From contig DASXVO010000035.1 in NCBI GenBank assembly GCA_036504215.1, positions 62,001 through 126,000 of the forward strand: a stretch of 64,000 nucleotides of DNA. The letters run 5' to 3'. The stretch comes from Vicinamibacterales bacterium. Its GTDB lineage: Bacteria; Acidobacteriota; Vicinamibacteria; Vicinamibacterales; Fen-181. Below are positions 1 through 64,000 of this stretch, piece by piece. The notes under the pieces are model-generated. The model had not been told where the DNA came from. It did not search any database and was given only the letters and a program-made list of their open reading frames with translations. Within the stretch, counting starts at the first letter, position 1; each line of letters starts with the position of its first letter. A program made the position numbers and the translations under genes.

Positions 1-464
1 ATCGATCGGCCGGTGAGATCGACGCGCTGAAGCAGGGCCGTGCACAGTCGAGTGCTCGCGTGATGGCCGGTGCCGAAACCCATCGACGGCTGGATGCGGA
101 CCACGATCATCGGACGTCCCGAGTACGCCGAAGCTGCCGGGACGTTCCATGGCGGCGCGATGATGACGCGTCCGACCGAAACCGGACCCAGGGTTTCCTG
201 GCTCCGCCGCGCCCAGTCCTCGTCTTCCACGTCAATCGGTTCCAGCGCGAGCCCGCGTCCGACCGTTGTCGGCAGGGCTGCCTCGGCGCGGTCACGGTCC
301 GCGGCGGACGCGAAGAACACGCGCCAGCCGGCGTCGTGCTCCTGGATCGCTGTGGGATGGAAATCGTCGAGAGCGGCGGAGAGCAACTCTTCGAGTGCGC
401 ACGGACCGGCCGCAGAGGCAGGGGTGAAACGGATGCTCAGTGCCGGCCAGGTCTTAGACGACAT
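1..464 (-). CDS. prmA: Ribosomal protein L11 methyltransferase, N-terminal part (cut by window edge)
   Basis: PrmA trimethylates ribosomal protein L11 with S-adenosylmethionine in the cytoplasm. Reading the minus strand from the ATG at 464 gives an open frame of about 154 codons that runs off the left edge. It contains the PrmA hallmarks DEDWARRSQ and, near the edge, PSMGFGTGHHASTRLC, the family's GTGxHxST/TT SAM-binding segment. The gene begins 10 nt after the dnaJ stop, so it is the last visible gene of hrcA-grpE-dnaJ-prmA, an arrangement common in many bacteria. Only the N-terminal part of the protein, up to motif I of the methyltransferase fold, is visible. Confidence 0.9.
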   Translation of the reverse strand, partial: MSSKTWPALSIRFTPASAAGPCALEELLSAALDDFHPTAIQEHDAGWRVFFASAADRDRAEAALPTTVGRGLALEPIDVEDEDWARRSQETLGPVSVGRVIIAPPWNVPAASAYSGRPMIVVRIQPSMGFGTGHHASTRLCTALLQRVDLTGRS

Positions 465-474
465 CCTCGTCCCG

Positions 475-1623
475 TCAGCTGAAGATGTCCTTCACGCGAT
501 CGAATACGGTCTTGTCGGCATCGCCGTTCTCGTATTTCGGCGCCTTCAACTTCTCCAGGGGCATCGCCTTCGCCAGTTGTTCGAGCAGATGCCGCTGGTC
601 CCGCGTGAGCTTCTTCGGGGTGACCACGTCGACGACCACGTGCAGGTCGCCGCGACCGTGACCGGTCACGCTCGGCATCCCCTTGCCCCGCAGCCGAAAG
701 ACGTGGCCGCTCTGCGTGCCCTCCGGCACGGTCAGTTTCTCCTCGTCGCCGAGCGTCGGCACTGCGATGTCGCCGCCGAGCGCGAGGATGGGGAAGGTCA
801 CCGGCACGCGGCAGTAGAGATCGTCGCCGTCGCGCTTGAAGATTGGGTGGTCCTGGACCTGCACGACAACGTAGAGATCGCCGGACGGCCCGCCCGCGGA
901 CCCGGCCTCGCCCTCGCCGTAGAGCCGCAGGCGCTGCCCGCTCGCGATTCCGGCGGGAATCCGGACGGTCAGCTTTCGCTGTCTGGCGACGTGTCCGTGC
1001 CCGCGGCACTCGCTGCAGGCCTTGGTGATGATCCGTCCCACGCCGCCGCACTGCCGGCACGTCTGGGCAACGGTGAAGAAGCCCTGTTGGTAGCGAATCT
1101 GGCCTCGCCCGCCGCAGTGCGGGCACACGGCCGGTGCCGACCCTGGGGCCGACCCCGATCCCTTGCAGGTCTCGCACGTTTCCTGACGCGGAATCTGGAC
1201 GGACGTCTCCAGTCCGGTGGCCGACTCCTCGAAGCTGATCTCGAGGTCGTAGCGCAGGTCGGAACCGCGTTGCGGGCCGCTCCGACGGCCGCCGCCGCCG
1301 AAGAAGTCGCCAAATCCGAAGATGTCGCGCAGGCCACCGAAGATGTCGCCGAAGTCCGCGAAGATAGTCGGGTCGAACCCTCCCGGGCCGGCAGCCGAGT
1401 TGACGCCAGCGTGACCGTAGTGGTCGTACGCAGCCCTCTTCTCGGAATCGGCGAGGATGGCGTACGCTTCCGCCGCCTCCTTGAACTTCTCTTCGGCCTC
1501 AGCATTTCCGGGGTTGCGGTCGGGATGGAATTTCAGCGCCAGCTTCCGGTAGGCGCTCTTGATGTCCTGGTCGCCCGCGTCCCTCGACACGCCGAGTATC
1601 TCGTAGTAATCGCGCTTGGTCAC
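475..1623 (-). CDS. dnaJ: Chaperone protein DnaJ (Hsp40)
   Basis: Co-chaperone that delivers unfolded clients to DnaK and stimulates its ATPase. The 382-residue protein has the full type I layout: J domain at residues 1-70 ([20 protein letters not shown], then HPD in [10 protein letters not shown]), a short G/F-rich linker with repeated GDIFGG-like segments, a zinc-binding region of four CxxCxGxG repeats ([32 protein letters not shown]), and the C-terminal substrate-binding domains. The start codon is GTG and overlaps the grpE stop by 4 nt (GTGA), indicating translational coupling. It is expected to be under the HrcA/CIRCE control seen upstream of hrcA. Confidence 0.97.
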
Positions 1624-2183
1624 GCCTTGGCTACCTTCACCATTGTCGGGCGCAGCAGGCGCTCGCCGTGCATGTAGCCGCGCCGGACCTCTTCGATGAC
1701 CTCACCTTCGTCACGCCCGGGACTGGTCTCGTACGTGATCGCCTGGTGAAACCTCGGATCGAACGGCTTGCCGGCAGCTTCGATCGGCGTGACGCCACGA
1801 CGCGTGAGGAAATCGAGGAGCTGCTTGTAGATCAGCTCCACCCCTTGCCGATACGTCTCCGCCTCCGGTCCGGCCTCCGTCTTCAGCGCGCGCTCGAAGT
1901 CGTCCACGATGGGCAGCAGCGCCTCGAGGACATCGCCGGTCGCCAAGTGAACGGTCTCACGCCGCTCGCGATCGGTGCGCTTGCGATAGTTGTCGAACTC
2001 GGCCGTCTTGCGCAGCAGCCGATCGTAGTAGTCGTCGCGCTCTCGGGAGAGCGCGTCCACGTCGAGTGCCGGTGCCGGTTCCGTCTGGGGGGCCTGGGCG
2101 TCTTCGACCGGTCCGGTGGCAGCGCCGGCCGGGGATTCCTGGTGTTCGCGATCCTGGGGCATAACTCCGTTTCCAGCCAGCAT
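1620..2183 (-). CDS. grpE: Nucleotide exchange factor GrpE
   Basis: Nucleotide exchange factor of the DnaK chaperone cycle. The 187-residue product has an acidic, Pro/Ala-rich N-terminus (about residues 1-45), a long helix starting near [20 protein letters not shown], and the C-terminal beta-wing with the family signature around [20 protein letters not shown]. The ATG at 2183 overlaps the hrcA stop (TAATG). A second possible start is the Met at residue 8. The gene sits second in the heat-shock operon; dnaK itself is not in this window. Confidence 0.95.
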
Positions 2184-3232
2184 TACCCGCCGCTCTGCAG
2201 CAGGCGGGTCACCGCCCTGGCGGCGCTGTCCACGATGGCGATGGCGCGCGAGTAACGCATGCGCGTCGGGCCGAGCACGCCGATCGTGCCGCGGCGGTCG
2301 CCGTCATTGTAGGTGGCAGCCACGAGGCTGAACTCACTCATCTCCGGCGCCGAGTGTTCGGTGCCGATGATGACGGTCAGGCCCGGGCCTTCGAGATACT
2401 CCGAGAGGAGCCGCACCAGCCGGTGCTTCTCCTCGATCATTTTGAGCAGCGTCCGTAGCGTGCCGAGCGAGACGCGTCCGCCCTCCGCGGTCTCGTCCAA
2501 AAGCGTCGCGGCTCCCTCGATGAACAGCACGTGCTGGTCCGGCATCGAGGTGAACGCCGATTCCGCGAGGCGCAGTGCACGCGACAGGAGGGCGTCGTAG
2601 AGCGTGCGCTCCTCGCCCAGCCGGTCGAGCACCGCCGCGCGCACCTGGTTCAGTGGCATGCCGGCGAACTGCTCGTTGAGGTAGTTTGCGGCCTGGTGCA
2701 ACTCGGTCAGCGGCAGCCGTTCGCCGATGTCCACGACCTTGTTCGTCACCTGACCGCGGCGCATCACGACGACGACCAGCACCTTCGTCTCGGCCAGCGG
2801 GACGAAGTCGATCTGCTCGAACGCCGCCTCCACACCAGGCCCCACCGCGAACCCGATGTGATGCGACGCCTCGGACAGGACGTGCGAGACGGTCGTCAGG
2901 GCGACATCCATCAGTGCCGGGCTGCCCGCCTGCGCCAGCAACTGGGCCTCGACACCGGGCGCCCGACCGGGGCGCTTCGTGTCCAGCAGCATGTCCACGT
3001 AGCAGCGGTAGCCGAGGTCGGTCGGCACCCGCCCGGCCGATGTGTGGGGCTGGTAGACGTAGCCCTGCTCCTCGAGCGCCACGAGGACGTTGCGGACCGT
3101 GGCGGAGGACAGACCGAAGCCTCCACGCTTGACCAGCGTCGCCGACGCGACCGGTTCGCCGGTCTCGACGTACTCGCCGACCAGTGCCGCGAGGATTCGT
3201 CGTGAGCGTTCGGAAAGCCTGGAAGTTGCCAT
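2183..3232 (-). CDS. hrcA: Heat-inducible transcription repressor HrcA
   Basis: HrcA represses class I heat-shock genes by binding CIRCE elements and is matured by GroEL. From the ATG at 3232 the protein is about 349 residues: a winged-helix domain in the first ~75 residues (LSERSRRILAALVGEYVETG, then GLSSATVRNVLVALEEQGYV), followed by the GAF-like and dimerisation region ending in VLGPTRMRYSRAIAIVDSAA. An in-frame upstream start at 3295 would lie upstream of the TATAAT box and CIRCE, so it cannot be on that transcript; the 3232 start also matches the usual family N-terminus. The gene leads the operon and is autoregulated through the adjoining CIRCE. Confidence 0.95.
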   Translation of the reverse strand: MATSRLSERSRRILAALVGEYVETGEPVASATLVKRGGFGLSSATVRNVLVALEEQGYVYQPHTSAGRVPTDLGYRCYVDMLLDTKRPGRAPGVEAQLLAQAGSPALMDVALTTVSHVLSEASHHIGFAVGPGVEAAFEQIDFVPLAETKVLVVVVMRRGQVTNKVVDIGERLPLTELHQAANYLNEQFAGMPLNQVRAAVLDRLGEERTLYDALLSRALRLAESAFTSMPDQHVLFIEGAATLLDETAEGGRVSLGTLRTLLKMIEEKHRLVRLLSEYLEGPGLTVIIGTEHSAPEMSEFSLVAATYNDGDRRGTIGVLGPTRMRYSRAIAIVDSAARAVTRLLQSGG

Positions 3233-3258
3233 TAGCAGTCGAAACAAGAGAGTGCTAA
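3232..3258 (-). promoter_or_regulatory. CIRCE operator (HrcA binding site) abutting the hrcA start codon
   Basis: Read on the plus strand: TTAGCAGTC, a 9-nt spacer, then GAGTGCTAA. This matches the CIRCE consensus TTAGCACTC-N9-GAGTGCTAA with a single mismatch in the left arm. On the minus strand the last base of the element is the A of the hrcA ATG, so the whole short 5' leader is operator and there is no separate Shine-Dalgarno sequence. Confidence 0.95.
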
Positions 3259-3263
3259 CCGTT

Positions 3264-3269
3264 ATTATA
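3264..3269 (-). promoter_or_regulatory. -10 box of the hrcA-grpE-dnaJ promoter
   Basis: A perfect TATAAT on the minus strand lies 5 bp upstream of CIRCE. The best -35 candidate is GCGACA, 16 bp upstream (3286-3291), which is weak. Transcription is predicted to start at the outer edge of CIRCE, giving a leader of about 25 nt. This fits the usual housekeeping-sigma promoter repressed by HrcA. Confidence 0.75.
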
Positions 3270-3324
3270 CACGATCCGCCGACGCTGTCGCCCAAGTCCC
3301 AGAATTACAACGAGTAAGAGCAGA

Positions 3325-4170
3325 TCATGAGTTTGCCGCCCCGGAAGGCAGGCGCGAGCGAAGCGCGACGGCGGCGACATGCGGCTCGGCGATGCGGCCG
3401 GACCGGACGGCGACGAGTTCGGCCGTGATGCTGAGGGCGATTTCCGCGGGTGTGACCGCGCCGATATCCAGGCCGATCGGCGCGTGGATGTCAGCCAACC
3501 GGGCCGCCGGCACGCCTTCCCCGCGCAGGGCATCGAAGATCCGCAGAACTTTCGCCCGGCTGCCGATCAGGCCGAGATAGCGCCACTCCTGACCGGCGAG
3601 GGCCCGGACCGCCTGATGGTCGCCGCGATGGCCGCGCGTCACCACCACGAAGTACGAGCCCGGCGGGAATTCCGTCCGGGCCAGCCATTCCGGGATGTCG
3701 TCCACGACGATCTCGGCGTCAGGAAAGCGTTCGGGGTTCGCGAACTTGTCGCGGTCGTCAATGACGTGCACCCGGAACCCCACGTGATGCGCAGCCCGCG
3801 CCACTTCGGCCGAGACGTGTCCCGCGCCGATCAGGAAAAGGTGGGGTGCAGCCTCCAACGGTTCGATGAAGACCTCCATCTGGCCTCCGCAGATCAACCC
3901 GGATTCGGCGGCCAACTCGTCGTTCAGGTCGTACCGGACGAGTTGCGGCCGATGGGCCCTGATGGCCTCGCGCGCCTTGCCCGCCGCGTCGTTCTCGTAG
4001 CAGCCGCCGCCGATCGTCCCGACCGTGTGGCCGTCCTCGAACACGATCATCTTGGCGCCGACGCGCTGAGGAGTCGAGCCGCTGGTTCCCACGATGGTGA
4101 CGAGAGCCGCGCGCTCACCGCGCCCGACGACGTCGGCAGCGATGCGGAAGATGTCCGGATCCATGGCCAT
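3325..4170 (-). CDS. XdhC/CoxI-family protein (molybdoenzyme maturation factor)
   Basis: XdhC-family proteins bind molybdenum cofactor and help insert it, in sulfurated form, into xanthine-dehydrogenase-type enzymes. From the ATG at 4170 the protein is 281 residues. The N-terminal XdhC domain includes GTSGSTPQRVGAKMIVFEDG and GTIGGGCYE (about residues 20-60); the C-terminal Rossmann domain has LFLIGAGHVSAEVARAAHHV and ends with the family segment IGLDIGAVTPAEIALSITAE. A GTG at 4242 would extend it by 24 unlikely residues and overlap the upstream gene by 20 nt. No xanthine dehydrogenase or Mo-hydroxylase gene lies nearby, so the client enzyme is unknown. Confidence 0.87.
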   Translation of the reverse strand: MAMDPDIFRIAADVVGRGERAALVTIVGTSGSTPQRVGAKMIVFEDGHTVGTIGGGCYENDAAGKAREAIRAHRPQLVRYDLNDELAAESGLICGGQMEVFIEPLEAAPHLFLIGAGHVSAEVARAAHHVGFRVHVIDDRDKFANPERFPDAEIVVDDIPEWLARTEFPPGSYFVVVTRGHRGDHQAVRALAGQEWRYLGLIGSRAKVLRIFDALRGEGVPAARLADIHAPIGLDIGAVTPAEIALSITAELVAVRSGRIAEPHVAAVALRSRLPSGAANS

Positions 4171-4222
4171 TGGCGTTTCCGGTTCTGGCGAGCCACGCTC
4201 GTCGGTCTGAGGCAGGGCCTCG

Positions 4223-6583
4223 TCAAAACTTGTGCAAGTCACATTGCTCGACCGGTTCGGTGCCCGGGAAGAACGCCTCGCGGAAGACGCGCGGACAGCC
4301 GGGAACGGCGAGCTTCCCGTTGTCGCGATCGATCTCGGCGTACACCATGCCTCCGGGCTCGGCGAGCGGCACGTTGGCGTGGCCGGCGAGCGCTCCGATC
4401 ATGAAGCTCGTCCAGATCGGCAGGGCCGCTTGCGAGCCGCTCAGTCCGAGTGCCGTGTTGTCGTCGAAGCCGACCCAGACGACGGTGAGCAACTCGGGCG
4501 TGAATCCCACGAACCAGGCGTCGCGCAAGTCGTTCGTCGTGCCGGTCTTTCCCGCGGCATCGAGCGCAAAGCCCGCGCCCCGCACGCCGGCCCCCGTCCC
4601 CTCGTTGACGACGCTCCGCATCATGTTCGCCACGAGGAAGGCCGTTTCCGGCCTCGACACGGGCCGCGTGGCTGGCGCTTGCGGCTTCACCGCCTCGCGG
4701 TAGTCCGCGTTGATCTGCAGGATGGCCCGCAGCGGCCGTAGCTGGCCGAGGTTCGGAAAGACCGTGTACGCCGTCGCAATCTCGAATGGCGTGGCTTCGA
4801 ATGCGCCGAGGGCAATCGACGGATATGGCTTGGGCACCATGGATGGTCCCACCCGTTTCCAGACATCCGACACCATGTCGTAGCCAATCATCTCGGCCAC
4901 CTTCACCGTCGCGCAGTTCCGCGAGTGGGCCAGGGCGCGGCGCAGGGTGATGGGGCCCTCGTACGTGTCCTCGTAGTTCCGCGGCTCGTACGCCTGGTCC
5001 TCGAACCAGAACGTCGTCTGCTCATCGTCGACGACGGTCGCCGGGGTCAGATCCTTGCGGCCTTCGTCTGCGGCCTTCTCGAAGGCGGCGAGATAGACGA
5101 ACGGCTTGAACACCGAGCCGGGTTGGCGACGCGCGGTCGTGACGCGGTTGTACTGCGACTGGTTGTAGGAACGGCCGCCGACCCACGCGAGAATTTCGCC
5201 CGTCCGAGGATCGATGGCGATGAGGGCCGCCTGCGGCGGCTGCGCCGGACGGCGCTTCCGTTTCGACAGCAGGTCGTCCACCTTCAGCAAACCCTCGCGC
5301 ACGGCGTCCTGCGCCAGGCGCTGCAGGTGCAGATCGAGTGTCGTGAAGATCTCGATGCGCTGCGTGGACCGGGCGATGGCCGGGAACTGCTCGTCGATTT
5401 GCTGGCCGATCAGGTCGACGAAATACGGCGCCTCGGCTTCGAGCGCGCGGGGGACCGTGACGAGCGGGTCCTGCGACGCCGCATGAGCCTGTTCGGGCCC
5501 GATGAAGTGCGCCTGCACCATCTCCTGCAGCACGACGTTGCGCCGATCGCGTGCGCGCTGCGGCTGGGTGAACGGCGACAGGTAGTAGGGGGAATGGATG
5601 ACCCCGGCCATCGTGGCCGCTTCCGCGAGGCTGAGGTTGTAGACATCCTTGCCGAAGAAGAGCCGTGCGCCCTCCGCCACACCGTGGATCGCGAACGACC
5701 CGCGCTGGCCCAGGTAGACCTCGTTTAGATAGAACTCGAGGATCTCGTCCTTCGATGCCCGCCGCTCGAGGACGAGCGCCATGAACTGCTCGGTGATCTT
5801 CCGCTTGTACGACTTCTCCTTCGGGTTGGCCATCACCGACGCGAGGAAGGTGTTCTTCACGAGCTGCTGCGTGATCGTGCTGCCGCCGGCGAGGTACGGC
5901 TTGTCGCCGGTGATGTTGGTGATGGCGGCGCCGACGATGCCAATCGGATCCACGCCGGGATGCTCGTAGAACCGGCGGTCCTCGATCGCGAGCACCGCGT
6001 TGACGACGTGCGGCGGGATTTGCCTCAGGCGCACCTGGCGCCGCTTCTCGCGCTCACCCGACATCAGCGCCGTCAGGAGCGGCGGTTCGAGTGTGACGCT
6101 GTCCTTGACGCCCGTCGCCATCACCTCGACCTTCTGGACGTGGTCGCCTTGCGGCTGTGGCGGGCCGCCCGCTCTGGCGGCCAGCGGGCGGTCGAACGTG
6201 GCCCTGACCGCCTTGCCGGCAACGTTGCCCCCGCGCGCGATCAGCGAGACGGCGTTCTCGGTGACGCTGAATTCGCCAGGCTTCGTGGGCGTCCTGCGCG
6301 CGGCGTATCCGAGGTCGTTCAGACGATCGACGAGTTGCTGTTCGGTCAGGGCCTGGCCGCGTCGCAGTTCCATCGGTCGTGCATACACACGCGGAAGCAC
6401 GCGCTCACGTTCGCCGTGCAGGCGCGCATCCACCAATTGCGAGAAGACCGTGTAGTAGTAGACGGCGGCGATGCCCAGCGCGAGCGCAGGCAGACCACAG
6501 ACGATCGCGAGGGTCAGCAGCCATCGGCGCCGCCGCTTCGGCCGGGGGGCTGTTGTCTTCGCCGAGGAACGTGTAGCTCTCAC
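4223..6583 (-). CDS. mrcB: Class A penicillin-binding protein (PBP1b-like), glycosyltransferase/transpeptidase
   Basis: Bifunctional peptidoglycan synthase anchored in the inner membrane. The 786-residue protein, with a GTG start, has a basic cytoplasmic tail, one membrane segment (about residues 21-45), a UB2H-like region (RVYARPMELRRGQALTEQQL) as in E. coli PBP1b, a GT51 domain with EDRRFYEHPGVDPIGI and GGSTITQQLVKN, and a transpeptidase domain with SxxK in PGSVFKPF, SxN in HSRNCATVKV and KTG in AGKTGTTNDLRDAW. All catalytic motifs are present. The C-terminus is Cys-containing (VEQCDLHKF), which is unremarkable. The downstream XdhC-like gene shows no functional link. Confidence 0.94.
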   Translation of the reverse strand: MRATRSSAKTTAPRPKRRRRWLLTLAIVCGLPALALGIAAVYYYTVFSQLVDARLHGERERVLPRVYARPMELRRGQALTEQQLVDRLNDLGYAARRTPTKPGEFSVTENAVSLIARGGNVAGKAVRATFDRPLAARAGGPPQPQGDHVQKVEVMATGVKDSVTLEPPLLTALMSGEREKRRQVRLRQIPPHVVNAVLAIEDRRFYEHPGVDPIGIVGAAITNITGDKPYLAGGSTITQQLVKNTFLASVMANPKEKSYKRKITEQFMALVLERRASKDEILEFYLNEVYLGQRGSFAIHGVAEGARLFFGKDVYNLSLAEAATMAGVIHSPYYLSPFTQPQRARDRRNVVLQEMVQAHFIGPEQAHAASQDPLVTVPRALEAEAPYFVDLIGQQIDEQFPAIARSTQRIEIFTTLDLHLQRLAQDAVREGLLKVDDLLSKRKRRPAQPPQAALIAIDPRTGEILAWVGGRSYNQSQYNRVTTARRQPGSVFKPFVYLAAFEKAADEGRKDLTPATVVDDEQTTFWFEDQAYEPRNYEDTYEGPITLRRALAHSRNCATVKVAEMIGYDMVSDVWKRVGPSMVPKPYPSIALGAFEATPFEIATAYTVFPNLGQLRPLRAILQINADYREAVKPQAPATRPVSRPETAFLVANMMRSVVNEGTGAGVRGAGFALDAAGKTGTTNDLRDAWFVGFTPELLTVVWVGFDDNTALGLSGSQAALPIWTSFMIGALAGHANVPLAEPGGMVYAEIDRDNGKLAVPGCPRVFREAFFPGTEPVEQCDLHKF

Positions 6584-6665
6584 AGGAATACCAAATGGAG
6601 AAGGCAGAATGCAGAACGTCCGATGCGAGACGATGTGCGGGCCGAGGGCCGTCGCGGGCGCATCG

Positions 6666-8312
6666 TCAGATCGTCATGATCCAGTGCTTGCCCAGGTCGA
6701 GAGGCAACTCCTCGTGCAGGCGATCGACGAGCGCCGGGCCGTAGCGGTTCAGGAAGTAGACGAAACCAACGCTGCGCTCCTGCGGGTGACCGCCGGGAAA
6801 CGCCTGGGCGCGCGTTCGTGCGAACTGGCGCCGCAGGGTATCGTCCCGCCGCTTGGCGGCCTGGACGATCTTGCCGTGCAGAGCCTGCAGGTCGTGCTGC
6901 ATGCGGCCCAGCGCGGACCGCGTCGCGCCCTCGAGTGTCGGATCGACCGACGGCACGGCGGCCGCCAGGGCGCCCATGCTCGAGTCCACGGTCCGAGTCG
7001 TGGACTCGAACGCGGCCTCGACCGACCTCGGCAGCTGGCTCTCGAGCAGGCGATTGAGCGTGCTCTCATCGTCGGGCTGAAGCGATTCGAGCGCCACGTC
7101 GTAGCGGGCGAGGAACTTCGCGGCCGCCGAGTCGAGCAGGGTGATAGAGGCACGCGGGAACATCAGCGGCGCCGGCACGGAGAACCGCTCGTAGACCGGC
7201 TTGAGTTGCCCGAGGTAGGCCAGTTCGTTCGGTCCCGCCACGTAACAGATGGTCGGGAACAGCGTGTCCTGCACGACGGGGCGCAGCAACACGTTCGGGC
7301 TGAACATCTCGGGCTGGCGTTCGGCTTGCGCCACGAGCGTGCCGACCGGGACGTCGGTCGCTCCAACCACGAAATGCCCGTCGCGAAAGTGAATCGTCTG
7401 TCGGACACCGTCGAGTCGAAACAGCGCGACGTTGTCCTCGTGCGAGACGACCTGCGCGTGATAGCCCAGCGCGACGAGCGCGTCGCCCGATTCCCTCGCG
7501 CGCCGGGTCGTTTCGGTCGGCGACTGGAGTTCCTGAACGAAGATCCGACGGGCGAGCGCCTTGGTCGCCGGCTCCGACGAGTCGTAGACAACGAGACCGA
7601 AGTGGCCGAGGACCGACTCGAGCCACTGGCCGAACGCCTGCGACATGCTGGCGCCCGGGCGGTAGGCCTTCGAGAGCCCCTCGATCAGCGCGTCGGTGAA
7701 ATCGGTACCGGGCAGAACGGCCTTCAGTCCTTCGATGGCCGCGAAGATCGACGGGTCGAGCCGCACCGAGGCCACCGGTTCCTGTCCGGCGGTGGGCGGC
7801 GTGCCGAGCGTGATCGTCTCCCGGCGCAACTCGGCGTCGAGCACCGGGCAGGAGCTGACCTCGTCCCAGTCGTGGTCTTCGGATTCCACCCAGAAGACCG
7901 GCACGACCGGAACGCCGTGATCGCGCGAGACACGGGCTGCCAGCTTGATGGCCGTCAGGGCCTTGAGCAGCGTGAAGAGCGGGCCGCCGAACAGGCCGGC
8001 TTGCTGCCCCGTGACGATCGCGACCGCGGCCGGGTCGCCGAGCCGGCGTGCGGCCATGCGCGCGGCCGCCGGTGCGCCGCGTTGTTCCTGTTGCGCCGCG
8101 ATCGCCGCGACCACATGGTCACGCTCGCGGGGATGCGCCTGCGCGCGGGCAATCGCCGCCGGCCACGCCGCCGGATCGGCCGGATTGCCGGCGAAAAACG
8201 GCGCCAGAGCTGTGAAGTTGTAAGCGTAGTCGGCCGCGAGCCGCCGAATCCAGGGGAACCGGCGAATGTCTGCTGCTGATCGCAGCGCGGACGACGAAAC
8301 GGGTATTGTCAC
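6666..8312 (-). CDS. bshC: Putative cysteine ligase BshC (bacillithiol biosynthesis)
   Basis: BshC joins cysteine to glucosaminyl-malate in the last step of bacillithiol synthesis. The 548-residue frame from the GTG at 8312 carries the family core TGQQAGLFGGPLFTLLKALT (about residues 100-125) and VFWVESEDHDWDEV, and later NVLLRPVVQDTLFPTICYVA and GPNELAYLGQLKPVYERF. The length fits BshC (around 540 residues). The frame remains open to 8444, but that would collide with the divergent gene starting at 8438; the exact start is therefore uncertain. bshA and bshB are not in the window. Confidence 0.9.
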   Translation of the reverse strand: MTIPVSSSALRSAADIRRFPWIRRLAADYAYNFTALAPFFAGNPADPAAWPAAIARAQAHPRERDHVVAAIAAQQEQRGAPAAARMAARRLGDPAAVAIVTGQQAGLFGGPLFTLLKALTAIKLAARVSRDHGVPVVPVFWVESEDHDWDEVSSCPVLDAELRRETITLGTPPTAGQEPVASVRLDPSIFAAIEGLKAVLPGTDFTDALIEGLSKAYRPGASMSQAFGQWLESVLGHFGLVVYDSSEPATKALARRIFVQELQSPTETTRRARESGDALVALGYHAQVVSHEDNVALFRLDGVRQTIHFRDGHFVVGATDVPVGTLVAQAERQPEMFSPNVLLRPVVQDTLFPTICYVAGPNELAYLGQLKPVYERFSVPAPLMFPRASITLLDSAAAKFLARYDVALESLQPDDESTLNRLLESQLPRSVEAAFESTTRTVDSSMGALAAAVPSVDPTLEGATRSALGRMQHDLQALHGKIVQAAKRRDDTLRRQFARTRAQAFPGGHPQERSVGFVYFLNRYGPALVDRLHEELPLDLGKHWIMTI

Positions 8313-8437
8313 GTCGAATGGCACCAGTAGGGTTACTCTCGCAGAGCGTCGGGAGTGTGTCAAGCGAGCGAGGCCGACAACTCGTTGAACCCCCGGGGGT
8401 TCAATGTTAGCATCAGTGAAACGTTCTCGAGGAGCGA

Positions 8438-10498
8438 GTGGCACTGGCCAGGGAGAAACCAGTTACCTCTTCATCGCCGTCTGCATTCGGCCGCTTCCGT
8501 GTCGTGCACCAGGTTGGTGCCGGCGTGCTGGGCCCCGTCTTTCGTGCCTACGACCCGGAGGCCGATCGCGCGGTGGCCGTCAAGTCGTTTCCGCTCGACA
8601 TCACCCCGGAACAAGCCCGCGAGCTGGCCACCGAACTGGAACGTCTCGTCGGTCCAGGACTGACGCACCCGTCGATCATCACGCCGCTCGCCGCCGGAGT
8701 CGACGGCGCCACGGCGTACCTCGTCGAACAGTTTTTCGTCGCCGAATCGCTCGACGTCGCGCTGAAGCAATACGGCCCCGCCCCGGTTCCCGACACCCTC
8801 CGACTGGTCGGCCAACTCGCCGCCGCTCTCGATTTTGCGTCCGCCGCGGGAGTCCACCATGGCGCGATCCACCCGCGTGACATCCTCGTCGCTCCGCATG
8901 AAGTGAGGTTGACCGGTCTCGGCGTCGTTGGCGCTCTCGAGCGGATCGGGTACCGCCCGAGCGTGCGCCGGCCGTACGCCGCGCCCGAGCGCAGGGACCC
9001 GAGGACCTGGGGAACACCGGCCGACATCTTCTCCCTCGCGTGCATCGCGTTCGAATTGCTGACTGGCCGCCGCCCGTCGGCGACTGGCGGGCTGCAGGCG
9101 CCTGACGTGGAGGCGATCACCGCGGCCGACCACGTGGCCCTCACCGAGGTGTTCGCCCGCGCGTTGAGCGTGACTCCGGAGGACCGATTCCCGACCGCGC
9201 TGGCCTTCGCAGCCGCCCTCAAGCACGCGCTCACCGGTGAACCGCTGCAGCCGGCTCCCGTGCCTGACACCGCTCCGGTGGCCGAACCGGTCGTCGTGGC
9301 GACGTCCGACAGCGGCTTGCCAGACGACCTCCAACTCGCTGCGCCGATTGGATCCGATCGAGGTGAGGATGAGATCGCCGCGGCCATGAAACGGGCCGAT
9401 GACGTGCCCGCACGTCCGCCGCGTGAGCCGCTCGACCTGACGAAGGCCGACCGGCCCTCGAAGCCGGACAGGAAGCGGCGTCCGCCGAGCCCGACGCCGC
9501 TGCCGATCTATCTCGACACCCAGTTTCCGGAACCGGAGCCCACCGTCAGGATGGGCCCCGTGAGCTACGCGCCGCCAATGGCTGCAGCGCCGGCCGTTCC
9601 GGAATCGCCGGTTGAACCGGCGGCACCGGTTGCGGCCGAGCCGGCCGACCAACCGACCGTGGTCGCGGTGCCGACAATGGGTTCCCCCGCGCGACCGACC
9701 GATCTCCCTCCCCTCGAATTGCGGCCACCGGCCGCGCCGGAGCCACGCGTGTCGACTGTTGACGACCCGTTCTCTGTGCCGGAGACTCCGCCCATGGATC
9801 CACGGCCGACGGGTTCGGAGAGCTCACGCTCGCCGATGCCGATTGGAGCCCTGGCCGCCACGCTGGTCGTTGGCATACTGCTCGGGTCGGTGGGTGGGTA
9901 TCTGTTCGGCACGCGGACCCACTCGAGGCCAAGCGTCACCTCGTCGCCAGCAAATGTGCCAGCGGCGACGGTCGCCGCCGGAGGACGGGCCGCATCGACG
10001 CCGGCGACGCCCGTCCCGGCCGAGCCGCCCGCGCCGACGGCCGCCAGCGGTGCTGTCGCGACGACACCACGCCCGGTCGGACCTGGGAGTCCGGCAACGG
10101 CGTCCACGGCGACGACCGCGGCTCCAGCCAGGGCCCAGCCGAATCAACTGTCGGCCCTGGAACGTCGCCGTCAGGCGCGGCTCCTGGCCCGCAAGAACGC
10201 GGCAGAGCGGGCGGCGGTCAACGCCGAGCCGCGGGCGGTTGCCAAGCAGCCAAGTGCCAGGACGCAGACCTTCGAGGGGCCGCTCGACATCGTGTCGCGG
10301 CCTCCCGGCGCGCAGGTGATGCTGGACGGGCATCCGGTCGGCACGACGCCGTTGGCGCTCAAGGCCGTCACGGCAGGATCCCATGCCGTGCGGCTGGAGC
10401 TGCCGGGATATGGGGTGTGGTCCGCGTCCGTCCGGGTCGTCGCCGGGGCGAAGACCCGAGTCACGGCGTCGCTCGAGCAGCGGCGCCCGGGAGGGTAG
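8438..10498 (+). CDS. Membrane-anchored pseudokinase with C-terminal PEGA domain
   Basis: The 686-residue protein has a Hanks-type kinase fold at residues ~18-270: a glycine loop (VGAGVLGPVF), the VAVK lysine (K49), the APE-like segment YAAPER and the helix-F Asp in DIFSLACIAFELLTGR. However, both catalytic aspartates are gone: the HRD loop reads HGAIHPRDIL (D replaced by A143) and the DFG motif reads GLG (D replaced by G160). A Pro-rich linker leads to one membrane segment (about 468-490), an extracytoplasmic low-complexity stretch and a PEGA domain (about 613-683, IVSRPPGAQVMLDGHPVG). It starts with GTG; GAGGAG lies only 3 nt before it. It ends 12 nt before carA. The role is probably scaffold or sensor rather than phosphotransfer. 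Confidence 0.82.
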   Translation: MALAREKPVTSSSPSAFGRFRVVHQVGAGVLGPVFRAYDPEADRAVAVKSFPLDITPEQARELATELERLVGPGLTHPSIITPLAAGVDGATAYLVEQFFVAESLDVALKQYGPAPVPDTLRLVGQLAAALDFASAAGVHHGAIHPRDILVAPHEVRLTGLGVVGALERIGYRPSVRRPYAAPERRDPRTWGTPADIFSLACIAFELLTGRRPSATGGLQAPDVEAITAADHVALTEVFARALSVTPEDRFPTALAFAAALKHALTGEPLQPAPVPDTAPVAEPVVVATSDSGLPDDLQLAAPIGSDRGEDEIAAAMKRADDVPARPPREPLDLTKADRPSKPDRKRRPPSPTPLPIYLDTQFPEPEPTVRMGPVSYAPPMAAAPAVPESPVEPAAPVAAEPADQPTVVAVPTMGSPARPTDLPPLELRPPAAPEPRVSTVDDPFSVPETPPMDPRPTGSESSRSPMPIGALAATLVVGILLGSVGGYLFGTRTHSRPSVTSSPANVPAATVAAGGRAASTPATPVPAEPPAPTAASGAVATTPRPVGPGSPATASTATTAAPARAQPNQLSALERRRQARLLARKNAAERAAVNAEPRAVAKQPSARTQTFEGPLDIVSRPPGAQVMLDGHPVGTTPLALKAVTAGSHAVRLELPGYGVWSASVRVVAGAKTRVTASLEQRRPGG

Positions 10499-10510
10499 GA
10501 GCATGAACCG

Positions 10511-11692
10511 ATGACAGAACGCCGCGCCATGCTGGCGCTCGAGGACGGCACCTGCCTCGAGGGCATCGCGTGCGGCGCCGATGGCGTCACCTCTGGTGAG
10601 GTCGTGTTCAACACGAGCATGACCGGCTACCAGGAGATCCTCACCGATCCTTCCTACGCCGGACAGATCATCACGATGACGTGCCCCGAGATGGGGAACT
10701 ACGGCACGACGCCACTCGATGCCGAGTCCCGCCGGGTGTCAGCTGCAGGCTTCATCGTCCGGCAGGCGTCGCCCGTTGCCAGCAACTGGCGGTCCGCTGC
10801 CTCGCTCCAGGATTTCCTCACCGCTCATCACATTGTCGGGCTGGCCGGGATCGACACGCGTTCGCTGACGCGTCGATTGCGGTCGGGGGGCGTGCTGCGT
10901 GGAGCGATCGGGACGGGTGATGCCGACCTCGCGACGCTGGTCGAGCGCGCCCGGACGACGCCTCCAATGGCTGGTGCGGATCTCGTCGGTGACGTGACGT
11001 GCCCCGAGGCCTTCGACGTCGGCGCGATCGGCACGTGGCCGCAGGGCGGGGATGCCGGCGGCGTGGTGACCGACCCGTCGTTCATCCTGCCGGTTGCAGG
11101 GCCGAAGCGCGAGGCGGGCGCCAGGCGTCCATTCGTGGCGGCCTACGACTTTGGGATGAAGTGGAACATCGTGAGGCGATTGGCCGCCAACGGCTGCCGC
11201 GTGCGGGTGTTTCCGGCGGGCACTCCCGCGGCCGATCTGATCGCCCTGCGACCCGACGGATTCTTCCTCAGCAACGGTCCCGGTGATCCGGCGGCGTTGA
11301 CCTACGTCGTGGACAACGTGCGCAGCGTGCTGGCGGCGGGCGTTCCGATCTTCGGGATTTGCCTCGGCCACCAGGTGCTGGCGCTCGCGCTGGGCGGCCG
11401 GACGTTCAAGCTGAAGTTCGGGCACCGGGGCGCCAACCATCCGGTCAAGGATCTCGAGACCGGCCGCGTCGAGATTACGTCGCAGAACCACGGATTTGCG
11501 GTGGAGGCGGAGTCGCTGCCGCCCGACGTGGTCGTGACGCACCGCAGCCTGTACGACGGCACGATTGAAGGGCTGCGCCACCGCGATCGCCCGGTGTTCT
11601 CCGTCCAGTACCACCCGGAAGCCTCTCCAGGCCCGCACGACGCGGACTACCTGTTCGGCCGATTCCTCGCGGCGATGGGCGTCGCGTACTGA
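10511..11692 (+). CDS. carA: Carbamoyl-phosphate synthase small subunit (glutaminase)
   Basis: CarA releases ammonia from glutamine and channels it to CarB to make carbamoyl phosphate for arginine and pyrimidine synthesis. The 393-residue protein has the N-terminal CPSase small-chain domain ([20 protein letters not shown]) and a class I glutamine amidotransferase domain with the nucleophile Cys in [16 protein letters not shown] and the His/Glu pair in [17 protein letters not shown]. The ATG at 10511 is used; a short upstream ATG at 10503 terminates immediately in another frame. It is followed directly by carB. Confidence 0.97.
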
Positions 11693-11701
11693 TTGAGGGA
11701 C

Positions 11702-14944
<3,243 letters not shown>

Positions 14945-15114
14945 GACGCTGACGGCAGAAACCTCACCACGCGCAACGTCGCCTCGAGTCTCCCGCCCGG
15001 GACCGAACGGACGCCAGGCGCCCAACCGCTGATATTACCTGCAATTCGGCCCAACGCGCCCGGAGTCTGCGCCCTCCAAGTCCGCCTCGGCACCCCGCTT
15101 GCCCACGTTCGGGC

Positions 15115-17712
15115 ATGACCGTTCCCGCCGCTCTTCCCGCGCTGGCCGTTCTCCTCGGCGCCGCCCTTGGTACGTTCGGCGCCAGCCCGTCGCCGGGCTG
15201 GGCGCTTGGTGTCTCGGTCGTCGCCCTGGCCGTGGCCGGCATGGCGTTCGGGATGGGGCCTTCCGGACGCGCAGGCCGACGTGGGCGCCAACTCTTCGCC
15301 CCCTCGGTCTGTATCGTGTTCCTCATGGTGGCCTCGACGCTGGCCGGCGACGCCGCCCGATCCGCCAGACATCCGCCGCTGCGCGAGGCGCTGCCCGATT
15401 CCGTCCTGTCGGACCCGGTGACGCTCGAGGGCGAACTCCGGGAGGATGCCGCGGTCGGAGAGCGGGGCGTCAACCTCGCGCTGGCGGTGGATCGAGTGCG
15501 CCGAACCGGATTCGACCGGGCGGCACCAGGTGGCGTGCGTCTGACGGTCGGGGGCGAGTTGGCGATCGGGCAGGCGCGCGCCTGGCGTGCGGGCCGGCGC
15601 GTTCGTGTCGCGGCCCTGCTGCGCGAACCGGGACGGTTCCAGGATCCGGGCGTCCCAGACAGCCGGGCCGCTCTCGCACGGAAAGGCGTCGTGCTGATTG
15701 GTTCGGTCAAGAGTGCAGGGCTGGTGGACGTGCTGGCGCCCGGGGGATGGGTGGCGGAGACGGCCGCAGAGGTGCGCCGCCTGACGCGGGCTGCCGTGGT
15801 GCGACATGTCGGGTCCCACAGTCCGCGCTCGGCCGCCATCGTCGTCGCCATCCTGATCGGCGACCGCGTCGGGCTGGAGGAGGAGGTGCAGCGGCGGCTG
15901 CAGGAGGCGGGGACGTATCACGTGATTGCGATCTCGGGTGGAAACATTGCGATCCTCGCGGGCGTGCTGCTCGCGTTCTTCCGCCTTGCTCGGCTGGGTC
16001 CCCGGTTGGGGTGTTGGTTGACGATGGCCGTGCTCGTCGGGTACGCGGAGATTGTCGGTGGCGGAGCCTCGGTCGTCCGCGCCACGCTGATGGGGTGCAC
16101 CTACCTTCTCGCGCGCCAGGCTGACCATCGCAGCGCGCCGGTGAATGCCCTTGCCGTGTCGTGCGCAGTGATTCTGTTCGTGACACCAGCGTCGGTCGCG
16201 GACGTCGCCTTCTGGCTGACGTTCGGCGCCACGCTGGGGATTCTCATTGGTGTGGGCCGCATGGGGAAGCGGCTGCCGCGGCCGTTGTGGATCCGTGTGC
16301 CCGTGGGGCTGCTGTTGACGTCGATCTGTGCCGAACTCGCGCTCTTCCCGGTGGGTGCGCTTTCGTTCGCGCGGGTGACGTTTGCCGGTCTCGTTCTGAA
16401 CTTCCTCGCCATTCCTCTGATGGGCGTCGCGCAGGTGGCGGGAATGCTGGTGCTGCCGCTGTCGGCGGTCAGCCAGACAGTCGCGGGGCTGGCGGGATAC
16501 CTGGCTCATCTTGGCGCCGACGGTCTGGTCAGATCGGCGACGCTCGTGGACTACGCTCCGTGGTCGTCCTACCGGCTGCCACCGCCGGGTCTGTTCGTGG
16601 TCTTTGGCTACTACCTGGGATGGACCATGTGGTTGTGGCTGCGGTCACCCACGGCCGTCGCGGTGCGCGGGCGATGGCGCCGCGTCATGTCCCGTCTGGC
16701 GGCCGCGGCGATTGTCGGGTGTGGGCTGTGGGTGCTCGTCGAGCCCATGACGCTCCTGTGGCCAGGGGTCAGCGGGCGGTTGCGGGTCACCGTGCTCGAT
16801 GTGGGCCACGGTGACGCCATCCTCGTGCAACTGCCGGACCGTCGCAGTGTGCTCGTGGACGCCGGCGGATCGATGACGGGCGGGTCGTTCGACCTCGGCG
16901 GACGAGTGGTGGCGCCGGCCCTCTGGTCGCTTGGAACGCGCCGGCTCGACGCGCTGGTGATATCGCACGCCGACCCTGACCACATCGGCGGAGCCGCGTC
17001 GATTCTGCGCGACTTCCGGCCACGCGAGATCTGGGAGGCTGTGCCGGTGGCGAAGTCACCTCTCTGGCAGGCTCTGCGCCGCGACGCGGACGGAGCGCGG
17101 ATTGCCTGGCACAGCAGGCACGCAGGCGACGTTGTCGTGCTCGGTGATGTCCGCTGCCGGGTCTGGCACCCGCCACCGCCCGAGTGGGAACGGCCACGGC
17201 CGAGGAACGACGACTCGCTGGTGATGGAACTCGAGTACGGCGAGGTATCGATCGTGTTGCCGGGCGACATCGGACGTCCGGTCGAGTCGGTGCTCGCGCG
17301 CGAGTCGTGGCCGCGTCGGCTGCGCGTGCTCAAGGTCCCGCATCACGGCAGCGCGACGTCGAGCCTGCCCGAGTTCCTGGGTGGCCTCGCACCGACACTG
17401 GCGATCCTGAGCGCGGGGGCCACGACGAAGGTGAGCGACGACGTGCTGCGCCGCTACACGGAGCTTGGCGCGACGATGCTGCGAACCGACGTCGACGGCG
17501 CCATCACGCTGGAGACGGACGGGCGGACGATCACCGTCACGACGTTCACGGGGAGACGGCTCTCCGTCGATGGCACCACAAAGAACACGAAGGTCACAAA
17601 GGGCGTCGAGCGTGTTGACAGTACCAGGCGGTCGGTCGGCCTGCAGCCGACCGCGCGAAAGACCGGACGGAACTGCTGTCCGGCCCTCGGCAACAGGAGT
17701 TCACACCGATGA
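15115..17712 (+). CDS. comEC: ComEC/Rec2 family DNA uptake channel
   Basis: ComEC is the inner-membrane channel through which single-stranded DNA enters during natural transformation. The 865-residue protein has hydrophobic N-terminal segments, a DUF4131-like region, the Competence domain with the signature HVIAISGGNIAILAGVLLAF (about residues 268-287) and multiple membrane helices, then a metallo-beta-lactamase-like domain (VTVLDVGHGDAILVQLPD, VISHADPDHIGGA, VPHHGSATSS). The conserved part ends near residue 818 (TITVTTFTG). The last ~45 residues are encoded by an intergenic-type repeat (from 17576) and look like accidental extension. Its stop overlaps the next start (ATGA). Confidence 0.93.
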   Translation: MTVPAALPALAVLLGAALGTFGASPSPGWALGVSVVALAVAGMAFGMGPSGRAGRRGRQLFAPSVCIVFLMVASTLAGDAARSARHPPLREALPDSVLSDPVTLEGELREDAAVGERGVNLALAVDRVRRTGFDRAAPGGVRLTVGGELAIGQARAWRAGRRVRVAALLREPGRFQDPGVPDSRAALARKGVVLIGSVKSAGLVDVLAPGGWVAETAAEVRRLTRAAVVRHVGSHSPRSAAIVVAILIGDRVGLEEEVQRRLQEAGTYHVIAISGGNIAILAGVLLAFFRLARLGPRLGCWLTMAVLVGYAEIVGGGASVVRATLMGCTYLLARQADHRSAPVNALAVSCAVILFVTPASVADVAFWLTFGATLGILIGVGRMGKRLPRPLWIRVPVGLLLTSICAELALFPVGALSFARVTFAGLVLNFLAIPLMGVAQVAGMLVLPLSAVSQTVAGLAGYLAHLGADGLVRSATLVDYAPWSSYRLPPPGLFVVFGYYLGWTMWLWLRSPTAVAVRGRWRRVMSRLAAAAIVGCGLWVLVEPMTLLWPGVSGRLRVTVLDVGHGDAILVQLPDRRSVLVDAGGSMTGGSFDLGGRVVAPALWSLGTRRLDALVISHADPDHIGGAASILRDFRPREIWEAVPVAKSPLWQALRRDADGARIAWHSRHAGDVVVLGDVRCRVWHPPPPEWERPRPRNDDSLVMELEYGEVSIVLPGDIGRPVESVLARESWPRRLRVLKVPHHGSATSSLPEFLGGLAPTLAILSAGATTKVSDDVLRRYTELGATMLRTDVDGAITLETDGRTITVTTFTGRRLSVDGTTKNTKVTKGVERVDSTRRSVGLQPTARKTGRNCCPALGNRSSHR
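17576..17602 (+). repeat. Left copy of a CCACAAAG...GTCACAAAG repeat flanking the GxxExxY gene
   Basis: The 27-nt stretch begins CCACAAAG and ends GTCACAAAGG. An inverted, slightly shorter copy lies on the other side of the GxxExxY gene at 18117-18137. The left copy is inside the comEC reading frame and encodes its Thr/Lys-rich tail (TTKNTKVTKG). Confidence 0.7.
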
Positions 17713-18098
17713 GCACATCACCCGTCGCTCCAGACATCGAGCTTCTCGGCCGGCGCGTCATCGGATGCGCGCTCACCGTGCACCGCGCGCTGGGCCCCGG
17801 GTTCCTGGAGCGGATCTACCGGCAGGCGATGATGCTCGAGCTGGAGGCCTGCGGCATCGGCTTTCAGTGCGAGCAGCCGGCGGTCGTCGTCTACCGGGGG
17901 CAGCCGCTGTCGGGACAGCGGATTGACCTCGTGGTCGAAGGGCTGATTATCGTCGAGTTGAAGGCCGTGAGCGCCATCGAACCCATCCACGTGGCGCAGG
18001 TGTTGTCGTATTTGAAGACGACAGGGCTGCGGTTGGGGTTGCTGATCAACTTCCACGAGACGCTGTTGAAGAACGGGATCCGCCGTCTCGTGCTGTGA
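17709..18098 (+). CDS. GxxExxY protein (PDDEXK_3-type nuclease-like)
   Basis: A 129-residue protein of the GxxExxY family, whose function is unproven; the fold is assigned to the PD-(D/E)xK nuclease superfamily (PDDEXK_3). The name-giving motif is G31-FL-E34-RI-Y37 (in GPGFLERIY). The nuclease-like core is visible as D73 in SGQRIDLVVEG followed by E83-L-K85 in IIVELKAV, so the metal-binding D/E/K set is intact. The ATG at 17709 overlaps the comEC stop by 4 nt. The gene sits between two inverted copies of a CACAAAG-rich repeat, which suggests it arrived as a small cassette. Whether it cuts nucleic acid is unknown. Confidence 0.88.
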   Translation: MSTSPVAPDIELLGRRVIGCALTVHRALGPGFLERIYRQAMMLELEACGIGFQCEQPAVVVYRGQPLSGQRIDLVVEGLIIVELKAVSAIEPIHVAQVLSYLKTTGLRLGLLINFHETLLKNGIRRLVL

Positions 18099-18116
18099 CA
18101 GGAGTCCGCGTGGTGT

Positions 18117-18137
18117 GCTTTGTGACCTTTGTGGTTC
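18117..18137 (-). repeat. Right, inverted copy of the CACAAAG repeat flanking the GxxExxY gene
   Basis: Read on the minus strand this gives GAACCACAAAGGTCACAAAG followed by C, matching both ends of the left copy (CCACAAAG and GTCACAAAG) but lacking its middle 9 nt. Together with 17576-17602 it brackets the GxxExxY gene in opposite orientation, about 515 bp apart. A further related stretch (CCACGAAGACCTGTGG on minus) adjoins it at 18137-18152. Confidence 0.7.
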
Positions 18138-18156
18138 CACAGGTCTTCGTGGACCC

Positions 18157-18981
18157 TCAGTCGGGGTGGTCTTCGTTCTCGGTGGTCTTGACGGCTTGCC
18201 ACTCGCGTTCGAGCGTGTCGAGGTCGCGGCCCTGGAGTTGTTCGCCCCTGGCGGCGAAGCGGTGTTCCATTGCGGTGAACCGGCGCGCGAACTTGTCGTC
18301 CGCCGTGCGCAGGGCGGCTTCGGGCTCGATGCCCAGCTTTCGCGACAGGTTGGCGATCGCGAACAGCAAGTCGCCCATCTCCTCCTCGACCCGGGCGCGG
18401 CTGCCGCCGCCCTCCACGGCCTGACGCAGTTCAGCCACTTCCTCTTCGATCTTCGCGAGCACGTCGGTCGCCCGTTCCCAGTCGAACCCGACGGCCGCCG
18501 CGCGGGTGCCCATCTCGAAGGCGCGGGCGAGTGCCGGAAGCGCCTTCGGCACGCCGCCAAGGATCGATTTCGGCGTGTCGCCCGCCGGCGACGCCGCCCG
18601 CTCCTCGGCCTTGACGGCCTCCCATCGGCCGAGCACTTCGTCCGCGGTCTTCGCCTTGGCCGCATCACCGAAGACGTGGGGATGTCGGCGCAGCAGCTTG
18701 TCGGCAATCGACGTCAGCGAGTCGGCCACGGTGAAGTCGCCGGCCTCCGAACACACCTGCGCGAGCAGCACGCCCTCGAAGATGAGGTCGCCAATCTCCT
18801 CGCGCAGTGCCGGCCTGTTGCCTCCGTCAATCGCCTCCAGGACCTCGTACGTTTCCTCGAGTACGAACGGGCGGAGCGTCTCGAGCGTCTGCTCGCGGTC
18901 CCACGGACAGCCGCCCGGGGCGCGCAGGCGGGCGACGATGTCCACAAGACGGGTGAAGGCGGCGCCAGCAGGGTCGGCCAT
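18157..18981 (-). CDS. mazG: Nucleoside triphosphate pyrophosphohydrolase MazG
   Basis: MazG hydrolyses (d)NTPs to monophosphates and pyrophosphate, acting as a house-cleaning enzyme and modulating the stringent response. The 274-residue protein has two tandem MazG domains: the N-terminal one with CPWDREQTLETLRPFVLEE, EVLEAID and EEIGDLIFEGVLLAQVC, ending in LLRRHPHVFGD; the C-terminal one with KIEEEVAELRQAV and EEEMGDLLFAIANLSRKLG, which carries the EExxE/ExxD metal-binding helices. It is convergent with the GxxExxY gene and divergent from the DUF1844 gene. The size matches the E. coli protein. Confidence 0.95.
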   Translation of the reverse strand: MADPAGAAFTRLVDIVARLRAPGGCPWDREQTLETLRPFVLEETYEVLEAIDGGNRPALREEIGDLIFEGVLLAQVCSEAGDFTVADSLTSIADKLLRRHPHVFGDAAKAKTADEVLGRWEAVKAEERAASPAGDTPKSILGGVPKALPALARAFEMGTRAAAVGFDWERATDVLAKIEEEVAELRQAVEGGGSRARVEEEMGDLLFAIANLSRKLGIEPEAALRTADDKFARRFTAMEHRFAARGEQLQGRDLDTLEREWQAVKTTENEDHPD

Positions 18982-19043
18982 GGCCGTATGCTACCATTTC
19001 CATCCGGATGCCCCGGGACCCGGTCCCGGCTTCGAGGGACGCC

Positions 19044-19325
19044 ATGCCGGAACAGCCGACGATTACGTTCAGCCTCTTCGTGCTCTCCCTCTCAGCGAGC
19101 GCCGAGATCCACCTGGGGATATTGCCCCCGCCCGGCGCCGACAAACCGGCTCCGCCGAATCTGAAGGAGGCCGCGCACCTCATCGAGTTGCTGGCGATGC
19201 TTCAGGAGAAGACCGCCAACAACCTCGAGGAGTCGGAAGAGCAACTGCTCGACGCCGTGCTCTACGACCTCCGGATGCGCTACGTCGAGTTGACGGGCGC
19301 AGGGACGACGGCCGAGAAGGACTGA
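19044..19325 (+). CDS. DUF1844 domain protein
   Basis: A small cytoplasmic protein of 93 residues from the ATG at 19044, chosen because GAGGG lies 5 nt upstream and the conserved region starts directly (ITFSLFVLSLSASAEIHLG). The body NLKEAAHLIELLAMLQEKTA and the end LYDLRMRYVEL are typical of DUF1844, a short all-helical domain of unknown function. It overlaps the next gene's start by one base (TGATG) and heads a housekeeping operon that runs through ribF and cysS. No catalytic motif is apparent. Confidence 0.85.
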   Translation: MPEQPTITFSLFVLSLSASAEIHLGILPPPGADKPAPPNLKEAAHLIELLAMLQEKTANNLEESEEQLLDAVLYDLRMRYVELTGAGTTAEKD

Positions 19326-20101
19326 TGCCCAGCGGCCGACTCACCGTTCTTGGATCGGGGACGTCGCACGGAGTGCCCGTCATCGGCTGCCACTGCGAGA
19401 CGTGCACCTCGACGGATCCGCGCGACCAGCGGTGGCGGCCGTCGGTGTTCGTGGAGTTGCCCGGCGGGTGCACGGTGCTCGTCGACACGTCGCCAGATCT
19501 TCGCGCCCAGGCGCTCCGATTCGGCATTGCGCACATCGACGCGATCCTGTTCACGCACCCGCACGCGGATCACCTGCTCGGTCTCGACGAGATCCGTCGC
19601 TACAACGCGATCCAGGGACACGCGATTCCGTGCTACGGCGACGCCGACACCATCAAGGAGGTGCGGCGCGTGTTCGCCTACTCCTTCGCGCCGCGCCAGT
19701 TGGGCGGGGGCGTGCCTCGCCTGAAGCTGTTCGCCCTCGGCGGACCGTTCTCGATCGGCGGAGACGAAGTCGTGCCGATCCCGGTGATGCATGGGACGCT
19801 TCCGATCTACGGCTATCGCTTCGGAGCGTTTGCATACGTGACGGACTGCAGCCAGATCCCCGAGTCGTCGTGGCCGCTGCTCGAGGGCGTCCGGCTGCTC
19901 GTGATCGACGCGCTTCGATATGTGCCGCACCCGACGCATTTCACCGTCGATCAGGCGCTCGAGGCGATCGCACGGCTGCGGCCCGAACGCGCAGTGTTGA
20001 CGCACATTGCTCACGATCTGCGCCACGCCGCCGCCGCTGGCCGGCTGCCGGCGGGCGTCGAGCTGGCATATGATGGGTTGGTACTCGATTTCCCGGCTTG
20101 A
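19325..20101 (+). CDS. MBL-fold metallohydrolase (PhnP/RNase Z-like phosphodiesterase family)
   Basis: The 258-residue protein is a metallo-beta-lactamase-fold hydrolase: LTVLGSGTSHGVPVIGCHCE at the start, metal ligands in LFTHPHADHLLGLDEIRRY (HxHxDH), a later His in VMHGTLPIYGYRFG, an Asp in YVTDCSQIP and His in VLTHIAHDLRH. This arrangement matches the PhnP-like group, which includes phosphoribosyl cyclic phosphodiesterase; the true substrate is not known. No phn genes are near, so a phosphonate role is not supported. It is co-transcribed with the DUF1844 gene (TGATG overlap) and lies 33 nt before ribF. Confidence 0.85.
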   Translation: MPSGRLTVLGSGTSHGVPVIGCHCETCTSTDPRDQRWRPSVFVELPGGCTVLVDTSPDLRAQALRFGIAHIDAILFTHPHADHLLGLDEIRRYNAIQGHAIPCYGDADTIKEVRRVFAYSFAPRQLGGGVPRLKLFALGGPFSIGGDEVVPIPVMHGTLPIYGYRFGAFAYVTDCSQIPESSWPLLEGVRLLVIDALRYVPHPTHFTVDQALEAIARLRPERAVLTHIAHDLRHAAAAGRLPAGVELAYDGLVLDFPA

Positions 20102-20134
20102 ACCTCGAGCCGAGAGCCCAGAGCCCTATCGTTG

Positions 20135-21073
20135 ATGGACATCATCCACTATCCCGACGATCCGCGTCCGCCACGCTGGCACCAGCCGGTGCTTGCGCTC
20201 GGGAACTTCGACGGCCTGCACCGCGGCCACATGAAGATCGTCGAGCGCGTGGCACGCGGCGCCGCCGAGCGAAGCACCACGCCCGTCGTTCTCACCTTCG
20301 ATCCGCACCCGACGCGCGTCGTCCGTCCCGACAAGGCCCCGCCGCTCCTGATGACCATGGGGCAGAAGCTGGAGACGCTGGAGAGGGCCGGCATGCAGGG
20401 CGTCGCGATCGTGCGGTTCACGCCGGAGATCGCCAGGTGGGATCCGGAAACGTTCGTGCGGGTGGTGCTGGTCGAATGGCTGCGCGTGGCGGAGGTGTGG
20501 GTCGGGGCGAACTTCCTGTTCGGCCACGACCGGTCGGGCAACTTCTCGCTGCTCCGTGTGCTGGGCGCCCGGTATGGTTTCCGGACCGAGAAGATCGATC
20601 CCGTCCGTTACAAGGACTTCGTCGTGAGCAGCACGCGGGCGAGGCGGCTGATTTCGGATGGCCGCGTGGACGAGGCGGCGACCCTGCTCGGCCGCCACTA
20701 TTTCCTCGACGGCATCGTCGTGCACGGGCTGCAGCGTGGGCGGCTCCTCGGGTTCCCCACGGCGAACCTGGACACCGAGAACGAGCTGGTGCCGCCGAAC
20801 GGCGTCTACGCGACGCTCGTCACGCTCGATTCGATCGTCTATCCGTCGGTGACGAACATCGGCGTGCGGCCGACGTTCCACCAGCCGTCCGCCACCGTGA
20901 TCGAAACGCACCTGCTCGGCGTGGATCGCGATCTGTACGGCGCGCACATGCGGCTCTCGTTCGTGCAGCGCGTCCGTGACGAGCGCACGTTCGACGGGAT
21001 GGAGGAGCTGAAGGCCCAGATCGCCGCCGACTGCGCCCGCGCCCGCGCACTGTTCGACCAGATCTCGCTGTAA
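20135..21073 (+). CDS. ribF: Bifunctional riboflavin kinase/FAD synthetase
   Basis: Makes FMN from riboflavin and FAD from FMN. The 312-residue protein has the N-terminal adenylyltransferase domain (LALGNFDGLHRGHMKIVERV, then VLTFDPHPTRVV and VWVGANFLFGHDRSGN) and the C-terminal riboflavin kinase domain (GIVVHGLQRGRLLGFPTANL, YPSVTNIGVRPTF, VIETHLLG). The ATG at 20135 is preferred; a TTG immediately before it (20132) would add one residue. No FMN riboswitch is visible upstream, consistent with a housekeeping role inside this operon. Confidence 0.96.
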   Translation: MDIIHYPDDPRPPRWHQPVLALGNFDGLHRGHMKIVERVARGAAERSTTPVVLTFDPHPTRVVRPDKAPPLLMTMGQKLETLERAGMQGVAIVRFTPEIARWDPETFVRVVLVEWLRVAEVWVGANFLFGHDRSGNFSLLRVLGARYGFRTEKIDPVRYKDFVVSSTRARRLISDGRVDEAATLLGRHYFLDGIVVHGLQRGRLLGFPTANLDTENELVPPNGVYATLVTLDSIVYPSVTNIGVRPTFHQPSATVIETHLLGVDRDLYGAHMRLSFVQRVRDERTFDGMEELKAQIAADCARARALFDQISL

Positions 21074-21085
21074 CCGACTGACGCT

Positions 21086-22498
<1,413 letters not shown>

Positions 22499-22501
22499 AC
22501 T

Positions 22502-22591
22502 GAGTGGCACGGGCACCTCGAGTGGCACGGGCGCCTCGCGTGGCACGGGCACCTCGCGTGGCACGGGCGTCTCGAGTGGCACGGGCGTCCC
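22502..22591. repeat. Tandem array of five 18-bp GTGGCACGGGC units
   Basis: Five contiguous 18-bp units, each of the form G(A/C)GTGGCACGGGC(A/G)(C/T)C(T/C)C, follow the cysS stop after 3 nt and end in GCCCGTCGC. The core is shared with arrays at 36737-36917 and 44032-44091. The unit is a multiple of three and is open in several frames, so short peptide readings here (RDARAT, GTGVPP) are artefacts. Confidence 0.85.
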
Positions 22592-22633
22592 GCCCGTCGC
22601 TCCGGCTCTCTCCTTGCACGAGGGATCCGGCAT

Positions 22634-23014
22634 ATGCCACTCCTTGATCGCATTTCTCTAGGAAAATCTGGGGAAGATCTGGCCTGCCGCGAGCTGGAGC
22701 GCCGGGGCTATGCAATCCTTGCCCGCCGCTACCGCACCCGATTTGGCGAAATCGACATCGTGGCCCGCGACGGTCCGACCATCGTCTTCATCGAAGTGAA
22801 GGCGCGGACCTCCGATCGCTACGGCGATCCTGCCGAAGCTGTCACGCTCCACAAGCAGGCGAAGGTCACCGCGATGGCGGAGGACTACCTCGCGCGCCGG
22901 GGGCTGTTCGGTGCGCCGTGCCGCTTCGACGTCGTCGGGGTCATCTTCGCACCCGACGGGAAACTCCGGCTGGAGGTGATCCAGTCGGCGTTCGACGCGG
23001 TGGCGTGGAGGTAG
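22634..23014 (+). CDS. yraN: YraN family (UPF0102) endonuclease-like protein
   Basis: A 126-residue protein of the YraN/UPF0102 family, which has the Holliday-junction-resolvase/PD-(D/E)xK fold; its physiological role is not established. The family core is visible: GKSGEDLACRELERRGYAIL, RYRTRFGEIDIVARDG, and IVFIEVKARTS, giving the D41...E54-V-K56 catalytic-type triad, and later VTLHKQAKVTAMAEDYL. It is last in the run DUF1844-ribF-cysS-yraN, separated from cysS by the 18-bp repeat array, so it may be transcribed separately. Confidence 0.93.
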   Translation: MPLLDRISLGKSGEDLACRELERRGYAILARRYRTRFGEIDIVARDGPTIVFIEVKARTSDRYGDPAEAVTLHKQAKVTAMAEDYLARRGLFGAPCRFDVVGVIFAPDGKLRLEVIQSAFDAVAWR

Positions 23015-23023
23015 ACGCAGGAC

Positions 23024-23073
23024 AAGGATGAAGGATGAAGGAGAAAGGATGAAGGATGAAGGAGGAAGGATGA
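23024..23073. repeat. AAGGATGA short tandem repeat
   Basis: A purine-rich degenerate array of AAGGATG/AAGGAGA/AAGGAGG units covers about 50 bp between yraN and the toxin-antitoxin operon. It resembles a slipped-strand microsatellite. It contains many Shine-Dalgarno-like GGAGG/AAGGA strings but no well-placed gene start follows directly. Confidence 0.7.
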
Positions 23074-23085
23074 ACCGCGGTTGCG

Positions 23086-23118
23086 TCATGCTATGACCAT
23101 GAAAGCATGATAGCATCA
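23086..23118. promoter_or_regulatory. Candidate operator of the toxin-antitoxin operon
   Basis: Inverted repeat arms ATGCTAT (23088-23094) and ATAGCAT (23110-23116) are separated by 15 bp, with extra TCATG/CATGA symmetry outside. It lies just before the antitoxin ATG (23123), the usual location for autoregulation by a ribbon-helix-helix antitoxin. Direct evidence is the symmetry only. Confidence 0.6.
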
Positions 23119-23122
23119 TGAC

Positions 23123-23368
23123 ATGAAGCGGAAGGTGAGCACGGTGATGGAGGAATCGCTGTTTCGCCGCGCCAAGGTCGAGGCGGCGCGTCAGGGGCGC
23201 CCCATGAGCGCACTGTTGGAGGAGGCGCTCGAGCGGTATTTCTCCGACCCCTCGGTGGGCCCGGTGTCTCAGTACCGGAGCGTTGCCGAAACATGGGGAG
23301 CGATGCAGGCGCCGGCCGGGATCATCCGGGAGATCATGGAAGACGACGATGAGTACTTCGAGTCTTGA
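23123..23368 (+). CDS. Ribbon-helix-helix antitoxin (VapB/CopG-like)
   Basis: An 81-residue protein whose N-terminus, KRKVSTVMEESLFRRAKVEA, followed by GRPMSALLEEALERYF, fits a ribbon-helix-helix DNA-binding domain; the acidic C-terminal tail (IIREIMEDDDEYFES) is the expected toxin-binding extension. It sits immediately upstream of, and overlapping, a PIN-domain gene, and behind a palindrome that could be its operator. It is expected to bind and inhibit the toxin and repress the operon. Assignment rests on context as well as sequence. Confidence 0.8.
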   Translation: MKRKVSTVMEESLFRRAKVEAARQGRPMSALLEEALERYFSDPSVGPVSQYRSVAETWGAMQAPAGIIREIMEDDDEYFES

Positions 23369-23879
23369 TGATCTCCCTGGCGGCGAACGGGTTCTCATCG
23401 ACGCGACGATCTTCGTCCACCATTTCTTCCGCGACTCCGTGCAATGCCGGCGGCTGCTCGAGCGGTGCGAGCGGCGCGAGGTCGTCGGCATCACGTCGGT
23501 GATTGCGCTCAACGAGGCGACGCACCGGTTGATGGCGATGGAGGCGATCCGTCGCGGCTTGGTTGCCGGAGGGGCAGTGCCGCAGAAACTCCGGAAGCGC
23601 CCCGACATCGTCCGGCAGTTGAGCGAGTATGTCTGGCAGGTGCAGTGCATCCCGACGTGGGGCATCGAGGTGCTTCCGGTGGACCTCGGGCGATGCATGC
23701 GGGCGATGGACATTAGGTCCGCCACCGGGCTGCTGACCAACGACTCGCTGATCGTGGCGACGATGCGCGATGCGGGCGTGAGCGCCATCGCGACGGCGGA
23801 CGGCGATTTCGCGCGCGTCGAAGGGCTCGAAGTGTTTCGTCCGACCGACCTCGGATCGGCCGCGCCGGCTCTTGCCTAG
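23349..23879 (+). CDS. PIN-domain toxin (VapC-like ribonuclease)
   Basis: A 176-residue PIN-domain protein, presumably the RNase toxin of the pair. Acidic active-site residues are visible: D in VLIDATIFVHHFF, E in ALNEATHRL, D in LTNDSLIVATMRDAG and D in ATADGDFARV, which together match the PIN four-acid pattern. The ATG at 23349 overlaps the antitoxin gene by 20 nt; no other start better fits the conserved LIDATIF beginning. The middle is longer than in typical ~130-residue VapC, with an inserted helical stretch (RRGLVAGGAVPQKLRKRPDI). Target RNA unknown; proximity to the tRNA genes may be coincidental. Confidence 0.83.
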   Translation: MSTSSLDDLPGGERVLIDATIFVHHFFRDSVQCRRLLERCERREVVGITSVIALNEATHRLMAMEAIRRGLVAGGAVPQKLRKRPDIVRQLSEYVWQVQCIPTWGIEVLPVDLGRCMRAMDIRSATGLLTNDSLIVATMRDAGVSAIATADGDFARVEGLEVFRPTDLGSAAPALA

Positions 23880-23914
23880 AGACCATCTCGTGTGGTACTT
23901 TGAGTGTTCGCTGA

Positions 23915-23989
23915 GCGGGAATAACTCAGTGGTAGAGTGCGACCTTGCCAAGGTCGAAGTCGCGGGTTCGAATCCCGTTTCCCGCTCCA
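23915..23989 (+). tRNA. tRNA-Gly (GCC)
   Basis: Cloverleaf read by eye: acceptor GCGGGAA pairs with TTCCCGC; D arm ACTC...GAGT; anticodon stem CGACC/GGTCG with loop TTGCCAA (anticodon GCC at 23947-23949); T arm GCGGG-TTCGAAT-CCCGT. The 3' CCA is encoded (23987-23989). Confidence 0.97.
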
Positions 23990-24003
23990 TTTTTCCTTCC
24001 GAG

Positions 24004-24029
24004 CGCGCGGTTCTAGCCGCGCGTTTTTT
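24004..24029 (+). terminator. Rho-independent terminator after tRNA-Gly
   Basis: A 7-bp perfect G+C stem (CGCGCGG, 6-nt loop, CCGCGCG) is followed directly by six T residues at 24024-24029. It lies 15 nt after tRNA-Gly and 11 nt before tRNA-Cys, so the two tRNA genes probably have separate transcripts. Confidence 0.88.
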
Positions 24030-24039
24030 GTCGGTCGCC

Positions 24040-24112
<73 letters not shown>

Positions 24113-24113
<1 letters not shown>

Positions 24114-24143
24114 AAACATCTCTCCCCGTCCACCAGATGTTTT
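24113..24143 (+). terminator. Hairpin directly after tRNA-Cys
   Basis: AAAACATCT (24113-24121) and AGATGTTTT (24135-24143) form a perfect 9-bp stem with a 13-nt loop, ending in TTTT. It starts on the last base of the tRNA and its right arm belongs to the 65-bp direct repeat. It may serve as an intrinsic terminator, but the stem is A+T-rich. Confidence 0.5.
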
Positions 24144-24260
24144 GCCCTGAGCGAGCGCGGCGACGCCGCAGGCGAGTCGAAGGGCTGACCGCCATCCCGT
24201 CCACCAGATGTTTTGCCCTGAGCGAGCGTGGCGACGCCGCAGGCGAGTCGAAGGGCTGAC
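24125..24260. repeat. Two 65-bp direct repeats, 71-bp period
   Basis: Copies at 24125-24189 and 24196-24260 differ at one visible position (GCGCGG versus GCGTGG). Each holds an imperfect palindrome beginning GCCCTGAGCGAGCG and ending CGAGTCGAAGGGC around CGGCGACGCCG. The pair lies between tRNA-Cys and the convergent proline-racemase-family gene. Confidence 0.9.
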
Positions 24261-24276
24261 GCTCCCCGCCTCCTCC

Positions 24277-25335
24277 TCACGCGCCCCAGATGTCCCCAAC
24301 GGTGAAACCCTCGGGGAAGGGATCCTCGGCATCCACCACGTACTGCGCGAAGCCGGTGATCCAGGCCCGACCGCTGATGGTTGGCACCACGGCCTTGTAC
24401 GGCCCGACGGCCGTCTCCTCGACGAGACGCCCGGTGAAGACGGTCCCGAGGATGCCCTCGTGGTGGAAGTCCTCGTCGAGCGCCAATTGACCCTTGGCGT
24501 GCAGCGCGGCCATCTTCGCGCACGTGCCGGTGCCGCACGGGGAGCGATCGATCGCACCGGTCCACGTGGCAGGGCGCTCCCAGTCGAGCCGGCCGGTCGA
24601 GACGATGACGGCGTTCTTCCGGTGCGCGTGGGCGAGGCGGGGTGGACCGGACAGCTGGGCGATCGAAACCCCGACGATGTCCGGATTCTCCGGGTGGACG
24701 ACGGGCAGTTGTTCCTGCGTGGCCGCCTTGATCATCTCGCCGATGCGCACGATGTCGCGTCCTTCGTCTGGCGTCAGCGCCAGTCCGAACGGCGCGGCGT
24801 CGGCAATCACGTAGAACATCCCGCCCCACGCGACGTCCACCACGACGGTGCCCAGGTGCGGCACCTCGACCGCCTTGTCGATGTGCGCGGCAAAGGCCGG
24901 CACGTTCCGAAACGTCACCTTCGTCACTTTGCCGTTCGAGCACTCGGCGCGGACGCCCACCAGGCCAGCCGGAGCTTCGAGAACGAGGTCTGTCACAGGC
25001 TCCTGCATGGGCACCATGCCCGTCTCGAGCAGGGCCGTGGTCACGCAGATCGTGTTGGTGCCCGACATGGCGGGATACTCGACCTGCTCCATGATGACGA
25101 AACCGGCATCGGCCTCGGGCCGCGTGGGCGGCAGAATGAGATTGCAGTTGGCGGCCGGATAGCCTCGCGGTTCGCGCAACATCCGGAGGCGCAGCCCGTC
25201 CTCGTGTCGTGCGAGGTGCTGCATCTTCTCGAACATCGTCCGACCCGGCACATCACGCACGCCGCCGACGATCACCCGCCCCGGCTCGCCGCAGGCGTGA
25301 AGATCGACGGCGGAAATCATGCTCGACAGTCTCAT
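24277..25335 (-). CDS. Proline racemase family enzyme, Ser/Cys type (likely hydroxyproline dehydratase or epimerase)
   Basis: The 352-residue protein belongs to the proline racemase superfamily: DLHACGEPGRVIVGG at the start, GYPAANCNLILPP, and the second active-site motif DRSPCGTGTCAKMAALHAKG with C267. The first active-site cysteine (MCGHGTIG in racemases) is replaced: the segment reads MSGTNTICV, with S91. Family members with Ser or Thr here include trans-3-hydroxy-L-proline dehydratases and some 4-hydroxyproline epimerases, so a simple proline racemase is unlikely. The ATG at 25335 is chosen; Met6 (25320) is an alternative. No pyrroline-2-carboxylate reductase or other hydroxyproline gene is adjacent. 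Confidence 0.87.
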   Translation of the reverse strand: MRLSSMISAVDLHACGEPGRVIVGGVRDVPGRTMFEKMQHLARHEDGLRLRMLREPRGYPAANCNLILPPTRPEADAGFVIMEQVEYPAMSGTNTICVTTALLETGMVPMQEPVTDLVLEAPAGLVGVRAECSNGKVTKVTFRNVPAFAAHIDKAVEVPHLGTVVVDVAWGGMFYVIADAAPFGLALTPDEGRDIVRIGEMIKAATQEQLPVVHPENPDIVGVSIAQLSGPPRLAHAHRKNAVIVSTGRLDWERPATWTGAIDRSPCGTGTCAKMAALHAKGQLALDEDFHHEGILGTVFTGRLVEETAVGPYKAVVPTISGRAWITGFAQYVVDAEDPFPEGFTVGDIWGA

Positions 25336-25729
25336 AGGGCCCCCGGAAAGACACTCGTTTCGTAGCGCACAGGCTGGCCCGAGGCGGCTTGGTGCCGCTC
25401 GACCCATCCGACTGTTGGCGATGGATCTCGTTCCAGCCGCGACGTCGGATCCCAAGCCCCGGCATGGTACTCCAAGAGGGAGCACTGTGGCAGCGCAACG
25501 CGGTCACTACCCTGGTTCCGCCCGCGCGCAGGGCAGGCACGAGAACCGCAATGGCCTGATCGAGTGGCCGTCCGGCGGTTGGTGTTCCGTACCCGGGATA
25601 AGGCATGACGGGGAAGGCGCTGGCCGCGGCCAGGTTCGAGTAGACGTCGGTGTGGCGTTCGAGGTCGCGGAAGAGCGGGGGCACCATGGCGGTGCCCCCC
25701 CCCCTGCGAATCTGTCTAGGCTCGATCGG
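25336..25729. other. Non-genic stretch with a possible permease-gene remnant on the minus strand
   Basis: No convincing intact gene is seen in these 394 bp. On the minus strand, 25687 down to about 25600 reads LFRDLERHTDVYSNLAAASA, which resembles the FRDL...FSGLAA region of MacB/ADOP permeases such as those elsewhere in the window; the frame then loses similarity. A run of Cs (25697-25704) lies next to it. This is a weak resemblance only. Confidence 0.3.
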
Positions 25730-27058
25730 CTACCACTGCAGCGCGCTCCATGCGTTGATGCGCCCCTTGCCGCTGTACGGATCGGCACCGGGCTTGAGGA
25801 TGTCGTCGGCCGACTTCTGAATGAGCGCCTTGAGCTGCGCCGGCGCCATGCGGCCGTACTTGCCCACGATCAGGGCGGCCACGCCGGAGACGTGTGGTGC
25901 CGCCATCGAGGTGCCGGCGGCAAAGAAATACTGCCAGGTGCCGCCACTGGTGCGCCCTGCCGGACTGAGGACCAAATCGAGCACCGTCCCGCAGTTGAAG
26001 TCGCCACCAGGTGCCGCCACGCTGACGACCGACTGGCCGTAGTTGGTGTAAGAGGCCGGCTGGTCGAAGTTGGCTTGCGCACACGGCGCGGTCGCCGCCA
26101 CCGCCATGCCGTTGCCCGACTGCGCCGGAATCACCCACAAGCGGCTGTTCAGGTTGACGCCCTCATTGCCCGCCGCGCTGATGCACAGGGTGCCGACCGC
26201 CGTGGCGTGGTTGATGGCGCGGTTGAGCGCCGCAATCAGCGGTCCGGATCCGCCGCCGCCCGCGTTGATGCGGTCGAACGTGGCGCCCAGGCTCATGTTG
26301 ATGACATCGGCTTGGACCTCAGGGCCAGACGCGTACATGATCCCGCTGATGATCCACGAGAACGATCCGCTGCCAGTGCTGCTTCTGAGCACCTTGACGG
26401 CCACGATCTCCGCCTGCGGAGCAACGCCCTGAGTCCCGATGTTGTTGATCGGTGCGGCGATGATTCCGGCGACGTGGGTGCCGTGGTTGAAACCGTACAC
26501 GACCGGATCGATTCCAGGTTCCGTCGGCACGAACGACGTGCTGAGCGACAGATTGACATTCGGCCCGATGTCCGGGTGTCCGCTCCAGATCCCGGCGTCG
26601 AGGACTGCCACCCTGGCGCGCTTCGCGCCCCAGCCCATGTCGCCGTTGGCGGCCGTCAGGTCGGCGTGAATCTGTCGCATGTTCCACTGGTAGCCCGAAC
26701 GCGGTTCGCTGTTGACGCCGAGTTGCTCGACGTCGGTCGCCTCCACGGCATGCTCGTTCGGTGAGAGCCACTGGACTTCCACGTCCTCGGCCACATCCTG
26801 CACGGCATGCTCCGCCCTGATGTCAGCCAGGAACGTCGGACTCTTCGAATCGGCCAGCACCACGCCGATGTTCTCGAGTACGCCCGTCACTTTTCCACCG
26901 GCCGCGGTGACGGAGTCGAGGAATGCGGTGCTGCCCGCGCCCTGTCCCTTCGCGAGGATCAAGTAGTGCTTCGTGCCGTTCTGCGACTGGGCATGGATCC
27001 CGGTGGACGCGCTGCCAACCAAGACGCCGAGTAGAGCCAGGCAAAACAGTCGTTTCAT
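25730..27058 (-). CDS. Secreted subtilisin-like serine protease (S8 family)
   Basis: The 442-residue protein has a signal peptide ([19 protein letters not shown], cleavage near AQA/HAQ at residue ~23), an inhibitor-I9-like propeptide (about 30-100), and a peptidase S8 domain with the full triad: D154 in [10 protein letters not shown]195 in [10 protein letters not shown]383 in [11 protein letters not shown], plus the oxyanion Asn N297 in AAGNEG. The ATG at 27058 has GAGGGGG about 5 nt upstream; the frame is open further up but without signal-peptide character. It is transcribed divergently from padR, sharing a 384-bp control region. Likely an extracytoplasmic or secreted degradative protease. 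Confidence 0.94.
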
Positions 27059-27442
27059 GGACACCCCCTCGAAACTGATGTGTTTGGGCAACTGGTTGTG
27101 CGGGTGCGACGCTGACAGCACACCGACAAGGTGGTGCCACGAGGTCCCGCACGCTGTGGCCAAAATCGCGCCAAATCTAGTGCAAATGCTACACCAGCGT
27201 CGGCCAATCCGAATCGGACAAATTTGGGTGTTCAATCGATGGCCGGACCCGCGGCATGGTTGGAAAGTCGCCCTCAGGGCAGACAATTGTGGCTCGAGGC
27301 CGTTCCCGTCGTAATTTCCCGCACACGCCAGAGTGGTGGCGAGTGTCGCGGCCGCGACCACCGCGACTTTCAGGAACCTCCCACCATGTGCTATCGTCTA
27401 TATACCTAGACAACTTAGTAAGACATCTCAGCGACGACCTCC
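27059..27442. other. Divergent control region between the S8 protease and padR
   Basis: This 384-bp gap contains no supported gene. It is less G+C-rich than its surroundings near 27160-27240 and 27390-27430, as expected for two divergent promoters. The only clear element is the GTCTA/TAGAC inverted repeat at 27396-27411 listed separately. Confidence 0.6.
27396..27411. promoter_or_regulatory. Candidate PadR operator
   Basis: GTCTA-TATACC-TAGAC is an inverted repeat overlapping TATATA, 32 bp before the padR ATG. PadR-family regulators commonly autorepress through short A+T-rich dyads of this kind. The evidence is symmetry and position only. Confidence 0.5.
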
Positions 27443-27775
27443 ATGCCGAAGAAACCCGACAACCTGCAAGGCGCACTCGACCTGTTGATCCTCAAGACCC
27501 TCGCCTCGCGCGGCCCGCTCCACGGGTACGGCATCGCCCTCCACGTCGAGTCGGTATCAGGCGATGTGCTGCGAATGGAGGAGGGGTCGCTGTACCCGGC
27601 ACTCCACCGGATGGAGCTGGCCGGATGGGTTCGATCGAACTGGCGGACGTCGGAGAACAACCGCCGCGCGAAGTTCTACGGCATCACCGCCTCGGGATCG
27701 AGGCAACTGGCCGACGAAGAGCGCAACTGGCGCCTCGTCGTGGGTGCGATTTCTCGAGTACTCCAGGTCACGTAG
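27443..27775 (+). CDS. PadR family transcriptional regulator
   Basis: A 110-residue winged-helix regulator: LQGALDLLILKTLASRGPLH, GYGIALHVE, MEEGSLYPALHRMELAGWVR and RRAKFYGITASGSRQLADEE are the classic PadR segments, and the C-terminal helix is short as in the PadR-s1 subtype. It begins 32 bp after a candidate operator and ends 7 nt before the ADOP permease gene. The padR-ADOP pairing is a recurrent acidobacterial arrangement in which PadR is presumed to regulate the permease; its ligand is unknown. Confidence 0.94.
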   Translation: MPKKPDNLQGALDLLILKTLASRGPLHGYGIALHVESVSGDVLRMEEGSLYPALHRMELAGWVRSNWRTSENNRRAKFYGITASGSRQLADEERNWRLVVGAISRVLQVT

Positions 27776-27782
27776 GACAGCC

Positions 27783-30476
27783 ATGTGGATCCAACGACTG
27801 CTCGCAACGTTTCGCCTCGGCCGCCTCGACCGCGATCTGGACGAGGAGATGCGCTTCCACATCGACATGCGCGCGCAGGCCTACGAGCGTGAGGGCCTGT
27901 CACCAGCGGACGCCCGTCGCAAGGCACTGCGTCGATTCGGCAGCCCCCTGCTGATGCGGGAACGCGTGCGCGACGCGCGCCTCCTGACGTGGCTCGAGAG
28001 CGTGCGGCAGGATCTCTGGCTGGGCCTGCGACTGCTCCGTCGCTCGCCGGCCCTGACGGTCGCGGCCATCCTGTCGCTTGGCCTCGCGATTGGCGGGACG
28101 ACGGGCGTCTTCGCGGTTGGCGACGGCTTGCTGATCCGGCCGCTGCCCGTACAGCGACCCGAGGAACTGGTGGTCCCGCAGTGGCACTCGACCGAGTGGC
28201 CGAAGATCGGGATCTGGGGCTCGAACGACGACGACAACAACTCGTGGTCGTTCTCGTACGCGATGTACGAGCAATTCGCGAAAACGCCAGGGGTCGACCT
28301 GGCTGGCTTCCAGGAGTTGAACAGCGCCATCACCCTGATCCGGGGCGGGGCGGGAACCGCGGATGGCTCGCTCGTGACGGGCAACTTCTTCCGGGTGCTC
28401 GGCGTGACGCCGGCCGTCGGCCGGTTGTTCGTCGACGGGGACAACTCGCTCGCTTCGCCGCCGACGATCGTCCTCAGCCATCGGTTCTGGCAGAAGGTGT
28501 TTGGCAGCGATCCGGGCGCCATCGGCGCCGCCATGCGTGTCAACGGCCAGACGTTCACCGTCGTCGGGGTGGCTCCGAAGCCGTTCTTCGGCATGCAGCC
28601 CGGACGGTGGTCGGACTTTTACGTTCCGGCGTGCTGGATCGCGAAGCTCATGCCGGAGTTCGTCAAGGAATCCCCGCTGACGACCGACCACTTCTGGTGG
28701 CTGCAACTGGTGGGGCGCCCCAAGCCGGGCGCGACGACCGCGGCACTCAAGGCCTCGCTTGGCGCGCAGTTCGCCGCGATGGTCAAGCCGCTCATCACCG
28801 AGCCGAAGCAGCACGCGACGTTCGGACTGCGGACTGGCGATCGGGGATTTGCCTTTCAGAACGCAGACAGCGTGAAGCCGTTTACGATCCTGATGACACT
28901 CGTCGTCCTGGTCCTGCTGATCGCGTGCTCGAACGTCGCCAACCTTCTCCTTGCGCGTGGCGCGGCCCGCCGCAAGGAGGCGGCGATGCGTCTCGCGCTC
29001 GGCGCGGGGCGGCTGCGGCTGGTGCGACAGCACCTCACCGAGAGCCTGATGCTGGCACTCATCAGCGGCGCCGGCGGTTTCCTCTTCGCCCGCTGGTTCG
29101 CCGCCGCGATGCTGTCGCTCGCGCCCGAGAGGTCGGCACTCGTCCTCGACCTCGGGTTCAGTTGGCGGGTTCTGGCCTTCAACCTGGCCGTCGCCGTTGG
29201 CGCCGGGCTCCTGGTCGGCCTCGCTCCGGCCATAGCCTTGTCGCGATCGTCGATTGCCACCGCGCTCCGGGCGGGCACGACGGTGCGGCCGGGCTGGAGA
29301 CAGCGGCTGGGACTGGGCCGACCGCTCGTAGCCGTGCAGATCGCGCTGTCGCTGCTGTTGCTGGTCGTGGCGGGCCTGTTCGTGCGCAGCCTGGGGAATC
29401 TGCAGGCAGTGCCGCTCGGCTTCAATCCCGACGGCATCGTCCTCTTCTCGCTCGATCCGACGTCCGGCGGCTACTCCGATGCGCAAAAGGCCCAGGCGAC
29501 CGAGCGAGTGGCGGCCCGACTGACGCGGCTTCCGAACGTCACCGCGGTGACCTGGTCGACGTTCGCGCTGGTGGACAACATCAGCTGGAACACCACCGTG
29601 CGGGTGGTGGGTCAGCCGGCAGCCAAGCGACCGCCGTGCAACCTGCTCAGCGTCGGCCCGGGGTTTCATCGAACCCTGCAGGTTCCGCTGGTGGCGGGAC
29701 GGACCTTCGACGCGCGCGACGGCGCGACGGCGCCAAGAGTCGCCATTGTCAACCAGTCGTTCGTGGCGAAGTACCTCGGAGGCACGAGGCCGCTCGGCCA
29801 GTCGTTCACGGTCGAACTCGAACGGGACCCCGTTGCGTTCGAGATCGTGGGCGTGGTGCGCGACACCAAGTACGCGCGGCTTCGTCGTCCCGAATCACCC
29901 ATCGCCTTCCTGTCCGACGCGCAGCACGCGCTCCCGATGGGGCCGACCTTTGCGATGAAGGTCACCGGGGATCCGGGACGATTGTCGGCCGACATCACGC
30001 GGGTCGTGCACGAACTGGAGCCGACGCTGCCGGTCACGCGGATCAGGACGTACCGGGAACAGATTGCGCAGCAACTGTCGATGGAACGGAGCCTGTCGAC
30101 GCTATCGTCGGCGTTCGGTGTGGTGGCCCTGCTGCTGGCGGCGGTCGGTCTCTACGGCGTCGTCGCTTTCGCGGTCGCGCGGCGGACGGGAGAGATGGGA
30201 GTCAGGCTGGCACTCGGGGCGAGCCGGGGTGCCGTGTTGCGCCTGGTGCTGCTGGACAGCGCGAAGGTCGTGGTCCCGGGAGCGTGCGTGGGGATGGCTG
30301 CAGCGCTTGCGGCGACCCGGTTCGTCGAGTCGATTCTCTTCGGACTGAAGCCGACCGACCCGGTCACGATCGTGGCTTCGGTGGCGCTGCTGCTGGCGGT
30401 GGCGGGAGTCGCAGCCTACGTCCCGGCGCGTCGTGCAGCCGGGATCAATCCGGTCGAGGCACTGCGCTGCGAATAG
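27783..30476 (+). CDS. ADOP-type MacB/FtsX-like ABC transporter permease
   Basis: An 897-residue permease of the acidobacterial duplicated orphan permease type. A cytoplasmic N-terminal extension (RLDRDLDEEMRFHIDMRAQA, about residues 12-75) is followed by two copies of a MacB periplasmic-core plus FtsX permease unit: first TM near residues 92-114, central FtsX helices from about 360 (FTILMTLVVLVLLIACSNVA, LLLARGAARRKEAAMRLALG), a second core, and C-terminal helices ending YVPARRAAGINPVEALRCE. No ATPase gene is next to it, as usual for ADOPs. It is 7 nt behind padR and probably co-transcribed. Substrate unknown. Confidence 0.92.
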   Translation: MWIQRLLATFRLGRLDRDLDEEMRFHIDMRAQAYEREGLSPADARRKALRRFGSPLLMRERVRDARLLTWLESVRQDLWLGLRLLRRSPALTVAAILSLGLAIGGTTGVFAVGDGLLIRPLPVQRPEELVVPQWHSTEWPKIGIWGSNDDDNNSWSFSYAMYEQFAKTPGVDLAGFQELNSAITLIRGGAGTADGSLVTGNFFRVLGVTPAVGRLFVDGDNSLASPPTIVLSHRFWQKVFGSDPGAIGAAMRVNGQTFTVVGVAPKPFFGMQPGRWSDFYVPACWIAKLMPEFVKESPLTTDHFWWLQLVGRPKPGATTAALKASLGAQFAAMVKPLITEPKQHATFGLRTGDRGFAFQNADSVKPFTILMTLVVLVLLIACSNVANLLLARGAARRKEAAMRLALGAGRLRLVRQHLTESLMLALISGAGGFLFARWFAAAMLSLAPERSALVLDLGFSWRVLAFNLAVAVGAGLLVGLAPAIALSRSSIATALRAGTTVRPGWRQRLGLGRPLVAVQIALSLLLLVVAGLFVRSLGNLQAVPLGFNPDGIVLFSLDPTSGGYSDAQKAQATERVAARLTRLPNVTAVTWSTFALVDNISWNTTVRVVGQPAAKRPPCNLLSVGPGFHRTLQVPLVAGRTFDARDGATAPRVAIVNQSFVAKYLGGTRPLGQSFTVELERDPVAFEIVGVVRDTKYARLRRPESPIAFLSDAQHALPMGPTFAMKVTGDPGRLSADITRVVHELEPTLPVTRIRTYREQIAQQLSMERSLSTLSSAFGVVALLLAAVGLYGVVAFAVARRTGEMGVRLALGASRGAVLRLVLLDSAKVVVPGACVGMAAALAATRFVESILFGLKPTDPVTIVASVALLLAVAGVAAYVPARRAAGINPVEALRCE

Positions 30477-30535
30477 CCTATGTTTCGCTGTATGTTCTCC
30501 TTTCGATCATCCCGAACGCCGGCCAATCTCTGACC

Positions 30536-30541
30536 TATACT
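30536..30541 (+). promoter_or_regulatory. Possible -10 box for a leaderless PKS transcript
   Basis: TATACT lies 5 bp before the PKS ATG (30547). With the usual 6-8 bp from -10 to +1, transcription would begin at or next to the ATG, and no Shine-Dalgarno sequence is present upstream. The -35 region is weak, so this is tentative. Confidence 0.35.
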
Positions 30542-30546
30542 GGGAT

Positions 30547-31656
30547 ATGCCCCCCAGTTCCCGCCCTGGCGGCCTTGCGGCCTCAGGAACACCGGTGTCC
30601 CTCATTGCGGTCGGGACCGCGCTGCCTCCACACTGCATCTCCCAACGAGACGCGCTCGCCTGGGGGCTCGATCACGTGCAGCTCAGCGACGAGGCCCGGG
30701 CTCTCTATACGCGGGTCATGGCCGACGAGGGGATCCGGACGCGACATTTCGCGTTCGACGATCTCAGCGATCTGCTCGACACCGACCACGAGCGGGTGCT
30801 CGCGCGCTTCGAGCGGTGGGCGACGCGGCTGTCTACCGCAGCCCTGTCCGGCGCTCTCGCCAAGGCGGCGCTGAAGCCGACAGACGTCGACTTCCTTGCA
30901 GCCACCACGTGCACGGGGTATCTCTGCCCGGGCCTGAGTTCCTACATCATCGAGCAGGCCGGCCTGCGTGCCGATGTCCGGTGCGCCGATCTGACCGGCA
31001 TGGGATGCGGCGCCGCGGTCCCGGCGCTCGAGCGCGCGTGCGAGTTCCTGGCGGCGCACCCGGCCGCGACGGCCGCGGTCGTCTCCACCGAGATCTGCAG
31101 CGCCGCGGTGTTTCTCGGCAACGAGCCCGAGCTGGTGATCTCGAACGCGATCTTCGGCGACGGCTCGGCGGCGGCGATTCTACGGCGCGCCGATCGAGGG
31201 ACGCGGTCCGGCGACGAGCGGCGGCCGAGGTTCGTGGGATTCCGTTCGCTGACCTTGCCGGCGTGGCGTGAGGCGCTGCGGTTCAGGACCGAAGGCGGGC
31301 ACCTTCGCAACGTCCTCAGCCGGGACGTGCCGATCCGCGCCGGCCGCGCGTGCCGACGTCTGGTTGGAGAACTGCTGGCCGAACACGACACGGCGCCTGA
31401 GACCGTGGCGCACTGGATGGTGCACGCGGGCGGCCGCCTCGTGCTCGATGCGATCGAGCGAGCCCTCGAACTGCCGGTCGACGCGCTGGATGCCGCTCGC
31501 GCCGTGATGCGCACGTCGGGCAACCTGTCGTCCCCCTCGGTGCTGTTCGTGCTCGACGAAGAACAGCGGCGCCATCCTCCACAGAACGGCGACCTCGGCG
31601 TCATCTGCGCCTTCGGTGCAGGCTTTGCCGCGCACGCGGCGCTTGTCGAGTACTGA
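30547..31656 (+). CDS. Type III polyketide synthase (chalcone/stilbene synthase family)
   Basis: A 369-residue homodimeric-type ketosynthase that condenses a starter acyl-CoA with malonyl-CoA. The catalytic triad is intact: C154 in DLTGMGCGAAVPALERA, H293 in WMVHAGGRLVLDA and N326 in RTSGNLSSPSVLFVL. The spacings (139 and 33 residues) equal those of plant chalcone synthase Cys164-His303-Asn336. The usual HPGG is HAGG. FGDGSAAAIL is also present. The ATG at 30547 is chosen because the upstream frame overlaps the permease gene. Two coupled genes follow (methyltransferase, flavoprotein), so the product is probably a methylated and oxidised alkylresorcinol/quinone or pyrone; the exact product cannot be told from sequence. 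Confidence 0.93.
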   Translation: MPPSSRPGGLAASGTPVSLIAVGTALPPHCISQRDALAWGLDHVQLSDEARALYTRVMADEGIRTRHFAFDDLSDLLDTDHERVLARFERWATRLSTAALSGALAKAALKPTDVDFLAATTCTGYLCPGLSSYIIEQAGLRADVRCADLTGMGCGAAVPALERACEFLAAHPAATAAVVSTEICSAAVFLGNEPELVISNAIFGDGSAAAILRRADRGTRSGDERRPRFVGFRSLTLPAWREALRFRTEGGHLRNVLSRDVPIRAGRACRRLVGELLAEHDTAPETVAHWMVHAGGRLVLDAIERALELPVDALDAARAVMRTSGNLSSPSVLFVLDEEQRRHPPQNGDLGVICAFGAGFAAHAALVEY

Positions 31657-32412
31657 ATGTCCGGGGCGCGGTTCGATCAGTTCGTCCGGCGTCGTCTCGA
31701 CCTCGTCGCGCGGGCCACTGGCGAAGAACTCATGGACTCGAACCAGTGGCCGGCGCCCGTGGTCCGGAAGACGCTCCGTTTCCTGGAACTCACGAACCGC
31801 TGCTTTGGTGGCGCCGCGGTCGTTCTCCGGCGGTTCGTCTCATGGCACGGGCAGCGCGCATTTACCGCCTCCCTTCGAATCCTCGACGTCGGGACCGGTG
31901 GCGCCGACGTACCGGTCGCGCTGATCAACTGGGCACGCCCCCTCGGTCTCGACCTGCGGGTGACGGCCATTGACAGTGCCCCGGACATCGTCGAGGCCGC
32001 TCGCGCGCGGGTGAGCCGCGTTCCTGAGATCACCGTCGAACGATGCAGTCTCTTCGACCTCGCGGCGAGCGGGCGCCGGTTCGACATCGTCGTCGCGTCC
32101 CTGTTCCTCCATCACGTGCCGCCGTCGCGCACCCCGGACGCGCTCCGTGCAATCGATCGGCTGGCCGTGCGGGGCGTCATCATCAGCGACCTCATGCGAT
32201 CGCCCGTGGCGCTCGTCGCCGTCGGAGCGCTGGCCCTCGTCGCGGGCAACCACGTCGTCCGACACGATGGCCCCCTGTCGGTTCGGCGTGCGTTCACCGT
32301 GGACGAACTCGAACAGCTGGCGTCCAACACGGGGCTTACGTATCTGGCGGCCGAACGCGAGGGTCCGTTCCGCGTCAGCCTTTCGGGACAGAAGGATCTG
32401 CTCCGTGCGTGA
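31657..32412 (+). CDS. Class I SAM-dependent methyltransferase of the PKS cluster
   Basis: A 251-residue methyltransferase with motif I LRILDVGTGGADVPVAL, the acidic strand-2 end VTAIDSAPDIVEAARARV, and a post-motif FDIVVASLFLHHVPPSRTPD. The C-terminal part has a hydrophobic stretch (VALVAVGALALVAGNHVV) that may contact a lipid substrate or membrane. The ATG follows the PKS stop immediately (TGAATG), and the next gene begins inside its 3' end, so the three genes are coupled. It likely O- or C-methylates the polyketide. Confidence 0.88.
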   Translation: MSGARFDQFVRRRLDLVARATGEELMDSNQWPAPVVRKTLRFLELTNRCFGGAAVVLRRFVSWHGQRAFTASLRILDVGTGGADVPVALINWARPLGLDLRVTAIDSAPDIVEAARARVSRVPEITVERCSLFDLAASGRRFDIVVASLFLHHVPPSRTPDALRAIDRLAVRGVIISDLMRSPVALVAVGALALVAGNHVVRHDGPLSVRRAFTVDELEQLASNTGLTYLAAEREGPFRVSLSGQKDLLRA

Positions 32413-33511
32413 GGTGCTCGTCGTCGGCGCCGGCCCCGCTGGACTGAGCGCCGGTCTCGCGCTGCTCCGCGCGGGGTGTGCCGCCACCATCATCGAGCAG
32501 CACGCGTCGCCGCCGCCTCGCGTGTGTGGCGCGTTCATCAATCCCGAGGGGACGCGGCATCTCGCGTCGCTGCAGGTGTTGGAGGATGTGGTGGCGGCAG
32601 GGGCCGTGCCGGTGACCGCGGCTCGTGTGACCTCGCCGAACGGCCGCGAGGCGGTCGTGCCAATTGTCCGCGGCGGTCTTGGTGGCCTCGCGGTGCCGCG
32701 TCCGGTGCTCGAGCAGACACTCGCCGAAGCGTTCATTCGTCGCGGCGGCGCGATTCGCTGGAACGCCCGGGCGACGGCCGCGCGCCGCGTCTCGGTGGGC
32801 TGGCGACTGACGTGGCGCGAACAGGGGAGTGAACGGGAGCTCGACGGCGCGTGTCTTGTCGTCGCCGACGGGCGGTATTCGTCGCTCTCCGGGCGCCCGC
32901 GCGCGAGACCCGTCGCCGGGTGGTTTGGCTGGAATGCGCTATTCAACGGAGTGCCAGCCGCCCCTGGCACTCTCTCGCTGCACTTCTACCGGTCCGGCTA
33001 CGTTGGCGTTCTGACGTTCGCCGACGGCTCGACGAACGTTTGCGGACTGACGTGTGACCGCATGGTCGGAGCGACGGGGTGGGATGAGGTTTACGCGGCC
33101 GCCATCGACAGGCAGCGGGTGCTTGCACGGTTGCTGAGTGGAGCGCGGCGCGTCACGCCATTTCGCGGTGTTGGTCCCTTGCCGTTCTCGCGCGCGATGT
33201 GGCCTTCCGCCGGACGTGTGCTCGCGGGGGATGCCGCGGCGGTCGGCGATCCGTATCTGGGAGAGGGTATCAGCCGCGCGCTCGGAACCGGACCGGCGTT
33301 GCTGCCGAGCCTCGCTGCCTGGGCCGATCATCCTGACGCCGACGCCATCGCTGCGTCGTATTCACGGGAGTGGCGTGCGCGCTACCGGGCGAGGCTGCGG
33401 CTCGGCGGTGTGTCCCGCGCCGTGCTCGCACGGCCACGTCTGCTCTCGGCCGTTCTTGCGCTGGCGCGCCCGAGCGTGCTCCGCGTGCTGCTGTCGGTCG
33501 CGCACCGATAG
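32405..33511 (+). CDS. FAD-dependent oxidoreductase (geranylgeranyl-reductase/PHBH-like) of the PKS cluster
   Basis: A 368-residue flavoprotein with the N-terminal dinucleotide motif VLVVGAGPAGLSAGLALLRA, the early CGAFINPEG segment, and the second FAD motif AGRVLAGDAAAVGDPYLGEG (GD). The starting GTG at 32405 is inferred because the fold begins at once and no ATG fits; it overlaps the methyltransferase gene by 8 nt. In alkylresorcinol pathways such as Streptomyces srsABC a type III PKS, a methyltransferase and a flavin hydroxylase act in sequence to give alkylquinones, and the same order occurs here. A reductase role on unsaturated side chains is the alternative. Confidence 0.88.
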   Translation: MREVLVVGAGPAGLSAGLALLRAGCAATIIEQHASPPPRVCGAFINPEGTRHLASLQVLEDVVAAGAVPVTAARVTSPNGREAVVPIVRGGLGGLAVPRPVLEQTLAEAFIRRGGAIRWNARATAARRVSVGWRLTWREQGSERELDGACLVVADGRYSSLSGRPRARPVAGWFGWNALFNGVPAAPGTLSLHFYRSGYVGVLTFADGSTNVCGLTCDRMVGATGWDEVYAAAIDRQRVLARLLSGARRVTPFRGVGPLPFSRAMWPSAGRVLAGDAAAVGDPYLGEGISRALGTGPALLPSLAAWADHPDADAIAASYSREWRARYRARLRLGGVSRAVLARPRLLSAVLALARPSVLRVLLSVAHR

Positions 33512-33524
33512 ACCACGGGGCAGG

Positions 33525-33590
33525 GAGTGCCCGCGGGCCTCCCGCCTTCGCCGTACGGCTGCGGCCGGGCAAGCCGTGCCCGCGGCACTC
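33525..33590. terminator. Inverted repeat between convergent genes
   Basis: GAGTGCCCGCGGGC (33525-33538) pairs, with one bulge, with GCCCGCGGCACTC (33578-33590). It separates the PKS operon from the convergent barrel gene and its right arm overlaps that gene's stop codon. There is no T-run; it may be a bidirectional transcription barrier or a decayed intergenic repeat. Confidence 0.5.
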
Positions 33591-34164
33591 AATGGAAGTA
33601 GACGATTACCCCGACGGTGCTTCTCGTGCCCCACGTGTGTGCGCTGCCGTCGGACCCGATGACGTAGGCTGTCGTGGAGGCGAACGACGATGTCTGGCGT
33701 CCGTACGAGAATCCAACCTCTCCGAACACGCTGAACCGCTTGGCCAGCAAGTACTGCGCGCCGAACGATCCCGTTGCCGAGTAGGTCGCCCCCGTATTCT
33801 CCGATTCGGAGGCGGGCGGTCCCTGCCCCGCCGAGGTCGAATTCGATCTCACGTACGAGAACCTCGGGCTCACATACGTTCGCAGGCCGTCCTTCCTGGC
33901 GACGTAGAACAGCGCCGAGACGGCGAATCCGGCCGTCCAGGAACTGTTGTTCGAGGAGACTCTGGTGGCGGATGTCACGTCGCCCGACGATCCCGAGAGG
34001 GTGATCTCCGGTCGTATCGCGACGCGATCGGATGCCTGCCACTGCAGGCCAACGGCGGCGGGATATCCCATCACCAGGCCGACCTGGCCCTCCTCCTGCG
34101 CGGCGGCGGGCGCACTTCCGATGAACACAACCAGCAGTGTAGCGGCGATGAGACGGGCGATCAT
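33589..34164 (-). CDS. Outer-membrane beta-barrel protein
   Basis: A 191-residue protein with a signal peptide (MIARLIAATLLVVFIGSAPAAAQ) and about eight alternating-hydrophobic strands (for example VAIRPEITLSG, WTAGFAVSALFYVA, GLRTYVSPRFSYVRS, FSVFGEVGFSYGRQ), ending in GVIVYFH with a near-terminal aromatic as in barrel proteins recognised by BamA. The size fits an 8-stranded OmpX/OmpA-like barrel. No enzymatic motif. It is convergent with the PKS operon and lies downstream of the second ADOP permease. Confidence 0.8.
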   Translation of the reverse strand: MIARLIAATLLVVFIGSAPAAAQEEGQVGLVMGYPAAVGLQWQASDRVAIRPEITLSGSSGDVTSATRVSSNNSSWTAGFAVSALFYVARKDGLRTYVSPRFSYVRSNSTSAGQGPPASESENTGATYSATGSFGAQYLLAKRFSVFGEVGFSYGRQTSSFASTTAYVIGSDGSAHTWGTRSTVGVIVYFH

Positions 34165-34298
34165 GGCAGAGTCCCTTTCGTCCAGGCGGCGCTTGCTGGA
34201 GTATACGACGCCCGTACATCGTGCGCTTCACGCGATCGTCGAATGGTGTGCAAGCCTCGCAATCTGGCGTCTGGTGACGCGCCCCCCAGGACTCGTCG

Positions 34299-36710
34299 TC
34301 ACTCGTACCGCAACGCGACCAACGGCTCGATCCGGCTCGCCGTTCGGGCCGGAATGTAGGTTGCCAGGGCCGCCGTCGCCATGAGGACGACGATCATGCC
34401 GCCGAACGTGACCGGGTCGAACGGACTGACGTGGTAGAGCTGATTGGCCAGCAGCGCGCTAATCACGGCCGCACCGGCGGCGCCCGCGGCGATGCCGGCG
34501 CCGGCCAGGCCAAGCCCCTGGCCGAGCACCAGCTTCAGGACCGATGCCCGATCGGCACCGAGGGCCATCCGGAGTCCGATCTCCTGCGTTCGACGCGCAA
34601 CCGCGTAGCTGACGACCCCGTACAGACCCAGCGCGGCCATCAGCAGCGCGACCAGGGCAAAGGCGATCAGCACGCGAACGACGAAACGCCGCGGCGCCAG
34701 CGACTCGTTCACGCGCTCGCTCATCGTGGCCGCCCGCTGCACGGCCAGCGTCGGTGCCAGGCCTCGGACGGCCGACTCGACGATGGCGGTCGATTCCGGG
34801 GCGCCGTCCTTCAGGCGCACGACGAGCCACGCACCCAGACGGGGCCGCTGGTACAGGCATTGGTAGAACGTCCCCTTGTCGGTCTCTCCCACCAGCGTCG
34901 AGTGCAGCACGTGTCCCACGACGCCCACGATCGTCATCCATTTCTCGCCGTTCCGAATGCGACGACCGATCGGATCCTGACCGGGCCAGTAGCGACGGGC
35001 CAGGTTCTCATCGATCACCGTGACGAACTCGGTGCCGATTCGATCGTCGTCGGTGAACACGCGGCCCGTGCGCACCGGGATCCCGAGAGCGGTGAAGTAC
35101 TCGGGAGAAACGACGCGCGTTCGACCGTGCGGTCCCGGGTCGCCCGGCGGCCGCGTCTCGCCTTCGATCGAGAAGGACGAGGACGAATCGCCGCTGTTGA
35201 AGGGCAGCGGCGTCCCCGCGCCGGCCGTGAGCACCGACGGCGACTGGCGGATCCGGTCGATGAGCGCCCGGAAGAACGCCGCGCGCTCCTCGGGCGCGGC
35301 GTAGCGCTTCTCCGGGAGCGACACTCCGCCCAGGACCACGCCCCGGGTCACGAATCCAGGATCGATGTGCTGGATCTGAATGAGACTCCGGATCAGGAGT
35401 GCGGCGCCGACGAGCAGGATCATCGCGAGCGACGTCTCTGCCACGACGAGCACCGACCGGAGCCGGCCGCGCCCGCCGGTCGACGTGCGCGACGAGCCCT
35501 TCAACTGCTCGGCGGCGGCTACTTGCGTGACCTGCCAGGCCGGCGCCAGCGCGAAGAGGAACGCGGCCACGACGGCCGTGACGGCGGCGAATCCGAGCAC
35601 GCGAAGATCGACGGACGCCTGCAGGCCGACGACGGAGCCCTTTGGCGCCACGGCGAGCAGAACCCGCATGACGATGGACGCGAGCAGGATTCCCAGCGCG
35701 GTGCCCGCGATCGAGAGCACCAGACATTCGGCGACGGTATGGCGGAGCAGTTGCCAGCGCCCGGCACCGAGGGCCACCCGGACGGCGATCTCCCGGCTCC
35801 GGCCCGTCGTGCGCGCCAGCATCAGTCCGGCGATGTTGGCGCAGGCAATGAGGAGAACGAACCCCACGGCGCCGAGCAGGACCAGCATCGGCTGCCTGGT
35901 GTCGCCCGCGGTGAAATCGGTGAACGCGATCGCGAACATGCCCCAGCGCGATCCCTTTGCAAAGGCGGCGTTCTCGTCGGTTCCGCCCTTGAGGCGGTCC
36001 GCGACCGTCCGGACCCTCGCATCTGCTGTGGCGAGCGACACGCCCGGCCTGCTCCGGGCGACAGCGAACAGGTGCTCATTGAATCGGTAGTCCTCGGTGA
36101 ATTCCGCTGCCGGCAGCGCCAGCGGCACCCAGGCGTCCACTTCCTGCGGCCAGCGGAAGCCCTCCGGCATCACGCCGACGATCTTCGTCGACCGTTCATC
36201 GAGTGTGACTGTGCGGCCGACCACGCTCGCGTCACCCCCGAAGATCCGAACCCAGGCGGCATGCGACAGCACGACGACCGGGGTGGCATTGGGCAGGTCC
36301 TCCTCGGCGACGAATGCGCGTCCCAGCGCCGGGCGGACCTTGAACACATCGAACCATTCGAGCGACACCTTGGCAGCCTGCAGGATCTTCGACTCACCGG
36401 CACCCGAGTAGATCAGCTCGGCCGGCTCCATCGCTGCCGTGTGCTCGAAGACATCGCGGCTGGCCTTCACGTCCCGAAAATCCGGGCCCGAAAGGCCGAT
36501 ACTCGCCAGGTTGAGCTTGGCATACATCGCCCGGACCGCCACGACGCGCGATGGGTCCGATACCCCGGGCGGAGCCAGCAGTGTCTGGTTGATCAGGCCG
36601 AAGATCGCCGAGTTGGCTCCAATGCCGAGCGCGAGCACGGCCACGACGGTGACGCTGAACACGGGATTCGCACCCAGTGCGCGTAGCGCGATTCGCAGGT
36701 CGGCAGCCAT
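34299..36710 (-). CDS. ADOP-type MacB/FtsX-like ABC transporter permease (short form)
   Basis: An 803-residue duplicated permease like the one at 27783, but starting directly at the first membrane helix (LRIALRALGANPVFSVTVVA) and lacking the ~80-residue cytoplasmic N-terminal extension. It has MacB core segments (FDVFKVRPALGRAFVAEEDL), FtsX helices (LLGAVGFVLLIACANIAGLM, LARTTGRSREIAVRVALGAG), a second unit, and the end YIPARTASRIEPLVALRYE. No PadR or ATPase gene adjoins it; upstream lies a repeat array. Substrate unknown. Confidence 0.92.
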   Translation of the reverse strand: MAADLRIALRALGANPVFSVTVVAVLALGIGANSAIFGLINQTLLAPPGVSDPSRVVAVRAMYAKLNLASIGLSGPDFRDVKASRDVFEHTAAMEPAELIYSGAGESKILQAAKVSLEWFDVFKVRPALGRAFVAEEDLPNATPVVVLSHAAWVRIFGGDASVVGRTVTLDERSTKIVGVMPEGFRWPQEVDAWVPLALPAAEFTEDYRFNEHLFAVARSRPGVSLATADARVRTVADRLKGGTDENAAFAKGSRWGMFAIAFTDFTAGDTRQPMLVLLGAVGFVLLIACANIAGLMLARTTGRSREIAVRVALGAGRWQLLRHTVAECLVLSIAGTALGILLASIVMRVLLAVAPKGSVVGLQASVDLRVLGFAAVTAVVAAFLFALAPAWQVTQVAAAEQLKGSSRTSTGGRGRLRSVLVVAETSLAMILLVGAALLIRSLIQIQHIDPGFVTRGVVLGGVSLPEKRYAAPEERAAFFRALIDRIRQSPSVLTAGAGTPLPFNSGDSSSSFSIEGETRPPGDPGPHGRTRVVSPEYFTALGIPVRTGRVFTDDDRIGTEFVTVIDENLARRYWPGQDPIGRRIRNGEKWMTIVGVVGHVLHSTLVGETDKGTFYQCLYQRPRLGAWLVVRLKDGAPESTAIVESAVRGLAPTLAVQRAATMSERVNESLAPRRFVVRVLIAFALVALLMAALGLYGVVSYAVARRTQEIGLRMALGADRASVLKLVLGQGLGLAGAGIAAGAAGAAVISALLANQLYHVSPFDPVTFGGMIVVLMATAALATYIPARTASRIEPLVALRYE

Positions 36711-36736
36711 TGGTCCTCCAGCGAGCGGGCGTCACT

Positions 36737-36917
36737 GAGTGGCCCGAGCGTCCCGCAGTATTGAATGGCCCGAGCGTCCCGCAGTGCTGAGTGGCCCGGA
36801 CGCCCCGCAGTGCTGAGTGGCACACGTCCCGCAGTGCTGGGTGGCCCGAGCGCCCCGCAGTACTGAGTGGCACGGGCGTCCCGCAGTGCTGAGTGGCACG
36901 GGCGTCCCGCCCGTGAG
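36737..36917. repeat. Seven tandem ~26-bp TGAGTGGCCCGAGCGTCCCGC units
   Basis: Units start TGAGTGGC and end CCCGCAGTGC; one is 24 bp and the last changes to CCCGCCCGTGAG, restoring a perfect CACGGGCG/CGCCCGTG-type stem. The same core occurs at 22502-22591 and 44032-44091. The array lies between the start of the second ADOP permease and the end of the GH31 gene; the rest of that 295-bp gap shows no gene. Confidence 0.88.
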
Positions 36918-37005
36918 ACAGCCGGCACCGTGCGCGTCAGTACAGGGTGGTGCCCACTCATTGGACGGTTCCCGCGTGCGGATCGTTTGCGACCGGCCGC
37001 CTGTT

Positions 37006-39660
37006 CTACCTGGCCTGCAGTTCGGCGATGAGCGCGTTGGCCCGTTGACGAGCTTCAGGCGTCAGCGGCAGCCGGTTGATGGCGTCGATGACGGCCGGCA
37101 GCTCTCTGGCCAGCATTGCCAGCTCGGCCTGCGCCTCGGTCGGTTCGAGCGACATCCGATTGCCCGTCTGCACGGCGTGCAGGAGCACGTCTGGCGGAAC
37201 CGACTTGGGCCAGCGGCCGTTGACGACGTCGTGGAGATCGCGGAGGCGCCGCATCACGCCGGGCAGCGCATTCAGCAACGTGGTGAACTCGGCCGGCGCG
37301 GTCGGCACGGTGACCGTGACAGTCGCGGCCGCCGACGATGGGGCGAAGCCGAGGGAGATCACGGTCGTGGCCGACTCCCCGTCATACCACCATTCGGGTC
37401 CCGAGGCGGTTTCACCTGTGCTCGCGCGGCGCAGGCGAGTCACCTCATCGACGAGAGGGACGGTCCTGCCGTTGACTGCCACGGTTGTCGGCGGCAACGT
37501 CCCACGCCAGCGGATGTCGAATGCGCGACGTGACGGCATGTCCGGGAACGAGCCTTCCACCGGCAGGATGTCGATCGTCCGGCTGCCGCCGGCTCCGATC
37601 GTGGTCCGCACGGTCGTCCAGGCGCACTCGTTCGACTGATACGCGGTCGAGTCTCCCTGGTCCTGGTAGATGCGGATGGAGGACGAGTCGCCGGGGAACA
37701 CGTCGAGGATCATGCGACCGTCCGGCCGCGCGCCGGCGCGACGCACGGGAGGCTGCGTCGGGACGATGGATCCGGACTTCACGAAGATCGGAATCTCGTC
37801 GAGGGCGAACGGCCGATCGACCGTCAGCGGTCCCTTGAAGACGCGCCCGCTGAACCACTCCACCCAGGAGCCCGGTGGCAACCAGATCGTGCGCGAGGCA
37901 AGGCCCGTCGTCGCGTTTCGCGCGGCGACGACTGGTGCGATCAGCATCTGGTCGCCGAAGAGATACTGCTCGGTGAACCGGTAGGCTTCATCGGCCTCAG
38001 GGAAATCCCAGTAGGTGGGTCGCAGGAACGGAACGCCAGAGTCGTAGGTCTGGCGTGACGCCGTGTAGATGTAGGGGATGAGGGAATAGCGCAGAAGGAA
38101 TGCGTCGCGCATCGCCTTTGCGTATTCGGCCGGATACGCCCAGATGCGCCGCTCGGCGCCGGGATTCTTCGTCGTGTGCGTGCGCAGGACCGGACTGAAC
38201 GTGCCGAACTGGATCCAGCGTGCATACAGTTCCGGTTCGACCGGCCCTTCCATGTGGCCGCCGATATCGTGGCTCCAGTAGCCGAATCCCACGTTCGCCG
38301 CCGTCGCCGTGAAGTAGGGCTGGTAGGCGAGTGACTGCCAAGTGGAGTACGTGTCCCCGGAGAATCCGACCTGGTAGCGGTGGTTTCCGAGGCCGCCCCA
38401 GCGATGGAAGATGAGCGGGCGATGGCGTCCCTGGCGCTCCATGTCCGTGAAGAACGTATAGTTCAGCCACCAGGTCGGGTTGATCCCTTCGAGCGACGTC
38501 GTGTCGTTCTGCTGCCAGTCGAGCCACCAGAAATCGATCCCCTGTTTCTCGAACGGGTGGATCACCAGGTCGAAGAAATTTCGTGCGAACTTCTTGTTCA
38601 CGATGTCGAACGGTACGTATTGCTTCGTGGCCGGGTCGAGCCCCATCGCCGCTGCCATTGCCGGGTACTGTTCCTCCCACGGCTGAATGCCGGACGCGGG
38701 GTGCAGGTTGAGCGGCGTGCGCAGGCCGTGCGCGTCGGTCCACTGGAGGAAGGCCGCCGGCTCGGGGAAGTAGTTGCGGTCCCATGTGAAGCCGGTCCAG
38801 CCCTTCGTGTGTCCCGACGCGTCCTTCTCGTTGCCCCACGCCCCGCCGAAGGTCCGGTGCCAGTCCATGTCCACGACGAGCACGTCGAGCGGCAGTGTGT
38901 GTGCGTCGAAATCCTCGACGAGTTGTTTGAACTCCTGGTCCGTGTAGGCCCAGTACCGGGACCACCACACGCCGAACGCGAAGCGCGGCGGCATCGGGAT
39001 GCGCCCGGCCACCTTCGTGAAATCAGCCATCGCACCACGGTAGTCGTGGCCGTAGCCGAAGAAGTACAGGTCCTGACGCTCACCTGCCGGGCGGGGCGTG
39101 ACCCACGGCCAGTCGCTGTTGTCGTACAGCAGGCGCGGCGCGTCGTCCACGACCGCCCAGCCGTCGCGAGACACCAGCCCGGGCTCGAGCTTGGTCGCCG
39201 GGCCATTCACGCCGTCGAGCGTCCGCGTGGTCCCTTTCAGGTTGCCCTTGTCTTCCATCCCGGGGCGCCACACGACCGGGATGCCGTTCAGCGTGAGGCG
39301 GACCTCGAGGTTCGTGGCGGCGAAGCGCCCGCTGTCCTTCCGGTAGCGGACGGTGAGCGCGTCGGTGACGATGGTGAGCCACCCGCCCTTCGTCTCGGTC
39401 CTGAATGCGGGAACCGGCTGCTGACGGTTGATGAAAACCAGCGACGCGCGGTCCTCGAACTGTCGTGTCGGGGACCATTCCAGGCGTATCAGCCGTGGCG
39501 CGAGGACCGTGAAGCGAACCTGGCCGGAGAGCACGACGGCCTTGGCATCGGCAATCGGGGCCATCGTCTGGGCCGCCAGCGGCGAGGCGAGGAGGACGGC
39601 GAGCGTCGCCACCGCGAGAAGGGCCGACGTGAGAACGGATCGAACGGCTCTTGCGCGCAT
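37006..39660 (-). CDS. Secreted glycoside hydrolase family 31 (alpha-glucosidase/xylosidase type)
   Basis: An 884-residue enzyme with a signal peptide (VLTSALLAVATLAVLLASPL, cleavage after AQT/LAA near residue 30), an N-terminal beta-sandwich, a GH31 (beta/alpha)8 barrel and C-terminal beta domains. The nucleophile is the Asp in DFWWLDWQQND (near residue 381) and the acid/base Asp is in GFSGDTYSTWQSL (near residue 435); LVVDMDWHRTFGG and YWSHDIGGHMEG are also typical. The C-terminal ~110 residues (from about 775) are helical and not part of the catalytic fold. Retaining alpha-glycosidase; the exact sugar (glucose, xylose) is not decidable. It is third in an operon after the S41 protease and SIS enzyme. 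Confidence 0.93.
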   Translation of the reverse strand: MRARAVRSVLTSALLAVATLAVLLASPLAAQTMAPIADAKAVVLSGQVRFTVLAPRLIRLEWSPTRQFEDRASLVFINRQQPVPAFRTETKGGWLTIVTDALTVRYRKDSGRFAATNLEVRLTLNGIPVVWRPGMEDKGNLKGTTRTLDGVNGPATKLEPGLVSRDGWAVVDDAPRLLYDNSDWPWVTPRPAGERQDLYFFGYGHDYRGAMADFTKVAGRIPMPPRFAFGVWWSRYWAYTDQEFKQLVEDFDAHTLPLDVLVVDMDWHRTFGGAWGNEKDASGHTKGWTGFTWDRNYFPEPAAFLQWTDAHGLRTPLNLHPASGIQPWEEQYPAMAAAMGLDPATKQYVPFDIVNKKFARNFFDLVIHPFEKQGIDFWWLDWQQNDTTSLEGINPTWWLNYTFFTDMERQGRHRPLIFHRWGGLGNHRYQVGFSGDTYSTWQSLAYQPYFTATAANVGFGYWSHDIGGHMEGPVEPELYARWIQFGTFSPVLRTHTTKNPGAERRIWAYPAEYAKAMRDAFLLRYSLIPYIYTASRQTYDSGVPFLRPTYWDFPEADEAYRFTEQYLFGDQMLIAPVVAARNATTGLASRTIWLPPGSWVEWFSGRVFKGPLTVDRPFALDEIPIFVKSGSIVPTQPPVRRAGARPDGRMILDVFPGDSSSIRIYQDQGDSTAYQSNECAWTTVRTTIGAGGSRTIDILPVEGSFPDMPSRRAFDIRWRGTLPPTTVAVNGRTVPLVDEVTRLRRASTGETASGPEWWYDGESATTVISLGFAPSSAAATVTVTVPTAPAEFTTLLNALPGVMRRLRDLHDVVNGRWPKSVPPDVLLHAVQTGNRMSLEPTEAQAELAMLARELPAVIDAINRLPLTPEARQRANALIAELQAR

Positions 39661-39672
39661 GGCGGCTCCTCG

Positions 39673-40719
39673 TCAGGTTGTTCGCGTCACCTTGGACAGA
39701 CCGCGCGGGTTGTCGGGATCGAACCCTCGCTGCCGACTGAGATGGAACGCCAGCAACTGGCCTGGCACGATCGCAACGATCGGCGACAACCACTCTGGAA
39801 TTCGAGCAGGGAGGCGAAGGGGCGCCGCGCCGAGCGCGAGCGAACTCTCCACGTTCGAGAGCACGACCGGTCGAGCGCCGCGTGTCGTCATGAGGCGCAA
39901 CAGGTCCTCGACCTCCTGGCTGACGGCTCCCACGACATTGACGACGATGGCCGCGAAGCCCGTGTCGATGAGCGCGATGGGACCGTGCTGGAAGTCGGCC
40001 GCGGAGTAGGGCTCGACGGCGACATAGGCCAGTTCCTTGGCCTTCAGTGAGATCTCGAATGCGGTGGCGTAGTTGAACCCACGCCCGATGACGACGCCGT
40101 GTCCCGCGTCTCTCAGGACCGACGCGGCCGCCGTCATGGACGACTCGGACACGCTCAGCGCCTCCGCCACGCACGACGGAACGGCGGCCAGTTCCCGGCG
40201 GCGGGCCTCGTCGCCAGCGAGTGCGACCGAGATCATCGCCAACGCGAAGAGTTGGGCGGTGTAGGTCTTCGTCGCAGCGACGCTTCGCTCGACACCGGCG
40301 CCGAGCAGGAGTGTGTGGTCGGCCACGTGCGTGAGCGGCGATCCAGCCACGTTCGTGATGGCCAGCGTGGCGCAGCCCTGGCGCCGCCCTTCCTCGACGA
40401 CCGCGACGAGGTCGGGGGACTCGCCGGACTGCGAGATGCCGACGACCAGTGCGCCGTCCATTCGTGGCGGCATCAGGTACCGCGTGAACAGCGACGGCGT
40501 AGCCAGGGTGACGGTCAGATGGTTGAACGCGCCCAGGACGTACTGGGCGTAGCGGGCGGCGTTGTCCGACGAGCCCCGCGCGGCGATGACGACGTGGCGG
40601 ATGTCCTGCTGCCGCCACACCTCCGCCATCGCCGCGACGTCGTCCGCGGCGGCCCCGAGCAGGTGCTCGAGGCGTTGCGGCTGTTCGGCGATTTCATCGA
40701 GCAAAAGGGATGCGCTCAT
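39673..40719 (-). CDS. SIS-domain sugar-phosphate enzyme (glucosamine-6-phosphate deaminase NagB-II/AgaS-like)
   Basis: A 348-residue protein with two SIS domains, as in the isomerase half of GlmS but without a glutaminase domain. First domain: IRHVVIAARGSSDNAARYAQ and LVVGISQSGESPDLVAVVEE; then SVAATKTYTAQLFALAM; second domain: GVVIGRGFNYATAFEISLKA, KELAYVAVEPYSAADFQHGP. The SQSGES and sugar-phosphate-binding segments are intact. Such stand-alone proteins are often glucosamine-6-phosphate deaminases in amino-sugar catabolism. It is 9 nt after the S41 protease gene and 12 nt before GH31, so it is probably co-transcribed with both. Confidence 0.88.
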   Translation of the reverse strand: MSASLLLDEIAEQPQRLEHLLGAAADDVAAMAEVWRQQDIRHVVIAARGSSDNAARYAQYVLGAFNHLTVTLATPSLFTRYLMPPRMDGALVVGISQSGESPDLVAVVEEGRRQGCATLAITNVAGSPLTHVADHTLLLGAGVERSVAATKTYTAQLFALAMISVALAGDEARRRELAAVPSCVAEALSVSESSMTAAASVLRDAGHGVVIGRGFNYATAFEISLKAKELAYVAVEPYSAADFQHGPIALIDTGFAAIVVNVVGAVSQEVEDLLRLMTTRGARPVVLSNVESSLALGAAPLRLPARIPEWLSPIVAIVPGQLLAFHLSRQRGFDPDNPRGLSKVTRTT

Positions 40720-40728
40720 CGGCTCCGG

Positions 40729-43700
40729 CTATTTGATCTCTTTCATCAACGCTGCGACGGCGGCTTCGAGTTGTTCGTCCTTGCCCTTCGCCGCCAGTTC
40801 GTAGGTGTTCATCAGCTTGATATCCGGCTCGGTCTGCTGGTTCTCGAGGTATTTGCCGGTGGTGGAATCCTTGACGCCGGTGTGCGGGACGCCCCAGCGG
40901 AGCCCGTCCGCCAGCGCCTCCCACCCGGCGAAGGTGCAGGTGCCCGGCGTCGGCATCCCAACCAGCTTCCCGAGATGGAGTGCCTTCACGGTGTAGGCGT
41001 AGCAGTGGCCATCGCTGTAGTTGGCCTCGTTCGCCAGCGAGATGCTGGGCTTCGTCCAGCGGAAGTTCGGCTCGTATCCGTTGGCGCGTCTGTCGCTCGT
41101 ATAGTCGAAGAACTTCTTCCCGCTCAGGAACATTGCCAGGTCGGCGACGAGGTCGCCTCCGCCGTTGAACCGGGTGTCGACGACAATGCCCTTGCGGAGC
41201 GCGAACTTGCCCATCACCTCTTCGTAGGCCGTGCGGTACGCGCCGTCGTTCATGCCGGGCACGTGGATGTAGCCGAGTTGCCCGTTGCTCAGCCGATCGA
41301 CCTCGTCCTGATTGCGGCGCACCCATCGGGTGTAGAGCAGCCGGTTCTCCGCCCCGGGGCTGATCGGTTTGACGACGACGTCGAACTTCTTGTCGCCGTC
41401 GGCGATGCGCACCAGGGTCTTCTTGCCCGCCTTGCGGTTCAGGTAGCGCGCCAGGTCCCTGTCGGCCGCGATCGTCTCCCCGTCGATCGCCTCGACGATC
41501 ATCCCGGGGCGTACCACGATGTCGGCCTTGTTCAAGGGGCCGTCCTTGATGACGTCTTCGATCTTGTAGCCGACGCCCCGGTACGTCTGATCGAAGAACA
41601 CGCCGAGCGACGCGGTTTCGTCTGCATTGGCGACCTGCGGGGTGAAGGTCGCGCCGCTGTGGCTGATGTTCAGTTCGCCCAGCATCTCCGCGAGCATCTC
41701 GGCGAATTCGAAGTTGTTCCCGATGTGCGGCAGATATTTCTGGTAGACGGTCTTCAGGGCATCCCAGTCGGCGCCGTGGTACCCGGCGGTGTAGAACCCG
41801 TCCTTCACGGTGCGCCACACGTGATCGAACGACTCCTTGCGCTCGGCGGCCTGGTCCAGCACCATCTCGCCGTTGATGCTCACGGGGTCGCGCTTGGCGG
41901 TGGCGGGATCGATCTTCGAGATACTGCCGTCAGCGAGCAGGAAGAGGTTCTTCTGCTCCTTGTCCCACGCCAGGCTGCCGCCGTTGGTGTTCAAGGCGAC
42001 GAGCATCTTGGTTTCCTGCGTGCGGAGGTTGGTGGACCAGAGGTTCTGGCCCTTCTCGAAGCGCGCCAGGTAGTACAGGGTCTCGCCGTCCTTGCTCGCC
42101 AGGGCGTCGCCGAGCGATGACGAGTGGACGGTCAGGCGGGCCTTGCGGATCTCGATGCCGTCGAGGTCGATCACCAGGTCTTCGACCTTCGGCTCCTTGT
42201 CCTTCGCCGCCGCGTCCTTCTTCGCCGCGTCGGCCTTCTCCTTCTCCTTCTTGTCCTCGGCTTCCTTGACGAGCGCGTACTCTTCCTTCGTCATGCGGTA
42301 TCGGTCCCACGCCTCCTGCGTGAAGAACATCCCGTAGACGTCGGCCTGCGCGCCGCCGCTCTGTGCCACCGACTTGAGGCCGTCACGATTGCTGAACCAC
42401 AGCATCGCCTTGCCGCCGAGGATCCACTTCGGCCGCGAGTCGTTGAACCCGCTCTTGGTCAGATTGACGACCGGGCTCTTGCCGTCGGCGCGCACGAGGC
42501 CGACCTCGCCGGGCGCGAAGCCCGGCACGGACAGGTCGAACAGGATCCACTTGCTGTCGGGGCTCCACTGGAAGTACTGCTCGCCTTCGTCCAGGTCGTT
42601 GCTCGTCAGGAGGCCCCGGGTCTGCTTGGTGTCGAGCGTGTAGATCTTGAGCGTCGAGTGATCCTCGACGTAGGCCACCTCCTTCCCGTCCGGCGAGAAC
42701 CGTGGCTGGGTGTTCTGGTGGGTGTTGACGATGAGCGGCGTCTCCTCGAGCACCGTGGACGCGTAGAAGTACGGCTCCTCGTCGCGGGTCCGTCGTGTTT
42801 CGTAGATCCCCCAGCGGCCGCCGCGTTCCGAGGCGTAGACGATGGCCTTGCCGTCGGGCGAGAAGACGACGCTGCGTTCCTGGTCGGGGGTGTTGGTGAC
42901 GCGCTTGGTCACGCTGCCCTCGACGCTCGTGACGAACACCTCCCCGCGGACGGTGAACGCCACTTCCTTGCCGGACGGGGCCACCACCATCTCACGGGCG
43001 TTGCCGTTCACCGGCAGCACCCGTTCGTTGTTGGCCCTGGCGTCCGCCGCGATGGCCACCGCGACTTTCTGCGGCTGGCCGCCGGTCTTCATCGTGTAGA
43101 CGCTGCCGTCGTAGCCGAAGCACAGGACGCCGGTGTCCGACAGGCTGAGGAAGCGGACCGGCACCTGCTTGAACGACGTTACCTGTTGCGACTTGCCTCC
43201 GACCAGGCTCATCTTCTGCACGTTGAACGAGCCACTCTCCTCGCTCAGGTAGAAGAACGCGGTGTCGCCGTCGGTCAGTACCGGGCTCCGGTCCTCACCA
43301 GCGAACGTCGTGATCTTCTTGTGCGTTCCGGTCTTGAGGTCGTAGGTCCAAATGTCGCGCGTGATGGCCGACGTGTGGTGCTTGCGCCAGATGTTCTCGC
43401 CGCCCTTCTTGTCCTGGTAGATCAGGAACTGACCGTTGCGGCTCATCTTCACGTCCTCGGCCGGCGTCGTCAGCACCTGCTCCGCGCGTCCGCCCGTCAC
43501 GGGCACGCGATAGAGTTCAGGCTGGGAGCCGGTCGGGAACTCGCGATTGCTGGCGGTATCCATGCGGGCAGCGCCGAACAGGATGGCCTTGTCATCCGGC
43601 GTGAAGGCGTAGGGATACTCTGGCGCCGAGTGGAAGGTGAGGCGCCGGGCTTCACCGCCCTCGGCGGGCATCACGAAGACGTCGAAGTTCCCGAAGCGAT

Positions 43701-43959
43701 CGCTGGCGAACGCGATCTGCTTGCCGTCGTGGCTCCACACCGGCATGAAGTCCTGGGCGTCGTGCGTGGTCAGCTGCAGGGCCGCGCCTCCGGCGGAGGG
43801 CACGCGGTAGAGATCCCCCTTGTACGTGAAGACGATGGTCTTCCCATCCGGCGAGATTGCGGGATACCGCAACCAACTGGGCGTCGTCTGCGCCGTAGCG
43901 GCCGACGCGCCCGCCAGAATCAGAACGCCAATCACCAGGGCATGGATAGTGTTTTTCAT
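40729..43959 (-). CDS. Tricorn-like S41 peptidase with WD/TolB propeller and PDZ domain
   Basis: A 1076-residue exported protease. From the ATG at 43959: signal peptide (KNTIHALVIGVLILAGASAA, ending TAQ), TolB-like beta-propeller repeats (WLRYPAISPDGKTIVFTYKG, PVWSHDGKQIAFASDR, VVFSPDGKAIVYASER, PRFSPDGKEVAYVEDH), a charged Lys/Ala/Asp stretch (about residues 570-600), a C1-like helical domain, a PDZ domain (near 790-870) and an S41 domain with GIVVDTRFNGGGDLVADLAM and NYSDGHCYAY (near 980), where the family's catalytic Ser lies. The start at 43992 would merely lengthen the signal region. Probably degrades peptides in the periplasm. First gene of the S41-SIS-GH31 operon. Confidence 0.9.
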   Translation of the reverse strand: MKNTIHALVIGVLILAGASAATAQTTPSWLRYPAISPDGKTIVFTYKGDLYRVPSAGGAALQLTTHDAQDFMPVWSHDGKQIAFASDRFGNFDVFVMPAEGGEARRLTFHSAPEYPYAFTPDDKAILFGAARMDTASNREFPTGSQPELYRVPVTGGRAEQVLTTPAEDVKMSRNGQFLIYQDKKGGENIWRKHHTSAITRDIWTYDLKTGTHKKITTFAGEDRSPVLTDGDTAFFYLSEESGSFNVQKMSLVGGKSQQVTSFKQVPVRFLSLSDTGVLCFGYDGSVYTMKTGGQPQKVAVAIAADARANNERVLPVNGNAREMVVAPSGKEVAFTVRGEVFVTSVEGSVTKRVTNTPDQERSVVFSPDGKAIVYASERGGRWGIYETRRTRDEEPYFYASTVLEETPLIVNTHQNTQPRFSPDGKEVAYVEDHSTLKIYTLDTKQTRGLLTSNDLDEGEQYFQWSPDSKWILFDLSVPGFAPGEVGLVRADGKSPVVNLTKSGFNDSRPKWILGGKAMLWFSNRDGLKSVAQSGGAQADVYGMFFTQEAWDRYRMTKEEYALVKEAEDKKEKEKADAAKKDAAAKDKEPKVEDLVIDLDGIEIRKARLTVHSSSLGDALASKDGETLYYLARFEKGQNLWSTNLRTQETKMLVALNTNGGSLAWDKEQKNLFLLADGSISKIDPATAKRDPVSINGEMVLDQAAERKESFDHVWRTVKDGFYTAGYHGADWDALKTVYQKYLPHIGNNFEFAEMLAEMLGELNISHSGATFTPQVANADETASLGVFFDQTYRGVGYKIEDVIKDGPLNKADIVVRPGMIVEAIDGETIAADRDLARYLNRKAGKKTLVRIADGDKKFDVVVKPISPGAENRLLYTRWVRRNQDEVDRLSNGQLGYIHVPGMNDGAYRTAYEEVMGKFALRKGIVVDTRFNGGGDLVADLAMFLSGKKFFDYTSDRRANGYEPNFRWTKPSISLANEANYSDGHCYAYTVKALHLGKLVGMPTPGTCTFAGWEALADGLRWGVPHTGVKDSTTGKYLENQQTEPDIKLMNTYELAAKGKDEQLEAAVAALMKEIK

Positions 43960-44031
43960 AGGGCAAGCTGCTTCATGGACGAGGCGGGCCACTCCGAGGG
44001 CAGGGCGATTCTATCAAGAATACGGACAGAC

Positions 44032-44091
44032 CGAGCGGCACGGGCGTCCCGCCCGTGCGGTGACCGAGTGGCGCGGGCGTCCCGCCCGTGC
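44032..44091. repeat. Two GTGGCACGGGCGTCCCGCCCGTGC hairpin units
   Basis: Two copies of about 27 bp (44032-44058 and 44065-44091) each form a perfect 7-8-bp stem with TCC loop: CACGGGCG-TCC-CGCCCGTG in the first, CGGGCG/CGCCCG in the second. They lie between the M20 gene's stop, which the second copy touches, and the S41 gene's start; they share their core with the arrays at 22502 and 36737. Confidence 0.85.
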
Positions 44092-45260
44092 TACTGGCTC
44101 GTCGCCAGCATCTCCAGCGCCACGCGCGTCATCAGGCTGACGCCTATCGGAAGCACTCGCTCGTCGAGGTCGAAGCGGGCGTTGTGGTGGGGGTAGGGAC
44201 GGTCGGTACCTGTACCCAGCATGACGAATGCGCCCTGCACGTGCTGCAGGTAGTAGGCGAAGTCCTCGCCGCCCATCACCGGCAGCATCGTGGCCACCTG
44301 TTGGTCACCGAACTCACGCAGCGCGACGCGCCCGACGAGATCGACCATCCGACCATCGTTGACGAGCGGGGGATACCCTTCGACGTAGGTGAACGCTGCG
44401 GTTGCGCCGAAGACCTGAGCGGTCCGCTCGCAGACCTCCTGAAGTCGTTGTCTTGCCAGGCGCTGCACGGCCAGGTCGAGCGTGCGCACGGTGCCGGTCA
44501 GCGTCACCGTGTTCGGGATGATGTTGTGCACCGTGCCGCCGTGCACCGTCGTGAAGGAGACGACAACCGCCTGGAGCGGATCGACGGACCGGCTCGCGAT
44601 CGACTGGGCCGCCACCACGATGTGGGACGCGACCAGGACGGGATCGATGGTCAGGTGCGGCTGTGAGGCGTGGCCTCCGCGACCCGTGATGACAACCTCG
44701 AACGTGTCGGACTGCGCCATCATTGCGCCCTTGCACAGGCCGACCAAGCCGGTGGGCAGCGGCTGCCAGAGGTGCAGGCCGAACACGCGGTCCACGCCTT
44801 CCAGGGCGCCCTCGTCGATCATTCGCCTCGCGCCGCCCGGCGGGTTCTCTTCCGACGGCTGGAATAGGAAGACGACGGTGCCGGCGAGCGACGCGCGATG
44901 AGCGGCGAGCGTTGTCGCTGCGCCCATGAGAATAGCCATGTGGCCGTCGTGACCGCACGCGTGCATGGTACCCGGCGTGGCCGACCGGTAGTCGTGCTCA
45001 TTCTCCTCGGCGACCGGCAGGCCGTCCATGTCCGCGCGCAGCGCCACCGTCGGCCCGGGCATGCCGCCCGTCAGGACACCGCGGAGTCCGGTACCTCCGC
45101 ACGCCCGCACGTCGATTCCACAGCCTTCGAGAAACGTCCGGATTACGGCCGACGTGCGATGTTCCTGAAACGCCAGTTCCGGATGGCGGTGGAAATCGCG
45201 TCGCCAGTCGACGAGCGACGGAGCGAGCGCGTCGATGTCCCGGTTCAGGTCCGCAGTCAT
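44091..45260 (-). CDS. M20 family amidohydrolase/carboxypeptidase
   Basis: From the Met at 45260 the domain is 389 residues and complete: DWRRDFHRHPELAFQEHRTS, ALRADMDGLPV, metal ligands in MHACGHDGHMAILMGAA, the catalytic Glu pair in FQPSEENPPGGA, HLWQPLPTG, the dimerisation domain from SDTFEVVITGRGGHASQPH, and PVMGGEDFAYYLQ with PHHNARFD. This is the group of N-acyl-amino-acid, hippurate or IAA-amino-acid hydrolases. The reading frame continues upstream without a stop into a symporter remnant (45261-45521), so translation may also start at 45521 and give a membrane-anchored form. Which start is used is not decidable here. Confidence 0.9.
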   Translation of the reverse strand: MTADLNRDIDALAPSLVDWRRDFHRHPELAFQEHRTSAVIRTFLEGCGIDVRACGGTGLRGVLTGGMPGPTVALRADMDGLPVAEENEHDYRSATPGTMHACGHDGHMAILMGAATTLAAHRASLAGTVVFLFQPSEENPPGGARRMIDEGALEGVDRVFGLHLWQPLPTGLVGLCKGAMMAQSDTFEVVITGRGGHASQPHLTIDPVLVASHIVVAAQSIASRSVDPLQAVVVSFTTVHGGTVHNIIPNTVTLTGTVRTLDLAVQRLARQRLQEVCERTAQVFGATAAFTYVEGYPPLVNDGRMVDLVGRVALREFGDQQVATMLPVMGGEDFAYYLQHVQGAFVMLGTGTDRPYPHHNARFDLDERVLPIGVSLMTRVALEMLATSQ

Positions 45261-45521
45261 TGGGCTCGAGACGGTCAAGATGACGTTGACCGCCAGCGCC
45301 ACGAATCCGGCGTTCAATCCCAGGAACGGATCGTGCCTCGACCAGATGAGCGAGACGACGACGACCCCGCCGGCCATCAGCAGCCAGACGAGCAGCACGC
45401 CGAAGCGCCGTCCGCCGACGCTCCATCGTTCGAGGTTCATCTCTCCCCGTCCGCGGCCCACGAGGCCTACAACCGTCGCGGCGACGACCATGAAGACGAT
45501 GACCGCGAGCGACGTCGTCAT
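45261..45521 (-). pseudogene. Collapsed sodium:solute symporter, fused in frame to the M20 gene
   Basis: The 87 codons before the M20 domain read like the two ends of an SSF symporter joined together. The first ~52 residues (AVIVFMVVAATVVGLVGRGR, LERWSVGGRRFGVLLVWLLM) match the N-terminus of MctP-like symporters, where the consensus continues GG(D/E)xYTxxTF. Here it jumps after AGG to VVVVSLIWSRHDPFLGLNAG and FVALAVNVILTV, which resembles the final helix of the same family. About 400 intervening residues are missing. The upstream DUF3311 gene, the usual symporter partner, supports this reading. An alternative is a genuine two-helix membrane anchor for the amidohydrolase. Confidence 0.65.
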
Positions 45522-45700
45522 CGGCCCGCTCCGTCAGCCGCGTGGTCGCGACGATTCCGCAGCAGGAGCATGTGAGCGATCGCAAGGAACGCCGGGGTGG
45601 CCAGGACCCAGCCGAGGATCCAACACAGGAGGAACGGCGGACCTGCGACGAGCGCAAGAATCGGTCCGGAGGCGAACAGCAGCGCGAGTGTCAATCGCAT
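45518..45700 (-). CDS. DUF3311 small membrane protein
   Basis: A 60-residue protein with two hydrophobic segments (LTLALLFASGPILALVAG and PFLLCWILGWVLATPAFLAI) and a basic C-terminus. The PFLLxWILxWVLxTP core is typical of DUF3311 proteins, which are almost always encoded directly before a sodium:solute symporter. Here its stop overlaps the start of the symporter remnant by 4 nt. Presumed to have lost its partner. Confidence 0.72.
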   Translation of the reverse strand: MRLTLALLFASGPILALVAGPPFLLCWILGWVLATPAFLAIAHMLLLRNRRDHAADGAGR

Positions 45701-45867
45701 ACCTCTCCTTCCGCAGATGGTTCTCCGTTCCCGCGGCTGCCGTCAAGCCGAATTGGCTGGGGACCGAGCGCTGGCGCTGCGGGGGATTGCGGCCGCGGCG
45801 ACGTTGGGGGACAATCGGCGCCACCGAGGCGCACCGACGAGCGGGGTGGGCGGACAACGGAGCGGAC

Positions 45868-48800
45868 ATGAAGAGACCGATGGCGTGTGGTTGTCTGATT
45901 CTGGGCGCGCTGTTGGCGGCCCAGAGCGGATGGGCGGCCCCGGCGGCGAAGGCCACGGTGCGCGAGTACAAGAAGGTGTTTCGCACCTATCCGTATTCGG
46001 ACCCGAATCCCATCGCGGTGGTCGGACGCATCTATCCGTACTACCGCTTCGATGGCTACACCGACCAGCCGATCGACAAGGAGTGGACCGTCGTCGAACT
46101 CGAGAACGACTATCTCAAGGTCATGATCCTGCCGGAGATCGGCGGAAAGATCTGGACGGCCATCGAGAAATCCACCGGGCGGTCCTTCATCTACAACAAC
46201 CACGTCGTCAAGTTCCGCGACATCGCCATGCGGGGCCCGTGGACGAGTGGCGGCATCGAACCGAACTACGGAATCATCGGCCACACGCCCAACTGCGCCA
46301 CGCCGGCGGACTACCTCACGCGGACGACGGCCGACGGCAGCGCGCAGGCCGTCATCGGCGTGCTCGACCTGCTCACGCGCACCCCCTGGCGCCTCGAGGT
46401 GACGCTCGGGCCCGACACCGCCTACTTCACGACGCGATCGTTCTGGTACAACGCGACGCCCATCGAACAGCCGTACTACTCCTGGATGAACGCCGGCATC
46501 AAGGCGGCGGGCAACCTCGAATTGATCTACCCGGGGACCCACCACCTCGGCCACGAGGGTGAATTCGCGCCATGGCCGGTCCATCCCGGCAACGGGAAGA
46601 ACCTGGCGTTCTACGAGCAGAACGACTTCGGTTCCTACAAGTCCTACCACGTGTTCGGCCGGCACTCGGAGTTCTTCGGTGCGTACTGGCACGACGATGA
46701 CTTCGGGATGGGCCGGTATGCGAGGCGCGACGAGAAGCTCGGGAAGAAGGCGTGGATCTGGGGCCTGTCGCGCCAGGGCATGATCTGGGAGCATCTGCTG
46801 ACCGACACCGACGGGCAATACGTCGAGGTGCAGTCGGGGCGGTTGTTCAACCAGGCGGCCGAGCGCAGCACGGCAACGCCCTTCAAGCACCGCGGATTCG
46901 CCCCGTATTCCGCGGACGCGTGGACGGAGTACTGGTTCCCGGTCAAGGCCACGCACGGGTTCGTGCAGGCCAACGAGTTCGGCGCGCTGAACGTCGAGCG
47001 CGCGCCTGGCGGTGCCTTGACGCTGTGGTTCTCGCCGTTGCAGGCCCTCACCGACACGCTCGAGGTGTTCGACGGCGAGAAGGTGGTCTACTCGACGCGC
47101 CTCGCGCTGAAACCGATGCAGACCTGGTCGCAGGCAATTGTGTCGGTCCCGGTCGATCGGCTGCGGGTGGTCGTGAGCGCCGCCCGGATCGACTATCGCG
47201 CTACGGGCGGCGACGAGATCTCGAGGCCGATCGAGTCGCCAAAGGACTTCGACTGGGCGTCGGTGTTCGGCCTGCACCTGACGGGGAAGGAGTGGATGCG
47301 TCAGCGCGAGTACGGGCAGGCGGAGGCGGCGCTCGAGGCGTGCCTGCGCAAGGACCCGAACTACGCGCCCGCGCTCGTCGATCTCGCCATCGTGAGATAC
47401 CGGGCGCTCGACTACCAGGCGGCGTGGACGCTCGCGCGCAAGGCGCTCGCGATCGACACCTACGATCCGGCGGCCAACTACTACTACGCACTGGCCGCGC
47501 TTGCGCTGGGGAAGCGCATCGACGCGATGGACGGGTTCGAAGTCGCCGCGCAGTCACCGGAACTCCGCACGGCCGCATGGATCGAGCTCGCCAAGATGTC
47601 CTTCCGCCAGGGGGACCGGCGGCGCGCGGCGGAGTACGCGGCCGACGTCGTGGCCCGGGATGCCATGAACGTGGACGGGTACCTGCTGCTCGCCCTGTCG
47701 AAGCGGCTGTCCGGCGATCGCGACGCCGCGACCGCGGCGCTCGCGTCAGCCATCGCCCTCGATCCCCTCAACCAGGCCGTCCGATTCGAGCGGTACCTGG
47801 CGGCCGGTGACGAGGCCAGCCGGCTGTCGTTCGTGAACGGCATCCGCAACGAGATGCCGCAGGAGACATACCTCGAGCTGGCTGCGTGGTACCACGCTCT
47901 CGGACGGTCACAGGAGGCGGCCCGACTCCTGGCGCTGGCACCGGCGACAGCGGAGACTCTGTACTGGCTCGCCTTCATCCAGCACGAACAGGGTGACGCC
48001 GGTTTCCGCGAGGCGCTCGGTCGTGCCGACGCCGCCACCCCCGACCTCGTCTTCCCGTTCCGGGCGGAGAGTGCACCGGTGCTGCGGTGGGCCGTCACGG
48101 AAAGCGCCAGTTGGCGGCCGAAGTACTATCTGGCGCTGCTCGTCTGGAGCCGCGAGGACCTGGACGGCGCGCGCGCCCTGCTCCGGGATTGCGGTGAGGC
48201 TCCGGACTGGGCGCCGTTCTACGCGACGCGATCCAAGGTGTGGGACGCGTCAGCGCGCAACCGTGCCCTCGCGGATCTGGAACATGCGGCCGGCCTCGAC
48301 CCACGTCAGTGGCGCTACGGCCGGCTGCTGGCCGAACATCATCTCGCGGACAGGCGGTTCGACCGGGCGCTCGAGGTCGCCGCGCGGTACCATCGCATGT
48401 TGCCCGGACAATACATCCTCGGCATGCTCCATGCGAAATGCCTGCTGTTCAGCGGAAAGTACGCCGATGCCAGCGACGCCCTTGCGGCGGTGCGCGTCCT
48501 CCCGTACGAAGGTGCGACCGAAGGACGGGCGCTCCATCGGGAAGCGCAGCTCATGCTCGCGGTGGGGGAGTTCCGGGCGGGCCGTGTCGACGCGGCGCGG
48601 CGTCGGATTGCCAGCGCGCGCGAGTGGCCGGAGAACCTCGGCGCCGGGAGGCCCTATCCCTCGGAGGTCGACGAGCGTCTCGAAGACTGGCTCGACGCGC
48701 GATGTCTCGACAAGGTCGGCACCAGATCCCGGCCGCTGGCGGGTCCGGCCGAGGCACCGGCAGGAGCTCGGCGCCTGGGGATCGGCACCCTGTTGACGGC

Positions 48801-48990
48801 GATCGACGCGAAGGCGCGAGGGCGTCAGGCGGACGCGCAGGAGCATCTGGGCGTCTGGGTGTCTCAGCAGCCAGATGCTCGGGTGGCCGAGTGGGGACGA
48901 CGACTGTTCGAGGGCCAGCTCACCGCCTGGCCTGACGGTGCGGCGTCCACCGAGGAGCATCGTGTGCTGCTGGCCTGGATGAGCCGCTGA
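45868..48990 (+). CDS. Secreted DUF5107 protein with TPR repeats
   Basis: A 1040-residue protein with a signal peptide (MACGCLILGALLAAQSGWAA) and an N-terminal DUF5107 domain (about 40-420; YPYYRFDGYTDQPIDKEWTV, ENDYLKVMILPEIGGKIWTA, WNATPIEQPYYSWMNAGIKA-like core). DUF5107 resembles the aldose-epimerase/galactose-mutarotase beta-sandwich and is found with carbohydrate genes; its activity is unknown. The rest is TPR helices (KEWMRQREYGQAEAALEACL, PNYAPALVDLAIVRYRALDY and several degenerate repeats). The ATG at 45868 is chosen for the signal peptide; the frame is open 630 bp upstream only as an antisense shadow of the M20 locus. Probably acts in the envelope. Confidence 0.87.
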   Translation: MKRPMACGCLILGALLAAQSGWAAPAAKATVREYKKVFRTYPYSDPNPIAVVGRIYPYYRFDGYTDQPIDKEWTVVELENDYLKVMILPEIGGKIWTAIEKSTGRSFIYNNHVVKFRDIAMRGPWTSGGIEPNYGIIGHTPNCATPADYLTRTTADGSAQAVIGVLDLLTRTPWRLEVTLGPDTAYFTTRSFWYNATPIEQPYYSWMNAGIKAAGNLELIYPGTHHLGHEGEFAPWPVHPGNGKNLAFYEQNDFGSYKSYHVFGRHSEFFGAYWHDDDFGMGRYARRDEKLGKKAWIWGLSRQGMIWEHLLTDTDGQYVEVQSGRLFNQAAERSTATPFKHRGFAPYSADAWTEYWFPVKATHGFVQANEFGALNVERAPGGALTLWFSPLQALTDTLEVFDGEKVVYSTRLALKPMQTWSQAIVSVPVDRLRVVVSAARIDYRATGGDEISRPIESPKDFDWASVFGLHLTGKEWMRQREYGQAEAALEACLRKDPNYAPALVDLAIVRYRALDYQAAWTLARKALAIDTYDPAANYYYALAALALGKRIDAMDGFEVAAQSPELRTAAWIELAKMSFRQGDRRRAAEYAADVVARDAMNVDGYLLLALSKRLSGDRDAATAALASAIALDPLNQAVRFERYLAAGDEASRLSFVNGIRNEMPQETYLELAAWYHALGRSQEAARLLALAPATAETLYWLAFIQHEQGDAGFREALGRADAATPDLVFPFRAESAPVLRWAVTESASWRPKYYLALLVWSREDLDGARALLRDCGEAPDWAPFYATRSKVWDASARNRALADLEHAAGLDPRQWRYGRLLAEHHLADRRFDRALEVAARYHRMLPGQYILGMLHAKCLLFSGKYADASDALAAVRVLPYEGATEGRALHREAQLMLAVGEFRAGRVDAARRRIASAREWPENLGAGRPYPSEVDERLEDWLDARCLDKVGTRSRPLAGPAEAPAGARRLGIGTLLTAIDAKARGRQADAQEHLGVWVSQQPDARVAEWGRRLFEGQLTAWPDGAASTEEHRVLLAWMSR

Positions 48991-49149
48991 CGGACCCATG
49001 GTATACTTGACACCGGCCCACCATCGAGAGCCCGCGTTTCGAGTTGCAACGAGTCATTCTGATTCGCTCCTCTCTTTCCGCGATGTTTTCACGGCTTCGC
49101 TGCACCGCGGGATACCGATCGTGCGCGGCGAGGTAACGAGGCGCGCATT

Positions 49150-49368
49150 TTGAGCAGAGACGACCTCCTCGACATCCAGGGAATAGTGACCGCTGTCAGC
49201 GGCGGCGGGATCTATCGGGTACAGTGCGATGCCGGCCACGAAGTGCTGGCGCAATTGAGCGGCCGGATGCGTCGCTTCCGCATCAAGGTCACGACTGGCG
49301 ATCGGGTGACGGTCAGCGTCTCCCCCTACGACATGGTTCGGGGAATCATCACGTTCCGCGTCCGCTGA
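49150..49368 (+). CDS. infA: Translation initiation factor IF-1
   Basis: A 72-residue S1/OB-fold protein, the normal IF-1 length: DLLDIQGIVTAVSGGGIYRV, then GHEVLAQLSGRMRRFRIKVT, TGDRVTVSVSPYDMVRGIIT and FRVR match IF-1 throughout (family SPYDxxRGRI). It binds the ribosomal A site during initiation. The only start that preserves the full domain is TTG at 49150, with GAGG 8 nt upstream. TTG is rare for this gene and may limit expression. It stands alone rather than in the secY-rpmJ ribosomal context, so it may be a second infA copy. Confidence 0.93.
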   Translation: MSRDDLLDIQGIVTAVSGGGIYRVQCDAGHEVLAQLSGRMRRFRIKVTTGDRVTVSVSPYDMVRGIITFRVR

Positions 49369-49766
49369 GTTTCGGTTCCCTTCATTGCTCTGCAGAATGT
49401 GCCAGCGCCTCCGGCTGGCGTGCCCCTGTTTTCCGACTGCCCATGCAGATCCGTCAGAGCCGGCCGTGGGGCTGCCCCTTCGGTCCAGTGCTGGCACCCC
49501 CACCCGCACCGGACGTCAGCCGGCCGGCCCGCGTCGAAGGATGGTGCTGGGAAAAAGGGGGCCCCGCGCGGGGCCCCTACGGAGGTGGGTAGCTTCGGGT
49601 CCTGATGCGGTATACGGCGCACCCCGCCCGACCGCTTACCGCGAAAAGCAGGTAAGCGTGGCCGGCTCTCCTGTCGTAATAAACTGGCAAGACGTTCTGT
49701 GCCCGTCGTCCGGCCCCAGGCGAAGGCAGATTCCGCTCCCGCTGTTCATCTACTTCGGATTTCCTC
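49369..49766. other. Non-coding stretch between infA and the RND operon
   Basis: No supported gene lies in these 398 bp. A hairpin GCCAGC/GCTGGC (49401-49419) followed by a short T-run downstream (CTGTTTTCC) may terminate infA. A perfect 20-bp palindrome made of GGGGCCCC-GCGC-GGGGCCCC sits at 49558-49577. The region before the adaptor ATG is less biased and probably contains the efflux promoter. Confidence 0.6.
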
Positions 49767-51134
49767 ATGGTTCTGACACCCGTTTTGCGTCTTTCTGTGC
49801 GGTTGACCCTGGTCGCCACGCTCGCCGCGGCCGTCGGTGTTGCGGGGTGCGGTGGGAGTGGCGGCAACGCCGCAGGTCCGGGCGGGAGAAGGCCGGGCGG
49901 GGCGGGACCGACCGTCCCTGTCCGCACAACCCCAATCCAGCGCATCAGCATCGAGAGACAGATCGAGCTGTCGGGCACCCTGCTTTCGCCCGACCAGGCG
50001 AAGGTCAGCTCCGAGGTCGCTGGTGTTGTCCGCAAGGTGCTGGTGGAGATCGGCAGCGAGGTCGTCGCCGGCCAGCCGCTGGTCAGACTCGATCCCAGGG
50101 AGTTGGAGCTGGCCCTCGCGCGCGCCGAGAGCTCGCTGCGGCAGGTCTATGCGCAGCTTGGCATGCACGCGTCGCCGGGGGCGACCACGCCTCCGCCCCC
50201 CGACGAAGAAGTGGCGACCGTGAAGACGGCCGTGGCCAATCGCGAGGATGCTCGCGCGGCGTACGACCGGGCGAAGACGCTGTCCGGGCGCGGACTGTTG
50301 TCGCCAGTGGACCTCCAGACGGCCGACACCAGGCTCAAGGTGGCGGAGGCCAGCTACCAGGCGGCGTTCGATGCGGTTCGAAGCCTCAAGGCCCAGTTGC
50401 AGGACCGTCGCGCGTCGTACGACCTGGCTGCGAAGAAGCTCGCTGATACGCAGGTCAAGGCGCCAATCTCCGGCGGCGTCTCCGAGCGGCTCGTCCAGGA
50501 AGGTGAGTTCATCGGCGAACGGACGCCTGTGGCGACCATCGTCCAGACCAACCCGCTGAAGCTGCGGACGGGCGTCCAGGAGACCTACGCCGGCATTGTC
50601 ACGCCTGGGCAGCGGGTCGAATTCCGTGTCGCCTCGTTCGGTGACACGGTGTTCACGGGCAAGGTCGCGTACGTCAGCCCGGCGATCGACCAGGCGATGC
50701 GGACGTTCACCGTCGAGGCGTTGGTCGACAACAACGACCACCGGCTCAAGCCCGGGTTCTTCGCGAAGGGCGCGATCTTCACCCGAATAGACAACGGGGT
50801 GTTGGCGGTGCCGGACGCGGCGGTTTCGACGCTGGCGGGCGTTTCATCGGTCTACGTCGTCGACAAGGGCAAGATCGCGCAAGTGACGGTGACGCTCGGT
50901 GTGCGGCAGGGCAACGTCTGGGAAGTGGTGGACGGCCTGAAGGGAGACGAGACGCTGGCGGCCAGCAACCTGAACCAGCTCGCGACGGGTGTGGCGGTGA
51001 AGGCCCTGGGGGCAGGCGAGCCGGACGGTTCTGGCAGCGGGCGTCGGGGACCGGGCGCCGGCCGAGGACAGGGTGAAGGCGGAGGCGGGCGCGGCCAGCG
51101 CCAGGGCGGCGGTCAGCCAGGAGTCCGGCAATGA
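49767..51134 (+). CDS. RND efflux periplasmic adaptor lipoprotein (MFP)
   Basis: A 455-residue membrane fusion protein with a lipobox ending GVAGC (C28), so it is anchored as a lipoprotein. It has the lipoyl-like halves (KVSSEVAGVVRKVLVEIGSE, DTQVKAPISGGVSERLVQEG), a coiled-coil hairpin between them (about 105-215) and the beta-barrel and proximal domains (QRVEFRVASFGDTVFTGKVA, HRLKPGFFAKGAIF). The C-terminal ~40 residues are Gly/Arg/Gln-rich and unusual. Its stop overlaps the permease start (ATGA), so the pair forms one operon. No TolC-like outer-membrane gene is nearby. Confidence 0.93.
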   Translation: MVLTPVLRLSVRLTLVATLAAAVGVAGCGGSGGNAAGPGGRRPGGAGPTVPVRTTPIQRISIERQIELSGTLLSPDQAKVSSEVAGVVRKVLVEIGSEVVAGQPLVRLDPRELELALARAESSLRQVYAQLGMHASPGATTPPPPDEEVATVKTAVANREDARAAYDRAKTLSGRGLLSPVDLQTADTRLKVAEASYQAAFDAVRSLKAQLQDRRASYDLAAKKLADTQVKAPISGGVSERLVQEGEFIGERTPVATIVQTNPLKLRTGVQETYAGIVTPGQRVEFRVASFGDTVFTGKVAYVSPAIDQAMRTFTVEALVDNNDHRLKPGFFAKGAIFTRIDNGVLAVPDAAVSTLAGVSSVYVVDKGKIAQVTVTLGVRQGNVWEVVDGLKGDETLAASNLNQLATGVAVKALGAGEPDGSGSGRRGPGAGRGQGEGGGGRGQRQGGGQPGVRQ

Positions 51135-54100
51135 CACTCTCGGATATCAGCGTCAAGCGACCGGTCTTCGCCGTGATGATGAGCGCGGCGCTCCTCGTCA
51201 TGGGCTGGTTCTCCTATCGCCAGCTGGGTCTCGACCTGATGCCGAAGACCGACTACCCGATGGTCACGGTGAGCACGCGTCTGCCCGGTGCGAGCGCCGA
51301 GGAGATCGAGACGACGATCACCAAGCCCGTCGAAGCGGCCGTGAACACGATCAACGGCATCGACGAGCTGCGGTGCAGCTCGGATCAGGGAGGGTCGCGC
51401 TGCACGATCACCTTCGTCCTGGAGCGCGAGATCGAGGCGGCGACGCAGGACGTGCGCGACAAGGTGGCGGCGATCGTGGGTCAGTTCCCGCGCGACACCC
51501 TGCCGCCCACGGTGACGAAGATCGATCCCGACTCGGCGCCGGTGCTGACGATCGTCGTGTCGGGCGCGCGCACGCCGAAGGAAATCACGGAGATCGCGGA
51601 CAAGCAGATCAAGCAGGTCCTCGAGACGGTGCAGGATGTCGGCGAGGTGATGTGGCAGGGTGACCGCCACCGCGAGATCCAGATCCTGCTCAATGCCGAT
51701 CGGATCAACGCATACGGGCTGACCGTGGACCAGGTGCGGACCGCCGTGTCCAGGCAGAACGTCGAGATTCCGGGCGGCACGTTCATCGCGGGCCCGGCGG
51801 AGATTTCGCTCCGCACCATGGGCCGGATGACGAACGTCAACGACTTCAAGAAGATCGTCATCGCGTACAACAACGGGTCGGCGATCAAGCTCGAGGACAT
51901 CGCGCGAGTCCAGGACACCGTCGAGGAAATCCGGAGCCAGACGAAGCTCGACGGCATGACCGCGATCTCGCTGTCGATCCGCAAGCAGTCCGGCACCAAC
52001 ACCGTGTCGGTCGTCGATCGGGTGCTCGAGCGGATGGCGCGGATCCAGCAGACGCTGCCGCCCGACATCAAGATGAAGACGATTCGTGACCAGTCGCGCT
52101 TCATCCGCCGATCGTTCACGGAGATTCAGCACCACCTGCTCATCGGCGGGCTGCTGGCGGCGTTTGTCGTCTTCCTGTTCATCCGCAACCTGCGCGTGAC
52201 GCTCATCGCCGCGCTGGCGATCCCGACGTCGATCATCGGCACGTTCACGGCCATGAAGGCGCTCGGCTTCACGCTCAACAACATGACGATGCTCGCGCTC
52301 TCCCTGGCAACAGGCATCGTCATCGACGACGCGATCGTCGTCCTGGAGAACATCTTCAGGTACATCGAGGAGAAGGGGGCGGCGCCGAAGGAAGCGGCGA
52401 TGAAGGCGACCTCGGAGATCGGCCCCGCCGTCGTGGCGACGACGCTCTCGCTGGTCGTGATCTTCCTGCCCGTCGCGTTCATGACCGGGCAGGTCGGTCG
52501 CTACTTCTACAGCTTCGGGATCTCGTCGGCGACGGCGATCCTGATCTCGATGTTCGTGTCGTTCACGCTGACGCCGGCGCTGTGTGCCTACTGGCTGCGA
52601 CCGACGGACGCGGTGCAAGGGCACTCGTCCGGGACCAAGCAGCGCGGCGTCTACGCGTGGATCGATCGGAAGTACGGGTCGATGCTCGAATGGTCGCTGG
52701 CGCACCGCGGTGTGATGATGGCGATCGCAGGCGCGGTCGTTCTCTCCGTGGTCCTGCTCTTCCCGTACGTCGGGAAGGAACTGGTGCCCGACGACGACCA
52801 GAGCGAGTTCAGCGTCAACCTGCGCCTGCCCCGGGGGACGAGCTACCAGCGCACGCTCGAGTACATGGGAGCGGTGGAGAAGGAAGTCCAGGGCCTGCCC
52901 GAGGTGGCGTCGGTGATGACGTCAATCTATGGAGGCAGCGGCAACTTCTACGTGCAGCTCACGCCCCTCGAGTCGCGCAAGCAGACGCAGCAGGATCTGA
53001 TGCGCCTCGCCCGGATGCGGCTGCGGAAGTTCGCGGGAGTGCGGCTCAGCGTGTCGGGCGGCACGGACATCTCCGGCGCGTCGAGCGCGGGTGGCCGCGG
53101 CGGCGGCGGGAGCACGAACCGGCTGGCGATGATCGTCCAGGGGCCGGACATCGACGAACTCCAGCGATACGCCTACAAGCTGAGGGACATGGTGAAGGAG
53201 ATCCCTGGGGTCGTGGATGCGGATACCAGCTTCGAGCCGACGCAGCCCGAGCTTCGTCTGTCGATCGACCGTGCTCGCGCGGCCGACCTCGGCGTGTCGA
53301 TCGACACGCTGTCGTCGAGTCTGCGAACGCTGGTCGGGGGCGAAGAGGTGTCGAAGTACAAGGAAGGCGACGAGCAGTACACCGTACGGCTGCGCCTCGA
53401 CGAGCAGTTCCGCAGCAACCCGGCCACCATGGGCGACCTGCGAATCCCCGCGACGAGCGGGCGCGTGCTGAAGGTGAGCGATGTGGCGTCGCTGAAACTC
53501 GGGAACGCGCCGGCCTCGATCGATCGCTACAACCGGATGCGGCAGATCTCGGTGTCGGCCAACCTGGACAAGATCCCGCTCGGCGACGCGATTGTCGCGG
53601 CGCGCGAGAAGGTGAGCGACCTCGGGCTGAAGGCCGGCTATCAGGTGGTGTTCGGCGGGTCCGCGAAGACGCTGAGCGAGGCCTCGAACGACTTCGTGAT
53701 TGCGATCATCCTCGCGGTGGCGTTCATCTACATGGTGCTCGCGTCGCAGTTCAACAGCTTCGTGCACCCGCTGACGATCATGACCGCCCTGCCGCTCAGC
53801 CTGCCGGCCGGTCTGCTGGCGCTGATGATGTTCGGCATGACGGTCAACGTGTACAGCGCCATCGGCTTGATGATGCTCTTCGGCATCGTCAAGAAGAACT
53901 CGATCCTGCAGGTGGACTACACCAATACGTTGCGGGCCGAGGGCATGGATCGGCACACGGCGTTGATCCAGGCGAACCACGTCCGGCTGCGGCCGATCCT
54001 GATGACCACGATCTCGATCGTGGCGGGCATGCTGCCGATCGCGTTCGGGCGTGGCGCGGGGTCGGGATCGCGCGCCTCGATGGCGGTGACGATCATCGGC

Positions 54101-54274
54101 GGTCAGCTGCTCTGCCTGCTGCTCACGCTGCTGGTCACCCCGGTGGTCTACTCGTACTTCGACGGCATGCGCGAAGTGCGCCCGTCCGACCTCCTGAAGG
54201 TGCTCAAGGCGAAGCTGGCTGGTCGCAAGCAGGCCGCGGTCGTACCGGGAGCGGTGGAGCCGGTCGAACTCTAG
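51131..54274 (+). CDS. RND family efflux permease (HAE1/AcrB type)
   Basis: A 1047-residue proton-driven efflux pump. It begins SDISVKRPVFAVMMSAALLV (TM1), has the large periplasmic loop (TVSTRLPGASAEEIETTITK), the TM2-6 block (LRVTLIAALAIPTSIIGTFT, LALSLATGIVIDDAIVVLEN with the proton-relay Asp pair near 398-399), a second periplasmic loop with a Gly-rich insert (SAGGRGGGGST), and TM8-12 (VAFIYMVLASQFNSFVHPLT, IGLMMLFGIVKKNSILQVDY). All topology elements of AcrB-type pumps are present. Substrate not predictable. Confidence 0.95.
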   Translation: MTLSDISVKRPVFAVMMSAALLVMGWFSYRQLGLDLMPKTDYPMVTVSTRLPGASAEEIETTITKPVEAAVNTINGIDELRCSSDQGGSRCTITFVLEREIEAATQDVRDKVAAIVGQFPRDTLPPTVTKIDPDSAPVLTIVVSGARTPKEITEIADKQIKQVLETVQDVGEVMWQGDRHREIQILLNADRINAYGLTVDQVRTAVSRQNVEIPGGTFIAGPAEISLRTMGRMTNVNDFKKIVIAYNNGSAIKLEDIARVQDTVEEIRSQTKLDGMTAISLSIRKQSGTNTVSVVDRVLERMARIQQTLPPDIKMKTIRDQSRFIRRSFTEIQHHLLIGGLLAAFVVFLFIRNLRVTLIAALAIPTSIIGTFTAMKALGFTLNNMTMLALSLATGIVIDDAIVVLENIFRYIEEKGAAPKEAAMKATSEIGPAVVATTLSLVVIFLPVAFMTGQVGRYFYSFGISSATAILISMFVSFTLTPALCAYWLRPTDAVQGHSSGTKQRGVYAWIDRKYGSMLEWSLAHRGVMMAIAGAVVLSVVLLFPYVGKELVPDDDQSEFSVNLRLPRGTSYQRTLEYMGAVEKEVQGLPEVASVMTSIYGGSGNFYVQLTPLESRKQTQQDLMRLARMRLRKFAGVRLSVSGGTDISGASSAGGRGGGGSTNRLAMIVQGPDIDELQRYAYKLRDMVKEIPGVVDADTSFEPTQPELRLSIDRARAADLGVSIDTLSSSLRTLVGGEEVSKYKEGDEQYTVRLRLDEQFRSNPATMGDLRIPATSGRVLKVSDVASLKLGNAPASIDRYNRMRQISVSANLDKIPLGDAIVAAREKVSDLGLKAGYQVVFGGSAKTLSEASNDFVIAIILAVAFIYMVLASQFNSFVHPLTIMTALPLSLPAGLLALMMFGMTVNVYSAIGLMMLFGIVKKNSILQVDYTNTLRAEGMDRHTALIQANHVRLRPILMTTISIVAGMLPIAFGRGAGSGSRASMAVTIIGGQLLCLLLTLLVTPVVYSYFDGMREVRPSDLLKVLKAKLAGRKQAAVVPGAVEPVEL

Positions 54275-54321
54275 GACGCGAACCGAGGAGTGGGGGAGGC
54301 CGTTCGCCTCCCTCATCCAAT

Positions 54322-54990
54322 CTATATCCCGTCGAGGAGCGAGGCTCCCGCGCCCGCCAGGTACTCGTCGAAGTCGTGCACAATCACGTCGGCGGCCACG
54401 TCTGGCATGCGGAACACGTCCGGGCCGAAGCTGGTTGTCATGGCAACCGTCTGCATGCCTGCGGCGCGTGCGGCCTGGATGCCCGCCGGGGCATCCTCGA
54501 ACGCCACACAATCCGCGGGCGGGACGCCGAGACGGTCGGCGGCCGCCAGGAACACGTCCGGGAACGGTTTGCCGCGGGCCACCTGGTCGCTTCGGACGAT
54601 GCAGGTGAGACGCGACGTCAGGCCGAGCTCGACGAGGCTGTGCTCCACGTTCTCAGGCGGGGCCGATGTCGCGATTGCCGCGGGAATCCCCCTGGCGTTG
54701 AGTCGTGCGAGGAGCCGCTCGAACCCTGGGGACAGCGACAGCCGCCCTCGCGACAGCGTGCGGTAGAGCGATTCCTTCTCGTCCGCGAACGCGCGGTGTT
54801 CCGGGTCCGACAGCGGGCGCCGGAACAGATCAGGAAAGATGTCGCGGTTGCGCCGGCCGTCGAGGCGCTTGCGGTCGTCGATCGTCAGGGGCGGGAGGCC
54901 GTGACGCTCGGCGAAGATCGCAAACGCCTCGAGGTGAATCGGCATGTTGTCCACGATCGTGCCGTCGAGGTCGAAGATCGCGCCCCGCAT
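54322..54990 (-). CDS. HAD-superfamily hydrolase (beta-phosphoglucomutase-like)
   Basis: A 222-residue HAD phosphatase: DxD motif in AIFDLDGTIVDN (D7, D9), helical cap, motif II region AIATSAPPENVEHSL, motif III K in ARGKPFPDVFLAA and motif IV acidic pair in CVAFEDAPAGIQAARAAGM. The EDAPAGI form is typical of the beta-phosphoglucomutase and sugar-phosphatase branch. The ATG at 54990 shares its A with the upstream gene's stop (TGATG), so the two are coupled. Substrate unknown. Confidence 0.9.
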   Translation of the reverse strand: MRGAIFDLDGTIVDNMPIHLEAFAIFAERHGLPPLTIDDRKRLDGRRNRDIFPDLFRRPLSDPEHRAFADEKESLYRTLSRGRLSLSPGFERLLARLNARGIPAAIATSAPPENVEHSLVELGLTSRLTCIVRSDQVARGKPFPDVFLAAADRLGVPPADCVAFEDAPAGIQAARAAGMQTVAMTTSFGPDVFRMPDVAADVIVHDFDEYLAGAGASLLDGI

Positions 54991-55637
54991 CACAGGCCGA
55001 AGAACGCGAACGGGGCCCAGTCCCTGAGCTTCTTCTCGAACGGCGCGACCAGTTCCTTGTTCTTCTCGGTTGTCTCGGGCACTTCGGCGTTCCGCGAGGG
55101 CGGGCCGAACTTGCCGGCCTTCGCCTCTTCCGCCATCGTCTTGAAATCGAAGCCGACCGCCGACATGCCGATGGCCGCGTAGACCTGCTCGCGCGCCCAC
55201 TCGTACTCCCTGAGCGAGAATCCGGCCTCGTTCAAAGCCTCGACCTGAACGCGCTTGGCCTCCACGAGCAGCGAACCGAGATCCCGGAGCTGGGCCATGA
55301 CCTCGGTGACGGAGGCGTCCCGATTCCCGCCCCGCTCTCGGTCCAGCCTGTCGTACTTCGTCTTCAGGGCCTGCATGCGCGCGCCGAGCTTCGTCTCCAT
55401 CTCCTGCTGCACCTTCACGAAGCGCCCCACCAACTGTTCCGTGAGCTCTCCGCCTTCAGGCGCCGTGAAGCCGCCCGTATTCCTCACGCCCTTCTCGATC
55501 TCCGAGTACTGCTTGATGCTGCCGGCGAACTGGGTGACGGGCCTCAAGAACCGGTCGTAGGCGAGATAGCCGACGACGCCACCAATCACGATCAGGATGG
55601 CCAGCGCGACGAGACAACCGATGGCGAATTTCTTCAT
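54990..55637 (-). CDS. Membrane-anchored hypothetical protein
   Basis: Not recognised. The 215-residue product starts with one membrane segment (FAIGCLVALAILIVIGGVVG, residues ~4-26) and continues as a mostly helical, charged periplasmic or cytoplasmic domain with Gln/Glu-rich stretches (VKVQQEMETKLGARMQALKT) that could form a coiled coil. No cysteine or catalytic motif stands out. It is coupled to the HAD gene that follows. Confidence 0.75.
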   Translation of the reverse strand: MKKFAIGCLVALAILIVIGGVVGYLAYDRFLRPVTQFAGSIKQYSEIEKGVRNTGGFTAPEGGELTEQLVGRFVKVQQEMETKLGARMQALKTKYDRLDRERGGNRDASVTEVMAQLRDLGSLLVEAKRVQVEALNEAGFSLREYEWAREQVYAAIGMSAVGFDFKTMAEEAKAGKFGPPSRNAEVPETTEKNKELVAPFEKKLRDWAPFAFFGL

Positions 55638-55706
55638 TCGCGATCCCCTTTCAAAGTGGACGCATCATAGTGCCGAAGCTGTGCCACTGCGGTCAACCCC
55701 GGCCCG

Positions 55707-56954
55707 CTACGCCAGCCGATCGAGCTCGTTCAGCAGCCGGTCCACTTCCTCTCCGGTGTTGTAGTGGGCCAGTCCCACCCGCACCATGCCGCCCGAGGTC
55801 TGCAGCCCGAGCCGCTCGCAGATCGCCAGCGCGTAGAAATGTCCGTCCCAGACGAAGATGCCGGCGCCGGCGAGGTGCTCGCTGACCGCGCGCGGGGAGT
55901 GACCGTCGACCGTGAACGACACGGTCGGCACCCGTTCGTCGAGCCGCGCCGGCTCCGTGATGCCGAACACGTGCACCTTCTTGTTCGCCGTCAGACCTGC
56001 GAGCAGCCGCGCACAGAGCTCCCGTTCGTGCGCGTGGACCGCGTGGAGACCGGCAACGATCCGCTGGCGCCGGGACACCTGGCCTCCGGCTGGCCCTCCG
56101 AGGCTGGCAAGGTGCTCAACGGCGGCACGCGTGCCCGCAATGCCTTCGTGGTTGAGCGTGCCGGTCTCGAACTTCTCGGGCGATTGGTCGCCGGCCGGCC
56201 GCACCTTGTAGGCCCGCAGCGATTCGAGGAGGTCGAGCCGGCCGTACAGCACGCCCACGTGCGGGCCGAAGAACTTGTACGCCGAGCAGGCGAGCAGGTC
56301 GCAGCCAAGCTGCTGCACATCGATGGACCCGTGCGGGGCATACTGCACGGCGTCGATGAACGTCAGCGCACCGACCGACTTCGCCGCCTGAACCACACGA
56401 CAAACGTCGTTGATGGTGCCGACGGAATTGGCCGCATAGCCGACGGCGACGATCTTCGTGCGTGCGCAGAGCTGACGCTCCAGCGAGTCCATGTCGAGCG
56501 TGCAGTCTGCCGTGTGGATATCGACCCAGCGGACGATCGCGCCGCGGTCCTCGGCGAGGAGCACCCAGGGGCTGATGTTGGCGTCGTGATCGAGTCGCGT
56601 GACCAAAATCTCGTCGCCGGGCGACAGGAGCCGCCCCAACGCGCGGCTGACGGCGAACGTCAGCGTGGTCATGTTCGCGCCGAACACGATCTCGCGCGGC
56701 GACGCGGCGCCGAGCATGTCCGCCATCGCCAGGTGCGCGTCGGCGAGCATCGCGTCACTGCGCTTGCTCGTCGCGAACGCGCCGCCGTGGTTCGCATTGT
56801 CGTAGGTCAGGTAGTGGGAGACGGCGTCGATGACGCCGCGGGGAACCTGGGTGCCGCCCGGATTGTCGAAGAAGACGATCGGCCGACTGTCGTGAAGCTG
56901 GGAGAGCGCCGGAAACTGGCCACGAATACCGTGCACGTTGAACATGCCGCTCAT
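55707..56954 (-). CDS. Class V aminotransferase, cysteine-desulfurase-like but without the catalytic cysteine
   Basis: A 415-residue PLP enzyme of the NifS/SufS group (resembling the VC1184-type subfamily): PIVFFDNPGGTQVPRGVIDA, the cofactor His in TRLDHDANISPW, D in FIDAVQYAPHGSIDV and the Schiff-base Lys in CSAYKFFGPHVG. In SufS the catalytic Cys precedes RASLAMYNT; here the equivalent segment reads TSGGMVRVGLAHYNT, with Met in that place. Desulfurase activity by the usual persulfide route is therefore doubtful. Close relatives include isopenicillin-epimerase-like and selenocysteine-lyase-like enzymes. Confidence 0.85.
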   Translation of the reverse strand: MSGMFNVHGIRGQFPALSQLHDSRPIVFFDNPGGTQVPRGVIDAVSHYLTYDNANHGGAFATSKRSDAMLADAHLAMADMLGAASPREIVFGANMTTLTFAVSRALGRLLSPGDEILVTRLDHDANISPWVLLAEDRGAIVRWVDIHTADCTLDMDSLERQLCARTKIVAVGYAANSVGTINDVCRVVQAAKSVGALTFIDAVQYAPHGSIDVQQLGCDLLACSAYKFFGPHVGVLYGRLDLLESLRAYKVRPAGDQSPEKFETGTLNHEGIAGTRAAVEHLASLGGPAGGQVSRRQRIVAGLHAVHAHERELCARLLAGLTANKKVHVFGITEPARLDERVPTVSFTVDGHSPRAVSEHLAGAGIFVWDGHFYALAICERLGLQTSGGMVRVGLAHYNTGEEVDRLLNELDRLA

Positions 56955-57104
56955 TGTATCAATTGTCCCGATCTCAGGGCTTCGCCTCGGCCAGCTTCAG
57001 ACCGATCGCGGCACCCCCAGGGTACGCAGCCTCGTGCAGCGGGCACATCGGCCTGGTCCTCGACGTCCTCCAGGCTCTGGACGCACGGCTTCCTATCGGT
57101 GGTT

Positions 57105-58001
57105 TCAGGACCGGTTCGAGATCTCCGCCTGATAGACCCGGGACACCAGCGGGTGGTCGACGAGTGGTGCGATGTCGCGCGAGGCGGCGAGCACGCCAGC
57201 CAGCCTGACGCCCGTCTCGACACCCAATCCGTCGAGCATGTAGATCAAATCTTCCGTGGCGAGATTCCCCGATGCGCCGGGCGCGTAGGGACACCCTCCG
57301 AGGCCGCCGGCCGATGCGTCGAACGTGCGCACGCCGCCGTCGAGCCCCGTCAGGACGTTCGCCAGTCCCGTTCCCCGCGTGTCGTGAAAGTGCAGGGCGA
57401 TCCGATCGAGTCCCACTCGGCCGCCGACCACGTCGAGCACCGCTCGCACCTGGCCGGGATGTGCGATGCCAATCGTGTCGCTCACCACCGCTTCGAAGAT
57501 GCCGAGGTCCAGGAACCGTTCGGCGAGATCGGCGACCCGCTCGGGCGGGACATCGCCCTCGTACGGGCACCCGAAGCAGGTCGAGAGATACCCCCGCACC
57601 CGGATGCCATGCGCGACGGCCACGCCAATCACGCGCCGGTAGGTGGCCAGCGACTCGTCGATTCCCTGGTTGATGTTCCGCCGGCTGAATGTCTCGGATG
57701 CCGCGGCGAAGACCGCGACCTCCTGGAGTCCCGAGGCCATCGCGCGCTCGAGGCCCTCGAGGTTCGGCACGAGCGCGGTGTAGACCGTTCCCGGCCGCCG
57801 GTCAATCCCCGCGAATACCTTCTCGGCATCGGCCATCTGGGGGACCCACGTCGGGCTGACGAAGGCGGATACCTCGATGACCGGCAGACCCGCCGCCGAC
57901 AGGCGGTTGACGAACGCGATCTTGTCGTTGGTCCCGACGATCGCGGCCTCGTTCTGCAGACCATCGCGTGGGCCGACTTCGACGACGCGCACGCGCGTCA
58001 C
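57105..58001 (-). CDS. mvaB: Hydroxymethylglutaryl-CoA lyase
   Basis: Splits HMG-CoA into acetyl-CoA and acetoacetate, the last step of leucine catabolism. The 298-residue TIM-barrel protein shows VEVGPRDGLQNE at the start, EVSAFVSPTWVPQMADAEKV, the metal-binding HFHDTRGTGLANV and the signature loop GGLGGCPYAPGASGN with the active-site Cys. The start is GTG and overlaps the biotin carrier stop by 4 nt (GTGA). It is the last gene of the leucine-degradation operon. Confidence 0.95.
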   Translation of the reverse strand: MTRVRVVEVGPRDGLQNEAAIVGTNDKIAFVNRLSAAGLPVIEVSAFVSPTWVPQMADAEKVFAGIDRRPGTVYTALVPNLEGLERAMASGLQEVAVFAAASETFSRRNINQGIDESLATYRRVIGVAVAHGIRVRGYLSTCFGCPYEGDVPPERVADLAERFLDLGIFEAVVSDTIGIAHPGQVRAVLDVVGGRVGLDRIALHFHDTRGTGLANVLTGLDGGVRTFDASAGGLGGCPYAPGASGNLATEDLIYMLDGLGVETGVRLAGVLAASRDIAPLVDHPLVSRVYQAEISNRS

Positions 58002-58546
58002 ACCACCTCCATCAGGCTGACACCGGGCTGCACCAGGTCACCCACACGGCACGCGATGCTGCCAACGACGCCGTCGCGCGGCGAGCGAACCGGCAATTCC
58101 ATCTTCATGGCCTCGAGCGTGATCACCACGTCGCCCTTTCGGACGCGGTCTCCCGCGTTCACGGCGACGGCTACGACTCTCGCGGGCATCGGGGCCGCGA
58201 GCACATCAGGTGCCGAGCGCGCGAAGCGTGGGGGCGCGGCCGCCTCGGCCTCGACCTCGAATTCATAGACTTCACCGTCCACGAACGCCTGGCGCGTGCG
58301 CCCCGCTTCAGTGATGAACACGCTTCGCGTTCGGTCACCGTCGTGGACCCGGAATTCCGATGGTGACTCGGCAACGACGGTGAAGGAGGAATCACGTGCG
58401 GGGTGCGAGGCGCGAGGTGTGAGGGGCGGATTCTCGACTCGAACGTCGCTGGACGCGCTCGACCCGCCGGTCGCGGCCGTGGCGTGTTCCACCACCGCGC
58501 GATAGACGTCACCTCGGTGCCGCACGACGAAGGTGCCCGGCTTCAC
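57998..58546 (-). CDS. Biotin carboxyl carrier protein of acyl-CoA carboxylase
   Basis: A 182-residue carrier whose C-terminal biotinyl domain carries the modification Lys in LEAMKMELPV (about residue 148), within APMPARVVAVAVNAGDRVRK. The N-terminal ~100 residues resemble the BT linker domain of biotin-dependent carboxylases. In most methylcrotonyl-CoA carboxylases this is fused to the biotin carboxylase; here it is a separate gene, 1 nt after it, with a GTG start. It would shuttle carboxybiotin between the neighbouring biotin carboxylase and carboxyltransferase. Confidence 0.9.
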   Translation of the reverse strand: MKPGTFVVRHRGDVYRAVVEHATAATGGSSASSDVRVENPPLTPRASHPARDSSFTVVAESPSEFRVHDGDRTRSVFITEAGRTRQAFVDGEVYEFEVEAEAAAPPRFARSAPDVLAAPMPARVVAVAVNAGDRVRKGDVVITLEAMKMELPVRSPRDGVVGSIACRVGDLVQPGVSLMEVV

Positions 58547-58547
58547 C

Positions 58548-60044
58548 TCAGTTCCTCCATCCCTTCAGGCGATCCCATGGATCGGGAACGACGGCCAGTG
58601 GAGGCGAGAGGGTGCCGCTCGTCGCCGATGGATCGAAGGCCACGGCGCCCGCCAGGGCCGCAGCGAGCGACGGTCCGACGCGTTCGCTGCACAGTCCCGC
58701 CCCCTCGCGCTCGAGGTACGCGGTATCGATCGCGCCGTCGATGAACCGTTCATCTTCCAGCACGCGGACGAGGAACGGGATGTTGGTGCGGATCCCGAGC
58801 ACCGGGTATCGCCGAAGCGCAGCCACCAGGCGGAGTCGCGCGATCTCGCGGGTCTCGCCATAGCCGATGAGCTTGGCGAGCATCGGGTCGTAGTAGATGC
58901 TCACCTCACCACCCTCGACGACGCCACTGTCCACGCGGATGCCAGGACCGTGCGGTTCGCGGTACACGCTCAGCCGTCCGGCCTGCGGCAGGAAGCCGTT
59001 CGCCGGATCCTCCGCGTAGATCCGGCACTCGATCGCGTGGCCACGCTGGGCCAGGTCCGATTGCATCCAGGGCAGCGTTCCCCCGGACGCAACGCGAAGT
59101 TGCGCGTGCACGAGGTCGACGCCGGTCACGAGCTCCGTCACCGGGTGCTCCACCTGCAGCCGCGTGTTCATCTCCAGGAAGTAGAACGCCGCCGCCTCGC
59201 CCGCACCCTCAACCAGGAACTCGATCGTGCCGGCATTGCGGTAGCCGATGTGACGGGCGAGTGCCGCCGCCGCCTCTCCCATCCGGCGGCGAAGCCCATC
59301 GGTGAGCGCAGGTGAAGGGCTTTCCTCGATGATCTTCTGGTGACGCCTCTGAGTCGAGCAATCGCGCTCGAAGAGGTGGACGACCCGGCCGGTGGCGTCC
59401 CCGACGACCTGCACCTCGATGTGGCGCGGCCGCTCGAGCTTCCGCTCGAAGTAGACCGTGTCGTCGCCGAAGGCGCTTCGGGCCTCGTGTCGGGCCGACG
59501 AGATCGCCTCGTCGAGCGCGGACGGGTCGGTCACGACGCGCATGCCCTTGCCGCCGCCTCCCGCCGACGCCTTCACGATGAGGGGATAGCCCACGCGCGA
59601 GGCTGCTGCCCGCAGCGACTCGGCGTCCTTGGTCACAGGTGTTTCGCCCGGAACGGTCGCCAGCCCGGCCTCGTGTGCGCTGTGCCGCGCGGCGATCTTC
59701 GAGCCCATCTGCTCGATCGCCTCGGGCGTCGGTCCGACGAAAACGAGCCCGGCGTCGGCGCACCGAGCCGCGAACGCGGCGTTCTCTGCCAGGAAGCCGT
59801 AGCCGGGGTGCACCGCGTCGGCACCCTCGCGACGCGCGGCATCAATCAACCGGTCGATGGCCAGGTAGCTCTCGCCGGCCGGAGGGGGGCCGATGAGGAC
59901 GGCCCGGTCCGCGGCCGCGGCGTGGGGCGAGCGCCGATCGGCTTCCGAGTACACCGCGATGGTCTCGATTCCCAGCTCCCGGCAAGCCCGGATGATGCGA
60001 ATCGCAATTTCACCTCGGTTTGCGACCAGCAGGCGACGGATCAT
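58548..60044 (-). CDS. Biotin carboxylase subunit of methylcrotonyl-CoA carboxylase
   Basis: A 498-residue ATP-grasp biotin carboxylase: IRRLLVANRGEIAIRIIRAC, HPGYGFLAENAAFA, the ATP loop SAGGGGKGMRVV, HIEVQVVGD, ERDCSTQRRHQKIIEESPSP and LEMNTRLQVEHPVTE with the catalytic Arg/Glu set. The C-terminal part is short, ending in a stretch with no biotinyl domain, in contrast to ~650-residue MccA/LiuD. The ATG at 60044 overlaps the hydratase stop by 4 nt. Function as the leucine-pathway carboxylase is inferred from its neighbours. Confidence 0.93.
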   Translation of the reverse strand: MIRRLLVANRGEIAIRIIRACRELGIETIAVYSEADRRSPHAAAADRAVLIGPPPAGESYLAIDRLIDAARREGADAVHPGYGFLAENAAFAARCADAGLVFVGPTPEAIEQMGSKIAARHSAHEAGLATVPGETPVTKDAESLRAAASRVGYPLIVKASAGGGGKGMRVVTDPSALDEAISSARHEARSAFGDDTVYFERKLERPRHIEVQVVGDATGRVVHLFERDCSTQRRHQKIIEESPSPALTDGLRRRMGEAAAALARHIGYRNAGTIEFLVEGAGEAAAFYFLEMNTRLQVEHPVTELVTGVDLVHAQLRVASGGTLPWMQSDLAQRGHAIECRIYAEDPANGFLPQAGRLSVYREPHGPGIRVDSGVVEGGEVSIYYDPMLAKLIGYGETREIARLRLVAALRRYPVLGIRTNIPFLVRVLEDERFIDGAIDTAYLEREGAGLCSERVGPSLAAALAGAVAFDPSATSGTLSPPLAVVPDPWDRLKGWRN

Positions 60045-60859
60045 TCGCCGCCTCCCTCTTGCGGCCGAGTCGTGGAGACCCAGCGTGCGGGGCGCTTCTC
60101 GAGGAATGCGCGCATCCCTTCCTGGCCCGCCGGCGAGACGCGACGCGATGCGATCGCGTCGGTCGTGATTTGAAGGACATCGGGCGGAGTGCCGGCCCAC
60201 ACGCGGCGGATCATCTCCTTGGCCGTCGCCACGGCGGCGGGTTCTGCGGTGAGAACCTCTCGGACGTACCGATCCACCGCGCCGTCGAGAGCATCTTGCG
60301 GGACGATGTCGTGCACCAGCCCGATTTCGCGCGCCCGCGCGGCGGAGAAGCGGGCCCCGGTGAGGAACAGTTCTCGCGCCGCAGAGCGTCCGATCTTCGC
60401 AAGCGCGTACGGAGAAATCACCGCGGGCACGAGTCCGAGCTTCACCTCCGTGAAGCCGAATTGCGTGTCGGGCGTCGCGATCACGATGTCGCAGACGGCC
60501 GCGAGGCCGGCGCCGCCTCCGACCGCAGCCCCGTGAATCCGGCCAATCAGCGGCACGGGCACCACGTCGAGCGCCTCGAACATGGCCGCCATGCGCCGCG
60601 CGCTCCGAAGATTCTCCTCGCGCGTCACATCGACGGTCTCCGCCATCCAGGCGAGATCGCCGCCCGCACAGAAGACCCGCCCGGCGCCAGAGAGTACGGC
60701 CACGCGCACCTCGTCTCCGCCCGTCGCGCGCGTCGTCGCCCAGGCGTGCAGGTCTTCGATGAGGGCCTCGTTGAACGCGTTGCGGACGTCCGGGCGGTCG
60801 AGCACGACGTGCTCGACCGGACCAACGCGACGTATCAGGAGATGCCTGTATCCACCCAT
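60041..60859 (-). CDS. liuC: Enoyl-CoA hydratase, probably methylglutaconyl-CoA hydratase
   Basis: A 272-residue crotonase-fold protein: VLDRPDVRNAFNEALIEDLH, the oxyanion segment AVLSGAGRVFCAGGDLAWM, IHGAAVGGGAGLAAVCDIVI with Gly-rich helix, and catalytic-type Glu in FGFTEVKLGLVPAVISPYAL. It starts at the ATG 60859, 7 nt after the carboxyltransferase; an earlier start would overlap that gene. Methylglutaconyl-CoA hydratase is inferred from its position between MCC subunits and HMG-CoA lyase. Confidence 0.92.
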   Translation of the reverse strand: MGGYRHLLIRRVGPVEHVVLDRPDVRNAFNEALIEDLHAWATTRATGGDEVRVAVLSGAGRVFCAGGDLAWMAETVDVTREENLRSARRMAAMFEALDVVPVPLIGRIHGAAVGGGAGLAAVCDIVIATPDTQFGFTEVKLGLVPAVISPYALAKIGRSAARELFLTGARFSAARAREIGLVHDIVPQDALDGAVDRYVREVLTAEPAAVATAKEMIRRVWAGTPPDVLQITTDAIASRRVSPAGQEGMRAFLEKRPARWVSTTRPQEGGGE

Positions 60860-60866
60860 CGTCGTC

Positions 60867-62474
60867 CTACATCCTGAACACACCGAACTTCGGCTCACGG
60901 ACCGGTGCGTTCAGCGCTGCTGCCAGCGCCAGGCCGAGCGCGTCCCTCGTCCGCACCGGATCCAGGATCCCGTCGTCCCACAGCCGCGCCGTCGAGTAGT
61001 ACGGCGACCCTTCGTGCTCGTACTTCTCCACGATGGGCCGCCGGATGTCCGCTTCCTCGTCCAGCGTGAGGGTTCGACCGTCGCGCGCGAGTTGGTCACG
61101 CTTCACGGTGACCAGCACGGACGCGGCCTGCTCGCCCCCCATGACCGAGATGCGGGCGTTGGGCCACATCCACAAGAGCCGTGGCTCGTACGCGCGACCG
61201 CACATGCCGTAGTTGCCCGCGCCGAAGGAGCCGCCGATGATGACCGTGAACTTCGGCACCACGGCGTTGGCGACCGCATGGACCATCTTCGCGCCGTCCT
61301 TCGCGATCCCGGCCCGCTCGTACTCGCGGCCCACCATGAAGCCGGTGATGTTCTGGAGGAACACGAGGGGGATCCCGCGCAGGTTGCACACCTCGATGAA
61401 ATGGGTTGCCTTGAGCGCGGATTCGGAGAAGAGCACGCCGTTGTTGGCGATCAGGCCGACAAGGTACCCATGGAGCCGCGCAAACCCGGTCACGAGGGTC
61501 GTCGCGTAGCGCTCCTTGAACTCGTCGAAGCGCGACCCGTCCACGAGACGCGCGATGACCTCGCGCACGTCGTACGAGCTGCGGATGTCGGCATTGATGA
61601 CGCCGTAGAGCTCCTGCGGGTCGTACCGCGGATCCTCGGGCGTCGTGAGGTCGAACGCCGCGGGCCTCGCGCCGTGCAGCGTCGAGACGATGGTTCTCGC
61701 AATCCTGAGCGCGTGGTTGTCGTCTTCGGCCAGGTAGTCGGCGACGCCCGACAGGCGCGTGTGGACATCCGATCCACCGAGTTCCTCGGCCGTGACCTCT
61801 TCCCCCGTCGCCGCTTTGACGAGAGGCGGGCCGCCCAGGAAGATGGTGCCGTTGCCGCGCACGATGACCGTCTCATCGGACATCGCCGGCACGTACGCCC
61901 CGCCCGCCGTGCACGAGCCCAAGACGATCGCCACCTGCGGGATCCGCTCGGCCGACATCCGCGCCTGGTTGTAGAAGATGCGCCCGAAGTGGTCGCGGTC
62001 GGGGAAGACCTCGGCCTGGAGGGGCAGAAAGGCGCCGCCGGAGTCGACCAGATAGAGACAGGGGAGCCGGTTCTCGAGCGCCACCTGCTGGGCACGCAGG
62101 TGCTTCTTCACCGTGATCGGGAAGTACGTGCCGCCTTTGACCGTGGCATCGTTGGCGACGACCATCACCTCGCGGCCGCTGACCCGGCCGATGCCGGTGA
62201 CAAGACCAGCCGACGGCGCCTCGCCACGGTACATACCCCAGGCGGCAAGCGCAGACAACTCGAGCCACGGCGATTCGACGTCGAGGAGGCGCTCCACGCG
62301 CTCCCGCACGGGCAGCTTGCCCTGCTCGCGATGACGAGCCAGGGCCCGTTCGCCGCCGCCAGCGCGTGCGGTCGCCATGCGCTCGCGCAGCTCCGCGACG
62401 AGCCCCTCGAGGTGCGCCCGGTTGGTCCGGTACAGGTCGGAATCGGTCCGCAGGCGAGTCTCAATGACATCCAT
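60867..62474 (-). CDS. liuB: Methylcrotonyl-CoA carboxylase carboxyltransferase subunit
   Basis: Transfers CO2 from carboxybiotin to 3-methylcrotonyl-CoA. The 535-residue protein has the two crotonase-like halves: [60 protein letters not shown] and [20 protein letters not shown], then [40 protein letters not shown] and [10 protein letters not shown]. These forms ([14 protein letters not shown]) are characteristic of MCC beta/LiuB rather than propionyl-CoA carboxylase. First gene of a five-gene operon; isovaleryl-CoA dehydrogenase is not in the window. Confidence 0.95.
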
Positions 62475-62574
62475 TCCTACGCCGCCTCCAGATTAGGTGG
62501 AACACCCAGCTCCTCATTATTTCAGAATTCGGCCGGATTTGGACCGTACTAAAACCGAACAGCCTGTCAGCCCA

Positions 62575-62602
62575 TTGACATATTGGCCAATGAGTGTATG
62601 TT
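62575..62602 (+). promoter_or_regulatory. Candidate sigma-70-type promoter of the response regulator gene
   Basis: TTGACA at 62575-62580 is followed after 16 bp by TATGTT at 62597-62602. A perfect 10-bp palindrome ATTGGCCAAT (62582-62591) occupies the spacer and could be an operator. The gene starts at 62670. Confidence 0.5.
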
Positions 62603-62669
62603 TTTCTGATTGCCAGAGCTGATATCGCACTCCTGTTCAGAGAGCGGATCCTGCTCGAGGTGAGAAGGC

Positions 62670-64000
<1,331 letters not shown>

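Follow-up and report, generated by a model that had tools for sequence, protein, structure and literature searches.

A GxxExxY gene lies between inverted periodic arrays downstream of comEC

The window, a stretch of 64,000 nucleotides from a Vicinamibacterales genome (contig DASXVO010000035.1), carries a small GxxExxY gene between a comEC-like and a mazG-like gene (Table 1). An earlier note on this DNA had described CACAAAG repeats inverted around the GxxExxY gene, an arrangement confirmed, as two arrays of CAC(A/G)AAG units, both by alignment of the two arms and by whole-genome pattern counts. The arms are inverted repeats of 27 nt with 78% identity (17571-17597 and 18113-18139), and their core of 16 nt (17586-17601 and 18118-18133) reaches 94% identity. 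The repeat copies bracket the gene as first reported, with the correction that the right array contains an extra minus-strand CACGAAG unit at 18145-18151. The double-unit pattern CACRAAGNNCACRAAG has three exact matches in the window, all at the GxxExxY locus, and the rest of the 5.92-Mb genome adds one more for a total of four, compared to none for the reversed control pattern. The only other double-unit match in this genome, CACGAAGTGCACGAAG (locus L006, G000 C70:98652-98667; G-numbers denote genomes, with G000 that of the window, and L-numbers denote loci), has no GxxExxY gene nearby.

The PDDEXK_3 open reading frame is the only one between the arms, where known transposases are absent, and this comEC-adjoining copy is the sole GxxExxY gene of the genome. 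As previously described, comEC continues for 45 codons after ..SVDG, and its stop overlaps the GxxExxY start in an ATGA at 17709-17712.

Table 1. Genes and sequence features of the comEC-mazG interval, in positions of the window.
Feature	Positions	Strand	Remarks
comEC-like gene	15115..17712	+	Pfam Competence, DUF4131, Lactamase_B
Last 45 codons of comEC, reading through the left arm	about 17574-17709	+	Congeners end shortly past the TFTG motif
Left arm	17571..17602	+	Three CAC(A/G)AAG units at 17577, 17586 and 17595, 9-nt period
AGGAG, ribosome-binding-site-like	17695..17699	+	9 nt 5' of the ATG; direct sequence reading
GxxExxY gene	17709..18098	+	129 aa, predicted PD-(D/E)xK fold; profile matches, residue conservation, AlphaFold
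Right arm	18113..18151	-	CACAAAG at 18118 and 18127, CACGAAG at 18145; opposite orientation to the left arm
mazG-like gene	18157..18981	-	Convergent neighbour; same neighbour in the orthologous slot of relatives

The encoded protein is a predicted nuclease under purifying selection

The protein encoded in the window is a clear member of the GxxExxY/PDDEXK_3 family, scoring 132.5 bits against TIGR04256 (cut-off 35) and 129.3 bits against PF13366 (cut-off 22), and both its sequence and its structural model predict a nuclease of the PD-(D/E)xK fold. Across 67 relatives, residues G31, E34, Y37 and K85 are invariant, and D73 and E83 are conserved in at least 90%. The AlphaFold model shows a confident fold (pLDDT 94.9), which returned only weak PDB fold matches to lambda exonuclease and SSO0001 (E 0.016-0.035); a sequence search of the PDB yielded no match. 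The gene displays dN/dS values of 0.05-0.11, indicative of purifying selection. A role in defence was also considered and found no support, since PADLOC gave weak matches only.

Mirrored arms are a general feature of GxxExxY loci in the phylum

A search of genome contigs with the window protein returned only 4 relatives; the comparative analysis drew on 297 genomes from the phylum and 162 from the order, which provided 138 distinct GxxExxY loci, 133 of them with both flanks. A locus-specific inverted repeat common to both flanks, scoring above the 95th percentile of mispaired flanks, was present in 108 of these 133 loci, with a median left-right arm score of 44 compared to 22 for mispaired flanks. 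The high-scoring arms of L085, L093, L112 and L125 are GC-rich palindromes rather than periodic arrays, and the medians are independent of them; large palindromes of this kind lie outside or instead of periodic arrays in these four loci and in L076. Ungapped scores of at least 34 were obtained for 94 of the 133 GxxExxY genes and for only one of 153 control ORFs drawn from hairpin-rich chunks (Fisher p=2e-42). Furthermore, the own right arm was the best match for 72 of the 133 left arms (median rank 1). The occurrence of the repeat at both ends, which had been noted for the window alone, is thus general and non-random among relatives.

The expectation of a single family-wide repeat sequence did not hold, as every locus has its own mirrored array. 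An 8-9-nt period is seen in 80 of 100 arms, typically with a CACRRAG unit plus one or two free bases; other units include CACCGATGAA, GACAGGATTAACAGGATT and CGCAGATGA, among more. Arms differ between copies within one genome, while the two arms of each copy match each other, and in L248 even quirks of unit order are mirrored from arm to arm. The arms hug the ORF, giving a median element span of 549 bp. The units are short and A/G-rich, as a chance likeness of low-complexity sequence would have them, but this reading is refuted by the whole-genome counts, the mispaired-flank and control-ORF comparisons and the mirrored quirks of L248, and we give it practically no weight.

Outside the phylum, the arms of Gemmatirosa kalamazoonensis are near-perfect (score 119) and those of Bernardetia moderate (36, compared to 28 for mispaired flanks), and in Bacteroides finegoldii they are clear by eye, with a score of 45 that barely exceeds that of the best mispaired flank (43). 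Plasmid copies in Sphingomonas, Persicobacter, Fusobacteria and Treponema presented inverted arms not above chance, so arms are not universal. The gene on the plasmid of Fusobacteria bacterium ZRK30 (L386) is flanked by a direct, not inverted, repeat, CAGATTTAATCCGTGTACCTAT, and the Sphingomonas parapaucimobilis gene (L383), annotated between fabD and fabG in a fatty-acid operon, lacks significant arms.

The comEC copy is old

The same slot between comEC and mazG harbors 26 distinct GxxExxY proteins across the order, always in the same orientation, although for a few of them one of the two neighbours falls outside the contig or the stretch read. These proteins form essentially one clade, with 2 label changes on the tree compared to 24.1 after shuffling (0/500). 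Four congeners lack the gene and, as the earlier note had anticipated, have a shorter comEC: none carries the 45-codon tail, and all end shortly past TFTG (..TFTGATGVFTK* in G297 and G298, ..TFTGKRAVFSSRP* in G300). In G297 and G298 the slot is a tight empty junction.

On their own, these gene-less congeners and a 45-codon tail private to the window would suggest that a minimal cassette entered comEC recently and only in the lineage of the window. This scenario appears very unlikely given the 26 copies in one slot, one orientation and essentially one clade, which make the absence in four congeners better read as loss, and given the decayed forms in other genomes: a pseudogene with arms in G229, an internal deletion in G305 that left both arms and the ORF's final codons (..LKDGIRRLAV*) in place, and a solo hairpin in G269. 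Most likely, the copy was acquired before diversification of the order and was thereafter inherited or lost, with loss in the congeners. A further locus, L121:1380-1990 (G403 C44), has near-perfect arms and adjoins a gene recognized by eye from its translation as comM/yifB-like; it falls within the comEC-mazG clade on the tree and looks like a young move from that lineage.

The unit moves and decays

Within one genus (g51), loci L022 (G190) and L032 (G220) have common flanks, while L024 (G142) has only the element in common with them. The L024 element is 82% identical over 497 nt, and homology stops at the outer ends of the arms. We named the genes around these sites by reading the flanking translations, and searched the joined flanks in 41 congeners and read the junctions. 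The element lies between ftsA and ftsZ in G190, G220, G438 and G441 and between rpoB and rpoC in G142 and G445, with ends TCACCACGGAG...CTCCGTGGTGA. The ftsA-ftsZ site is also found shortened by ORF deletion in G252 (397 nt), reduced to the arms in G142 (244 nt) and as a clean empty junction in 29 congeners. The rpoB-rpoC site shows a right-arm scar in G449 and a clean empty junction in 24 congeners. No target-site duplication is evident at either site, for which the species are too diverged for certainty.

These observations provide good support for a mobile, arm-ended unit, whose decay leaves copies with a deleted ORF, arms alone or a scar. Whether the repeats are the ends of such a unit had not been established; homology between sites stops at the outer arms, empty sites exist and no other gene lies inside, indicating that they are. 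Of the minimal mobile cassette put forward in the earlier note, the arm-ended mobile unit devoid of a transposase stands and the recent insertion into comEC, an old copy inherited across the order, does not. Since most copies are vertically inherited, movement is rare.

The two arms of each copy evolve in concert

We grouped loci by common flanks into orthologous slots and compared their arms across species. Within these slots, the left and right arms of one copy have a median score of 42, compared to 24 for left and right arms taken from different species (p=2e-21), and orthologous flanks score lower than own arms as well (left-left 28, right-right 30). The own arms hence match each other far better than orthologous arms do, indicating that the arms evolve in concert. 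Arm similarity is also predicted by protein similarity, non-orthologous sites included (Mantel r=0.22, p=0.001).

This mirroring would be consistent with a process acting symmetrically on the DNA, for example template switching between the inverted repeats. Mirroring might alternatively arise at the RNA level, in an element resembling the intervening sequences (IVSs) of 23S rRNA: the arms would pair in the transcript, RNase III would cut the stem and release the element RNA, and selection for pairing would keep the arms mirrored, with movement possibly using a reverse transcriptase in trans. RNase III release would make insertions inside operons tolerable, and several are found there (rpoB-rpoC, ftsA-ftsZ and, by annotation, fabD-fabG); the upstream gene is co-oriented in 55 of 86 independent slots (p=0.013), a precedent exists in the Coxiella 23S rRNA IVS, with an S23 ORF in an RNase III-cut stem loop (PMC4990558), and four-helix-bundle genes with 7-nt-period mirrored arms occur in these same genomes. 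Nevertheless, many slots lie between convergent or divergent genes, and the fabD-fabG copy has no significant arms. Furthermore, the excess of G.U over A.C arm mismatches that selection for sense-RNA pairing should yield is not seen, either in an enlarged count (158:152, p=0.78) or in a first one (138:118, p=0.23), so such pairing is not what visibly shapes the arms. The mismatch counts fit mirroring at the DNA level, and we consider the RNA-level explanation unlikely.

Gene-less hairpins accompany GxxExxY genes

Genome-wide hairpin censuses were pattern-based. A three-unit pattern matched in 55 of the 162 genomes of the order, with up to 188 matches and near 0 for the reversed control, and the matches often come as plus/minus pairs 30-60 bp apart. 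The maximum was reached by the 5.0-Mb genome of G399, which has a single GxxExxY gene, in the comEC slot (L152). Hairpin presence tracks that of GxxExxY, with hairpins in 43 of 69 genomes having the gene compared to 12 of 93 genomes lacking it (p=5e-11). In G116, the arms in the comEC slot have period 8, and the genome has 93 period-8 and 0 period-9 pattern matches; in G310, solo arms resemble the arms of its own comEC slot (51 compared to a median of 24, rank 1 of 29). The relationship between hairpins and the arms flanking the gene is clear in these two genomes and in G362, G367 and G269, but not in G358 and G309, where the hairpin period differs from that of the comEC-slot arms. Overall, solo hairpins rank their own gene's arms at a median of 6 of 29, in a thin sample with mostly one hairpin per genome. 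An Rfam search of the hairpins identified no family, with weak hits below gathering scores only. Several genomes (G327, G347, G306, G395) have many hairpins and no GxxExxY gene; the bracketed stretches in G327 are composite hairpins in which no gene was recognized.

Four-helix-bundle genes form a second bracketed class

Mirrored arrays also surround genes of the four-helix-bundle family (TIGR02436) in the order, in 36 of 41 loci (L331-L380), with a period of about 7 nt in 29 of the 36. Both copies in the genome of the window (L361, G000 C59; L362, G000 C16) are bracketed. Because these genes are bracketed likewise, movement of both classes might depend on a third factor: some host or helper system would move periodic hairpins, and the small GxxExxY and four-helix-bundle genes would be cargo in the loop. 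Two unrelated gene families inside such arms and the hairpins of genomes devoid of GxxExxY speak for cargo status. Against it, arm period and sequence track the gene family and, in GxxExxY, the protein clade; control ORFs are almost never found inside such arms; the ORF is under purifying selection; and the arms-only forms of G305 and G142 arose by ORF loss. On balance, a passenger role for these genes seems improbable.

Proposed mechanism

Taken together, these data suggest that the locus in the window is probably an old representative of a mobile element of ORF-in-hairpin type, composed of a left array, a PD-(D/E)xK gene and a right array. The unit spans about 550 bp and encodes a small predicted nuclease without a transposase. 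This protein, a plausible candidate for the mover of the unit, may recognize its cognate arms, probably as a hairpin or cruciform, and cutting of the arms would start the movement or copying of the arm-ended DNA. The nuclease could also serve gene-less hairpins in trans, as has been proposed for RAYTs and REPINs, and mirror symmetry would be renewed at the DNA level by fold-back synthesis in which one arm templates the other.

Annotations of many bacterial genomes list GxxExxY genes but assign them no role, and being the only gene of a mobile unit with hairpin ends supplies one that can be tested. Such a unit would point to possible transposition by a PD-(D/E)xK nuclease on its own, suggests an origin for many gene-less periodic hairpins, and offers a natural example of inverted arms evolving in concert.

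Comparison with known systems

Like insertion sequences and classical transposons, the GxxExxY unit has terminal inverted repeats and empty sites; it differs from them in having no known transposase. The window protein belongs clearly to TIGR04256/PF13366, yet that family name covers the protein only, and the literature mentioning the family in the searched library does not describe mirrored arms, empty sites or mobility. The Rpn proteins (YhgA-like, Transposase_31) are likewise PD-(D/E)xK proteins, sporadic, multi-copy and proposed to mobilize DNA (PMC5350276); they form a different family from GxxExxY, and mirrored arms are not described in that paper, in which the term "inverted repeat" is absent.

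In the REPIN-RAYT system, inverted short repeats flank a gene that is usually present once and passed on vertically, and related gene-less hairpins are scattered through the genome (PMC3116915). The GxxExxY unit resembles it in having a mostly single-copy, vertically inherited gene within inverted short repeats and, in some genomes, in scattered gene-less hairpins related to the arms of the gene. In contrast, RAYT is a Y1 (HUH) transposase, whereas the GxxExxY unit encodes a PDDEXK_3 protein and no other gene, and its arms are 8-9-nt periodic arrays that are copy-specific and evolve in concert.

ORF-less forms of the 23S rRNA IVSs are known. The IVS of Coxiella is a selfish element of 428 nt with an S23 (four-helix-bundle) ORF and heptameric repeats upstream of it (PMC4990558), and hence shares with the GxxExxY unit a small ORF in a stem loop with tandem short repeats beside it. 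The two differ in location, since the GxxExxY unit of the window sits between comEC and mazG and not in rRNA, as well as in protein and repeat period. By analogy, GxxExxY units may represent the nuclease-encoding counterpart of such ORF-in-hairpin elements, which would link the two classes and bear on the movement of 23S rRNA IVSs with S23 ORFs, a long-standing question. More tentatively, both could belong to an undescribed class of mirrored-array mobile elements, in which one small PD-(D/E)xK protein, or a four-helix-bundle protein in the sister class, lies inside copy-private, self-complementary periodic arrays that stay identical through concerted change and spawn gene-less hairpins, with the 23S rRNA IVSs as one specialized branch.

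Follow-up and report, generated by a model that had tools for sequence, protein, structure and literature searches.

What does a compact cluster of a type III polyketide synthase (PKS), a methyltransferase (MT) and a flavoprotein make in a Vicinamibacterales bacterium, an acidobacterium of soil type, and is such a trio peculiar to the Acidobacteria? The genes lie in a 64,000-nucleotide stretch of contig DASXVO010000035.1, referred to here as the window. An earlier note, made from the sequence alone, had delimited three open reading frames and described them as coupled, first through a TGAATG junction and then through an overlap of 8 nt, and both the coordinates and the coupling were confirmed in the sequence:

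30547..31656, + strand: type III PKS gene (369 aa), of a branch on the side of DpgA (3,5-dihydroxyphenylacetyl-CoA synthase)
31654..31659, + strand: PKS-MT stop/start junction TGAATG, the PKS TGA lying directly next to the MT ATG
31657..32412, + strand: class I SAM-dependent MT gene (251 aa), PRK06202-like, below the cut-off of that model
32405..32412, + strand: MT-FAD gene overlap of 8 nt, the MT stop lying over the GTG start of the FAD gene
32405..33511, + strand: FAD_binding_3-superfamily oxidoreductase gene (FAD gene; 368 aa; GTG start), a probable ring hydroxylase

Alignment to relatives from the genus backed the GTG start at 32405, and against the same relatives mismatches at the third codon position were about 1.5-3 times those at the first and second, indicating purifying selection on the trio. 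A promoter scan at the trio detected nothing, the one terminator-like site nearby was no more than shuffled sequences give, and the sole Rfam match in the surroundings was a tRNA roughly 6 kb off. On either side of the region lies a MacB/FtsX-type permease gene (27564-30476 and 34299-36710), the two being on opposite strands, with a small PadR-like ORF (27443-27775, judged by eye) ahead of the first.

Non-conservation of the trio had been named at the outset as an outcome that would count against the proposal; instead, the trio is kept in four of the five sampled members of the genus (the own genome and three relatives), with identities to the window proteins of 68-71% for the PKS, about 60% for the MT and 54-57% for the FAD protein. 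In one of these relatives (G003) the contig ends within the FAD gene, and the fifth genome (G002, 83% complete) gave no match to the trio. Across the own genome and 60 related genomes, 12 of the 13 MT matches scoring 45 bits or more had a PKS match on the same contig no further than about 5 kb away, an association beyond chance. The flanks of the trio were not conserved in the genus comparison. In one relative (L111) the trio stands between homologues of window 40.7-43.9 kb and 45.9-49.0 kb, whereas in the window both lie 7-12 kb to one side of it, so that the trio or its surroundings must have been rearranged as a unit. In the window these flank homologues are a Tricorn/S41-type protease gene (40729-43992) and a DUF5107/TPR gene (45235-48990); their DNA identity to L111 is 82% and 73% respectively, and that of the trio 69%.

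The PKS scored above the Pfam cut-offs for the FAE1_CUT1_RppA and Chal_sti_synt domains and carries a Cys154/His293/Asn326 catalytic triad, which is the same in all genus members. The triad of plant chalcone synthase (CHS) is C164/H303/N336, and the spacings of 139 and 33 residues are equal in the two enzymes, as had been observed before; domains and triad together place the protein in the type III PKS (chalcone synthase) superfamily. Cys122, a second active-site cysteine, occupies the position of Cys106 in THNS. No second type III PKS was found in the 5.9 Mb own genome, either by a Pfam chalcone-synthase search or by a P0001 search. A PKS structure predicted from four sequences of the genus had a pTM of 0.50 and was set aside as poor. 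The MT matched Methyltransf_25/11/12/23 above the Pfam cut-offs, confirming the class I assignment already made, and scored 163 bits against NCBIfam PRK06202 (cut-off 243). The FAD protein, with FAD_binding_3 (PF01494) above cut-off and GxGxxG, CG, DG and GD motifs, belongs to the FAD_binding_3 flavoprotein monooxygenase superfamily on the strength of PF01494, GxGxxG, DG and GD; its sole other match in the own genome was weak, and no close paralogue was found there.

The first comparison drawn for this locus was with srsABC of Streptomyces griseus, which shares the order PKS-MT-flavoprotein. SrsB is an isoprenylcysteine-type MT, not a class I enzyme. Pfam gave only class I domains for the window MT and no isoprenylcysteine-type carboxyl methyltransferase partner was found, so that the trio is not filed as srsABC, a comparison made by MT type with the Srs sequences outside our data. 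The difference from srsABC in MT class, already pointed out, stands, but hidABC, a planctomycetal operon and type III PKS clusters of Acetobacteraceae are better comparators. The hidABC cluster of picocyanobacteria (Cyanobium sp. LEGE 06113) encodes the same three enzyme types as the window, arranged hidC>hidA>hidB, i.e. PKS>MT>oxidoreductase (PMC8086630), and its product, hierridin B, is of the long-chain alkylresorcinol type, methylated and hydroxylated (PMC10896814). The planctomycetal PKS-MT-oxidoreductase operon is reported from 58 strains in connection with alkylresorcinols, and planctomycetal PKSs yielded pentadecyl- and heptadecylresorcinols in C. glutamicum (PMC10896814). In the Paludisphaera borealis operon (L132) the MT is homologous to that of the window (35% over 179 aa, E 2e-14), as is the FAD protein (30% over 332 aa, E 1e-11), whilst the order, MT-FAD-PKS, differs and the PKS is of another branch. 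An Acetobacteraceae (Roseomonas) cluster of PKS, MT and FAD monooxygenase has been noted with product unknown (PMC8776678); the Roseomonas cluster among our loci (L134) has the gene order and enzyme types of the window, but in the PKS, MT and FAD trees alike it stands apart as a clade of its own. The window thus has the adjacency of class I MT, FAD oxidoreductase and type III PKS genes that characterises the hidABC/planctomycetal kind.

This kind is widespread. In a profile search of 60-odd acidobacterial PKS neighbourhoods, trios occurred in the orders PKS-MT-FAD (PMF), PKS-FAD-MT (PFM) and MT-FAD-PKS (MFP), and homologous trios were also found in Planctomycetota, Deinococcota, Alpha- and Betaproteobacteria and Bacillota. 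Plasmids carry those of Paludisphaera (MT-FAD-PKS), Deinococcus, Roseomonas, Methylobacterium, Paenibacillus, Novosphingobium and Caballeronia, and in Microvirga and Microbacterium one partner gene is shortened or split. The locus was thus correctly picked out as a compact, conserved candidate pathway, but the trio kind is not peculiar to the Acidobacteria. Separate PKS, MT and FAD trees of 29 trios recovered the same main clades (window genus, MFP, alphaproteobacterial-type PMF, PFM and class-f16 PMF), indicating co-inheritance within clades; the deep order of the clades is only partly resolved, and long branches are seen for the MT of Caballeronia and for both the MT and the FAD protein of Deinococcus.

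We consider it probable (roughly 0.6) that the three genes make up a self-contained pathway of the type III PKS, class I MT and FAD oxidoreductase kind, which would make, methylate and ring-hydroxylate a phenolic polyketide. The PKS would condense an acyl starter with malonyl-CoA and cyclise the chain, with a resorcinol-type phenol as the likeliest outcome, the MT would methylate the phenol on O or C, and the flavoprotein, as a group-A-like monooxygenase, would hydroxylate the ring. The resulting hydroquinone would be methoxylated or methylated and could cycle to a quinone. We infer every one of these chemical steps, together with the starter unit, the ring type and the role of the trio, and the methylated, ring-hydroxylated phenol is proposed by analogy with the characterised alkylresorcinol members of the kind. 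Gene coupling, enzyme families, conservation in four of five genus members, recurrence of trios elsewhere and the homology of MT and FAD protein to the planctomycete operon all argue for it, as do the clades shared by the three gene trees, the alkylresorcinols made by characterised members and a structure search with the FAD model that is led by a flavoprotein monooxygenase. The product may be a membrane lipid or a redox quinone.

Against this pathway stands the position of the PKS. In an 80-row PKS tree the window genus grouped with the Caballeronia PKS (100/98 support), and the two formed, with the PKS of locus L112 and with DpgA, a nine-row clade (100/98) in which DpgA is the nearest characterised relative of the window PKS. 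The earlier note had called for a phylogeny against the ArsB, SrsA, PKS18 and RppA groups: the window PKS sits with DpgA and not with the planctomycetal, HidC-like branch, in a tree whose sequences do not include ArsB, ArsC or SrsA. Uniting the window genus with the MFP clade including the planctomycete was rejected by the AU test (p-AU 2.5e-5), for a grouping picked after the tree had been seen and with Paludisphaera and the MFP clade as proxies for the HidC-like branch, HidC itself being outside the data and so not placed directly. At CHS positions 132/137/194/197/256/265 the window PKS has C/C/C/A/F/N, the planctomycete-like and alphaproteobacterial trio clades C/A/C/H/W/M and true DpgA S/T/C/A/W/F; the window enzyme thus lacks the Trp256/Met265 pair. 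Met at position 265 is reported for HidC-clade enzymes, and Gln or Asn for the acyl-ACP-fed CylI clade (PMC8086630). We do not file the window PKS in the HidC branch, given its tree placement and the missing Met265. Trp or Phe at position 256 was dropped as a predictor of resorcinol formation, the pyrone synthase Pks11 having Trp in the same column. On this sequence evidence the window lineage is a deep, separate and uncharacterised PKS branch that differs from the HidC-like planctomycetal one. Within the phylum but beyond the genus, the closest PKS, at 41% identity, is solitary (L112:8063-9085, genome G181), adjoining an ABC exporter and having no MT or FAD partner.

Because the ring-making PKS comes from a different, uncharacterised branch, the product cannot be confidently predicted. 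The closest trio-bearing PKS outside the genus (38% identity) is that of Caballeronia sp. SBC2, on plasmid pSBC2-3 (L062:7986-12693), where the order is as in the window, followed by genes for an ACP and a beta-ketoacyl-ACP synthase (KS), i.e. PKS-MT-FAD-ACP-KS; the MT is very divergent, and both PKSs have F256, N265 and C132. The window genus and Caballeronia may tentatively be viewed, at less than even odds, as an uncharacterised DpgA-side PKS branch joined to the MT/FAD pair that would use an acyl-ACP or malonyl starter and give a new methoxylated dihydroxyphenyl class, unlike hierridins and alkylresorcinols. Starter-supply genes had been suggested as worth seeking in relatives, and besides Caballeronia a Novosphingobium trio (L135:1719-6702, MT gene on the other strand) has added KS and ACP genes; those of both genera may be there to supply a dedicated starter. 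Two acidobacterial loci (L083 and L096) likewise have KS/ACP homologues close to the PKS. The window cluster itself has no dedicated starter-supply gene, which counts against the phenol pathway, and its Asn265, taken with the Caballeronia genes, is a weak hint of an acyl-ACP starter.

DpgA is malonyl-primed, and a PKS that uses malonyl-CoA (or a short acyl-CoA) for both priming and extension would yield a small dihydroxyphenyl-acetate-type product, from which the MT and the flavoprotein would make a soluble methoxy-hydroquinone rather than a lipid. The tree grouping, the GMGC and CSAA motifs common to both enzymes and Ala at CHS position 197 favour this, as does the NCBIfam DpgA model (NF042429) being the best for the window PKS, in a library where it may be the only type III PKS model of its kind. 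The score, however, is 198.7 bits where the cut-off is 425 and true DpgAs have about 647, active-site positions 132, 137, 256 and 265 are different, dpgB, dpgC and dpgD were not found beside the gene, and the ACP and KS genes of Caballeronia, its nearest trio-bearing relative, point to an acyl starter made on ACP. With cut-off and neighbours both lacking, the window PKS is not filed as DpgA, and the DpgA loci checked were without MT/FAD partners. We regard the malonyl-primed reading as unlikely overall, although the DpgA affinity leaves a real chance of such a small product. Elsewhere in the phylum, one PKS (L113:7883-8944, genome G026) passes the DpgA cut-off (429.4 vs 425), again with dpgBCD neighbours absent; upstream of it, on the opposite strand, lies a large FAD-protein gene.

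Returning to the phenol pathway, its hydroxylation step depends on the flavoprotein, which had been described as being of geranylgeranyl-reductase type. A geranylgeranyl-reductase-like enzyme would saturate the acyl chain or the ring with no hydroxylation, which is compatible with any reading of the PKS; TIGR02032 (geranylgeranyl reductase) is indeed the top NCBIfam match, and the protein has the GDAA...GEGI and CG motifs of such enzymes. The score of 77.1 bits falls well under the cut-off of 158.8, whereas FAD_binding_3 exceeds its own, so that the label proved a loose one and the protein is not filed as a geranylgeranyl reductase. A structure search with a model of moderate quality (pTM 0.72) ranked the flavoprotein monooxygenase PhzS first, with UbiH and 3-hydroxybenzoate 6-hydroxylase within the top 20. 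Halogenases and a reductase-type structure (3oz2, TM 0.73) also fit the model well, which tells against the phenol pathway, but the best matches were mostly monooxygenases and a reductase role appears improbable.

Still more doubtful is an alkylpyrone, in which an alpha-pyrone, formed by the PKS through lactonisation of a tri- or tetraketide, would be O-methylated by the MT and modified in side chain or ring by the flavoprotein: the pyrone synthase Pks11 is the best solved-structure match to the window PKS by sequence (ArsC is not among the 60 matches listed) and work cited in PMC8776678 links alkylpyrones to myxobacterial clusters in which a type III PKS is accompanied by MT and monooxygenase, but the window PKS lies outside the Pks11 branch and the characterised related operons make resorcinols (PMC10896814).

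The trio is real and conserved, a distinct lineage within a type of gene cluster that was already known. A tailoring pair that elsewhere accompanies resorcinol-type PKSs is here combined with an uncharacterised PKS branch close to DpgA, within a three-gene module that is spread over at least five phyla and whose main clades agree across all three gene trees.
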